NCBI RefSeq assembly: GCF_001541925.1
Contig: NZ_LQMW01000006.1
Span: 1-40,871, forward strand
Length of the DNA: 40,871 nucleotides
Reading direction: 5' to 3'
DNA from: Nitrosopumilus sp. Nsub
GTDB lineage: Archaea > Thermoproteota > Nitrososphaeria > Nitrososphaerales > Nitrosopumilaceae
Made by a program: the position numbers and the translations under genes. Shown here piece by piece: positions 1-40,871 of the stretch. Under the pieces are notes generated by a model. The model made no database searches, was not told the origin of the DNA, and saw only the letters and a list, made by a program, of their open reading frames with translations. Within the stretch, counting starts at the first letter, position 1. Every line of letters starts with the position of its first letter.

Positions 1-108
1 AAAATAGGAGTAATTGTGAACAAATCCTTCCTTGCAACTCATAGACCATTAGATGTTTCAAAAGGTGTAATCAGGATGTTGATCAATTTTGTTGGCGATC
101 AGTGTTGA
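1..108 (+). CDS. C-terminal fragment of an unidentified protein
   Basis: Frame 1 is open from the window edge to a TGA at 106-108, giving 35 residues that end in NFVGDQC. The reading (NKSFLATHRP, then an amphipathic stretch) looks like genuine coding sequence rather than chance, but the 5' part lies outside the window and I do not recognise the family. It lies upstream of rpoK on the same strand, with about 145 bases between them that include an apparent rpoK promoter. Confidence 0.4.
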   Translation, partial: KIGVIVNKSFLATHRPLDVSKGVIRMLINFVGDQC

Positions 109-224
109 GAATTTGCAGACATGATCTAAATTACCTTTCAAGTATAAGAATTAAAATCGCCATTGAATTGCTTTATTTCAAAGGCGTGAGTGTTTGTTTT
201 TTGCAAATGTGCCAGACTCACATA

Positions 225-230
225 TTTATA
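225..230 (+). promoter_or_regulatory. TATA box of rpoK
   Basis: TTTATA lies 18-24 bases before the in-frame TTG codons at 248 and 254. This spacing fits a leaderless archaeal transcript. It places transcription start downstream of the TTG at 194, so the longest open frame is probably not the real protein. Confidence 0.55.
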
Positions 231-253
231 ACGTTTTAAGAAAATTTTTGTAC

Positions 254-739
254 TTGTCCAGTCCGGAAGAACCACAATTAGCTACACCTGAAACAGAAAT
301 TTCTGAAGGTGAAGTAGATGCAAATTTAGGATTAAACAAAGCTCTAGATACTTATCGAAAATTAATTGAAAAAAAGGACGGGAAAGAACCACTCTCAGAA
401 AAGGACCAAGCAAATCTAGAAGACAAAATTAAAGAAATTGAAGAAAGAGAAGTGGTAGAAAAAATTGATGATCATGATCCAGTTGAAATCCCTTGTGAAA
501 AAGGAAAAATTACCATTGGACCGCCAACACTAACAAGATTTGAACAAGCAAGAATTATGGGCGCAAGAGCATTACAATTATCACTAGGAGCACCACCATT
601 TATCACAATACCAAAGAATGCAAGAATTTCTCTAGATATTTCAATGGAAGAATTAGAACAAAAGGTGATCCCTATCACAATTAGAAGAGTTTTACCAAAT
701 GGAGATTATCAAAACATCCCCATTGATTATTTCGCATAA
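254..739 (+). CDS. rpoK: DNA-directed RNA polymerase subunit K (Rpo6, omega homologue)
   Basis: The C-terminal ~85 residues carry the Rpo6/omega signature: GPPTLTRFEQARIMGARALQ, then the SLGAPPFI segment and a final strand RRVLPNGDYQNIPIDYF. This subunit helps assemble and stabilise the polymerase core. The N-terminal ~75 residues are a charged, Glu/Lys-rich extension that the short archaeal subunit lacks; such extensions are seen in Thaumarchaeota. The open frame runs back to a TTG at 194, but the TATA element at 225-230 favours TTG 254 (161 residues, beginning LSSPEEPQ) or TTG 248. alba follows after a 54-base gap. Confidence 0.9.
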   Translation: MSSPEEPQLATPETEISEGEVDANLGLNKALDTYRKLIEKKDGKEPLSEKDQANLEDKIKEIEEREVVEKIDDHDPVEIPCEKGKITIGPPTLTRFEQARIMGARALQLSLGAPPFITIPKNARISLDISMEELEQKVIPITIRRVLPNGDYQNIPIDYFA

Positions 740-793
740 AGAACCAATCGTCGATAAAACTTAAAAGAACAGAAAATTTTTGAATGTTGTATA

Positions 794-1090
794 ATGCTCA
801 TGGAAGACGCAAATGAACCGAAAGGTCAAGAGCAGACCGAAATAAACGTTGGAAACGATCCAGTAATGCTCACTGCAGTAGATGTAGTATCAAAACTCAT
901 GAATCAAAATCACATTGTTTTGAAGGCAAGAGGAAATTCAATTCCAAAGGCAGTTTCAGTAGCAAACATAATTACAGAAAAAATGTTAAAAGACGTTACA
1001 AAAATTGAAAAAATTAATTTAGACACTGTAGAAAAAGCAGGAATTGGGAAAATGACATCCACAGTGGAAATAACTATCAATAAAATTTAG
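794..1090 (+). CDS. albA: Alba chromatin protein
   Basis: Alba is a small dimeric DNA/RNA-binding protein that coats archaeal chromatin. The motif KARGNSIPKAVSVANIITEK contains the conserved lysines of the DNA-binding surface, and the C-terminal strand (GKMTSTVEITINKI) completes the IF3-C-like fold. At 98 residues it is normal length, after a ~20-residue acidic, disordered N-terminus. ATG 800 (MEDANEP) is an equally good start. A TATA-like ACTTAAAA at 759-766 fits a leaderless or near-leaderless transcript. The last four bases overlap the convergent regulator gene. Confidence 0.93.
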   Translation: MLMEDANEPKGQEQTEINVGNDPVMLTAVDVVSKLMNQNHIVLKARGNSIPKAVSVANIITEKMLKDVTKIEKINLDTVEKAGIGKMTSTVEITINKI

Positions 1091-1503
1091 TAAACGCTGC
1101 CAGGACCTTTTAGAAGCATGTTCTCACATTCTTTGCAAACTTGTTCATCAATATCAGATTCCAGATTATGATGAATTTCACAAATCAGCAAGCTTGATTT
1201 AATATAATTACACAGTCCAATGAACTTTGAAAGACTAGAAGGAGTGTAAGCTAAATCAGAAGCAAGATTTTGACATAATTCATCAATTAACTCTGCAACT
1301 TGTTTTTCAGATAATAATTTTGCAATAAGTGAAGGATCACCACGAGTTCCTCTAATGTAATTACTAATAGCAGCTTGAGTCACTCCAAGCATTTTTGAAA
1401 TCTCCTCTTCTCTAATATCGTGTTCTTCAGCCAACTTTTTTGCCAAAATTGCCCTTAATGCAGGAATTAATGTTTTTGACTCAATTTCAGCAGGAAGTAA
1501 CAT
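1087..1503 (-). CDS. XRE-type helix-turn-helix regulator (COG2522-like)
   Basis: A 138-residue protein. Residues ~25-58 form an XRE-like helix-turn-helix (EEEISKMLGVTQAAISNYIR). The C-terminal half contains a possible metal site: C85 region, CEIHHNLE and the final CKEC. The architecture matches the archaeal predicted regulators of COG2522. It is transcribed away from the asnB-like gene, with about 100 bases between their starts, so it may control that neighbour or itself. Target and ligand are unknown. The 3' end overlaps alba by four bases, tail to tail. Confidence 0.8.
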   Translation of the reverse strand: MLLPAEIESKTLIPALRAILAKKLAEEHDIREEEISKMLGVTQAAISNYIRGTRGDPSLIAKLLSEKQVAELIDELCQNLASDLAYTPSSLSKFIGLCNYIKSSLLICEIHHNLESDIDEQVCKECENMLLKGPGSVY

Positions 1504-1604
1504 GTTTTGAAACCCAAATATCTGAATTTAAAGTTTACAGCAATTAAAAAGATCAATGCAGATTCTAGGCATATCTATTTTAATTTCAAATCCTATCAAA
1601 AATA

Positions 1605-2549
1605 TTGGAAGATTTTTCTACAAAAATATATCAAATTTTAGAAAAGTCTTGTGATTTGTCACAATCACAATTAATTGCATTGTCTGGCGGTTTAGACAGT
1701 TCAATTCTAGCACACTATATTAAAAAAAGAAAACCGCAAGGAATTGCAATAATTTCAGAAGATTTTGTCTCAACAGATCTGACATATTGTCAAATTATTT
1801 CAAAAGAAACAGGCATTCCACTGACAATTTACAACGTAACAACATCAGAGATTCTTGAAGCAGTTGAGAACACAATTAAAATTTTAAAAAATTTCAACGA
1901 TATTGAAATTAGAAATAATGTCGTCATGTATTTGGCAATTAAATGGGCAAAAGAAAACAATTTCAAATCAATCATTACTGGGGACGGAGCAGACGAATTA
2001 TTTGCAGGATATAACTTTCTTGTAAACAAACCTGAAAACGAATTAGATGCAGAAATTAAAAGAGTGTGTTCAATAATGCATTTTCCAAGCCAAAAAATTG
2101 GCCAAGAGTTGGGAGTAAAAATAGAATCGCCGTTTTTAGATGAAGAGTTAGTCAAAGTTGCAAGTGAAATTCCATCAAATTTAAAAATTAAACAAGAAAA
2201 AGAGACCAGATTTGGGAAATGGATTTTAAGAAAAACATTTGAAAATCACATACCGTCCCAAATAGCTTGGAGAAGAAAATCACCCATGCAAGATGGAGCT
2301 GGGACTGTTGGACTAACCAATTTATTTGAATCAATAATTGATGAAGAAAAATTTGTTGAAAAAAAATTAACTGTAAAAAAAGATGACGACGTAGTGATTA
2401 GAAGTAGAGAATCCATGTATTATTATGAAATTTTTAAAAAAGGATACGGCACTCCAGTCAATAATAAAGCAGAAACTCAATGTCCATACTGCAAGCATGA
2501 AGTTATGAGTTCAAAATTTTGTAGAATGTGCGGGGCATTTCCAATCTAA
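1605..2549 (+). CDS. Stand-alone AsnB-like ATP-pyrophosphatase with zinc ribbon
   Basis: A 314-residue protein related to the synthetase half of class B asparagine synthases. The ATP-PPase P-loop is SGGLDSS (~27-33), and a second nucleotide/substrate motif GDGADELFAGY lies at ~125-135. There is no N-terminal Cys glutaminase domain, so it cannot draw ammonia from glutamine by itself. It either uses free ammonia (plausible in an ammonia oxidiser) or acts on another substrate. The tail has a C4 zinc ribbon (CPYC ... CRMCG) not usual for AsnB. The start is TTG, about 26 bases after a TATA-like TATTTTAA. The stop overlaps the convergent YHS gene. Confidence 0.8.
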   Translation: MEDFSTKIYQILEKSCDLSQSQLIALSGGLDSSILAHYIKKRKPQGIAIISEDFVSTDLTYCQIISKETGIPLTIYNVTTSEILEAVENTIKILKNFNDIEIRNNVVMYLAIKWAKENNFKSIITGDGADELFAGYNFLVNKPENELDAEIKRVCSIMHFPSQKIGQELGVKIESPFLDEELVKVASEIPSNLKIKQEKETRFGKWILRKTFENHIPSQIAWRRKSPMQDGAGTVGLTNLFESIIDEEKFVEKKLTVKKDDDVVIRSRESMYYYEIFKKGYGTPVNNKAETQCPYCKHEVMSSKFCRMCGAFPI

Positions 2550-2692
2550 ACATTATTTTTGTACTTTCGTGGCTTTTTGATGAAAATTTTTCTACAGCCA
2601 TTACAACAAAAGTAGAAATTTTTGCCCTTATGATCATGAATTAAAGCTATATCCTCATCTAATTCAATTCCACAAACAGGATCAACTGGCAC
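2546..2692 (-). CDS. Small YHS-domain metal-binding protein
   Basis: This 48-residue gene contains VDPVCGIELDED, then HDHKGKNFYFCCNGC and KPRKY, which is a compact YHS domain with Cys ligands at 7, 29/30 and 33. YHS domains bind metal ions, often copper or zinc, and occur alone or in P-type ATPases and metal sensors. The GTG start is supported by a perfect TATA box (TATAAATA read on this strand, 2715-2722) centred 26 bases upstream, the leaderless arrangement. A role in copper handling would suit a copper-rich thaumarchaeon but is inference. Confidence 0.75.
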   Translation of the reverse strand: MPVDPVCGIELDEDIALIHDHKGKNFYFCCNGCRKIFIKKPRKYKNNV

Positions 2693-2714
2693 AAATTTTT
2701 TTGATTTTATTTTC

Positions 2715-2722
2715 TATTTATA
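2715..2722 (-). promoter_or_regulatory. TATA box of the YHS gene
   Basis: TATAAATA on the minus strand is centred 26 bases before the GTG at 2692. It is one of the clearest core promoters in the window, and it decides the start of an otherwise easily missed 48-codon gene. Confidence 0.65.
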
Positions 2723-2803
2723 GATTCAGTAACATAAAGCACCAATAGGCAAATTAAATTTCATGCAATAAACGGATTTTACAAAAATCTAACAACTAAA
2801 ATT

Positions 2804-3904
2804 TCAAGAAGTCAGTTTTTTAACTAATTCAACAAAATCATCATTTGACAGAGGAGGGACATTCATAATTTCCAAATTCTCTGAAACATGTTGTGAAGAT
2901 TTTTGACCAACTAATGGTGCCAGTACTCCAGGGGAAGAGCGAATGAATTGTAGTGCACGTAGTGAGGATTTCAAATCACCAAATTCAGGCATTACGCCAG
3001 GAGCTAACAATCTACCTTGCATAAATGGAACACTTGTAAAAACACCAACTCCCAAAGTGACAGCAGATTCTAAAATTGAAACAGTTTTGTTTTGAATTTT
3101 TTGGTTTTTTCCCAACAGAGCTTGGTCATAATTCATGTTGTAAGGCAATTGAATGAATTTGAATCCATGGTTTTCTCCACCAACATTTTTTGCCATTTGA
3201 ACAACATCCTCTAAAGAAAGGTGTTGAGGGTTGTCGTCTTTTACTCTAAAACATTCCCATGTAGCCATTCCATAAAATTTGATTTTTCCTTCATCACGTT
3301 TTTGCTCGTACAATTCAAAAACAGATTTTAGTTTTTCTAAAAATTGTTCTTTGCTAATATCATTAATTTGTCCCTCAATACCATTATGCAGATACATCAA
3401 ATCAATACATTCAAGATCTAAATTTTTTAGACTTCTATCTAATTGATCAGATAAATAAGCGGTAGTCATACAATGGTATCCAGAAGTAATGTCTCCTTCT
3501 TTGACAATACCGGGCTTGCCCAATTCTCTCATCACATATTGCATAAAATCTTCTTGAATGTCTGCATCATTTGTCACATACCCGTTTTTACTGCTTACAA
3601 AAATTTGATTTCGATTAATTTTTTGTTCTTGAATTAATTCAGAAATTGCCTTACCAACAGAGCGTTCAGCCTTTTGGGCACGATAATTTATGGCAGTGTC
3701 AATGACATTTACCCCAGATAAAACAGACTGTTTTACAGCATTTTTTACCAGTTCGTCAGTTTGACTGTCAGGATTGCCAAGATAGGTTCCAATTCCAACA
3801 TTTGAGAGATGCAAGTCTTGAAAAATATTAAAATTGCCAGGATCAACTGAGGATTTTTTTGAAAAATCTTTAGTCCCTTCAGGCGTTGCAAACCCAGAAA
3901 TCAT
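2804..3904 (-). CDS. Aldo/keto reductase family protein
   Basis: A 366-residue AKR-fold oxidoreductase, probably cytosolic and NAD(P)H-dependent. Seen: the GIGTYLGNP start of the barrel, DTAINYRAQKAERSVGKAI with the catalytic Asp and Tyr, FVSSKNGY with the catalytic Lys, and DLMYLHN with the His-containing strand. The C-terminal segment (PGVLAPLVGQKSSQHVSENL) matches the cofactor-binding end of the barrel. Residues ~125-150 hold an insert absent from short AKRs. The substrate cannot be told from the sequence. The ubiA-like gene lies upstream on the same strand, 33 bases away. Confidence 0.88.
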   Translation of the reverse strand: MISGFATPEGTKDFSKKSSVDPGNFNIFQDLHLSNVGIGTYLGNPDSQTDELVKNAVKQSVLSGVNVIDTAINYRAQKAERSVGKAISELIQEQKINRNQIFVSSKNGYVTNDADIQEDFMQYVMRELGKPGIVKEGDITSGYHCMTTAYLSDQLDRSLKNLDLECIDLMYLHNGIEGQINDISKEQFLEKLKSVFELYEQKRDEGKIKFYGMATWECFRVKDDNPQHLSLEDVVQMAKNVGGENHGFKFIQLPYNMNYDQALLGKNQKIQNKTVSILESAVTLGVGVFTSVPFMQGRLLAPGVMPEFGDLKSSLRALQFIRSSPGVLAPLVGQKSSQHVSENLEIMNVPPLSNDDFVELVKKLTS

Positions 3905-3937
3905 GAACTTGTTAAAAATTCTGAAATTTATGTATGT

Positions 3938-4837
3938 TTAGAGAGGAATTAAAAAACCAATAACAAACAAAATTCCCGTTAGACGACTAAACTTTAAACT
4001 CAAAGACATGTAAGGTTCCAAATTATTAATTGATTCAAAATGTTTCTGCAACCCAATTCCAGATTTTATCATCAAAGGAAAGCTCAACAAACTGATCAGA
4101 GTCAAGACAGGCAAATAATTTAACATGACTCCAATTATGATCACGCCATAAGCAACTGATGGAAAAATCCAAAATAATTTTCTTGCCTTGTCCTTTCCAA
4201 CTGCAATCACCAATGTTTTTCTTCCCTTAGATTTATCAGCATCATGATCAGGAAAAGAGGCAATAAACAAAACTAGTGAGGATAAAGTTCCAATAACAAT
4301 TCCAGCTAAAATCGATTCAACGTTTACTTGGCCAGATTGAATGTAAAATGTTCCAATAACAATCATCGAACCTTTGACTGCAACAAAAAATTCACCTAAA
4401 CCAGAATCAACAATCTTTGTGGAATAAAAATAAATTGAAACGATTGCAAAACCCAAAATTATTGCAATTAAAATCCCATATGTAATGACAAAGTAACTGC
4501 CAATTAAAGAACCAAGTACTAAGAAAACTACTCCAGCACGATAAACTGAAGATGGTTTGAGCAATCCTTCAGGCAATACACCGGTTCCACCACTCATTTT
4601 TGTTCGAGTTGTTTTGGTATCAATGCCTCTTTTAAAGTCCCAATAATCATTAAGCAAATCAACACTAGCATGTAATGCCATTACACCTGCAAATGTCAAA
4701 ATAGCATCAAAGTAGCCAATAGAACCATTTTGCGACCAATTTAATGCCAATCCAGTCATTACTGCAATTACAGAGGCCAATAGGAAACGTACTCGAATTA
4801 CGCGTAACCAGACTGAAATCATAAGTGATAAAGCCAT
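3938..4837 (-). CDS. UbiA-family prenyltransferase, MenA-like
   Basis: A polytopic membrane protein (299 residues, about 8 hydrophobic segments) of the UbiA superfamily. The first Asp-rich motif is NDYWDFKRGID (~62-72), followed by TRTKMSGGTG as in 1,4-dihydroxy-2-naphthoate prenyltransferases. The second is FPDHDADKSKGRKT. These bind Mg-prenyl diphosphate. Thaumarchaeota make menaquinones, so quinone tail attachment is the likely job; a role in another prenyl lipid is possible. A TATA-like TTTTATAG at 4844-4851 sits only ~11 bases before this ATG but ~26 before Met6 (4822), so the real start may be 4822. Confidence 0.85.
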   Translation of the reverse strand: MALSLMISVWLRVIRVRFLLASVIAVMTGLALNWSQNGSIGYFDAILTFAGVMALHASVDLLNDYWDFKRGIDTKTTRTKMSGGTGVLPEGLLKPSSVYRAGVVFLVLGSLIGSYFVITYGILIAIILGFAIVSIYFYSTKIVDSGLGEFFVAVKGSMIVIGTFYIQSGQVNVESILAGIVIGTLSSLVLFIASFPDHDADKSKGRKTLVIAVGKDKARKLFWIFPSVAYGVIIIGVMLNYLPVLTLISLLSFPLMIKSGIGLQKHFESINNLEPYMSLSLKFSRLTGILFVIGFLIPL

Positions 4838-4906
4838 TTTTTACTATAAAATTTGTTAGTTTCCACATTAACTAAATTTTATATGAAAATATTTCAAAAG
4901 ACAGTC

Positions 4907-5113
4907 ATGAGGTTTGGGGAGATTCAAGAAAATGAAAAAGTTGTCAAATTCAATTTAGAATTAAAATGCAACAGTTGTGAAAAAAAAGTTCCAGGAGGAA
5001 TGAAGACAGGTGAAAAATTCTTTGAGACTGAACAATTTTTTAGAGAGTTAGAGGAATTCAAAGAAACGTATCTTTGTGGAATTTGCAGAGACAAGAAAAG
5101 AGTGGATAGTTAA
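4907..5113 (+). CDS. Small protein with two CxxC motifs
   Basis: A 68-residue protein with Cys pairs at 21/24 (CNSC) and 57/60 (CGIC), which would fold as a single zinc ribbon with a helical insert (TEQFFRELEEFKE) between the knuckles. The function is unknown. The open frame continues upstream to a TTG at 4853, but TTTTATAT at 4877-4884 is centred about 26 bases before ATG 4907, which favours this leaderless start. The gene is divergent from the UbiA gene. Confidence 0.7.
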   Translation: MRFGEIQENEKVVKFNLELKCNSCEKKVPGGMKTGEKFFETEQFFRELEEFKETYLCGICRDKKRVDS

Positions 5114-5115
5114 AT

Positions 5116-5517
5116 TTAGACCAAAGATTCATCATTGACTTCAATTGGCTTTCGGCCCATAAATCCAGATTCTTTGTCATGCCAAAATTTTATTTCAGTT
5201 TCACCATGTTTCCAACACAGGCAAACTTCATCATCAAATCTTTTTGAAGGAAAATCAAGCAGTCCTTGATCAATACTTTTAATCATTACTCCAGTACTTT
5301 CTAAAATTTCAACTGATTGATAAAATTTAGTTATTGCAGTGTTGAGTTTTTGTTTTAATTCCATATATTTTTCAAAAGAATTGGTAGTAGAAACAGTCAG
5401 CTGTAGTTCTTTCTCAATTTTTTTAATATCATTTTTTTTGGCAAGAGAGTATTCAAATTTTTTAATGACATCAGGCAATGCGTCATTAGCTTCTTTTGCA
5501 GTAAAAAATGAAAACAT
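5116..5517 (-). CDS. DUF2203 family protein
   Basis: From FSFFTAKEANDALPDVIKKF to the end (133 residues) this matches the DUF2203 family of small bacterial and archaeal proteins. It has a helical hairpin followed by GVMIKSIDQGLLDFPSKR and a Trp/His-rich end (CLCWKHGETEIKFWHD, then GFMGRKPI). No function is established. The frame is open upstream to 5628, but those extra 37 codons would overlap the divergent gene at 5589 and its TATA element. The family match begins at the Met at 5517, so I take that as the start. Confidence 0.8.
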   Translation of the reverse strand: MFSFFTAKEANDALPDVIKKFEYSLAKKNDIKKIEKELQLTVSTTNSFEKYMELKQKLNTAITKFYQSVEILESTGVMIKSIDQGLLDFPSKRFDDEVCLCWKHGETEIKFWHDKESGFMGRKPIEVNDESLV

Positions 5518-5588
5518 ATTTCTTTTCAAAAAACCTTGATTAAAAATCTTAGGCGCAAATTTATTAATCATAGATTTTACATGATCAT

Positions 5589-5867
5589 ATGAGCGAAGAT
5601 CCCTTAGAAGCAATAATCGTACAAACAATTAATGGCGCAATAGCAACAATTCCAGGATATCTTGAAGAAATTAAGCAAAGTAACGACACACTGAAAGTAA
5701 AAAATCCACAAGAATTTGTTTATGGCATTGTTATGGGCATGGCATTAGGAATGAGTGGCGCCATATTGAGTGCACAAGAAAAACCACCAACGCCAGAAGA
5801 TCAAATAAGGGTCAGAGACATCATTTACAAGCACATTCCAGAAATCCGTGAAAGAATTTTTAATTGA
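5589..5867 (+). CDS. Conserved hypothetical small protein
   Basis: A 92-residue, largely helical protein that I cannot assign. The middle (VYGIVMGMALGMSGAILSAQ) is Gly/Met-rich and could be a short membrane-associated or buried helix; the ends are charged. TTTATTA at 5560-5566 is centred 26 bases before the ATG, a good leaderless promoter. The stop codon overlaps the next start (TTGA), so it is translationally coupled to the flavin-binding-like protein and probably works with it. Confidence 0.65.
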   Translation: MSEDPLEAIIVQTINGAIATIPGYLEEIKQSNDTLKVKNPQEFVYGIVMGMALGMSGAILSAQEKPPTPEDQIRVRDIIYKHIPEIRERIFN

Positions 5868-6262
5868 TAAAATTTACAGAGTCTGAAATTGATTTTTTAA
5901 AATCAATAGAAGAGGCAAGAATCGCCACATCAAAAAACAACATCCCACATGTCAAACCAGTTTCGTTCATATTTTATGAAAATACAATAATTGTTGCTAC
6001 AGACTATAACACAAAATCATTTCAAAATATCAAAACCAATCCCCATACAAGCATTGTAATGGACAGATATGTTCCAGGAAGCCACAAGGCAGTATGCATT
6101 CAAGGACAAGTAAAAATTATCGAATCAGGAGTAAAATTTATAGAATTTTACAAAATATTTTATGAAAAATTTCAATGGGTGAGAAATGATCCATGGAAAG
6201 AAAATGAGGCCCCGTTTTTACAAATTATTCCAAAACATCACACGAGTTGGGGATTAAGTTAA
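5864..6262 (+). CDS. Pyridoxamine 5'-phosphate oxidase-like flavin/F420-binding protein
   Basis: A 132-residue split-barrel protein. ARIATSKNNIPHVKPVSFIF followed by IIVATDYNTKSFQNIKTNP is the typical first half of the PNPOx-like FMN/F420-binding fold, and VCIQGQVKII is the next strand. Family members reduce or oxidise small molecules with FMN or F420; thaumarchaea make F420. The substrate is unknown. It starts with TTG in a 4-base overlap with the preceding gene, so the two form a small operon. It converges on the GGQ protein gene. Confidence 0.75.
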   Translation: MIKFTESEIDFLKSIEEARIATSKNNIPHVKPVSFIFYENTIIVATDYNTKSFQNIKTNPHTSIVMDRYVPGSHKAVCIQGQVKIIESGVKFIEFYKIFYEKFQWVRNDPWKENEAPFLQIIPKHHTSWGLS

Positions 6263-6267
6263 AAAAA

Positions 6268-7323
6268 TTATTTTATTTTATATCTTAAAATTGCCAAAAC
6301 AGAATCATCAATTTCAAGTTTTTTAATAATTTTTGGAGACATAGCAAACTCAATTTTACACGAAGTGTTTTTTGCCTCTTCTAACATTTTAAGAATATTT
6401 TTGAACTGAGGTTTAGTGTGAAAAACAGTAGAGACAATCAGTGTCTCTACACTTCCAATTTTTAATGCACGGTGAATGACATTATTTTTTTTAGCAGTTA
6501 GACCTTCTTTGAATAATTTCTCATATTTTTGCATTAATTCTTCCATGTGTTTTTTCCTATGCTCATAAAGATGATGAATGATTATTTCATGGATGTCTTT
6601 AACAGAAGTGGTAAAAGACAAACCATCTACAAATCGACACTTTGAAGTTAATTCAGAATTTAATTCATCATAAAATTCTGTTTTTCCATTTCCACTGCCT
6701 CCCAAAAGAATCAATTCAGAATTATTAGACATTAGTCTAACTTTATTTGCAACCTTTTTGAAAAAGACATGAATTTTTGTTTGTCTAGCTCGTAAAAATC
6801 TTCCTTGACTTTGTCCACCTTTTTTATGCCTTCCTTGCAAATCAATTTTTAATTTAGATTCTTGAATTATTTGACTGCCAAGATATTTTTGTATTCGTGC
6901 AGTTTTTTGATCAATAGTTACTATCAAAATATTATAATTAGTTTTAAGAATATCAGAAAATGGTTTTACATATGGTTTTTTGTTAACCATGTAAACATAA
7001 GGTAATTTTTTAGATGTGCCAATTACTTTGAGATGAATTTTATCATCAACCATCCAACCAAAAAGACACAGTGTTTTAGTAAACTTGCCAACAGATACAG
7101 GATTGTTTTTTAACTCCAGTATCTTGCTTTCAATTTTCTTTTTGATTTTTTCAACAGATTCAGATCTTTTTGTTTCTTGTAATAATTGAATTGTGTTTTG
7201 TCCTTTTCCATACGGATAGTAAACAGATACACATGGACCTTGTATCTCCTTTAATTCAAGCACGAACTGATTAATGGATAACCATTCAGAAGGTTCAATT
7301 TCAGAAAATTCAAAAACAGACAT
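6268..7323 (-). CDS. eRF1-like GGQ protein without a NIKS stop-codon motif (VLRF1/aRF1 paralogue)
   Basis: A 351-residue protein with the layout of release factor 1. Residues 1-~128 form an eRF1-like N domain, 130-~280 contain the central domain with GRHKKGGQSQGRF (GGQ at 169-171), and the rest is an L7Ae-like C domain (NVIHRALKIGSVETLIVST). The GGQ loop triggers peptidyl-tRNA hydrolysis in the ribosomal P-site. The N domain lacks the TASNIKS and YxCxxxF motifs that read stop codons, so it is unlikely to be the termination factor. A ribosome-rescue hydrolase like Vms1/VLRF1 is more likely. This assignment is inference from motifs. Confidence 0.75.
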   Translation of the reverse strand: MSVFEFSEIEPSEWLSINQFVLELKEIQGPCVSVYYPYGKGQNTIQLLQETKRSESVEKIKKKIESKILELKNNPVSVGKFTKTLCLFGWMVDDKIHLKVIGTSKKLPYVYMVNKKPYVKPFSDILKTNYNILIVTIDQKTARIQKYLGSQIIQESKLKIDLQGRHKKGGQSQGRFLRARQTKIHVFFKKVANKVRLMSNNSELILLGGSGNGKTEFYDELNSELTSKCRFVDGLSFTTSVKDIHEIIIHHLYEHRKKHMEELMQKYEKLFKEGLTAKKNNVIHRALKIGSVETLIVSTVFHTKPQFKNILKMLEEAKNTSCKIEFAMSPKIIKKLEIDDSVLAILRYKIK

Positions 7324-7411
7324 AAAAATTGATAAAATTACTATTTTAATAAGAGTTTGAAAGTGAGATCAAAAATGCCAAATTCATCAAGTGGCGCTTA
7401 GTAAAACACTG

Positions 7412-7427
7412 AAAATATCGATATTTT
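7412..7427. promoter_or_regulatory. Perfect 16-bp palindrome upstream of tfb
   Basis: AAAATATCGATATTTT is fully self-complementary. It lies 41-56 bases before the tfb TATA element and about 90 bases from the divergent GGQ gene start. It could be an operator for a dimeric regulator. AT-rich palindromes also arise by chance in this composition, so function is uncertain. Confidence 0.35.
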
Positions 7428-7467
7428 GGATAAAAAAAGGCGTTTTTTTGAATAAATTTGAAATAGC

Positions 7468-7474
7468 TTATATA
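7468..7474 (+). promoter_or_regulatory. TATA box of the tfb-tbp operon
   Basis: TTATATA predicts transcription start near 7497. This rules out the GTG at 7486 as translation start and supports ATG 7525, leaving a leader of about 28 bases. Confidence 0.6.
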
Positions 7475-7524
7475 CCAATAGCGTTGTGAAATACTGTATT
7501 ATTTTGGTTCAAGAAGTTTCGAAT

Positions 7525-8424
7525 ATGGATACACTTTGTGGTCGTTGTGGAAAACACGGCATTACTACAGATACTGTAACTGGAGAAAGATTTTGTGGCA
7601 AATGTGGATATGTAATTACTGAGACTTTACAAGATGCAGGTCCAGAATGGAGATCATTTTCAAAAGACGGAGGAGCAGATCCAACAAGAACTGGTGCACC
7701 AACATCATTGACAATGCACGACAGAGGACTAGCAACAATTATCAATCCACTAAACAAAGATGCATCTGGAAAACCATTATCAACTTCAATGAAGAGTACT
7801 ATTGAACGTCTCAGAACATGGGACAGCAGAAGTAAAGTAAATGCATCATCAGATAAGAACCTCAGACAGGCATTAAGCGAACTAGCAACTTTAAAAGACA
7901 AACTTTCACTTTCAGATTCAGTTATAGAAAAAGCAGCTTACATTTACAGAAAAGCCTTAGAAAAAGGATTAGTTAAAGGACGTTCGATTTCTGCACTAAT
8001 TGCATCAGCATTGTATGCAGCATGCAGAGATACTGAAACGCCAAGAACACTAAAAGATGTAGCAGATGCAGGAAACATCAAGAAAAAAGATATTGCAAGA
8101 TGCTACAGATTACTACATAGAGAATTAGAATTGAAGATGCCAGTAGTTGACCCAACACAATGTGTTGCAAAGATTGCAAGTAAATTACAAATTTCTGAAA
8201 AAACAAAACGTTATGGAATTAAAGTACTAAGAGAAGCACAAGAACACGAAGAATCTGCAGGTAAAGACCCAATGGGACTTGCAGCAGCAGCATTGTATTT
8301 ATCATGTGTAAAAAACGGCGAAGACAGAACTCAAAGAGACATTGCAGAAGCTGCTAACGTAACAGAAGTAACAATTAGAAATAGATACAAAGGGCTAAGA
8401 TTGGATCAGAGTATTGAGAGGTAA
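7525..8424 (+). CDS. tfb: Transcription initiation factor TFB (TFIIB homologue)
   Basis: This 299-residue factor bridges TBP-bound promoter DNA and RNA polymerase. The N-terminal zinc ribbon is MDTLCGRCGKHG ... FCGKCGYV (CxxC ... CxxC within the first ~25 residues), followed by the B-reader/linker (EWRSFSKD). Two cyclin-like repeats begin near residues ~115 and ~205; the second ends with DIAEAANVTEVTIRNRYKGL, the helix-turn-helix that reads BRE. ATG 7525 is chosen over GTG 7486 because the zinc ribbon begins there and the TATA box lies at 7468-7474. The TBP gene follows after 9 bases, so the two partners are co-transcribed. Confidence 0.96.
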   Translation: MDTLCGRCGKHGITTDTVTGERFCGKCGYVITETLQDAGPEWRSFSKDGGADPTRTGAPTSLTMHDRGLATIINPLNKDASGKPLSTSMKSTIERLRTWDSRSKVNASSDKNLRQALSELATLKDKLSLSDSVIEKAAYIYRKALEKGLVKGRSISALIASALYAACRDTETPRTLKDVADAGNIKKKDIARCYRLLHRELELKMPVVDPTQCVAKIASKLQISEKTKRYGIKVLREAQEHEESAGKDPMGLAAAALYLSCVKNGEDRTQRDIAEAANVTEVTIRNRYKGLRLDQSIER

Positions 8425-8433
8425 AATGAGATA

Positions 8434-8994
8434 ATGACGCAAACAAAACCAGTAATTGCAATTGTAAATGTTGTTGCATCAGCAACTATTGATCAAAAAT
8501 TAGACTTGGTAGAAATTACAAAAAAATTCCCAGATGTAGAATATCATCCTGAACAATTCCCAGGAGCAGTATTTAGATTAAAAAATCCAAAGACTGCAAC
8601 ATTGCTATTTAGTTCAGGTAAAATGGTATGTACAGGTGCCAAATCCCAAGAATTAGCTGAAACTGCAGTTGCAAATGTTGTAAAAATATTAAGAAAAGGC
8701 AAAATCAAAATCAAAAAAGACGCCGTAGTTTCAATTCAAAATATCGTATCCTCAATTAACCTTGGAGGTAAAGTCAACTTGGAACAAGCAGCAAGAACAT
8801 TGCCAAGAAGCATGTACGAACCAGAGCAATTCCCAGGTTTGATTCACAGAATGCTTGACCCAAAAACAGTCATCTTGATTTTTGCATCAGGAAAACTTGT
8901 TTGTGTTGGAGCTAAACTTGAAAAAGAGATTCACCGTTCAGTACACCAAATTCACAGTCTATTAGAAGAAAAAGACTTGATGGTTTACGACTAA
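8434..8994 (+). CDS. tbp: TATA-box-binding protein (TBP)
   Basis: A 186-residue protein of two direct ~90-residue repeats that form the DNA saddle. The stirrup motifs are YHPEQFPGAVFR and YEPEQFPGLIHR, each followed by a GKMVCTGAKS/GKLVCVGAKL strand. It recruits TFB and polymerase to promoters like the many seen in this window. It starts 9 bases after tfb, clearly one operon, which would keep the two factors at a fixed ratio. Confidence 0.97.
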   Translation: MTQTKPVIAIVNVVASATIDQKLDLVEITKKFPDVEYHPEQFPGAVFRLKNPKTATLLFSSGKMVCTGAKSQELAETAVANVVKILRKGKIKIKKDAVVSIQNIVSSINLGGKVNLEQAARTLPRSMYEPEQFPGLIHRMLDPKTVILIFASGKLVCVGAKLEKEIHRSVHQIHSLLEEKDLMVYD

Positions 8995-9234
8995 TAAAAA
9001 ATTATTTACTCAACATTAATAGAAATTTCAAACCACCTGCCAAACATTTGTTATGAATGCACATGACTTTTTGAAGAAACAGTTCAATTCACCAAGCCCA
9101 ATTTTGTGATCAAGTAAAAATAAATTTTTAAAGTTACAAGTTTAAAAAAAATATCAAAGGTAAAACAAACCATTAGAATATGAATATAGAATCAAATTTA
9201 TGCTTATAATGAAATAATTGCATTCAACAATCAG

Positions 9235-9336
9235 ATGTGGAATGTGATAATATCACAATGTGAAAAGTGTCACAATATCTGCACTTGTAATTTGATAAAA
9301 AATACAAAGATATGTAGTCAGTGTAAACAATACTAG
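9235..9336 (+). CDS. 33-residue Cys-rich microprotein (candidate)
   Basis: The ORF has six cysteines arranged CEKC, CTC and CSQC (positions 9, 12, 16, 18, 27 and 30) with a His, the spacing of a tiny zinc knuckle. CTTATAAT at 9203-9210 is centred ~29 bases before the ATG, and a hairpin with a T-run follows the stop by ~20 bases. These three facts together suggest a real gene. The function is unknown, and its size makes chance possible. Confidence 0.45.
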   Translation: MWNVIISQCEKCHNICTCNLIKNTKICSQCKQY

Positions 9337-9357
9337 ATTACTACAAATCATTATTAA

Positions 9358-9387
9358 AAAAAACAGATAATCCAAAGTCTGTTTTTT
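9358..9387 (+). terminator. Hairpin with T-run
   Basis: AAAAAACAGA pairs with TCTGTTTTTT around a 10-base loop, ending in six T. It fits a terminator for the Cys-rich ORF upstream and lies just before the parvulin promoter region. Confidence 0.45.
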
Positions 9388-9436
9388 ATTAAAAAATAAT
9401 CAAAACAAATAAGAACTGATAAAACTTTACAAAAAT

Positions 9437-9712
9437 ATGTCAAACAAAGTCAAATGTTCACACATACTAGTTGAAAAACAAAGTCAAGCTCTCGAAATTT
9501 TAGAAGAAATCAAAAACGGCAAGAAATTTGGAGCAGCAGCCAAAGAAATTTCCACATGTCCTAGCAGTAAAAAAGAAGGAGATCTAGGATACTTTACAAA
9601 AGGAATGATGGTAAAAGAATTTGAAGATGTTGCATTCACATTAAACATCGGAGAAGTTTCTCAACCAGTAAAAACAGAATTTGGATATCACATCATTAAA
9701 CGATTAGGGTAA
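9437..9712 (+). CDS. Parvulin-type peptidyl-prolyl cis-trans isomerase
   Basis: A 91-residue stand-alone PpiC/parvulin domain that catalyses cis-trans isomerisation of Xaa-Pro bonds. Typical elements are CSHILVEK at the start, [19 protein letters not shown] in the centre (active-site Cys in TCPS, Gly-Asp-Leu-Gly), [11 protein letters not shown], and the end [12 protein letters not shown] with the conserved His. There is no signal peptide, so it acts in the cytosol. Stand-alone parvulins of this kind are known from Cenarchaeum and Nitrosopumilus. The next gene starts 13 bases later and is probably co-transcribed. Confidence 0.93.
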
Positions 9713-9725
9713 AAATTCAAACACA

Positions 9726-9998
9726 ATGACAGTTTTAACTGAACAGACATTAAATGATATTTTACAATATTTAGAAAAATCAATTAACAGTTTAGCTGCT
9801 GAAGGATTAGATAACTTAGAAATCAATAGCGCAGAAGAGATAAAAAATTTTCTAGAAAATCAATTTGACATACGTTTAGAAAATTTACTGATTTCAAAAA
9901 ACAGCAGCATACATCACCTAGAATCAGGAATGAAAAATACAGTGATACAAAAAAAGCAAGAAATCATTGAAAAAATTTCAAAACAATTAAACAATTAG
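9726..9998 (+). CDS. Conserved hypothetical helical protein
   Basis: A 90-residue protein that I do not recognise. It is almost wholly charged/amphipathic helix (heptad-like Leu/Ile spacing, Glu/Lys/Asn-rich), with no Cys, signal or membrane segment, so a small coiled-coil is likely. It lies 13 bases after the parvulin gene and shares a few bases with the stop of the convergent helicase gene. Confidence 0.6.
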   Translation: MTVLTEQTLNDILQYLEKSINSLAAEGLDNLEINSAEEIKNFLENQFDIRLENLLISKNSSIHHLESGMKNTVIQKKQEIIEKISKQLNN

Positions 9999-11500
9999 AT
10001 AAAAGCGTCAAGACCAGTTTTTATTGAAGGATCTTTATTTTTTTCTAAAACTTTTGTCATTTTAGAACCCATAGATTTTGCTGCAGAAATTTTTCGTTTT
10101 CCAATCCAATAGTATGTTTCATCAATGGTATTCTTTGCAATTAACACAACTAATTTTCCAGTATCCTTTCTTCCAGTTCTCCCTCTTCTTTGAATAAATC
10201 TAATTGAGCTTGGAACATTATCATAAAAAATTACCTGATTTACTTCGGCAATATCCAACCCTTCCTCTCCAACACGAGTGGCAACTAGAACCTTAAATTC
10301 GCCATCTCTAAATTTCTGCACGACTTCAATCTGCTTCTTTTGTTTCAATCCAGTGTCGCCTGCTTTTCCAATGAGAATTCCTGCAGGAATATTCATTTTG
10401 CATAGTTCAGCATGAATCATGTCAACAGAGTCACGATAACTAGTAAAAATCAGTGCCTTTCCAGGAACAGAATTCAAAATTTCTTTTAATTTAGGAATTT
10501 TTGAATGTTCAATGCCTTTTGATTTTGCTTCTTTTGCCAACGATAATGCTTTTGTAAAATTAGGATCAAGTTCAAACAAATCCTTGACTCCAACACCCTT
10601 TTTGGCTTGAGCACGTTTACAAAATTGTAAAAATGGAGATACTCCATGGGCTTCAAGAATATTCAATGCATAGTGAATTCTAATTCCAGAAAACAATGGT
10701 TTTGCAGATTTTCTACTTTTTGATAAAACAAACGGACGTAATCTCAGCAATGAAGAAAGAGACTGTTGATCATTTAATGGCAAGCCATTTTTTTTGAGTA
10801 AATCATATCTTTCATCTAGTGCAGATTTCAATAATTTTTGAATAGTTTTTAATTCTGAGGGGAGTTCTACATTTATCCATTCAGTATTAGTTTCTTGAAT
10901 GTACGGTTTAACATCAGGGCTAGTTTCATTTCGTTCAGCGACAACAGATATTTGCAATCTCGTTAAAATTTCAGTGGCTTTTTCTTGCTCACTAGGAAGA
11001 GTCGCAGTCATTCCCAAAATTCGAGTAGACGAATTCTCCAAATGCTCAGCAATGCTAGAATAAGCATAATCACCAGTGGTTCTGTGAACTTCATCAAATA
11101 TTACTAGACTAAATTGATTAGATTTTACAAAATTGTTGTTCATGTCATTTCTTGCAACTTCAGGTGTTGCACAAATTATTCGGTGATTCCAAAGATCTGT
11201 GCGCTTTTCAACAGAATCTTCACCAGTAATCAATACAATATCATCAAGGGTTAAATTTTTTTTTAAGAAATCAAAATGTTGGTTCACTAAAACTCTTGTA
11301 GGAGCTAGAAACAAAATGGAATTAGACTCTTTAAGCAAATATTCAGAAATTACATGTAACGCAATTGTTGTTTTTCCAAGACCAGTAGGCAATACAACAA
11401 TACAATTTTCATCAACAGCCTGACTAGCAAGATTGATTTGATAATCTCTTTTTTCAACAGAGTTTTTTTGGATAAATTTTTTTTCAATGTATTCAATCAA
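9995..11500 (-). CDS. Hef-type superfamily 2 helicase (helicase half only)
   Basis: A 501-residue SF2 helicase with the motifs of the archaeal Hef / Mph1 / FANCM group: Q-like RDYQINLA, motif I VVLPTGLGKTT, motif II VIFDEVHRTTGDYAY, motif III MTATLPS, motif IV region ALIFTSYRDSVD, motif VI FIQRRGRTGR. The group remodels stalled forks. The C-terminal ERCC4 nuclease of euryarchaeal Hef is absent, as in crenarchaeal/thaumarchaeal forms. The last eight residues (KTGLDAFI) resemble a PCNA-interacting peptide with Gln replaced by Lys. The start is a TTG; its promoter is not clear. Confidence 0.88.
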   Translation of the reverse strand: MIEYIEKKFIQKNSVEKRDYQINLASQAVDENCIVVLPTGLGKTTIALHVISEYLLKESNSILFLAPTRVLVNQHFDFLKKNLTLDDIVLITGEDSVEKRTDLWNHRIICATPEVARNDMNNNFVKSNQFSLVIFDEVHRTTGDYAYSSIAEHLENSSTRILGMTATLPSEQEKATEILTRLQISVVAERNETSPDVKPYIQETNTEWINVELPSELKTIQKLLKSALDERYDLLKKNGLPLNDQQSLSSLLRLRPFVLSKSRKSAKPLFSGIRIHYALNILEAHGVSPFLQFCKRAQAKKGVGVKDLFELDPNFTKALSLAKEAKSKGIEHSKIPKLKEILNSVPGKALIFTSYRDSVDMIHAELCKMNIPAGILIGKAGDTGLKQKKQIEVVQKFRDGEFKVLVATRVGEEGLDIAEVNQVIFYDNVPSSIRFIQRRGRTGRKDTGKLVVLIAKNTIDETYYWIGKRKISAAKSMGSKMTKVLEKNKDPSIKTGLDAFI

Positions 11501-11659
11501 GGTTAAAGGAAAATTAGAATTTAGGAATTTTATGTTTACTGTATCAAAAATACTACGAATAGATCAATAAAAAATTCATAATCTTTAGGCATAAAAATCA
11601 CAATTCAAATATCAAAATCAACAAGATAAGTTTAGATAATTAGTGATTTCAAAAAAAAT

Positions 11660-11734
11660 ATGATTTCTAAAGGACTCGTGCTAGGGATTGTTGCAATAAT
11701 TGTAGGCGCAATTTTACTAGTAATTACAACATAA
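11660..11734 (+). CDS. 24-residue single-pass membrane microprotein (candidate)
   Basis: MISKGLVLGIVAIIVGAILL plus VITT: a short positively charged start, then one uninterrupted Gly/Ile-rich hydrophobic helix. A TATA-like TTTAGATA at about 11629-11636 is centred 27 bases before the ATG. The hydrophobic helix and promoter spacing argue for a real gene. The function is unknown; such peptides often sit as subunits or regulators of membrane complexes. Confidence 0.5.
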   Translation: MISKGLVLGIVAIIVGAILLVITT

Positions 11735-11744
11735 AATAAAATTT

Positions 11745-11849
11745 TTATCTCAATACCATTAAAATGCCACCAGCAATTGTTCCACAAATTACAATGATGA
11801 TCATACTTTTTCCAGAGAAAACAGAACCAGAATGTTTAGACCAAGACAT
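11745..11849 (-). CDS. 34-residue single-pass membrane microprotein (candidate)
   Basis: The protein begins MSWSKHSGSVFSGKS, then has one hydrophobic helix (MIIIVICGTIAGGILMVL) and ends in Arg. TATTTAG read on this strand is centred ~27 bases before the ATG, a leaderless arrangement. It faces the 24-residue membrane ORF, with only 10 bases between their stops. The function is unknown. Confidence 0.5.
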   Translation of the reverse strand: MSWSKHSGSVFSGKSMIIIVICGTIAGGILMVLR

Positions 11850-12034
11850 GTTAATTCATTTCACAGATTTTACTAAATAGAGGTTGCTTTCAACCAAAAA
11901 CACTGAATCAGTACACATTTTACAAAAATTATACATATTTTATAATAAAATATTCAATTCATCAAGTTTTTGAATCATATCAGATTCTCATCAGAGATAC
12001 TGGGATACAAATAGAAGTAAGATTACAGAAAATC

Positions 12035-12271
12035 ATGCCATTATTATGCAAGGATTGTAACGAACGAAGATTTCCAATTGCATTTCCAGACCAAAGAGAT
12101 GCATTATGGCTATGTGAAAAATGTAAAAATTTTGTAAATATCAAAGATGAATTTGTCAGAGATTGGACAAAAGAAGAGATGGAAGAAAATAGGAAAAAGT
12201 TAGAAAATTTTCAAAGAGGAGTCACCACAGAAAAAACTCCTGAGAAAAAAAGACGCAGTGGCGTAAACTAG
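12035..12271 (+). CDS. Small zinc-ribbon protein
   Basis: A 78-residue protein with CKDC (5/8) and CEKC (27/30), a compact zinc ribbon, then a highly charged C-terminal helix (TKEEMEENRKKLENF) and a basic tail (KKRRSG). It resembles small nucleic-acid or protein-binding zinc proteins of thaumarchaea; no function is known. ATACAAATA is centred 26 bases before the ATG, so it is leaderless. Confidence 0.7.
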   Translation: MPLLCKDCNERRFPIAFPDQRDALWLCEKCKNFVNIKDEFVRDWTKEEMEENRKKLENFQRGVTTEKTPEKKRRSGVN

Positions 12272-12312
12272 AAAATGCATTGGAATAAATAATTTAATTT
12301 CTCACACAATTT

Positions 12313-12507
12313 GTGGTATCTCTAAACAAGAAAAGCATTATTAGAAATATAATGTTGGCAATAGGAGGAATAATTGCACTAGTGTTTTCTATTTTGCTGA
12401 TTAATGATTTAGAATCAGAAACAATTACACAATGGACTGTAATGACATCATACTTTATGATCATTTTCCTAATCATTGGCGCAGTGCTTAGAATTACTCA
12501 AAAATAG
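12313..12507 (+). CDS. Small two-helix membrane protein
   Basis: A 64-residue protein starting with GTG. Two hydrophobic helices (NIMLAIGGIIALVFSILLI and the segment MTSYFMIIFLIIGAVL) are joined by an acidic loop (NDLESET), with a Lys-rich N-terminus. AT-rich TATA-like sequence (AATAAATAATTTAA, 12283-12296) precedes the GTG at the usual distance. The function is unknown. Confidence 0.55.
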   Translation: MVSLNKKSIIRNIMLAIGGIIALVFSILLINDLESETITQWTVMTSYFMIIFLIIGAVLRITQK

Positions 12508-12509
12508 GC

Positions 12510-12662
12510 TCAAATATCCTGACCAGTAATTACCCATTCAAGAGTTCTTAGTGCACCCTGATAATATTTCATGGCAGCATCAGGGTCTGGCAACTTAGAA
12601 ACATCAATCAATCTTTGTTCAATTTCTTTTCGAAATTCTTCAACGTCCTTTTCAGTTTTCAT
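12510..12662 (-). CDS. 50-residue conserved-looking small protein
   Basis: The product begins MKTEKDVEEFRKEIEQRLID and ends LEWVITGQDI; it is charged, helical and soluble. TTTATA read on this strand is centred 26 bases before the ATG, giving the gene its own leaderless promoter even though it follows the winged-helix gene by only 3 bases. I know no function. Codon choice and promoter make it a convincing gene despite its size. Confidence 0.6.
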   Translation of the reverse strand: MKTEKDVEEFRKEIEQRLIDVSKLPDPDAAMKYYQGALRTLEWVITGQDI

Positions 12663-12665
12663 AAA

Positions 12666-13178
12666 TCATATGGAAATTTTTAAAGTATAAATTAATTGAT
12701 CCTGAATTTCAGAATTTATTTTAAAAATTTTCTTTGAATTTTCATATTCAATTAATACCAGATTGTCTTCAATTAATTTTGAGACATATGTAGATACAGT
12801 AGACGGAGCTTTTTGTACTTCTTTTACTAAAGAAGTAAAAGAGTGGTTTTTACAAATTAACGCCAAAAGAATTCTTTTTGGAGTAATTTGCCTAGAACGT
12901 CTAAAAATTTTTTGAGATAATTCAGACAAAGATAAAGGGTAAAAACAACTTACACGAGGAGTCCTTACTGATTTGACATATCCATCAGATTCCAATTGTC
13001 GCAAGTAATAGGAAACAACTCCATTAGATAATCCTGTCAAACTCTTTAATTCAAGATAACGAATTCCAGGATTTTTGTTTATGAGATTAATAAAAAGGGA
13101 TTCTCTACTTGATAAAGTAGAAGAATCATTTGAATTTTCAATTTGTTTGTTTTGCGTTACTGATTCTAAGATAGACAT
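12666..13178 (-). CDS. Double winged-helix transcriptional regulator
   Basis: A 170-residue protein with two winged-helix units. Residues ~30-75 (GIRYLELKSLTGLSNGVVSY with a YYLRQLESDGYV recognition helix and wing) and ~100-155 (FTSLVKEVQKAPSTVSTYVS). It resembles archaeal regulators that combine two ArsR/MarR-like domains. It begins 2 bases after the stop of the secreted-protein gene upstream, so the two are co-transcribed. It may regulate that protein. The ligand is unknown. Confidence 0.8.
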   Translation of the reverse strand: MSILESVTQNKQIENSNDSSTLSSRESLFINLINKNPGIRYLELKSLTGLSNGVVSYYLRQLESDGYVKSVRTPRVSCFYPLSLSELSQKIFRRSRQITPKRILLALICKNHSFTSLVKEVQKAPSTVSTYVSKLIEDNLVLIEYENSKKIFKINSEIQDQLIYTLKISI

Positions 13179-13180
13179 GG

Positions 13181-14515
13181 TTAACGTAGTGTTATGTATG
13201 GGTATCCAGACGTTGTAGCTGTAGTTGCAATGATATCTAATGTGTCAGACTTTGACCATTTTTCACCATTTGGGCCAATTGTAGGCAATGTGGTATCTAC
13301 ATACTCTACATAGAGTGTATCGCCTTCTTGGGCATACAAGTTATCACCATTTGATTCTTCACTGTCTTGTATGTTAAAGTGATACGGTTTCTTGTGTTTC
13401 CAGTTAGAATCTTGTGTTGCATCAATTAAGATTCCAGACATATCACTATCAGACCAAACTCTAAAGTTCAAATCAATTTTATCTTTAGGCATATCACCTA
13501 AATCTTTCTCTTTGAGTTTGAATTCGACCATACTGTTAATTGGATATTCATCTTCCAAAAATTCGATTGTAGCAACATTCCAACTATACGTCATAGTTTT
13601 TGTTACAACTTTATTGTTTTCAGGATTATATTCCCAGTTAACAGTTACAGCACCATCTCGTCCAGTCTCAATTTTTGCATATTCATCAAAAGGAGAATTT
13701 TTACAACTGGTTCCACCGAGTTTTGTGTCTACAACACCATCATTATTCATGTCATGATCCATTCCACTAAGTTTTAAACGGCCATAAAACACACCAGAAT
13801 TTACTGCAGTTTCAATTAACCCTTCAGAATTACTGTCATTACAATAAGACAATTCTTGATTGTTAGTACCATCACCGCGTGCATAAATTTTCAATGGCGA
13901 CTCAGAAGTATGACCAATGCTATCACGTGCATTATCATCAATATTCCAGCCCGGGGCATAAATCATGACAGTTACCTTACCAAACCAGCCAACATCACCT
14001 TTAACTTCTTTTTTCAAACAAGTTTCTAGATCCTTAGCGCTTCCACAAAAGAAGATTTTTGGTTCAGCATTGTAATTTTTCATAGCATATGAAATTCCGT
14101 TTTTAGATGATTTCTCATTTCCTACAGGGAATGTAAAATCAACTTGTTGGGGTGATGAATTAACATCAGTTAACAAGAGATTTACGAGTCCTGGTTTTTC
14201 AAAAGAAATTGTTTTTGTCAAAGTTCCAGATGATGATGCAGTATCAACAACGGTTCCATCTTTAACAACATCCAAACTAAATGAGGCGTCATCAATATTT
14301 TTCTGGCTCATGCCTTCTCTAATCTCAAAATTGAATAAATAATCAATTCCAGGTTGAAGCGGTCCAGCAGGTTGCCAAGACATTCCAATATCATACTGCC
14401 CATCAGAAGTAATTTTTCTCAAATTACCATCATCAACTCCAGCATATGCAGATAGAGGAACAAAAGCAACCATTACTGTTGCAAATAAAATCAGTAACGA
14501 AGTTTTCCAAGTCAT
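13181..14515 (-). CDS. Secreted protein of unknown function
   Basis: A 444-residue exported protein. It has a Sec signal peptide (MTWKTSLLILFATVMVAFVP, cleavage after AYA at ~25) and a beta-rich Ser/Thr/Asp-rich mature part with no second membrane helix. DHDMNNDGVVDTKLGG is a calcium-binding-like loop of Asp/Asn residues, and three Cys pairs may form disulphides. Several segments look like Ig-type strands (DEYPINSMVEFKLKEKD). It could be a surface-layer-associated or adhesive protein; I cannot name it. It is co-transcribed with the winged-helix regulator. Confidence 0.7.
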   Translation of the reverse strand: MTWKTSLLILFATVMVAFVPLSAYAGVDDGNLRKITSDGQYDIGMSWQPAGPLQPGIDYLFNFEIREGMSQKNIDDASFSLDVVKDGTVVDTASSSGTLTKTISFEKPGLVNLLLTDVNSSPQQVDFTFPVGNEKSSKNGISYAMKNYNAEPKIFFCGSAKDLETCLKKEVKGDVGWFGKVTVMIYAPGWNIDDNARDSIGHTSESPLKIYARGDGTNNQELSYCNDSNSEGLIETAVNSGVFYGRLKLSGMDHDMNNDGVVDTKLGGTSCKNSPFDEYAKIETGRDGAVTVNWEYNPENNKVVTKTMTYSWNVATIEFLEDEYPINSMVEFKLKEKDLGDMPKDKIDLNFRVWSDSDMSGILIDATQDSNWKHKKPYHFNIQDSEESNGDNLYAQEGDTLYVEYVDTTLPTIGPNGEKWSKSDTLDIIATTATTSGYPYITLR

Positions 14516-14633
14516 TGAAGATTTCTAAGTATGTGAGTATTTGAATAGAAAGAGCATTTCTTCTATGAAAAACATATAGATATTTTAAAAAAATAGAACA
14601 AATTCTTGAAATTATCAATTTATAGAGCACATA

Positions 14634-14861
14634 ATGAAAGTAAAAATACAAATGCCAATTCCATGTAAATTACCAATTCTAAAAAATATCAGCTATCTTA
14701 GTGGAGCAATGTTTGCATTTACATTATTTCTTCCGATGATTTCTGAAACGCCATCAGAAGCAAATACAAATACATTAACAATGTTATCCATCACTGGAAT
14801 GATCATTTCATTTGCAATAGGGATGAGAATTAGGAAAAAGTTAGCAAAAAGAAGTTTTTAA
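14634..14861 (+). CDS. Small two-helix membrane protein
   Basis: A 75-residue protein with two hydrophobic stretches (NISYLSGAMFAFTLFLPMI and MLSITGMIISFAIGMRI) and a basic C-terminus (RKKLAKRSF). The positive-inside rule suggests both ends face the cytosol. No family recognised. It lies divergent from the secreted-protein gene and ~45 bases before the dCMP deaminase. Confidence 0.55.
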   Translation: MKVKIQMPIPCKLPILKNISYLSGAMFAFTLFLPMISETPSEANTNTLTMLSITGMIISFAIGMRIRKKLAKRSF

Positions 14862-14905
14862 AAAATATTGATCGCAAATCTATTTACAATTAACGAGATC
14901 CATAT

Positions 14906-15448
14906 ATGGAACATTTAGAGACAACTGATATGAGTAATTCTTTTGATAGACCAAATTGGGACGAATATTTCATGTTACAAGCAGAATTAGCAAAATTACG
15001 TTCAAATTGCATTACAAGAAATGTAGGGGCAGTAATAGTAAGAGATCACAGACAATTAGCAACAGGATATAACGGAACTCCACCTGGAGTCAAGAATTGT
15101 TTTGAGGGAGGATGTACAAGATGCCAACTTAGAATGGAAGGCAAAATTGAATCAGGAGCATCATTAGATCGTTGTTTGTGTAACCACGCAGAAGCCAACG
15201 CCATAATGCATTGTGCAATTTTGGGAATCGAGGCAGGAGTAAAAGGAGCCATTTTGTATACTACATTTGTTCCATGCCTAGAATGTACCAAAATGGCAAT
15301 AACAATCGGAATCAAAAAATTTGTTTGCTTAGACAAATATCCGGAAACTGATTATAATTTGTTAAATGAGGCAGGAGTTGAAGTTATCCATTTAGATAAA
15401 GAAAAAATTGGCAAGTGGGCAAAAAAATTAGCAAGTAAATATGAGTGA
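14906..15448 (+). CDS. Deoxycytidylate (dCMP) deaminase
   Basis: A 180-residue zinc enzyme converting dCMP to dUMP for thymidylate synthesis. The zinc/catalytic motifs are CNHAEANAI (His and proton-shuttle Glu) and PCLECTK (two Cys ligands). RNVGAVIVRD and ATGYNGTPPG are the usual flanking motifs of the ComEB/DCTD family. An extra Cys-rich insert (NCFEGGCTRC ... CLC) between the strands is common in dCMP deaminases. PolB follows 4 bases after the stop, so nucleotide supply and DNA synthesis share a transcript. Confidence 0.94.
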   Translation: MEHLETTDMSNSFDRPNWDEYFMLQAELAKLRSNCITRNVGAVIVRDHRQLATGYNGTPPGVKNCFEGGCTRCQLRMEGKIESGASLDRCLCNHAEANAIMHCAILGIEAGVKGAILYTTFVPCLECTKMAITIGIKKFVCLDKYPETDYNLLNEAGVEVIHLDKEKIGKWAKKLASKYE

Positions 15449-15452
15449 TTAG

Positions 15453-18008
15453 ATGCAAGTTAAAGTAGCACAAGTTGAAAAAATTGAAACGATGCTACCA
15501 TCTATGTTGGTATCTGCAACATACGATGGTCCAAGTAAATCAGCAATTTTAAAATTTTACGAACCGACACAACAAAAATTATTTTTGTGGAAAGATGAAA
15601 TTGGGCACAGACCATATTGTTATTCAAAATTATCACCAGACGAATTAGATTTTTTACAAGAAAGAGAAGATGTTTTAGAAATTAAAACAGTAAAAAAACA
15701 TGATTTCATTCACGATAAAGAAATTGATGTTTCAAAAATTATTGTAGATAATCCACTTTCAATTGGAGGAAATTATGGTGAAAGCATCAGAAACCAAATT
15801 GAGACATGGGAATCAGATATCAAGTATTATGAAACATATCTATACGATAGAGAATTTATTGTTGGAAAATATTACAAAGTAAAAGACGGATTACTAAAAC
15901 CGCACAACATGGAAATATCAGATGAGGTAAAACTTGCTCTGAAAAGTTTGTTGTGGGATAAAGTCGACAGTCAAAGCATGATAGATGCCGAAGAGTTTAA
16001 AAAATTTATTTCAGAATGGGCAGATTTGCTAAATCAGCCAATTCCAAAAATAAAAAGACTTAGTGTTGATATTGAAGTAGAGTTTGATCCTGGAAGGTTT
16101 CCAGATCCAAAACTTGCAGAAAAAAGAGTTACAGCAATAGGACTCAAAGGAAGTGACGGATTTGATCAAATATTTGTGCTCAAAACAGAAGGAACAAGCC
16201 AAGGAAACAATGAATTAGATGAAAACATCAAAGTAACATTTTACGATTTAGATAAAGAAAAAGAAATGATTGCAGATGCATTCAAGATAATTGAAGAATT
16301 TCCATTTGTAGTCACATACAACGGAGATGAATTTGATTTACCATATTTGTACAATAGAGCAGAAAGGTTAGGAATTCCAAATGAGAATAATCCATTATAC
16401 ATGATGAGAGATTCTGCAACTCTAAAACACGGAGTGCATATTGACTTGTATAGAACATTATCAAATCGCTCATTTCAAATCTATGCATTTAGTCAGTCAT
16501 ATACAGATTTTTCACTAAACAGCGTATCAAAAGCACTACTTGGAAAAGAAAAAATTGATTACGGTTTAGACTTTGATAAATTAACCCTGTATCAAACTGC
16601 AAACTATTGTTATAATGATGCACAGTTGACTTACGAACTTACAAGTTTCAATGGAGATTTGTTGATGAACTTACTTGTAATCATTGCAAGAATTGGAAGA
16701 ATGCCAATTGACGATATTGCAAGAATGGGAGTATCACAATGGATTAGAAGTTTGTTGTATTATGAACATAGAAAAAGAAATGCACTGATTCCAAAAAAAG
16801 AAGAATTGCAAAGAAGAACAGAGGGAGTGATGTCAGATGCAGTAATTAAAGACAAAAAGTATCGAGGAGGATTAGTTGTTGAGCCAAAAGAAGGAATACA
16901 TTTCAAAGTAGTAGTAATGGATTTTGCAAGTCTGTATCCAAGCATAATCAAAGTAAGAAATCTATCGTATGAAACAGTTAGATGTCCACATGAGGAATGT
17001 AAAAAAAATACCATCCCACAAACAAACCATTGGACATGCTCCAAAAACAACGGCCTTACATCAATAATTATTGGCTCATTAAGAGATTTGAGGGTAAATT
17101 ATTACAAAAGTTTATCAAAAAAAGATACGCTTACCGATGAACAAAGACAGCAATATACAGTAGTCAGTCAAGCGCTAAAAGTTATTTTAAATGCAAGTTA
17201 CGGAGTAATGGGAGCAGAAATATTTCCACTGTACTTCCTACCTGCAGCTGAAGCAACAACCGCAGTAGGCAGGTATACAATTTTAGAGACAATTAAAAAA
17301 TGTGAAGGGACTGGAATCGAGGTTCTGTACGGAGATACGGATTCATTATTTATTAAAAATCCAACAGAAGAACAAATTCAAAAACTCATAGAACAAGCCA
17401 AAACTGATCACGGAGTAGATTTAGAAATTGATAAGACATACAGGTATTGTGTACTAAGTAACAGAAAGAAAAATTATTTGGGAGTAACAGATTCAGGAAA
17501 AGTTGATGTTAAAGGATTAACAGGTAAAAAATCACACACACCAGGATTCATTAAAAAATTATTCTTTGAATTGTTAGATGTATTATCAGAAGTAAAGACA
17601 ATGGAAGATTTTGTAAAGGCTAAAAAAGATATTTCCAAAAAAATTGCAGACTGTGGTAAAAAAGTAGAAGCAAAAGAAATTCCTTTAGAAGATTTAACGT
17701 TTAATGTGATGTTAAGTAAAGCACCGTCAGAATATGTAAAAACCATACCACAACACATCAGAGCAGCAAAACAATTAGAATCAATTAGAGAATTAAAAAA
17801 AGGCGACAAAATTTCATTTATCAAAATACTAAACAAGCCAGGAGTCAAACCAGTAGAATTAGCAAAAAAAGAAGAAATAGATTCTAAAAAATATATGGAA
17901 TTTTTAGAATCAACATTAGAGCAAATTACATCATCCATGGATCTAGATTTTGATACAATTTTAGGAAAACCAAAGCAAACAGGGTTAGACGAATTCTTTT
18001 GGAGTTAA
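15453..18008 (+). CDS. polB: Family B DNA polymerase
   Basis: An 851-residue replicative/repair polymerase. The 3'-5' exonuclease is intact: Exo I LSVDIEVEF, Exo II VVTYNGDEFDLPYL, Exo III YCYNDAQLTYEL. The polymerase motifs are A (MDFASLYPSI), B (KVILNASYGVMG) and C (YGDTDSLF) with both catalytic Asp pairs, followed by KKNYLGV of the thumb. The C-terminus QTGLDEFFWS is a textbook PCNA-interacting peptide. It sits 4 bases after dCMP deaminase and 6 bases before the SemiSWEET gene. Confidence 0.96.
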   Translation: MQVKVAQVEKIETMLPSMLVSATYDGPSKSAILKFYEPTQQKLFLWKDEIGHRPYCYSKLSPDELDFLQEREDVLEIKTVKKHDFIHDKEIDVSKIIVDNPLSIGGNYGESIRNQIETWESDIKYYETYLYDREFIVGKYYKVKDGLLKPHNMEISDEVKLALKSLLWDKVDSQSMIDAEEFKKFISEWADLLNQPIPKIKRLSVDIEVEFDPGRFPDPKLAEKRVTAIGLKGSDGFDQIFVLKTEGTSQGNNELDENIKVTFYDLDKEKEMIADAFKIIEEFPFVVTYNGDEFDLPYLYNRAERLGIPNENNPLYMMRDSATLKHGVHIDLYRTLSNRSFQIYAFSQSYTDFSLNSVSKALLGKEKIDYGLDFDKLTLYQTANYCYNDAQLTYELTSFNGDLLMNLLVIIARIGRMPIDDIARMGVSQWIRSLLYYEHRKRNALIPKKEELQRRTEGVMSDAVIKDKKYRGGLVVEPKEGIHFKVVVMDFASLYPSIIKVRNLSYETVRCPHEECKKNTIPQTNHWTCSKNNGLTSIIIGSLRDLRVNYYKSLSKKDTLTDEQRQQYTVVSQALKVILNASYGVMGAEIFPLYFLPAAEATTAVGRYTILETIKKCEGTGIEVLYGDTDSLFIKNPTEEQIQKLIEQAKTDHGVDLEIDKTYRYCVLSNRKKNYLGVTDSGKVDVKGLTGKKSHTPGFIKKLFFELLDVLSEVKTMEDFVKAKKDISKKIADCGKKVEAKEIPLEDLTFNVMLSKAPSEYVKTIPQHIRAAKQLESIRELKKGDKISFIKILNKPGVKPVELAKKEEIDSKKYMEFLESTLEQITSSMDLDFDTILGKPKQTGLDEFFWS

Positions 18009-18014
18009 AGTATC

Positions 18015-18296
18015 ATGGAAGTTGATCCAATATTATTAACAGTGTTAGGGGTTGCTGCAGGAATTTTGATTTTAACTGGATGGGTTGATCAAATTTACAA
18101 AGGTTACAAATCAAAAAGTCTAAAAGATGTTTCAAGTTTTTTGATGATTTTTATTTCTGCGGGAGCAATTTTGTGGTTAATTTATGGAATTATTGTCATG
18201 GATGTGTTTATCATAGGCACAAATATTGCAGCAATTGTATTAATGTTAATTGTTTTGACAATGAAAAGAAAATATGATAAAAACATAGTTGTATAA
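18015..18296 (+). CDS. SemiSWEET (MtN3/PQ-loop) transporter
   Basis: A 93-residue protein with three transmembrane helices (residues ~6-25, 41-63, 66-85). The loop SKSLKDVSSFLMIF and the helix LWLIYGIIVMDVFIIGTNI match prokaryotic SemiSWEETs, which dimerise to form a small sugar-transport path. The substrate is not predictable. It starts 6 bases after polB, probably by read-through, with no functional link evident. Confidence 0.85.
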   Translation: MEVDPILLTVLGVAAGILILTGWVDQIYKGYKSKSLKDVSSFLMIFISAGAILWLIYGIIVMDVFIIGTNIAAIVLMLIVLTMKRKYDKNIVV

Positions 18297-18338
18297 TTCA
18301 ATGAAGAATTAAATACAATATAGAAAATTCAAAATAAC

Positions 18339-18995
18339 GTGTTTATAATTAATTGTAAAAATTATGAAGAAATTTCAGGAGATAAAATAATCAAGTTTGT
18401 AAAAACTGCAGAAAAAATTTCAAAAAAAAATAAAATTAAAATTGCAATTTGCCCGCCACAACATCTCATAGGTGTTGTTGCAAATAGTTCAATACCAATT
18501 TTGGCCCAACATGTAGATGATTCCAAAATTGGAAGTACAACAGGTTTTGTAATTCCAGAACTACTAAAAAAATCCAAAGTTAAAGGCTCATTGATCAATC
18601 ATAGCGAACATAGAATTTCCAGTAATGAGATAAAAAAACTGGTAATAAAATTAAAAGAATTAAAGATGATCTCAGTTGTTTGTGTGAAAGATGTTGCAGA
18701 AGCAAGAAAATATGCAAAATTAAATCCAGACTATATCGCAATAGAACCTCCAGAATTAATTGGTTCAGGAAAAGCTGTTTCAACTGAAAAACCAGAATTA
18801 ATTTCAAAAGCAGTGATTGCAGTAAAAAGTGCACAAAATAATACCAAGTTATTATGCGGTGCAGGAATAGTCTCTGGACAAGATGTGGAAAAAGCATCAG
18901 AATTAGGATCTAAGGGGATCTTGGTTGCAAGTGGCATCATAAAAGCAAAGAATTGGGACAAAATTATTTCAGAATTTGCAAAGGCATTAGTTTAA
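18339..18995 (+). CDS. tpiA: Triosephosphate isomerase
   Basis: A 218-residue archaeal-length TIM (about 30 shorter than bacterial), interconverting DHAP and glyceraldehyde 3-phosphate. The active-site pieces are NCKNY (Lys), LINHSEHR (electrophilic His), IAIEPPELIGSGKAVS (catalytic Glu and loop 6) and LCGAGIVSG (phosphate loop). The start is GTG; a TATA-like AAATACAATATA is centred ~23 bases upstream and no longer start is needed. PPDK follows 27 bases after, grouping two gluconeogenic enzymes. Confidence 0.94.
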   Translation: MFIINCKNYEEISGDKIIKFVKTAEKISKKNKIKIAICPPQHLIGVVANSSIPILAQHVDDSKIGSTTGFVIPELLKKSKVKGSLINHSEHRISSNEIKKLVIKLKELKMISVVCVKDVAEARKYAKLNPDYIAIEPPELIGSGKAVSTEKPELISKAVIAVKSAQNNTKLLCGAGIVSGQDVEKASELGSKGILVASGIIKAKNWDKIISEFAKALV

Positions 18996-19022
18996 AAAGC
19001 CAAAAAAATTAGAATTTTTTGC

Positions 19023-21701
19023 ATGGCAAAGAACAAACCAGTTTATGCATTTGAAGAAGCAGATAGCAAAAAAAGAATGCTTCTAGGAGGCAAAGGTGCA
19101 GGATTAAGTGAAATGACACGCCTAAAATTGCCAGTTCCGCCAGGATTTACAATCACAACAGAAGTTTGTAACAAGTATTATGATAACAATAGAAAACTTC
19201 CAAAGGACGTAATGCCAGCAGTTATGAAAAATATTGCAAAAATGGAAAAAAAGACAGGTAAGAAATGGAATTCAACTAAAAATCCACTACTTGTTTCAGT
19301 ACGTTCAGGGGCAGCAATTTCAATGCCAGGAATGATGGACACAATTTTGAATTTAGGATTAAATGAGAAAACAGTAGAAGGTTTTGCAGAACAAACCAAA
19401 AATCCAAGATTTTCATGGGATTCTTACAGAAGATTCATCCAATTATTTGGAAAAGTAGTATTTGGAGTTAATGATGAAAAGTTTGATCATGTTTTAGATG
19501 CTGCAAAAGAAAAACAAGGTGTTACAGATGACAGTAAATTAAATGTCGAATCATTAAAAGAAATCGTCACAGAATACAAAAAAATCTGTGAGGAACACAC
19601 TAAAAGAAAATTCCCAGATACACCAGATGAACAACTAGTATTATCAATTGAAGCAGTTTTCAAAAGTTGGATGGGAGAAAGAGCAATAGTCTATCGTGAA
19701 AAAAACAACATTACAAAAGATATTGCAAACGGTACTGCAGTAAATGTCGTAACTATGGTATTTGGAAACATGGGAGACGATAGTGCTACAGGCGTAGTAT
19801 TTACAAGAAATGGACATAACGGTAAAAAAGAGATAGAAGGAGAATACCTCATCAACGCACAAGGTGAAGACGTAGTAGCAGGAGTTAGAACTGGAAAAAG
19901 CATAGAATTACTAAAAAAAGACATGCCAAAATCACACAAGGAACTTTCCAAGGCATGTGCCAAATTAGAAAAACATTTCAGAGAACCTCAAGATATCGAA
20001 TTTACAATTGAACAAGGAAAATTCTACCTATTACAAACAAGAACAGCAAAAATGAGTGCTGCAGCATTAGTAAAAACATCTGTAGACATGGTAAAAGAAA
20101 AATTGATTAACAAAGATAAAGCACTTACAAGAATTCCAGCTCAACAATTAGAAGCACTATTGCACAGAACAATGGATGAATCAAAAATCAAAGAGTACAA
20201 ACAATTAGCTAAAGGAATTGCCGCATCACCAGGAGCAGCAAGTGGCATTGTAGTATTTGATGTTAAAAAAGCAATAGAATTAGGAGATGCAGGTAAAAAA
20301 GTAATCCTAGTTAGAAAAGAAACTAAACCAGAAGATGTTCCGGCATTCTTCTCTTCAGAAGGAATTTTGACCAGCTTAGGTGGAAAATCATCTCATGCAG
20401 CAATTGTTTCAAGAGGAATGGGAAAACCATGCATAGTAGGATGTCCAGAATTAAAAATAGATTATGATAATAATGTAGGTACTGCAAATGGAATGACAAT
20501 CAAAGAAGGGGAAACAATTACCATTGACGGAAGTGAAGGTACTGTCTTTATTGGAGAAATCCCAACAGTCGAACCTAAAGTAACAAAAGACTTTGAACAG
20601 ATACTCACTTGGGCACAAAAAACAAAAACATTAGGAATTAGAGCTAATGCAGACACACCAGACATGGCAAAACTAGCAAGAAAGTTTGGAGGTCAAGGTA
20701 TCGGATTATGCAGAACAGAAAGAATGTTCAACGGTAGCGACAGAATCAATTTATTTGTAGAAATGATTATGGCTGAGAATATTGAAGAAAGAAATAAAAT
20801 TTTAGAAAAATTAGGCAAGTTGCAAAAAAGTGACTTTATTGAAATTTTAAAAGCTATGGAAGGTTACGAAGTAACAATTAGATTATTGGATCCACCATTA
20901 CACGAATTCTTACCAAATCCAGAAGAATTAGTTGAAAAAATACAAAAATTAGAAGCAGATGGAAAAACAGATGAAATTTCTGAAGCAAAAGTGGTTCTCA
21001 AAAGAGCAAGAGAGTTGGCAGAAGTCAATCCAATGATGGGCCATAGAGGGGTAAGGGTAGGTGTAACATATCCAGAAATATATGAAATGCAGATTAGATC
21101 AGTGTTTGATGCACTAGTAGAATTAACTAAGAAGAAAGTTAAAGCACATCCACAAATAATGATTCCACAAATCAGCAGTATTGCAGAATTAAATCACATC
21201 AAGTCAATTTATGACAGAATCAAAAAAGAGACTGAAACAAAACACAAGATGAAATTAAAAATTAATTTCGGAACAATGATAGAAGTGGTTAGAGCAGCAC
21301 TAACTGCAAATGAATTAGCAGATACAGCAGAATTTTTCAGTTTTGGAACAAACGACTTAACTCAAGGAACATTTAGTTTTAGTAGAGAAGACGTAGAAGG
21401 TAAATTCTTACCAGAATACATGGAAAAAGAATTACTTGAAAGAAATCCATTCCAATCAATAGATGTTAACGGTGTAGGTAGTTTAATCAGAATTGGAATT
21501 AGTGCAGGTCGTTCAATTAGAAAGAATATGGAAGTAGGCATATGTGGAGAACATGGAGGAGATCCAAGTTCTATCAAATTCTGCCACGGTGAAGGACTAA
21601 GCTATGTCAGTGCCTCACCACATAGAATTCCAATTGCCATAGTTGCAGCAGCACAAGCAGCAATTGAACAGCCAAAAAAAGCTAAAAAGAAGAAGAAATA
21701 A
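19023..21701 (+). CDS. ppdK: Pyruvate, phosphate dikinase
   Basis: An 892-residue enzyme interconverting pyruvate + ATP + Pi and phosphoenolpyruvate + AMP + PPi, which opens gluconeogenesis in these autotrophs. The ATP-grasp start is LGGKGAGLSEM; the swivelling domain has GGKSSHAAIVSRGMGKPC with phospho-His ~458. The TIM-barrel PEP/pyruvate domain has LCRTERMF, RLLDPPLHEFLP, FGTNDLTQ and the CGEHGGDPSS catalytic Cys. Full family length, ending in a poly-Lys tail (KKAKKKKK). The HTH-CBS regulator gene follows closely and may sense the same energy state. Confidence 0.97.
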   Translation: MAKNKPVYAFEEADSKKRMLLGGKGAGLSEMTRLKLPVPPGFTITTEVCNKYYDNNRKLPKDVMPAVMKNIAKMEKKTGKKWNSTKNPLLVSVRSGAAISMPGMMDTILNLGLNEKTVEGFAEQTKNPRFSWDSYRRFIQLFGKVVFGVNDEKFDHVLDAAKEKQGVTDDSKLNVESLKEIVTEYKKICEEHTKRKFPDTPDEQLVLSIEAVFKSWMGERAIVYREKNNITKDIANGTAVNVVTMVFGNMGDDSATGVVFTRNGHNGKKEIEGEYLINAQGEDVVAGVRTGKSIELLKKDMPKSHKELSKACAKLEKHFREPQDIEFTIEQGKFYLLQTRTAKMSAAALVKTSVDMVKEKLINKDKALTRIPAQQLEALLHRTMDESKIKEYKQLAKGIAASPGAASGIVVFDVKKAIELGDAGKKVILVRKETKPEDVPAFFSSEGILTSLGGKSSHAAIVSRGMGKPCIVGCPELKIDYDNNVGTANGMTIKEGETITIDGSEGTVFIGEIPTVEPKVTKDFEQILTWAQKTKTLGIRANADTPDMAKLARKFGGQGIGLCRTERMFNGSDRINLFVEMIMAENIEERNKILEKLGKLQKSDFIEILKAMEGYEVTIRLLDPPLHEFLPNPEELVEKIQKLEADGKTDEISEAKVVLKRARELAEVNPMMGHRGVRVGVTYPEIYEMQIRSVFDALVELTKKKVKAHPQIMIPQISSIAELNHIKSIYDRIKKETETKHKMKLKINFGTMIEVVRAALTANELADTAEFFSFGTNDLTQGTFSFSREDVEGKFLPEYMEKELLERNPFQSIDVNGVGSLIRIGISAGRSIRKNMEVGICGEHGGDPSSIKFCHGEGLSYVSASPHRIPIAIVAAAQAAIEQPKKAKKKKK

Positions 21702-21738
21702 GACAATTTAAAACCAAATAAAGTTCACCATAATTGAA

Positions 21739-22296
21739 TTGCTTCCTAGAATTGAATCAATAAAACAAATAAGACAAAAAATTGGCATTACTCAAAAAAA
21801 ACTTGCCAGCATGACAGGGGTAAGTACCTCTATGATTAATCAAATTGAATCAGGAAGAAGCCAACCAAGTTACGATACTGCAAAAAAAATATTTGAGAAT
21901 CTTGCAAAATTGGAAGGAGAGTCATCATCACATACAGCAGGAGATTTTTGTAGTGAAAATATCATAAAATTAAAACCTTCAAACACATTACATGACGCAA
22001 TTAAAAAAATGCATGAATTATCAATTAGTCAAATTCCAGTTTTTGATAATTCAAAAATAGTAGGAGTCGTATCAGAAGATGGAATTGTAAAACATTTAGC
22101 AGATTTAGGCGAAGCAGAATTAAAAAAAGCAAAACTTGCAGATACAATGGATTCAGTCCCACCAATTGTTGATTGGGATACACCAGCAAATGTACTAGTT
22201 CCATTAATCAGATATTCAAAATGTATTTTGATTTCAAAAAAATCTAAAATTGTAGGAATCATAACAGCTTCTGATACATTAAAGATGATGGAATAA
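21739..22296 (+). CDS. HTH-CBS regulator
   Basis: A 185-residue protein. Residues ~8-58 are an XRE helix-turn-helix (IGITQKKLASMTGVSTSMIN with QIESGRSQPSY); 70-185 are a tandem CBS pair (TLHDAIKKMHELSISQIPVF and the segment VLVPLIRYSKCILISKKSKI). CBS pairs bind AMP/ATP or S-adenosyl ligands, so it may be an energy-sensing transcription factor. The TTG start lies ~28 bases after TTTAAAA of its own promoter. Placement just after ppdK suggests a link to PEP metabolism, which is inference. The 14-bp tandem repeats begin 30 bases after its stop. Confidence 0.85.
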   Translation: MLPRIESIKQIRQKIGITQKKLASMTGVSTSMINQIESGRSQPSYDTAKKIFENLAKLEGESSSHTAGDFCSENIIKLKPSNTLHDAIKKMHELSISQIPVFDNSKIVGVVSEDGIVKHLADLGEAELKKAKLADTMDSVPPIVDWDTPANVLVPLIRYSKCILISKKSKIVGIITASDTLKMME

Positions 22297-22326
22297 AAAA
22301 TAATTTAAAAAAATAACATAAAAAAA

Positions 22327-22382
22327 TTAGTTGCGTCTAATTAGTTGCGTCTAATTAGTTGCGTCTAATTAGTTGCGTCTAA
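22327..22382. repeat. Four exact tandem copies of a 14-bp unit
   Basis: The unit TTAGTTGCGTCTAA occurs four times without change. Each unit has complementary ends (TTAG/CTAA, extended to AATTAG/CTAATT across junctions) around TTGCGT, so every copy can form a short stem. It stands between the HTH-CBS gene and a membrane-protein gene whose TATA element lies just downstream. It could be a clustered regulator site or a slippage-prone repeat. Confidence 0.95.
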
Positions 22383-22422
22383 TTTTAACAGCATTTAATA
22401 GAATTAAAAAACAATGTAATGC

Positions 22423-22701
22423 ATGAACATATGGAACAAGTTTTGGAATTGGTATGAAAATAAAATTCTAGGAAGTATTGTCATAATTGCAATTATACAA
22501 TTCATTCAAGTACCACACATGGTATGGAATGCAGACATTATGTTGGAAGCTGGAATGATTTCAAGAGTTCATCCAGTCATTGACTGGTTTCTTTACGGCG
22601 TAGATTTAATTGAAATAATTTCAATTGTAAACGTTGGAATGATCATGTTTAGTTTAATTAAAAAAAGACGAAATAAAAAAAAGCAAGTTAAAACGAGTTA
22701 A
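22423..22701 (+). CDS. Small two-helix membrane protein
   Basis: A 92-residue protein with two hydrophobic segments (ILGSIVIIAIIQFIQV and LIEIISIVNVGMIMFSLI), an amphipathic Trp-rich start (NIWNKFWNWYENK) and a Lys/Arg-rich tail. No family recognised. TTTAATAG is centred ~27 bases before the ATG; the tandem repeats lie immediately upstream of that promoter. The 3' end overlaps the convergent MscS gene by 4 bases. Confidence 0.6.
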   Translation: MNIWNKFWNWYENKILGSIVIIAIIQFIQVPHMVWNADIMLEAGMISRVHPVIDWFLYGVDLIEIISIVNVGMIMFSLIKKRRNKKKQVKTS

Positions 22702-23522
22702 TCCTTGCCAGTCCAAATAACTCTTTGAGGGAAAGGGATTTCTATTCCAGATTTATCAAGAGCACGTTTTAGAGTATTCAAAAGAATAGGCTGAGTATTA
22801 CTCCAGTCATCACGTGGATGCCAAACATAGACATGAATATTCACACTAGACTCACCCAATTCCTCAATACGAAATTCAGGTTCAGGGATTTGAAGAACAA
22901 ATGGCATAGTTTGTAAAATTTCATTTTTCATTACCAAAATAGCATGATCTATTTCAGATTGATATGAAATTCCAACAGTTGCATCAGCCCTTCTGACAGT
23001 GGATAATGTTAATGATCGAATATTGGATGTAAAGAATTTCTCATTTGGAATTCGTGTTACAGTTCCATCAAATCGCCTAACTTTACTGGAAAAGGTACCA
23101 ATGTCCAACAGAGTTCCGGAAATACCCATATCAGGCAATTCAATTGTATCGCCATGTTTTGCAGGTTTTTCAACAATTAAGAATAATCCAGAAATTAAAT
23201 TTGAAACTACAGACTGGGTAGCAAAACCAATAACTACAGCAAATATTCCCCCAGCAACCATAATTCCAGATAGATCAATTCCCTGACTAGACGTAAAACC
23301 TAAAAATGAAATTATTAGAATTCCAAAATAAATTAATTTACTAATATTTTGTGCAGTATCCTTAGGTAATGAAGGGGCATAATATTTGTGAAATAATAAT
23401 TTTGCAATTTTAGCAATGATAACACCGCCAGCCATTATAACACCACCAATTAACAAAGACAGCAAAGTTAATTCTCCGACAATTTGCATTTCAGACAAAC
23501 TCTGAAGAAATTCCAAAATCAT
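22698..23522 (-). CDS. mscS: Small-conductance mechanosensitive channel (MscS family)
   Basis: A 274-residue membrane protein that releases solutes on osmotic downshock. Three N-terminal membrane helices precede the Gly/Ala-rich pore helix (GGIFAVVIGFATQSVVSNLI). The beta domain follows (VEKPAKHGDTIEL, RRFDGTVTRIPNEKF) and then the C-terminal alpha/beta cage (VNIHVYVWHPRDDW). Its start shares one base with the stop of the DUF432 gene, so the two are translationally coupled. Confidence 0.93.
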   Translation of the reverse strand: MILEFLQSLSEMQIVGELTLLSLLIGGVIMAGGVIIAKIAKLLFHKYYAPSLPKDTAQNISKLIYFGILIISFLGFTSSQGIDLSGIMVAGGIFAVVIGFATQSVVSNLISGLFLIVEKPAKHGDTIELPDMGISGTLLDIGTFSSKVRRFDGTVTRIPNEKFFTSNIRSLTLSTVRRADATVGISYQSEIDHAILVMKNEILQTMPFVLQIPEPEFRIEELGESSVNIHVYVWHPRDDWSNTQPILLNTLKRALDKSGIEIPFPQRVIWTGKD

Positions 23523-24283
23523 TATTCTAACCCCATCTCCATATGCGTACTTGCTGTTTTATCTTCCCATGTGGGAGATGCAGACCAATCAGTTTCAAGA
23601 GAAATAGTTTGAACATCAGCAATATTTACAGCAGCACGTTTTTTCATGGTAATTTTTAGTCCATCAATTATTGCCTTAGAATTTTGGTAATAGAGACTGT
23701 TGTCAGTAATTGGAAAAACAACCTTACTAATTGATTGACCAAATGACATAGTGTTTTCAACAACAATTTGCATTACAGCTTCAACATAAGGGTCAGAATC
23801 ATCATAATCAGTAGCCATAGAGACTTTAGCATATTTGCACAAAGTGCCAGTATCAGGAGAACCATACAAACCGAATCTAGAATTTAATGGGTCACAAGTT
23901 ACCCAATCAAGAGAATCATAATTTGAATCATGAACTAAAAAAACACCTATCTCAATAGGACAATTAACAAAAATACTGGCTGCAGAATTCTCACTAAGAT
24001 AGATTTCTTTATCAAATTGTAAGAAGAGATGAGTAGTTCTCCTGGCAGGATAATTGAGCGGTCTAATAGGGGCCAATTCAATTTTAACGTCAGAAGATTT
24101 TACAGGAATTATTTTTTCAACAATTTTTCCTTCAGAGTTTTCACGATAATAAGAAAAAGCATTTTCACTGATCCGGTTGAATTTGATCATAGTGTTTGGC
24201 AAAGTTAACTCTATTTGATCGTCTAAATTATAGACACCAAAATTTGAAAAAGAGATTTCAGAATTATCACTCATGATTTTCAT
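23522..24283 (-). CDS. DUF432 protein coupled to MscS
   Basis: A 253-residue, soluble, beta-rich archaeal protein of the DUF432 family, recognised by PIRPLNYPARRTTHLFLQF, SAASIFVNCPIEIGVFL and FGLYGSPDTGTLCKYAK. Members of this family are typically found beside MscS channels; here the stop overlaps the channel start by one base, so a channel accessory role is likely, though the biochemistry is unknown. Met4 (24274) is an alternative start. Confidence 0.8.
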   Translation of the reverse strand: MKIMSDNSEISFSNFGVYNLDDQIELTLPNTMIKFNRISENAFSYYRENSEGKIVEKIIPVKSSDVKIELAPIRPLNYPARRTTHLFLQFDKEIYLSENSAASIFVNCPIEIGVFLVHDSNYDSLDWVTCDPLNSRFGLYGSPDTGTLCKYAKVSMATDYDDSDPYVEAVMQIVVENTMSFGQSISKVVFPITDNSLYYQNSKAIIDGLKITMKKRAAVNIADVQTISLETDWSASPTWEDKTASTHMEMGLE

Positions 24284-24371
24284 TTTTTAATAGAATGCGA
24301 GGATAGAATTGGTAGATTAACAACTTTCATTGTCAATAACATTAGAAATCATAGACAAAAAATGTGTCAAA

Positions 24372-24572
24372 TTAGCTTCTTGTTCGCTTTTTTATGGTAG
24401 CAATTTTCTTTGATGATCTAGATTCTTTTGTTTTTGAAGAAGATTTTGTAACTTTACCTTCTGTTTTCATACTTTTTCCACTTCTTCGGGCGGCACGAGA
24501 TTGTTTAGATCTAGTTTTTTGTTCTTTTTTTGCTTTTTCCTTTTGATCATCAGTCAATTTGGCTCTAACCAT
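24372..24572 (-). CDS. Small highly basic protein
   Basis: A 66-residue protein that is almost entirely Lys, Arg, Ser and Thr (KKEQKTRSKQSRAARRSGKS and repeated KTKESRSSKK patches), with no Cys or hydrophobic core. Such composition suits a disordered nucleic-acid- or ribosome-binding protein. No function can be named. It sits alone between DUF432 and the BtuF-like gene, both on the same strand. Confidence 0.6.
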   Translation of the reverse strand: MVRAKLTDDQKEKAKKEQKTRSKQSRAARRSGKSMKTEGKVTKSSSKTKESRSSKKIATIKKRTRS

Positions 24573-24606
24573 ACAAGATTTAGAATATTGTCATAGATAA
24601 GGATTC

Positions 24607-25530
24607 TTAAGAAATTTTTGAAAATGAATTAACAGGAACAATCAGATCTCCAAATTTTTCAGGATGAATGATTTTTGCCAAAATTTCCAAACCATCAATT
24701 GTTCGAATGCTAGGTTTACTAAAAAATGAATTTGCATCTACAGCATAGATTTGATTGTTTTTTACAGCTTTTAGAGAATTCCAGGCAGGATTTTTCTTTA
24801 AAATTGATTCATATTCAGATAAAGTTCTCACAGTATCAAATCCACAAGGCATCAAAATAACAACATCAGGATCAGAAGTTTCAATTTCATCCATACTCAT
24901 ACGTCTTGAATGTTCCCCAATTTTACTAATTAAATTAATTCCACCAGCAAGTTCAATCATTTCAGGTATCCAATGACCAGCAGTAAAAAATGGTTCAATC
25001 CATTCAATTGCTAAAACACGAGGAGGTTTTTCATAATCAAGATTTTTTAATTTTTTAATTCTTGTTTGTAATGAATTAACAATTTCTATTGCCTTTTCTT
25101 CTTTTTTTAAAATTTCCCCTAACTCAGTTACGGATTGAAGAATTTCTTTCAAATTATGTGGATCCATTGAATATAACTGAGGTTTTTGAGGAAGAATTTC
25201 TAATGCAGATTGAATGTGATTTGTATATGCGGCACAAACTTTGCACGTTTCTTGTGAAATTATCAAATCAGGATTGGCAGTAATCAGATTTTTTTTATTT
25301 AATTCAAAAATATTTTTTCCTTCATTTAATAATGTACAAGTAATTGTATTGATTTCATTACTAGTTAAATTATCTGAATTTATTACAGAAGAAATTACTT
25401 GAGGTTTTAATTTTGCATTTTCAGGATATTTACATTCATGTGTTACTCCAAATAATTTATCTGCCACATCAAATTCATAAAGTAATTCAGTAGCACTAGG
25501 CAAAAATGAAACAATTCGTTTAACAGCCAT
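24607..25530 (-). CDS. BtuF-like cobalamin/metal-chelate-binding protein without signal peptide
   Basis: A 307-residue protein of the periplasmic-binding fold used by B12 and siderophore transporters. It opens with RIVSFLPSATELLYEF, has LLNEGKNIFELN and NPDLIISQETCKVC, and the BtuF core segment EWIEPFFTAGHWIPEMIELAGG (split here across the ligand cleft). There is no N-terminal signal or lipobox: the fold begins at residue 4. No permease or ATPase is nearby. It may bind a corrinoid in the cytosol or in an assimilation step. TTTAAA is centred ~25 bases before the ATG. Confidence 0.8.
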   Translation of the reverse strand: MAVKRIVSFLPSATELLYEFDVADKLFGVTHECKYPENAKLKPQVISSVINSDNLTSNEINTITCTLLNEGKNIFELNKKNLITANPDLIISQETCKVCAAYTNHIQSALEILPQKPQLYSMDPHNLKEILQSVTELGEILKKEEKAIEIVNSLQTRIKKLKNLDYEKPPRVLAIEWIEPFFTAGHWIPEMIELAGGINLISKIGEHSRRMSMDEIETSDPDVVILMPCGFDTVRTLSEYESILKKNPAWNSLKAVKNNQIYAVDANSFFSKPSIRTIDGLEILAKIIHPEKFGDLIVPVNSFSKIS

Positions 25531-25627
25531 ATTTTTTCTAAATCATTCAAAGTTTAAACATTTTTTTAAAAATTGTAAATTTTTGAAATTAGTCAAGTTA
25601 ATAGGCACATTTTAGGCACAAATTAGC

Positions 25628-26785
25628 ATGTCATCAAACTCTCAAGATATCAGACGATCAATTTTATCTAAATGGCACGAATCATTATCAAAATATGGAA
25701 ATTTATTTTCATCAGATGAAATTAGCGGTACCAGTCCACCATCAGTTTTTGTAGGTTCGCATAATTATCCCAAAGTGTTTGTAGGTCCACTTGTTCCTCC
25801 AATTCACGGAAATACAGAATTACTAGACAATCCTGAAAAATGGAAAGGAAAATCATTAGAAGAAATTGTAAATTTTCGTTTAAATTTGGTAAGAGGAATT
25901 CAAAAAATACCTATTGAGCAAACAGAAGGAAGGTACATTGAAAATCTTCAAGAAGTAACAATGTCATCAAAACCAACAGATTTGGATTTAATATTTAACA
26001 AAAAAGTGTCATCAAACATTTCAATTAATGGTGAAAGTGCACCATTTGGTCCAATTGGAGAAATAAAATCTGCAAAATTTTCAGGAAGCACTTCATCCAA
26101 ACCAATTGAGAAAATATTTTATGATAAAGACATCAATGCATCTGATGCAGTTTTAAAATTATATAATTCAGGGATTGAAATTTCCAAAATACAAAAATGT
26201 TTCAGCATAGGAATGCTAGGTAAAAAAAGAAAGTTAGTTCCAACAAAGTGGAGTATTACTGCAACAGACGATATAATTTCAAAATCAATAGTAGAAAATA
26301 TTTTAGAAAATAACATAATTGATGTTTGCAAAATATTTTCTTATGAACATTTAGGAAATATTTTTTCAGTTATTTTATTCCCACGTAGATGGATGTTTGA
26401 AATGATAGAAGCATGGTATTCAAATGGAATAATAGGATTTGGTTCAGATTATGAAGATGCACGTGGAATCAAGCATCCACCACGTATTGCAGGTGCCTAT
26501 TTTGCTGCAAAATTAGCTGTGTCAGAGTATCTTTTGAAAAATAAGATTCAAGCAGGAGTCTTAATTTTTAGAGAAATAAGACCAGAATATTCAATTCCAG
26601 TAGGAGTATGGCAAGTTAGAGAAGGGATTAGAGAGGCAATGAAGCAAAAGCCAAAAATCATTACAAGTTTTAATGAAGCATTAGAAATCGCATCAACAAA
26701 AACAAGTGTAAGTAAAAATGAATGGATAAAAAACGGCAAAACTTTAGATGCAATTAGACAAAAATCAATTTTAGATTATTTTTAA
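25628..26785 (+). CDS. NreA-like archaeal DNA repair protein
   Basis: A 385-residue protein of the Nre family, archaeal factors tied to DNA damage repair and PCNA. Family hallmarks are PSVFVGSHNYPKVFVGPLVP near the N-terminus, TDLDLIFNKKVSSN, RKLVPTKWSITATDD and PPRIAGAYFAAKLAVSEYL. The C-terminus QKSILDYF is a PCNA-interacting peptide. The N-terminal zinc finger found in many Nre proteins is missing (no Cys in the first 150 residues). It lies with fen1 and the tRNA in a replication/repair neighbourhood. Confidence 0.87.
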   Translation: MSSNSQDIRRSILSKWHESLSKYGNLFSSDEISGTSPPSVFVGSHNYPKVFVGPLVPPIHGNTELLDNPEKWKGKSLEEIVNFRLNLVRGIQKIPIEQTEGRYIENLQEVTMSSKPTDLDLIFNKKVSSNISINGESAPFGPIGEIKSAKFSGSTSSKPIEKIFYDKDINASDAVLKLYNSGIEISKIQKCFSIGMLGKKRKLVPTKWSITATDDIISKSIVENILENNIIDVCKIFSYEHLGNIFSVILFPRRWMFEMIEAWYSNGIIGFGSDYEDARGIKHPPRIAGAYFAAKLAVSEYLLKNKIQAGVLIFREIRPEYSIPVGVWQVREGIREAMKQKPKIITSFNEALEIASTKTSVSKNEWIKNGKTLDAIRQKSILDYF

Positions 26786-26825
26786 ATGATTTACAGATAG
26801 AATTAACTTTGAATTAACAATTAAA

Positions 26826-26907
26826 CGCCGGGAAAGGGATTCGAACCCCTGCACGCTTTCACGTAGCTGTTTTCGAGACAGCCGCCTTACCACTTGGCTA
26901 CCCCGGC
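26826..26907 (-). tRNA. tRNA-Ser (anticodon CGA)
   Basis: The 82-base cloverleaf begins GCCGGGG and ends TCCCGGC plus discriminator G (the 7th pair is G-U). The anticodon stem-loop CTGT-CTCGAAA-ACAG exposes CGA, which reads UCG serine. A long variable arm (CTACGTGAAAGCGTGC) marks it as class II, and the T arm contains GGTTCGAATCC. There is no intron and CCA is not encoded. Confidence 0.96.
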
Positions 26908-26956
26908 AATAAATCTAAAATAATCTTCATAATAAAACAAATGGGTAAAATCAATA

Positions 26957-27220
26957 CTAATTATCTATATCAAAAAGTTCATTTTGAAATCGTTTTTTGA
27001 TCTGTTCCTTTGTTTTATTCCATTCTTCATCAGATACAGTGTCAGAAAATATAGAATTGAAGTTAGAAAAAGAATCTTGACCAGATATGGAATTAATCAT
27101 GAGCCGTTCCTGTTCAGATAATGGAAAATATGAAATAATTTTTTCGACAGATTGATCAGAATTAAATTTTATTTGAAAAATTTTGTCAGTTAGTTCCAAG
27201 GGCACATCTGAAACTTTCAT
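26957..27220 (-). CDS. Conserved hypothetical small protein
   Basis: An 87-residue acidic, helical protein with no recognised domain; the C-terminal half (DEEWNKTKEQIKKRFQNELF) is strongly amphipathic. The frame is open back to a TTG at 27262, but TTTAATAT on this strand is centred ~26 bases before the ATG at 27220, so I prefer that start. It is divergent from fen1 and may share control with it. Confidence 0.55.
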   Translation of the reverse strand: MKVSDVPLELTDKIFQIKFNSDQSVEKIISYFPLSEQERLMINSISGQDSFSNFNSIFSDTVSDEEWNKTKEQIKKRFQNELFDIDN

Positions 27221-27289
27221 ACAAGAAACAATTAGTTGATCGATATTAAAGGATAAAGACAAAATACTGCAAATAGATGAAATTCAAGT

Positions 27290-28312
27290 ATGGGATTAAA
27301 TCTAAAGGATTTAGTTATTCGAGAGAAAACAACACTTGAAGCATTTTCAAATAAAATCATAGCAATTGATGCGTATAACGCAATTTACCAATTTTTAGCA
27401 AGCATTAGAGGTCCAGATGGATTACAATTAACAGATTCAGAAGGCAGAATAACAAGCCATCTGAGCGGATTACTATACAGAAATGTAAATTTTCTATCAC
27501 TAGGGATTAAACCAGTCTATGTTTTTGATGGAAAACCACCATCTCTAAAAACAGCAGAAATTGAACGCAGAAAACAAATCAAAAAAGATGCAACCATCAA
27601 ATATGAAAAAGCAATCTCTGAAGGAAATCTAGAGGATGCAAGAAAATTTGCACAGCAAACTACCAGCATGAAAGATGGAATGGTAAAAGAATCAAAAGAA
27701 TTTTTAACATATTTTGGAATTCCATTTATTGAAGCACCATCAGAAGGAGAAGCTACAGCAGCACATCTAACTAATACAGGACAAGCTTATGCTTCAGCAA
27801 GTCAAGATTATGATTCAATTTTATGTGGTGCAAAAAGATTAGTGAGAAATTTTACAAGTAGTGGAAGAAGAAAAATTCCAAATAGAAATACCTACATAGA
27901 CATTGTTCCAGAAATAATTGAAACTCAAAAAACACTTGAGTCAATACAAATGAGTAGAGAAGAATTGGTTGACATAGGAATTTTGATTGGAACAGATTTT
28001 AATCCAAATGGTTTTGAAAGAATTGGTCCAAAAACAGCACTCAAAATGATTAAACAGCATAAAAGACTTGAAGACATACCCCAAATTCAAGAGCAATTAA
28101 ATGAGATCGAGTTTGAGCAAATAAGAAAAATTTTCCTAGCCCCTGAAGTTGCCAAAGTTGATGAAATTAAATTCAACGAAGTGAATTATGAAGGAATTGT
28201 AAATTATTTAGTTAAAGAAAGAAGTTTTTCAGAAGACAGAATCCAATCAACTTTAAACAGATTAAAAAAAGCCCTTGAAAAAAAGAGTCAGAATCTAGAT
28301 CAGTGGTTTTAG
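27290..28312 (+). CDS. fen: Flap endonuclease 1 (FEN1)
   Basis: A 340-residue structure-specific nuclease that removes 5' flaps in Okazaki-fragment maturation and repair. The N region has [14 protein letters not shown] (metal Asp) and VYVFDGKPP; the I region has [13 protein letters not shown] and [13 protein letters not shown] (metal Glu/Asp). The helix-two-turn-helix is [18 protein letters not shown]. The end SQNLDQWF is a PCNA peptide in which the usual first Gln is Ser. Length and motif order are standard. Confidence 0.96.
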
Positions 28313-28398
28313 TTCACAAATTCAACTTTAATACTTTAGAGTTTGACTATTAGTTGTGGTAAAACAATAATTTAAGATTGTAAAGAAATTCAATCCAC

Positions 28399-28565
28399 AA
28401 AAAGATTATGCAATCATAATTGTCCAACCATAAACAGGATTGTACATTTTTCCACCATTATGCCAAGATGATTTAATGGAATAGTGATCTGGGAGTTTAG
28501 CTTTAGATCTGCCTACTGAATCTGATTAATCATATGGTCAAAAATTGATGGTTTCTACACAGCCA
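28399..28565. repeat. Direct repeat copy A of the island
   Basis: The first 114 bases match 31061-31174 exactly by eye; the remaining ~53 differ at a handful of positions and one indel before ending at the shared CTACACAGCCA. On the minus strand it reads as the end of a protein (KLPDHYSIKSSWHNGGKMYN, then a short tail and TAA), with an upstream in-frame stop and no start, so it is a gene remnant. Confidence 0.93.
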
Positions 28566-28566
28566 A

Positions 28567-28596
28567 TAATGTTATACACGCATTAATATAACATTA
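28567..28596. promoter_or_regulatory. 10-bp inverted repeat in the promoter of the AbiE-like pair
   Basis: TAATGTTATA (28567-28576) and TATAACATTA (28587-28596) are perfect complements with a 10-base spacer, i.e. one helical turn apart centre to centre. The right arm overlaps the TATA-like TTAATATA, about 25 bases before an expected start site near 28613. A dimer of the winged-helix protein encoded just downstream could bind here and shut off its own operon. Confidence 0.6.
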
Positions 28597-28615
28597 TACA
28601 TATTTACATACAATA

Positions 28616-28621
28616 GAGGAG
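28616..28621 (+). promoter_or_regulatory. Shine-Dalgarno sequence
   Basis: GAGGAG lies 6 bases before ATG 28628. Most genes in this window have none and look leaderless, so this one stands out and suggests a leadered transcript. Confidence 0.6.
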
Positions 28622-28627
28622 AACTGA

Positions 28628-29695
28628 ATGAATGAAAGCACATTAAGGACAATCGATATCCTATCCAGAAGAATTGGTAAACCAGTTTCAATCAACAAAC
28701 TTGTTGAAAAAATACATGAAAAATATGGAACTGCATACTACAGACAGATTTATGATGAAATTAAAAAATTAAAAGAAAATAACGAGATAGACATGATACG
28801 ATCAGGCAAATCTACATTACCATTTCTAAATTTTAATAATCCATTATTAATTGACAAACTTTCACAAATAGAATTAGAACGTAAAATACGATTTTTACAT
28901 GACAGAAAAGAGTTAGAGTTAATAATTTTTGAATTGATGGAAAAATTAAGAAAGTATGAATTAATTTCTAGTATGGGCATTGTTAATCCAGAAAGAAATG
29001 CAAAACTAAATCGTATAGAATTAATTATAATGTTACGTAATTTTGAATCAGATAACGACTGGAAACCAACATTTACAATAAGAAAACGGATTGATGCAAT
29101 ATCTGCACTACATAATATTAGAATTGATCCATTACTCATACAAGAAAACAATTTTATCGAATTATTAAAAGACGATAATGCAAATATTGTAAAAAACATA
29201 CTCTCAAATAAAATTATAATTTCAAATCCTCAGAATTTTTGGATGATAATAAAATCAATGTCAGATAACAAGATTCAATTCTCTACAGACAATGAAATAA
29301 ATCCTGCAAAAATTACCGAAGATGAATTAATGTATAATTTAGCCAAATTTGGATATAAAGAATTTGGACATGTCATTACAAAAGAATCATCAATAAGAAT
29401 AGAATACATAATTACAGCAATTCTTCTCAGAAAAGAAGTTAGAATGTTAGAAGCAATTCCCATTATTTTAATTAAGACAGAGACTAAAGTTAACTATAAC
29501 TTGCTATTGTTTTTATCACAAAAATATGATACTGCTTCAAAATTATTAGGAGTTCTAAATGCAATAAGGGAATACAAGCACATACACGGAGTCAAAATTG
29601 CAATAAGGAATCTTAAAGCATTGAAAACAGAAGAAATCAAAGCCAATTTTGATGATCTAGAGCGAAAAATGAGGCTGTACCATGTCATTAGATAA
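28628..29695 (+). CDS. Winged-helix protein paired with a nucleotidyltransferase (AbiEi-like antitoxin candidate)
   Basis: A 355-residue protein. Residues ~1-65 look like a winged helix (LRTIDILSRRIGKPVSINKL, then an IYDEIKKLKENNEIDMIRSG recognition helix and wing). The remainder is Ile/Asn/Lys-rich and mostly helical, with no motif I know. Its gene overlaps the nucleotidyltransferase gene by 14 bases. This order (DNA-binding partner, then MNT-fold partner) and the operator upstream match AbiEi-AbiEii toxin-antitoxin systems, though sequence kinship to AbiEi is not shown. A Shine-Dalgarno supports ATG 28628. Confidence 0.65.
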   Translation: MNESTLRTIDILSRRIGKPVSINKLVEKIHEKYGTAYYRQIYDEIKKLKENNEIDMIRSGKSTLPFLNFNNPLLIDKLSQIELERKIRFLHDRKELELIIFELMEKLRKYELISSMGIVNPERNAKLNRIELIIMLRNFESDNDWKPTFTIRKRIDAISALHNIRIDPLLIQENNFIELLKDDNANIVKNILSNKIIISNPQNFWMIIKSMSDNKIQFSTDNEINPAKITEDELMYNLAKFGYKEFGHVITKESSIRIEYIITAILLRKEVRMLEAIPIILIKTETKVNYNLLLFLSQKYDTASKLLGVLNAIREYKHIHGVKIAIRNLKALKTEEIKANFDDLERKMRLYHVIR

Positions 29696-30194
29696 AAGCC
29701 AACTAGTAGAATTTTTAGAAGTCTTAGGCGAGGAATTATTTCGAGAAATCACACTTGTGGCAGTAGGAGGAACCGCACTTACATTACTAGATTTAAAATC
29801 ATCAACTATGGATGTAGATTTCACAATACCCCATGAAGATTATGAAGAATTTACTAAAGCAGAAAAAGCCACACCACATGGTTTTGAGATAGATAAATGG
29901 AAAGGAGGAATGGTTTTCAGTACAATGTTGCCAGAAGACTATCTAACAAATAGCATTCCATTAAAACTAAATTTAGAAAATATCAAACTATATGCACTTC
30001 ATCCTCTAGATATAGTAATTACAAAAATAGGACGATTAAATGATAGAGACATACAAGATATAGAAACTTGTATAAAAAAACACAACATAACTAAAGAACA
30101 AATCAAACAAAGAGCATCGCAAATTGGACTTGCTGGATCCGAAAAAGCATATGATGTAAATCTACAAATTGTTTTGAATACAGATTTTAACTAG
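29682..30194 (+). CDS. MNT-fold nucleotidyltransferase (AbiEii/DUF6036-like toxin candidate)
   Basis: A 170-residue protein with the nucleotidyltransferase core. The sequence runs LVAVGGTALTLLDL, with the catalytic GG at 29-30, then STMDVDF with the carboxylate pair Asp44 and Asp46. ALHPLDIVITKIGRLNDRDI carries the Lys and Arg-Asp motif shared by AbiEii and DUF6036 proteins. AbiEii-type toxins transfer nucleotides (to tRNA in MenT relatives). It overlaps the winged-helix gene by 14 bases, so translation is coupled. Whether it is toxic is untested. Confidence 0.75.
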   Translation: MSLDKSQLVEFLEVLGEELFREITLVAVGGTALTLLDLKSSTMDVDFTIPHEDYEEFTKAEKATPHGFEIDKWKGGMVFSTMLPEDYLTNSIPLKLNLENIKLYALHPLDIVITKIGRLNDRDIQDIETCIKKHNITKEQIKQRASQIGLAGSEKAYDVNLQIVLNTDFN

Positions 30195-30244
30195 AATATA
30201 TTTTTTTAAGAAAAAATCCTACACTATAAAGATTAGAACTTTGA

Positions 30245-30266
30245 ACCACTTGCTGCCTCAAGTGGT
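30245..30266. terminator. Hairpin downstream of the nucleotidyltransferase gene
   Basis: ACCACTTG and CAAGTGGT pair perfectly (8 bp) around CTGCCT, 51 bases after the stop. There is no T-run, so it may be an RNA-stabilising hairpin or a DNA site rather than a terminator. Confidence 0.35.
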
Positions 30267-30367
30267 GCAGTAATTAGAAAAAAATAAACTCAAAGAAAAA
30301 ATCAAGAACAAGATAAAAAATTTGGAATTTTACTTTTCAATAATATTTTTTTCAATAACTCATAGTA

Positions 30368-30484
30368 ATGCCAGACATAGAGCATCACAAACTATCTGAC
30401 AAACCAAAAAAAGATTCAAAGGTTGGAAAAATTCCAAAGAACAAGATAACTACATATTCTAAACTAAAAGGAGATTCAGGATAA
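30368..30484 (+). CDS. 38-residue basic protein (candidate)
   Basis: The protein begins MPDIEHHKLSDKPKKDSKVG; it is Lys-rich, soluble and probably disordered. AATATTTTT is centred ~25 bases before the ATG, a usable leaderless promoter. It lies between the toxin-like gene and the frameshifted gene. No function is known. Confidence 0.45.
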   Translation: MPDIEHHKLSDKPKKDSKVGKIPKNKITTYSKLKGDSG

Positions 30485-30627
30485 TTATTTTTGTGGGTTT
30501 TCTGAAACTTTACGCCTAACTCATAGGTTTTATGAGTAATGGATAATTCTCTTAATCAACATCTATTAGATCGAAGCAAAATTACCAATTCCTAAAATTT
30601 TTAATTTATTCATGATAAAAAAGAAAA

Positions 30628-31036
30628 TTAGAAACACCCACTTTCTTTAAGGACTTCAAAAGAGTCAACATAACCACTCATTCTTTCATCATTTTTGTGG
30701 CACGAATAATATATTACAATTGTTCTATCCCCCATCTGTTTGAAGGTAAGAGCAGTATTATCTTCAGATGAGAAGATACATGGTTCTGTAAGATAATTCT
30801 ACCCAATATTTTGTCTCCACATTTTCACCAAATGTTTCTCGGAACAGTTTAGCTTCTGGAGTGTTCTCTATTGTTTCCCTAAACTCTTTTTCAGTACCAA
30901 TGAAATCCAAAGTTGAAAGTATAGTATAGTCAGGAGCTGTAAAAAGTATAGAGCCAGTACCAAGTATAGGAGGAATTGCAACAATTGCCATGACAGCAAT
31001 TATGCTAATTGTGATTATTTTTTTATTTTTTTTCAT
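30628..31036 (-). pseudogene. Frameshifted gene for a small secreted/anchored protein
   Basis: The gene starts MKKNKKIITISIIAVMAIVA, an export signal or membrane anchor, and reads to a TGA at 30764-30766. Just before that stop, another frame opens and continues with a sensible sequence (FSSEDNTALTFKQMGDRTIV, IYYSCHKNDERMSGYVDSF) to a TAA at 30628-30630. The total length of 409 bases is one more than a multiple of three, so a single-base indel near 30766-30780 breaks an otherwise ~135-residue protein. It could be real decay, a sequencing error, or recoding. The family is unknown. Confidence 0.6.
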
Positions 31037-31060
31037 GTAATCAAAAAAAGAAATATGAGT

Positions 31061-31226
31061 AAAAAGATTATGCAATCATAATTGTCCAACCATAAACAGG
31101 ATTGTACATTTTTCCACCATTATGCCAAGATGATTTAATGGAATAGTGATCTGGGAGTTTAGCTTTAGATCTGCTTATGGAATTTGATTAATCATGTTGT
31201 GAAAATTGATGGTTTCTACACAGCCA
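31061..31226. repeat. Direct repeat copy B of the island
   Basis: This 166-base copy is nearly identical to 28399-28565 and in the same orientation, exact for the first 114 bases. It lies just upstream (on the minus strand) of the frameshifted secreted-protein gene and ~70 bases before the TrmB gene. The minus-strand gene remnant is preserved here too, with the same in-frame stop upstream. Confidence 0.93.
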
Positions 31227-31297
31227 CTTTGAACATCAATAAGAGGATGGATTTACGTCTGATCTTCAAAAACTATATTTAGACAATATGAGTTGCC

Positions 31298-32131
31298 ATG
31301 GTATGGGAGTACATATTATTGATTCCAATTGATCCCAAAGTAATTGAAAAACTCTCTAATTTTGGTTTGGATGAGACAGAAGCTACTGTATATACAGGAT
31401 TGCTTCATGTTGGTTCTGTAACTATTGGTACTTTATCTACAAAACTTGGAATTGATAGAGGAAAGACATACAGAATTGTTTCAAATTTAAAAAATAAAGG
31501 AGTTGTTAAAACTACATTTACAAATCCCACTTTATGTGATGCAATTCCTGCAAAAGAGGCGTTTGCGACGTTAATTGAAAAGAAGGAAAATGAGATAATC
31601 ACAATGAAAAAAATATCCAAAGAAATTATTGAAGAGTTGGAAAAAATATCAAATCTTACTGTTGTTGATAACAGCACTTTGGATGTAGTTCAAGGTAGGG
31701 CAAATATTTACAATAGAATATCTGCTTTACTCAAAGATGCAAAAGAGACAGTGTATCTAATTGCACCAATTGACGATATTTTGAGAATGTACCATACATC
31801 TATTCCTGAAAAAATCACAGAATTCCAAAAAAGGGGCGGTGAAATCAGATTATTGACACAGACAAAAAGTGAGGATCTATATCCACACATAAAACGATTA
31901 AACATATCTCAAACTAGAATCGGTAAACTACCTTCAAAAAGTAGATTGATTTTAGAAAAAGGTACCAAAGTTATCATGTCAGGTTCAATTCAAGAAACGA
32001 TGGATCTTAATGATGAAACGGATTCAGTCATTCAAACAAATTCTGAAGAGATGGTAAATATGCTATTTACTTTATGTCAGCATGTATGGTCTAAAGCCAA
32101 ACCATTTGATGAAGTTGTTTTAGAGGTATGA
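31298..32131 (+). CDS. TrmB-family transcriptional regulator
   Basis: A 277-residue protein. Residues ~15-85 are the TrmB winged helix (LSNFGLDETEATVYTGLLHV, LSTKLGIDRGKTYRIVSNLK), followed by a dimerising coiled coil (KKENEIITMKKISKEIIEEL) and a C-terminal effector domain of the phospholipase-D-like type (VYLIAPIDDILRMY). TrmB proteins sense sugars or other ligands and activate or repress operons. TATATTTAG at 31271-31279 puts a leaderless start exactly at this ATG. The prepilin peptidase gene begins 3 bases after its stop. Confidence 0.85.
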   Translation: MVWEYILLIPIDPKVIEKLSNFGLDETEATVYTGLLHVGSVTIGTLSTKLGIDRGKTYRIVSNLKNKGVVKTTFTNPTLCDAIPAKEAFATLIEKKENEIITMKKISKEIIEELEKISNLTVVDNSTLDVVQGRANIYNRISALLKDAKETVYLIAPIDDILRMYHTSIPEKITEFQKRGGEIRLLTQTKSEDLYPHIKRLNISQTRIGKLPSKSRLILEKGTKVIMSGSIQETMDLNDETDSVIQTNSEEMVNMLFTLCQHVWSKAKPFDEVVLEV

Positions 32132-32134
32132 TTT

Positions 32135-32812
32135 GTGTTACCCTTTGACGGAAATGAATTACGAATAATCACAGTTATTGTAATTCTTGCAGTTGCATCA
32201 TACTATGATGTTAAGAGCAGAGAGGTTCATGATATTTTATGGGTGATTGGAGGAGTTACAGGAGTTGTACTTTTAATATTTGAAGAAAATATTTTGTCCT
32301 TTGTAGTAGATATTGGCATTGCAATGATTGCAGCCCCTATTGCATTAGTATTATGGCGAACGGGTTTATTTGGAGGAGCAGACGCATTTGCAATAATTAT
32401 TATCTCGTTTATTACTCCGGGATTGACTTTAAGTGGGAGCGATATTTTACCTACCACTATTTTGACCAATTCGGCACTACTTTTTGTATTACCGTTTATG
32501 ATAAATTTTACACGAAATGGAATAAGGCTGCTAAGACACGATGTTATGTTTGAAGATTTCGATGAGAATATTCAAAGAAAAATTGTGGCAATGTTTATAG
32601 GCTTCAAGGCAAAAAATGCAAAATTTGCATTTTCTATTGAAACGGGGCAGAAACAAAAAAAATTTTCATTTTCTTTGCATAATGCAGACACTGCAAAATT
32701 TAATGAAAAAAATGACATTTGGGTAACTTTTGCCACTCCTTACATGTTGTTTATCTTATCTGGTTTTTTAATACAGATATTTTATGGTGATATCTTGTTT
32801 TCACACATATAG
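32135..32812 (+). CDS. Archaeal type IV prepilin/prearchaellin peptidase (A24 family)
   Basis: A 225-residue membrane aspartic protease with about six helices that cleaves class III signal peptides of pilins or archaellins. The two catalytic Asp motifs are SYYDVKSREVHDILW and FGGADAFAI, the latter matching the GGAD form of the GxGD motif in FlaK/PibD. A soluble insert (residues ~130-185) precedes the last helix. It starts with GTG 3 bases after the TrmB gene. No pilin gene with a class III signal is visible in the window, so its substrate lies elsewhere. Confidence 0.85.
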   Translation: MLPFDGNELRIITVIVILAVASYYDVKSREVHDILWVIGGVTGVVLLIFEENILSFVVDIGIAMIAAPIALVLWRTGLFGGADAFAIIIISFITPGLTLSGSDILPTTILTNSALLFVLPFMINFTRNGIRLLRHDVMFEDFDENIQRKIVAMFIGFKAKNAKFAFSIETGQKQKKFSFSLHNADTAKFNEKNDIWVTFATPYMLFILSGFLIQIFYGDILFSHI

Positions 32813-32864
32813 TTTTCAAAAAAAACAAACAACTCATTATATCATAAAATACATAATTCTAGTC

Positions 32865-35216
32865 ATGAAAATGGCAGTTTCTGCGTTCCCAATAATTGTA
32901 TTATTGTTAATATTCTCTCCCATTTCAAACTCTTTTGCTCAAACTGATGTTGCAGATGATGATGGTTTTTTGTTTGAAGATGCAATCGGCGATGAATTAA
33001 GTACCAGAATGGTTCCTGAAAAACTAGTAAAAGGTTCTGAGGCACTATTACATATTTACCCTACTGAGAAAGGCCCAACACCAAAACAGGTTAATAATTT
33101 ACGGGCAGTATCTTCAGACACGGAAATAATATCTATTGGAGATATTGAAGATGGCGGCATAATTACAACGGTAAAAATTTTGGCTCACGATACAGGTGAG
33201 GCAAAAATTGCGCTAGTAGCTGATGGATTTGAACCTACTTCTTTTACGGTTATAGTATACGAAGTAAAAAACAGACCCACTCAAATTCTTCTCAATGCCG
33301 CACCTGATACTTTTGAAATGCACGGTCCAGGAACTGGATACTATACAGTACAGTTAACAGATGATTTTGGAGAACCAGTAATTGCAGATAAAGATATAAA
33401 AATTAATCTTTCTACATCTACGGATGTAATTTCTCTTGATACAAAACAGATGTACATTGATGAAGGAGAATATTATGGGATTGGAACTTTTAATGTTAAT
33501 ACTTCTGGCGATGTAATGATCTTTGCTGCATCAGATGGAATGGATACTAGAAACAAAAGAATCACCATATCTGGCCCTGTAGAAAAATCTTTAGAACTTT
33601 TTTTGTTTCCCGAAGTGATCTCCTCCCAAGCTAATCAACATTCGTATGCCGTAGTTGTAATGAAAGATGAAACTGGAAAACCAACCACTGCCGAAAAAGA
33701 CACCATCATAACATTACATGCAGTTTTAGATTCAGAAAAAACACAAACAGGAGATTCTCAATACTCTACAGAGGAGGGAATTGACAGGTACGGTAATAAA
33801 AAGAAATGGACAGGTTCTCTTGAACGTGTTGATGAATCTCAACTGAGAAACGAGGCAAGTCGTGCATGGGATAATTATTCAGGAGATAAAACAAAATTAG
33901 ATGTTTTGATCAATAAAGGCGATTCATACGGTTATTCCTTATTGTCATCTCCTGTAGGTATTGAAGGCACATATACCATTTATGCATCATCTCCAGATTT
34001 TTCGGGGATTCAGTCAAAACAGTTAACTGCAACTCATAATTTTTACATCGATGATTCCCCTGTACAAATCAAAACAATACCTAGCATATCTGCTGGAAAA
34101 AATGTATTGATTGGATCTGTGTATTTACAAGATGGCAATATTCCAGTTACATCAGATAAATCATTAAATGTACGAATTAATCCCTCAGATACGGATTCTG
34201 TAACAATAACTCCTCCAAAAATCATCAAGGGGTCATCAGTTGGATTGATGTTTGGAGATATGGGCTATACAATCAAAGAGCCTTCTACCTTGTCTGATAA
34301 CTCATGTATCAGTACTGTTACTAATGGTGGAGAAGGGTCAACAACTTCAAACTGTGTTGCAACTGATTTGTATGTAGTTGGAGGATTTGGTTCAGATTCT
34401 GCAAAACTTGATGTGTTTGGACCGACAAAAGCAGATCTAAAATTTGTGGCAAAACCAATGATTTCCAAAGTCATACCAGATACAGATTTCCCAGTTGTTG
34501 CATACATGACACGTGATGAATCATCTGTATGGTATTTCCCTGAAAACATCTACATCTCAAAGTCTCCTAGTTCAGTTATCGATATTTTAGGTGGACAGAT
34601 AAAATCTGGAGACTCTCCAAAATTATTCATGGCAAATGCAAAAGATTCAGGTGCAGATGTAATTACAATGACTGCAGGAGAATATGAAACCGACATGAAT
34701 ATTGAGGTAATTACTGCAAAAAAACCTGCAAAACTTACTTTATCTTCTCCTGATGACGTGTATACTTTTACTGAAAGTTTATTTTTGATTCAACTATTAG
34801 ATGAATCAGATAATCCAGTATTTTCAGATAGGAATTTGTTGATCAATTTATTTGTAGATGACACTAGTAAAATTAGAATTCCTGAAAGTGTTGTAATTGA
34901 AAAAGGAACTGATCATGCCACATTTACTGCAAATGCTGCAAGTGCAGGATCTGTCAAATTATTGATGCTGGCAGAAAATTTGCCGGAATTTTCAAACAAT
35001 ATTGAAATTGTTTCAAAACCCATTGTCGAAAATCCCCTAGTAGATAACACAAACAGTACCAAAAACGATACCGAAACCATACCTGAAAAGAAACGAAGTT
35101 TAGAGTTTATGGGTGTTGATTTGTTATTAGTTATTGTACCTGGAATTTTAGCAGGAGTTGGTATCATGTTAAAGCGTAATGGGACTTTTGATAGTTCTGG
35201 AGAAAGACTAGAATAA
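32865..35216 (+). CDS. Large membrane-anchored surface protein with Ig-like repeats
   Basis: A 783-residue protein with a Sec signal (MKMAVSAFPIIVLLLIFSPI, cleavage after SFA at ~25). Several beta-rich Ig/invasin-like units follow; two contain similar FEMHGPGTGYYTVQL / VYTFTESLFLIQL strands followed by LTDDFGEPV / LLDESDNPVFSD. A single C-terminal helix (LLLVIVPGILAGVGIML) is followed by Lys-Arg. It is presumably displayed on the cell surface as an adhesin or S-layer-associated protein. The frame is open from 32784, but TTATATC at 32836-32842 is centred 26 bases before ATG 32865. Confidence 0.75.
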   Translation: MKMAVSAFPIIVLLLIFSPISNSFAQTDVADDDGFLFEDAIGDELSTRMVPEKLVKGSEALLHIYPTEKGPTPKQVNNLRAVSSDTEIISIGDIEDGGIITTVKILAHDTGEAKIALVADGFEPTSFTVIVYEVKNRPTQILLNAAPDTFEMHGPGTGYYTVQLTDDFGEPVIADKDIKINLSTSTDVISLDTKQMYIDEGEYYGIGTFNVNTSGDVMIFAASDGMDTRNKRITISGPVEKSLELFLFPEVISSQANQHSYAVVVMKDETGKPTTAEKDTIITLHAVLDSEKTQTGDSQYSTEEGIDRYGNKKKWTGSLERVDESQLRNEASRAWDNYSGDKTKLDVLINKGDSYGYSLLSSPVGIEGTYTIYASSPDFSGIQSKQLTATHNFYIDDSPVQIKTIPSISAGKNVLIGSVYLQDGNIPVTSDKSLNVRINPSDTDSVTITPPKIIKGSSVGLMFGDMGYTIKEPSTLSDNSCISTVTNGGEGSTTSNCVATDLYVVGGFGSDSAKLDVFGPTKADLKFVAKPMISKVIPDTDFPVVAYMTRDESSVWYFPENIYISKSPSSVIDILGGQIKSGDSPKLFMANAKDSGADVITMTAGEYETDMNIEVITAKKPAKLTLSSPDDVYTFTESLFLIQLLDESDNPVFSDRNLLINLFVDDTSKIRIPESVVIEKGTDHATFTANAASAGSVKLLMLAENLPEFSNNIEIVSKPIVENPLVDNTNSTKNDTETIPEKKRSLEFMGVDLLLVIVPGILAGVGIMLKRNGTFDSSGERLE

Positions 35217-35268
35217 ATTTACATCAGATCATTATCTATTTTTTCAATTTGAATTTTTTACAATTAAA

Positions 35269-35742
35269 CTACTTCCAACTCATTCCTGAATATGGAAGTT
35301 TTTGAGCAATTGTTTTTAAAATTTTATCAGTACCTTTCAATACATTTTCCAAGTTCAACATATGGATTGTTGTTCTATTTGTTTTTATGATACTGTTAAA
35401 GAGTTTGTCACTTTCAAACATGTTTGTTTTGAATTGAACGGATTTTGAACAATCAACCATTCTACAAATTGAGCTTACCTCAATTCCAACCTTGGTTCCA
35501 AATTTTTTAACAGTAATAATTGGATGTAAATAATCATATCTTGTTTTTGGATAACCCATATTTCTTGTAATATTAATAACGGGAATTACTGCCCCTTTCT
35601 CGTTTACCATAACTTTGATTTCAGAACCACTCTCAACTATAGGCTGCATATACTTTATGTCTAATATGTTCTTTAATGGAATTCCATATGTTAGTGAATC
35701 ATTTATTTCAATTTTAAATGGGGCAACAATTTCTAACTCCAT
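35269..35742 (-). CDS. CheW-like adaptor protein
   Basis: A 157-residue protein whose core reads like CheW: YGIPLKNILDIKYMQPI, then AVIPVINITRNMGYP, IITVKKFGTKVGIEVSSICR and the last strand TTIHMLNLENVLKG. CheW couples chemoreceptors to CheA. The similarity is in pattern more than identity, so this is a divergent member. The soluble MCP-like gene lies ~1 kb away on the opposite strand; no CheA, CheY or archaellum gene is in the window. Confidence 0.6.
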   Translation of the reverse strand: MELEIVAPFKIEINDSLTYGIPLKNILDIKYMQPIVESGSEIKVMVNEKGAVIPVINITRNMGYPKTRYDYLHPIITVKKFGTKVGIEVSSICRMVDCSKSVQFKTNMFESDKLFNSIIKTNRTTIHMLNLENVLKGTDKILKTIAQKLPYSGMSWK

Positions 35743-36042
35743 GTTATTTTCATACGTATAATTTGATGTTAATTTAACGTGTGATCATTTTAAACAAGCA
35801 TATAATAAATTGATTTTTTTAAGTATTTTTATTGATTTTATTTTAAAATGCCATAGTTTTTTTGAAATTTTATTATTGAATTGGTAAAATTTTTTCAAAA
35901 AAAATCATTTAATTCTGAGTTTAAACAATTGATCACATATCTAATAAAATATTTTTTTGTAAAAAACCAAAACTCAAATTTTTCTTGGAAGCTATTTTTG
36001 AAAACAATTTATTTTTAAATTTGCAATATTGTTTTTCAATTA

Positions 36043-36132
36043 CTAATGTACTTTATGACACTTACATAAACATCCATTTGCACATTTCATTTTGAAACAA
36101 TCATCATACAAATTTCTATGTGTTTTAATCAT
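36043..36132 (-). CDS. 29-residue Cys/His-rich microprotein (candidate)
   Basis: The ORF begins MIKTHRNLYDDCFKMKC and ends with GCLCKCHKVH: five Cys in 14 residues plus three His. This is far from what random AT-rich sequence gives and suggests a metal-binding microprotein. A weak TATA-like TTAATTAC lies ~22 bases before the ATG. The function is unknown. Confidence 0.5.
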   Translation of the reverse strand: MIKTHRNLYDDCFKMKCANGCLCKCHKVH

Positions 36133-36223
36133 AACATTGTAAAACATTTGTAATTAACAGAAGAACTGTATGTTTAACTCATACAAACAACTTTTAATGT
36201 ATCATATGTTGGTAAAATAAATC

Positions 36224-36325
36224 GAAAGTCGACACAATATCCCATTGTCAAAATAACTCCCCGTCGTGTTACTGGCATAAGCCTACCTGCTATGCTACGT
36301 AAAGGATGTGAAACAGTTGACTTTC
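36224..36325 (+). ncRNA. Candidate structured RNA, ~102 bases
   Basis: The ends GAAAGTCGAC and GTTGACTTTC form a 10-bp closing stem (one G-U). Inside, ACAAT/ATTGT makes a 5-bp hairpin (36234-36248). TTACTGGCATA pairs with TATGCTA-GTAA (36269-36302; one bulged C, one G-U) in an 11-bp stem with an 11-base loop. This gives a three-way junction. The segment is clearly GC-richer than its surroundings. TTTTAA at about 36193-36198 is centred ~27 bases before the first paired base, as a promoter would be. No known class recognised. Confidence 0.5.
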
Positions 36326-36762
36326 AAATATTTTCAAAAAAATTGTTCATTGTCAAATATCATTTTTATACATGCAGCATAGCAAGAAAACCATTATTCT
36401 GTGTTATAGAATAAAAGTATGAGAAGCAGTTCATGATAGACACATGTCCTAGAAAAATCATGTTTACCTTGTGTCTCGTTTATTTTAAACATTTAGTTTT
36501 TTATCAAAATCTTTTTTTTAAAATTATTATACATTAGTCTCATCAATAATACAATATACAGTTAACCTATTACTAATTCTACTATTGAATCAAACCTTCT
36601 ATCATAATCATGATATCAATTCTGTTATACTCCATCACATAATCTAATGATTGGTATGTGTGTGTATTTTAAACAAACATAAATGTAATAAGTAATTGCA
36701 AATATGTAAGATACGAAATTTATTTCAAGGAAAACCACTCAATTAAAAGTTGGGCGGTTTGG

Positions 36763-37842
36763 ATGAGTCAAAAACAAACAGTAAAAACAAACAGTGATGT
36801 TGAAAAAGATTCAACATTTACGTTAAACAAGATGGCAGATATTGGAAGTGATTTAGAAAAAAATGTCCAATCTGCAATTAAAGAAATTGATTTGTTTAAT
36901 TCTCAAGCAAAATTAATCTCAATTAATGCACGAATTGAAGCAAGTAGAGTAGGTGAAGCAGGTAGAGCATTTTCAATTGTTGCAGAACAGATGAATGATT
37001 TAACAAATAAAATTGGAGAGGTAAATGAAAAGATGAAGGCTCAAAGTCAAACATCAATTAAAGGCATTCATGAATTAATAAAAAAACAAGCAGTAGATAT
37101 GAGGGGAAATAGACTAGTAGACTTGTCAGTTACAAATATGGATTTAATCGACAGAAATCTCTATGAACGATCATGTGATGTTAGATGGTGGGCAACAGAA
37201 AATGCACTGATTACCGCATTAGAATCAAAATCAAAAAAAGATAGCATTTATGCATCTCAAAGACTGTATCAAATTTTAGAGTCATATACTGTCTATGTGG
37301 ATTTGGTTTTAGCAGATACAGAAGGTAAAATAATTACAAACGGTAAATCACATACGTATGATATTAGTAATTCAAACGTGTCCTCAACAGAATGGTTCAG
37401 GACTGCAATGAGTTCAAAACAAGGACAGTTTGGAATGCAGTCAGTTGGACGTTGTCCTCTGGTAAATAATCAAATCGTTTCAATTTTTTCATGTCCTGTA
37501 AGATCTAAAAAAGACGGTAAAGTGTTGGGAGTTTTAGGAATCATTTTCAACTGGGATCATTTTGCACACCAGATAATTGAAGAAACACCAATTGAGAAAT
37601 CAGAAAAACAAAACACTAGAATATGCATAACTGATGAATCAGGGGACATATTTGGAGATTCCCAAGGAGAATGTCTAATAAAAAAATTAGATGCGTCATT
37701 TTTAACAGGATTAAAAAATAATACATCAGGATTTACAATGATAAATAATGACAATCAAACAACATGTGTTGCAAAAGCCCATTCCAAAGGATATGAAACG
37801 TATAATTCAGGATGGAGTTGTTTTATAATACAAAAAGTCTGA
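36763..37842 (+). CDS. Soluble MCP-like protein with C-terminal Cache-type sensor
   Basis: A 359-residue protein without membrane helices. Residues ~51-87 match the methyl-accepting chemotaxis hairpin tip (SINARIEASRVGEAGRAFSI, then VAEQMNDLTNKIGEV). After a linker comes RNLYERSCDVRWWATENALI (131-150) and YTVYVDLVLADTEGK, a Cache/PAS-like sensor found at the C-terminus of some cytoplasmic receptors. The signalling part is much shorter than a normal MCP four-helix bundle and there is no HAMP. It probably signals from the cytosol, perhaps through the CheW-like protein nearby. Confidence 0.75.
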   Translation: MSQKQTVKTNSDVEKDSTFTLNKMADIGSDLEKNVQSAIKEIDLFNSQAKLISINARIEASRVGEAGRAFSIVAEQMNDLTNKIGEVNEKMKAQSQTSIKGIHELIKKQAVDMRGNRLVDLSVTNMDLIDRNLYERSCDVRWWATENALITALESKSKKDSIYASQRLYQILESYTVYVDLVLADTEGKIITNGKSHTYDISNSNVSSTEWFRTAMSSKQGQFGMQSVGRCPLVNNQIVSIFSCPVRSKKDGKVLGVLGIIFNWDHFAHQIIEETPIEKSEKQNTRICITDESGDIFGDSQGECLIKKLDASFLTGLKNNTSGFTMINNDNQTTCVAKAHSKGYETYNSGWSCFIIQKV

Positions 37843-38408
37843 ATGAATCAAATAAATATCAAATGTGAAATAAATTATTAAAAATATGTCAAATGGTATG
37901 ATTGATTAAAAAACATCATCATTGACATTGTATACCAGTAATTAAAAACATATCAAACAAAACGACAAGGTTATTTTTCATATTTACCTGTATTTGCAGT
38001 TTCTACAATGTCTTTTCGGATTGTATTTTCATTTGTTGTCAAACTAAAAAGACAAAGGTTGTTGTGACCAAGGTTATAGTTTTATGATGGGTGTGTGGAC
38101 TTGCCGGTATTTCATGTACGTACTTTTATGAACAAAAACACGGATGCAGGTATCATGTTGGAATTATTCTTCCTCACTTTATTTCTTCTTGACTTTTTAC
38201 AATACACAAACAAACTTTTGCGTACTAAAATCAACCAAGAATTAGCAATAACAATTACATCCAACAACCATATTCAATTGTGGTCTTTTGTATGTGATTT
38301 GCTTTATCATAAAGCCATAAACCAACTAAATCTATTTTAAGTAAATATTTATTTTTATTTTAAATTCAATGGATTAAATTATAATGACATTGATTTGAAA
38401 GTTTCTTT
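37843..38408. other. Gap after the MCP-like gene
   Basis: The 566 bases contain no convincing gene. A plus-strand ORF of 81 codons (38095-38340) has no recognisable features. On the minus strand a 22-codon ORF (…TNENTIRKDIVETANTGKYEK, ending near 37975) reads like a gene fragment but lacks a good start. A TATA-like TAAATTATAATG at about 38374-38385 serves the zinc-ribbon gene downstream. Confidence 0.4.
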
Positions 38409-38624
38409 ATGGGATGTAATGAAATATGTCAAACATACAAAGCTGTAAAACCTTTGAAAATATCTAGATATGAAAGTGGTCAAAAAAGATGTTCAAAATG
38501 TTCCATATTTCTAATCTGGGATGGGGCATACTGCCCTTGCTGTAATGCTTTGTTAAGAACAAAACCCAAAACTACACGTTCACGTCATCGTCTGATGATT
38601 GCAAATCATATAAAACGAATTTAG
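38409..38624 (+). CDS. Small zinc-ribbon protein of a thaumarchaeal paralogous family
   Basis: A 71-residue protein: MGCNEICQTYKAVKP, then RCSKCSIFLIWDG and YCPCCNALLRTKPK. The CxxC ... CPCC pair forms a zinc ribbon, and the basic tail (TTRSRHRLMIANHIKR) suggests nucleic-acid contact. I recall close relatives in multiple copies in Nitrosopumilus-type genomes; function unknown. The TATA-like element is centred ~28 bases before the ATG. Confidence 0.75.
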   Translation: MGCNEICQTYKAVKPLKISRYESGQKRCSKCSIFLIWDGAYCPCCNALLRTKPKTTRSRHRLMIANHIKRI

Positions 38625-38825
38625 ACAAAAATATTTGTTATATGTTTTATTGAATCAATTTATCCATTTCTTTGTCACTCTTTGCATTAGCATTAAATTG
38701 TTAAAAACAATATATGATTTTTCACATTCTCTTTTAGGTATAATTTTGACGGGGACATGTAAAAATCACAATGTATGTAGTATAACTTTCAAATGTGTTG
38801 AAAATAGAATAAAAACTTTTGAGAA

Positions 38826-39476
38826 TTATGTGTCTTTGACCTTTTCTTTCTTATTTTTGCTAATTATTACTTGTTCTTTTATTTTTTGAAATCCTTTTCT
38901 ATTTTCTTCATTTGTTGCATTCTCCAATGCCTTATCAAAACAAACTATTGCCTCCTCATACCTATCTAATTTTGATAATGCAAATCCCATACTATTCCAG
39001 GTGAACTCTTTTTTAGGATCAATTTCTAATGCCTTATCAAAACAAACTATTGCATCTTCGGTTTTACCCATTTTATACAGTAAATTTCCTTTAATATTCC
39101 AAACTAACGCATAGTCTGGATCAATTTCTATGGCCTTATTCCATTGCTCTATTGCTTCAGCATACATATCTAATTGAATTAATGAGTTGCCTTTGAAAAT
39201 ATGTGCATCTCTGTCTTTTGGATTAATCTTTATGGCATTGTTGTAACATGTTATTGCTTGTTCATGCTGGTTTGATTTAACAAACTCTATTCCTTTCAAA
39301 ACTAATTTGTCAGCTTTTTTTACAGGATCTTCGGCATATTCCATGGATAATTGTAAAAATGATGATTTAGATAAATTTGTTTCATAAATTAATCCCTCAC
39401 TATTGTTTGTAATATTATTTTGAGTAGGAAATACTTGTTTTATTGAGAATCTAACACGCATAATCCTTTTTGTCAT
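38826..39476 (-). CDS. TPR-repeat protein
   Basis: A 216-residue protein. From residue ~55, four tetratricopeptide repeats follow one another (FVKSNQHEQAITCYNNAIKI, YAEAIEQWNKAIEIDPDYAL, GKTEDAIVCFDKALEIDPKK, DRYEEAIVCFDKALENATNE). They end in a Lys-rich tail. TPRs form a protein-binding superhelix; the partner is unknown. The first ~50 residues look unstructured. Met6 (39461) is a possible alternative start, since TTTTAAAA is centred ~24 bases before it. Confidence 0.88.
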   Translation of the reverse strand: MTKRIMRVRFSIKQVFPTQNNITNNSEGLIYETNLSKSSFLQLSMEYAEDPVKKADKLVLKGIEFVKSNQHEQAITCYNNAIKINPKDRDAHIFKGNSLIQLDMYAEAIEQWNKAIEIDPDYALVWNIKGNLLYKMGKTEDAIVCFDKALEIDPKKEFTWNSMGFALSKLDRYEEAIVCFDKALENATNEENRKGFQKIKEQVIISKNKKEKVKDT

Positions 39477-39567
39477 TGAAATTTTAAAACACCATTAAAT
39501 TTGATTTTTGTGTTTGTTTAAAATACACAAACAATATGTTTTGTATGATTAATGCTTTAGCTAAACA

Positions 39568-39654
39568 TTGACATATGATAGTGAGTATGTGAAAAGGATT
39601 GCAAAGGCAATATATGATGAAATTGACAAGTTAGATAATGACTTGAATTCCTAG
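39568..39654 (+). CDS. 28-residue ORF, possible gene remnant
   Basis: A TTG-started ORF reading MTYDSEYVKRIAKAIYDEID then KLDNDLNS, a well-formed amphipathic helix. It is followed immediately by a hairpin with a T-run (39655-39679). The promoter is weak. It may be a microprotein or the end of a decayed gene. Confidence 0.3.
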   Translation: MTYDSEYVKRIAKAIYDEIDKLDNDLNS

Positions 39655-39679
39655 TGGCAGAGAATTTTTGCCATTTTTT
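39655..39679 (+). terminator. Intrinsic-type terminator hairpin
   Basis: TGGCA and TGCCA pair around a 9-base loop and are followed by six T. It lies directly behind the 28-codon ORF. Confidence 0.5.
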
Positions 39680-39773
39680 AAAATATTTGTATTATAATTT
39701 ATTTTTCTGTTTTACTGTGTGTTTAAATTGATCAAACATGTTTTTAACATCTTTATGTTTTGATACATTCCTT

Positions 39774-39959
39774 ATGGCCATGATGAAAAACCCTGTTGTA
39801 AAGTTACAATGTAGTGATTATGGATATGACTGTGCTTATTTTTCTTCAGATAGAAATATGTCAGTTGTAATTAACAATTTTCAAAAACATGTGAGTGACA
39901 AACATTTTATTGATTATAGTTATGAGGCAGTATTACAATTTATTTTAAGGAAACGATAA
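39774..39959 (+). CDS. DUF1059-like small protein
   Basis: About 61 residues. KLQCSDYGYDCAYFSSDRN carries the CxxxGxDC-like Cys pair of DUF1059 (here CSDYGYDC), followed by NNFQKHVSDKHFIDYSYEAV with the conserved His pair. The function of the family is unknown; a metal site is likely. ATGs at 39774, 39780 and 39783 are all possible. The frame extends to 39738, but TATA-like TTTTTAAC/CTTTATG (39741-39757) overlap that extension. Confidence 0.7.
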   Translation: MAMMKNPVVKLQCSDYGYDCAYFSSDRNMSVVINNFQKHVSDKHFIDYSYEAVLQFILRKR

Positions 39960-40871
39960 AAAATTTCTTTATCTATTGATATGCAAGGTATTTTCTTCAA
40001 ACAACTATGTGATCGTAGTTTGTGATTTATTTGCCGGACACGTTATCTTGTTGTTATTTTTCACGTGTACAATCCAACATATGTCATGTCTTGATTGGAT
40101 ATTTTGTCTCAAATTGTAAAATGCACCTGTAACTCCCATGGAATCTTTTCCAAGATAGTTTGTTCCTTTATGTCTACTAATACATTTAGTATTTTACAGA
40201 CACATTTTTTACCGCATAATATTTGATAAATAGTTTAAATAATCCAATACCTGTGAAAATTATTTTTTATGATAATTTATGTCTGAGTGGTTTTTGGATT
40301 TATTGATGGGAATATTTTCATTATCAAGTTGTGTGCATGATTGAATATTAAAAAAAATAATCATCATGTTCATTTGGAACATCATCATCTGCTTCAATTT
40401 TTATGTTAAATATTTTGATATGCTATGTCATGTTTCTCATTAAAATTTTTTGGTGAATTGTCATTTTTATCTAAAAAGATAATTTGAAATTCGCCTGTGG
40501 AATAATTTAATACTTAAAACAACTCTAAAATATGAAAAAACACTGTAAATCCATTACAGTGAGTCTTCACATTTTATAACCAAACGTCGTAAAATACGAC
40601 ATAATAACTTTGTAATACTTGTTAATAAATATGATCAAAAATAGAGAGTTTGATACCTCTCTTTCAAGGTACCATTTTTACACTTAAGGCAAACTCAATC
40701 GGAGTTGATTTGAGGCGACAGTGTTTTTCTTCTCTGATGTTATTAGAGTAGTTGCAGTATGTAAGATTCTGTTTGTGTGAAATGATCAGATGGTACACAA
40801 AACAGTATTGTTCAAAGTGATCACACCACACCATATAGTCTAATAATTCCCACACATCATCATGACAAAAT
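39960..40871. other. Gene-poor right end with hairpins
   Basis: I see no credible gene in these ~910 bases. Three small perfect hairpins crowd the right part: 40541-40561, 40586-40600 and 40643-40662. A minus-strand ORF of 63 codons (40664-40855) has no recognisable feature. The sequence may be degenerate accessory DNA. Confidence 0.5.
40541..40561. repeat. Hairpin CACTGTAA/TTACAGTG
   Basis: Eight perfect base pairs around ATCCA. A second hairpin GTCGTA/TACGAC (40586-40600) and a third AGAGAG/CTCTCT (40643-40662, followed by TTTC) lie within 120 bases. No gene is near enough to call any of them a terminator. Confidence 0.45.

Follow-up and report, generated by a model that had tools for sequence, protein, structure and literature searches.

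In the ocean, ammonia-oxidizing archaea rank with the most abundant microbes. To our knowledge, little has been learned about their regulatory RNAs.

Several described noncoding RNAs can be compared with the one reported here. Tan1 is a 229-nt ncRNA of Candidatus Thalassoarchaea (PMC5069720). It is likewise a structured ncRNA of marine planktonic archaea that has been assigned to no family and for which a structure was proposed on the basis of a multiple alignment; it differs in coming from another phylum, in being more than twice as long and in having no known sequence relation to the present RNA. Tan1 was also seen as a transcript (PMC5069720), whereas the Nitrosopumilaceae RNA is known here from sequence alone. 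Yfr103 of marine picocyanobacteria is another multicopy family of structured ncRNAs with paralogues within one genome, although it is bacterial, about 300 nt long and highly expressed (PMC5069720). The k-junctions are kink turns in three-way junctions (PMC10573300) and share the three-way helical junction; by inspection, the tandem G.A pairs by which kink turns are defined were not seen in the conserved UUAC/GUAAAG-G loop of the present RNA. The motifs of Weinberg et al. (2010) are also intergenic noncoding RNA families that were defined through covariation, and the main text of that paper names no Nitrosopumilus, Cenarchaeum, crenarchaeote or thaumarchaeote (PMC2864571).

The window analyzed is a stretch of 40,871 nucleotides from Nitrosopumilus sp. 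Nsub. It contains an element of 103 bases in AT-rich intergenic DNA, and a scan of the window found no ORFs of at least 60 aa across it. The original prediction placed a new structured RNA here, between two chemosensory genes. The flanks are confirmed, with a CheW-like domain on one side and Cache and MCP signaling domains on the other (Table 1). The new structured RNA is strongly supported by covariation, by an excess of G-U over A-C pairs, by the conserved position of the promoter and by the lack of a match in Rfam. The element is a real RNA because many base pairs are kept through paired mutations, and the existence of the RNA family is close to certain. Judged against Rfam and the open-access literature, in which no published description was found, the family is new, one more among the free-standing structured small RNAs of archaea.

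Table 1. Features at and around the structured RNA (window positions).
Feature	Position	Strand	Basis or remark
CheW-like domain gene	35269-35742	-	flank of the element
Imperfect inverted repeat TGTATG-N7-CATACA	36167-36185		immediately 5' of the TATA box
TATA-like promoter box TTTTAATG, -32 to -25	36192-36199	+	same place as the boxes of other copies
Structured RNA, window copy, three-way junction	36224-36326	+	covariance-model match; fold z -4.1
P1 closing stem, 5' strand GAAAGUCGAC	36224-36233	+	partner 36316-36325; 7 of 10 pairs with compensatory substitutions (sequence-only alignment)
P2 hairpin ACAAU-AUCCC-AUUGU, abutting P1	36234-36248	+	5 bp, 36234-36238/36244-36248; fold
J2/3 linker, length and sequence vary among copies	36249-36261	+	low information content in the alignment
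P3 long hairpin	36262-36308	+	11 of 16 pairs with compensatory substitutions (sequence-only alignment)
P1 closing stem, 3' strand GUUGACUUUC	36316-36325	+	10 bp with 36224-36233; same basis as the 5' strand
T-run, possible archaeal terminator	36331-36334	+	just 3' of the RNA
Gene with Cache and MCP signaling domains	36763-37842	+	flank of the element

The window copy is the sole match to the covariance model in the window (96.3 bits, E 8.6e-19). Positions 36224-36325 fold at -27.2 kcal/mol, against -16.0 +/- 2.7 for dinucleotide shuffles, of which 0 of 200 were as low. The predicted three-way junction, with its 10-bp closing stem, 5-bp hairpin and long hairpin, is borne out by this fold. The long arm had been described as 11 bp with an 11-base loop. 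The arm is present, and its layout can be refined: 4 base pairs at its foot (36262-36265/36305-36308) are followed by an internal loop, small and asymmetric, in which UUAC/GUAAAG-G is conserved, and then by about 11 pairs. Within the 11-base loop, two conserved G-C pairs form a partial closure and leave a hexaloop, (H)UACNN (36283-36288). High information content marks the UAC of the hexaloop (1.7-1.9 bits), the closing G-C pairs, the region of the internal loop and parts of P1. The P2 UCC loop is intermediate in this respect, and the two linkers are low. P2 is sometimes missing when single sequences are folded alone. About 70 bases past the RNA, positions 36374-36385 hold a complement of at least 8 bases to the P3 apical stem (GCATAGCA, 36289-36302), which is just partly retained at the syntenic locus L044 of another species.

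Covariation was checked on homologous loci. Paired changes in the closing stem and the apical stem were already present among the first six copies. RNAalifold was applied to 50 copies from several genera, aligned with MAFFT by sequence only; the alignment was not fitted to a structure, and its copies had themselves been collected with a structure-aware model. The program gives the same fold, with two-sided changes at 18 of 30 pairs. The covariation score of this alignment is 0.423, compared with 0.255 for shuffled alignments (0 of 500 reach the score) and 0.06-0.12 for slid pairings. A model-fitted alignment of 88 copies, which is biased toward its own structure, has two-sided changes at 30 of 33 pairs and a score of 0.492 against 0.233. 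The compensatory changes in the stems thus exceed both the shuffled and the slid controls. P2 is kept among copies, yet it shows one-sided variation (G-U) in the sequence-only alignment, and its covariation support is weak. The stems contain 339 G-U pairs and 21 A-C pairs, about 16 to 1, and an A-C would read as G-U on the other strand. Selection acts on the plus-strand transcript, since G-U pairs far outnumber A-C pairs in the stems. In subtype C, the model misaligns the 5' half; when folded alone, it gives the same type of junction (L089, z -5.6). For a pseudoknot of the P2 UCC loop with AAAGG, covariation did not exceed that of shuffles, and tertiary pairing between other segments received no convincing support. 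There is one weak signal, Watson-Crick pairs alone, between the P3 5' arm and the J2/3 linker, amid many tests.

The element also appears to have its own promoter. The original prediction had placed a TATA-like element at the distance that would set the start of transcription at the first base of the RNA, and TTTTAATG does sit where the other copies have TATA-like boxes. Such a box lies about 30 bases 5' of the fixed RNA start in 85% of 135 copies, compared with 6% of random positions, an enrichment that is descriptive because the list of patterns was chosen once the sequences had been inspected. The box is at -31 to -29 in 104 of the 135 copies. GATC occurs within 60 bases upstream in 78% of copies against a background of 17%, mostly at -38 to -36. 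The full GATC-TATA motif is rare: six genomes were found to have 0 to 3 matches each. T4 is found within about 20 nt past the 3' end in 67% of copies (22% background). The window copy and several copies linked to chemosensory or two-component genes do not have the GATC-TATA arrangement, and have an imperfect inverted repeat immediately 5' of the TATA region. The inverted repeat of the window copy is a possible operator, which is only a suggestion because dyads are common in such AT-rich DNA.

Imperfect inverted repeats with a core like TTTNAAAC are seen upstream of chemosensory-linked copies of the RNA, in the window (36167-36185) and at L053, L065 and L095. A similar stretch lies at 36661-36679, about 85 bases 5' of the MCP gene, and the two could possibly share an operator.

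The original prediction left two roles open, a trans-acting RNA or the leader of the MCP-like gene, and the first is the better of the two. The reading preferred here, which we hold at about an even chance, is that the element would be a trans-acting ncRNA of about 100 nt, the RNA part of a ribonucleoprotein, which binds protein through P3 and does not act as a base-pairing antisense RNA. Sequence evidence shows the family, its structure and strand, where the promoter lies and that the RNA is independent of its neighbors; its transcription, protein binding and regulatory role we infer. Each copy would probably be transcribed from its own promoter, starting where the closing stem begins, give or take one or two bases. 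The transcript would end in the T-run and fold into the three-way junction, with P2 abutting P1 and P3 as the long arm. It would then act in trans and bind a protein through P3 as a component of a ribonucleoprotein. Similar bodies with different upstream sequences would allow the same RNA to be made under different conditions; for the window copy, the signal may be chemosensory-linked. A transcript may already be present, unannotated, in RNA-seq data.

Protein binding is favored over antisense pairing because the conserved unpaired parts (the UAC hexaloop, the UUAC/GUAAAG-G internal loop and the P2 UCC loop) are short and lie inside the structure, while the long linkers are free to vary. A protein-binding RNA accounts for this pattern better than would an antisense RNA that pairs through a long seed. 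None of the known protein-binding motifs could be recognized in the RNA. In a trans-acting antisense small RNA, a stable scaffold would offer the P2 loop, the P3 loop or the linkers for pairing with mRNAs. That reading is possible, if doubtful: the RNA is free-standing and multicopy with differing promoters, like sibling small-RNA families, and two of its loops are exposed, but the exposed conserved stretches have just 3-4 bases and the long single-stranded linkers are variable. The linkers could nevertheless carry antisense sequence specific to each subtype.

The neighbors of the RNA bear on whether it could be a cis-acting leader, similar to a riboswitch or an attenuator, of the gene downstream, which would be the MCP gene in the window and a DUF72 gene in many relatives. 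Among the nearest downstream ORFs, 73 of 128 are on the same strand, and copies of subtype B are often followed by a DUF72 gene after 28-52 nt. Against this, 55 of 128 (43%) are on the opposite strand, and across 136 copies these nearest ORFs sort into 57 groups. The T-runs come after the RNA. Positions 34901-36577 of the window are about 91% identical to locus L044, after which the similarity stops; the syntenic copy at L044 keeps the RNA, and a ParB-like gene lies downstream of it in place of the MCP gene. The role of MCP leader was therefore not borne out. A riboswitch or cis leader of this gene was rejected, as there is no conserved same-strand association with a downstream gene. The presence of the RNA and of DUF72 is correlated in the genus (both in 48 genomes, RNA alone in 16, DUF72 alone in 6, neither in 25; Fisher p 4e-7, uncorrected for phylogeny), and this extends past the loci where the two adjoin. 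DUF72 as an obligate partner of the RNA was rejected, since 16 genomes of the genus hold the RNA without it. In addition, the neighboring DUF72 gene carries stops in G082 and G084. A cis-acting leader is improbable and largely refuted. The chemosensory context is limited to a few copies, and the neighbors of most copies are unrelated. With its own promoter at a fixed distance and no fixed neighbor, the RNA has the marks of a free-standing archaeal small RNA gene, and as judged from these loci the element is such a gene and not the leader of the MCP gene.

The MCP gene itself lies in a block of about 1.35 kb (window 36577-37931) that faces an unrelated ParB-like stretch (L044 2843-4215) between conserved flanks, a variable site. 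The MCP protein has no relative in viral contigs.

A DNA search found three further copies in the same genome (C12, C10 and C23) and one copy each in two related genomes. The genome has four strong copies, the window copy included, and one weak one. The weak match (C8:5170-5260, 37.6 bits) lacks a recognizable promoter, and may be a decayed copy or chance. Of the 95 genomes of the genus, a first covariance model, built from six copies, matches 62, and a second, built from 88 copies, matches 64. Across the family, the second model finds the RNA in 98 of 250 genomes, spread over 6 of the 22 genera. A sample of the class (400 genomes, 82 genera) places all six matching genera within the family, with 0 of 76 other genera matching. 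As far as sampled, the RNA family appears to be confined to Nitrosopumilaceae. An exact-pattern scan of named genomes gave 15 contigs, titled Nitrosopumilus, Nitrosarchaeum, Nitrosomarinus or unnamed Nitrosopumilaceae/Nitrosopumilales. The same kind of scan found no match to the conserved pattern in viral contigs, and a virus origin of the RNA was rejected on this basis. There are 0 to 5 copies per genome. The RNA is absent, with laxer filters included, from several complete or near-complete genomes of the genus (G024, G042), and it is non-essential in the group because several complete genomes have none. A defined RNA family is now available, with a covariance model, a promoter rule and many genomes that carry it.

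The window copy also provides an example of a paralogue with a near-identical body beneath a different promoter. Its body and that of the C12 paralogue share 96% identity, and the flanks of the two are about 58% identical, which is background. Compared with the syntenic copy at L044, the flanks are 90-92% identical and the RNA 80%. The simplest reading of these identities is that a C12-like paralogue would have overwritten the window body by gene conversion while the promoter stayed as it was; alternatively, the L044 copy may have changed faster. Tentatively, the family could be a ribonucleoprotein RNA specific to ammonia-oxidizing archaea whose bodies are kept interchangeable by gene conversion among dispersed loci, beneath promoters particular to each locus, so that one effector would answer several signals, chemosensory ones included. 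If true, this would add a new class to the regulatory RNAs of archaea, one with a protein partner.

The near-identical bodies of the window and C12 copies, the dispersal of copies among unrelated flanks and the 10-bp complementary ends might also suggest a MITE-like repeat at the DNA level, with terminal inverted repeats that mimic the closing stem. Such a repeat is very improbable, as the excess of G-U over A-C pairs is explained by selection on an RNA and not by a DNA repeat. The compensatory changes extend to internal stems, the promoter lies outside the repeat at a fixed distance, and copies of a subtype share gene neighborhoods across species. A MITE as the sole explanation is refuted by the strand asymmetry, while the copies could possibly have spread by duplication or mobility.

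Rfam 15 (4227 families) has no match at the gathering threshold to the element or to eight relatives, and its one match in the window is a tRNA elsewhere. This agrees with the original prediction, which recognized no tRNA at the element; no tRNA or Rfam match overlaps it. A relaxed threshold gave merely chance-level matches, such as plant microRNAs. No features of kink turns, C/D or H/ACA RNAs (tandem G.A pairs with a 3-nt bulge, C/D boxes, a 3' ANA box) were noticed on reading the alignments. A divergent member of a known family (5S rRNA, SRP RNA, RNase P RNA, or an H/ACA or C/D guide) below the Rfam thresholds is highly unlikely: 5S rRNA is likewise a three-way junction of similar size, but the lack of Rfam matches stands against it, and the variable copy number and the absence from complete genomes disfavor an essential housekeeping RNA.

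In some genomes, the divergent subtypes B and C are found close together, in opposite orientation, around the DUF72 gene. Such pairs are found at L066 (2501-2603 on the minus strand and 2979-3078 on the plus strand), L060 (3001-3103, plus; 2506-2614, minus) and L154 (2501-2603, minus; 5272-5373, plus). At loci L136-L145 of genus g21, the RNA lies about 0.9 kb from an SRP54 gene on the opposite strand, which is probably coincidental synteny.
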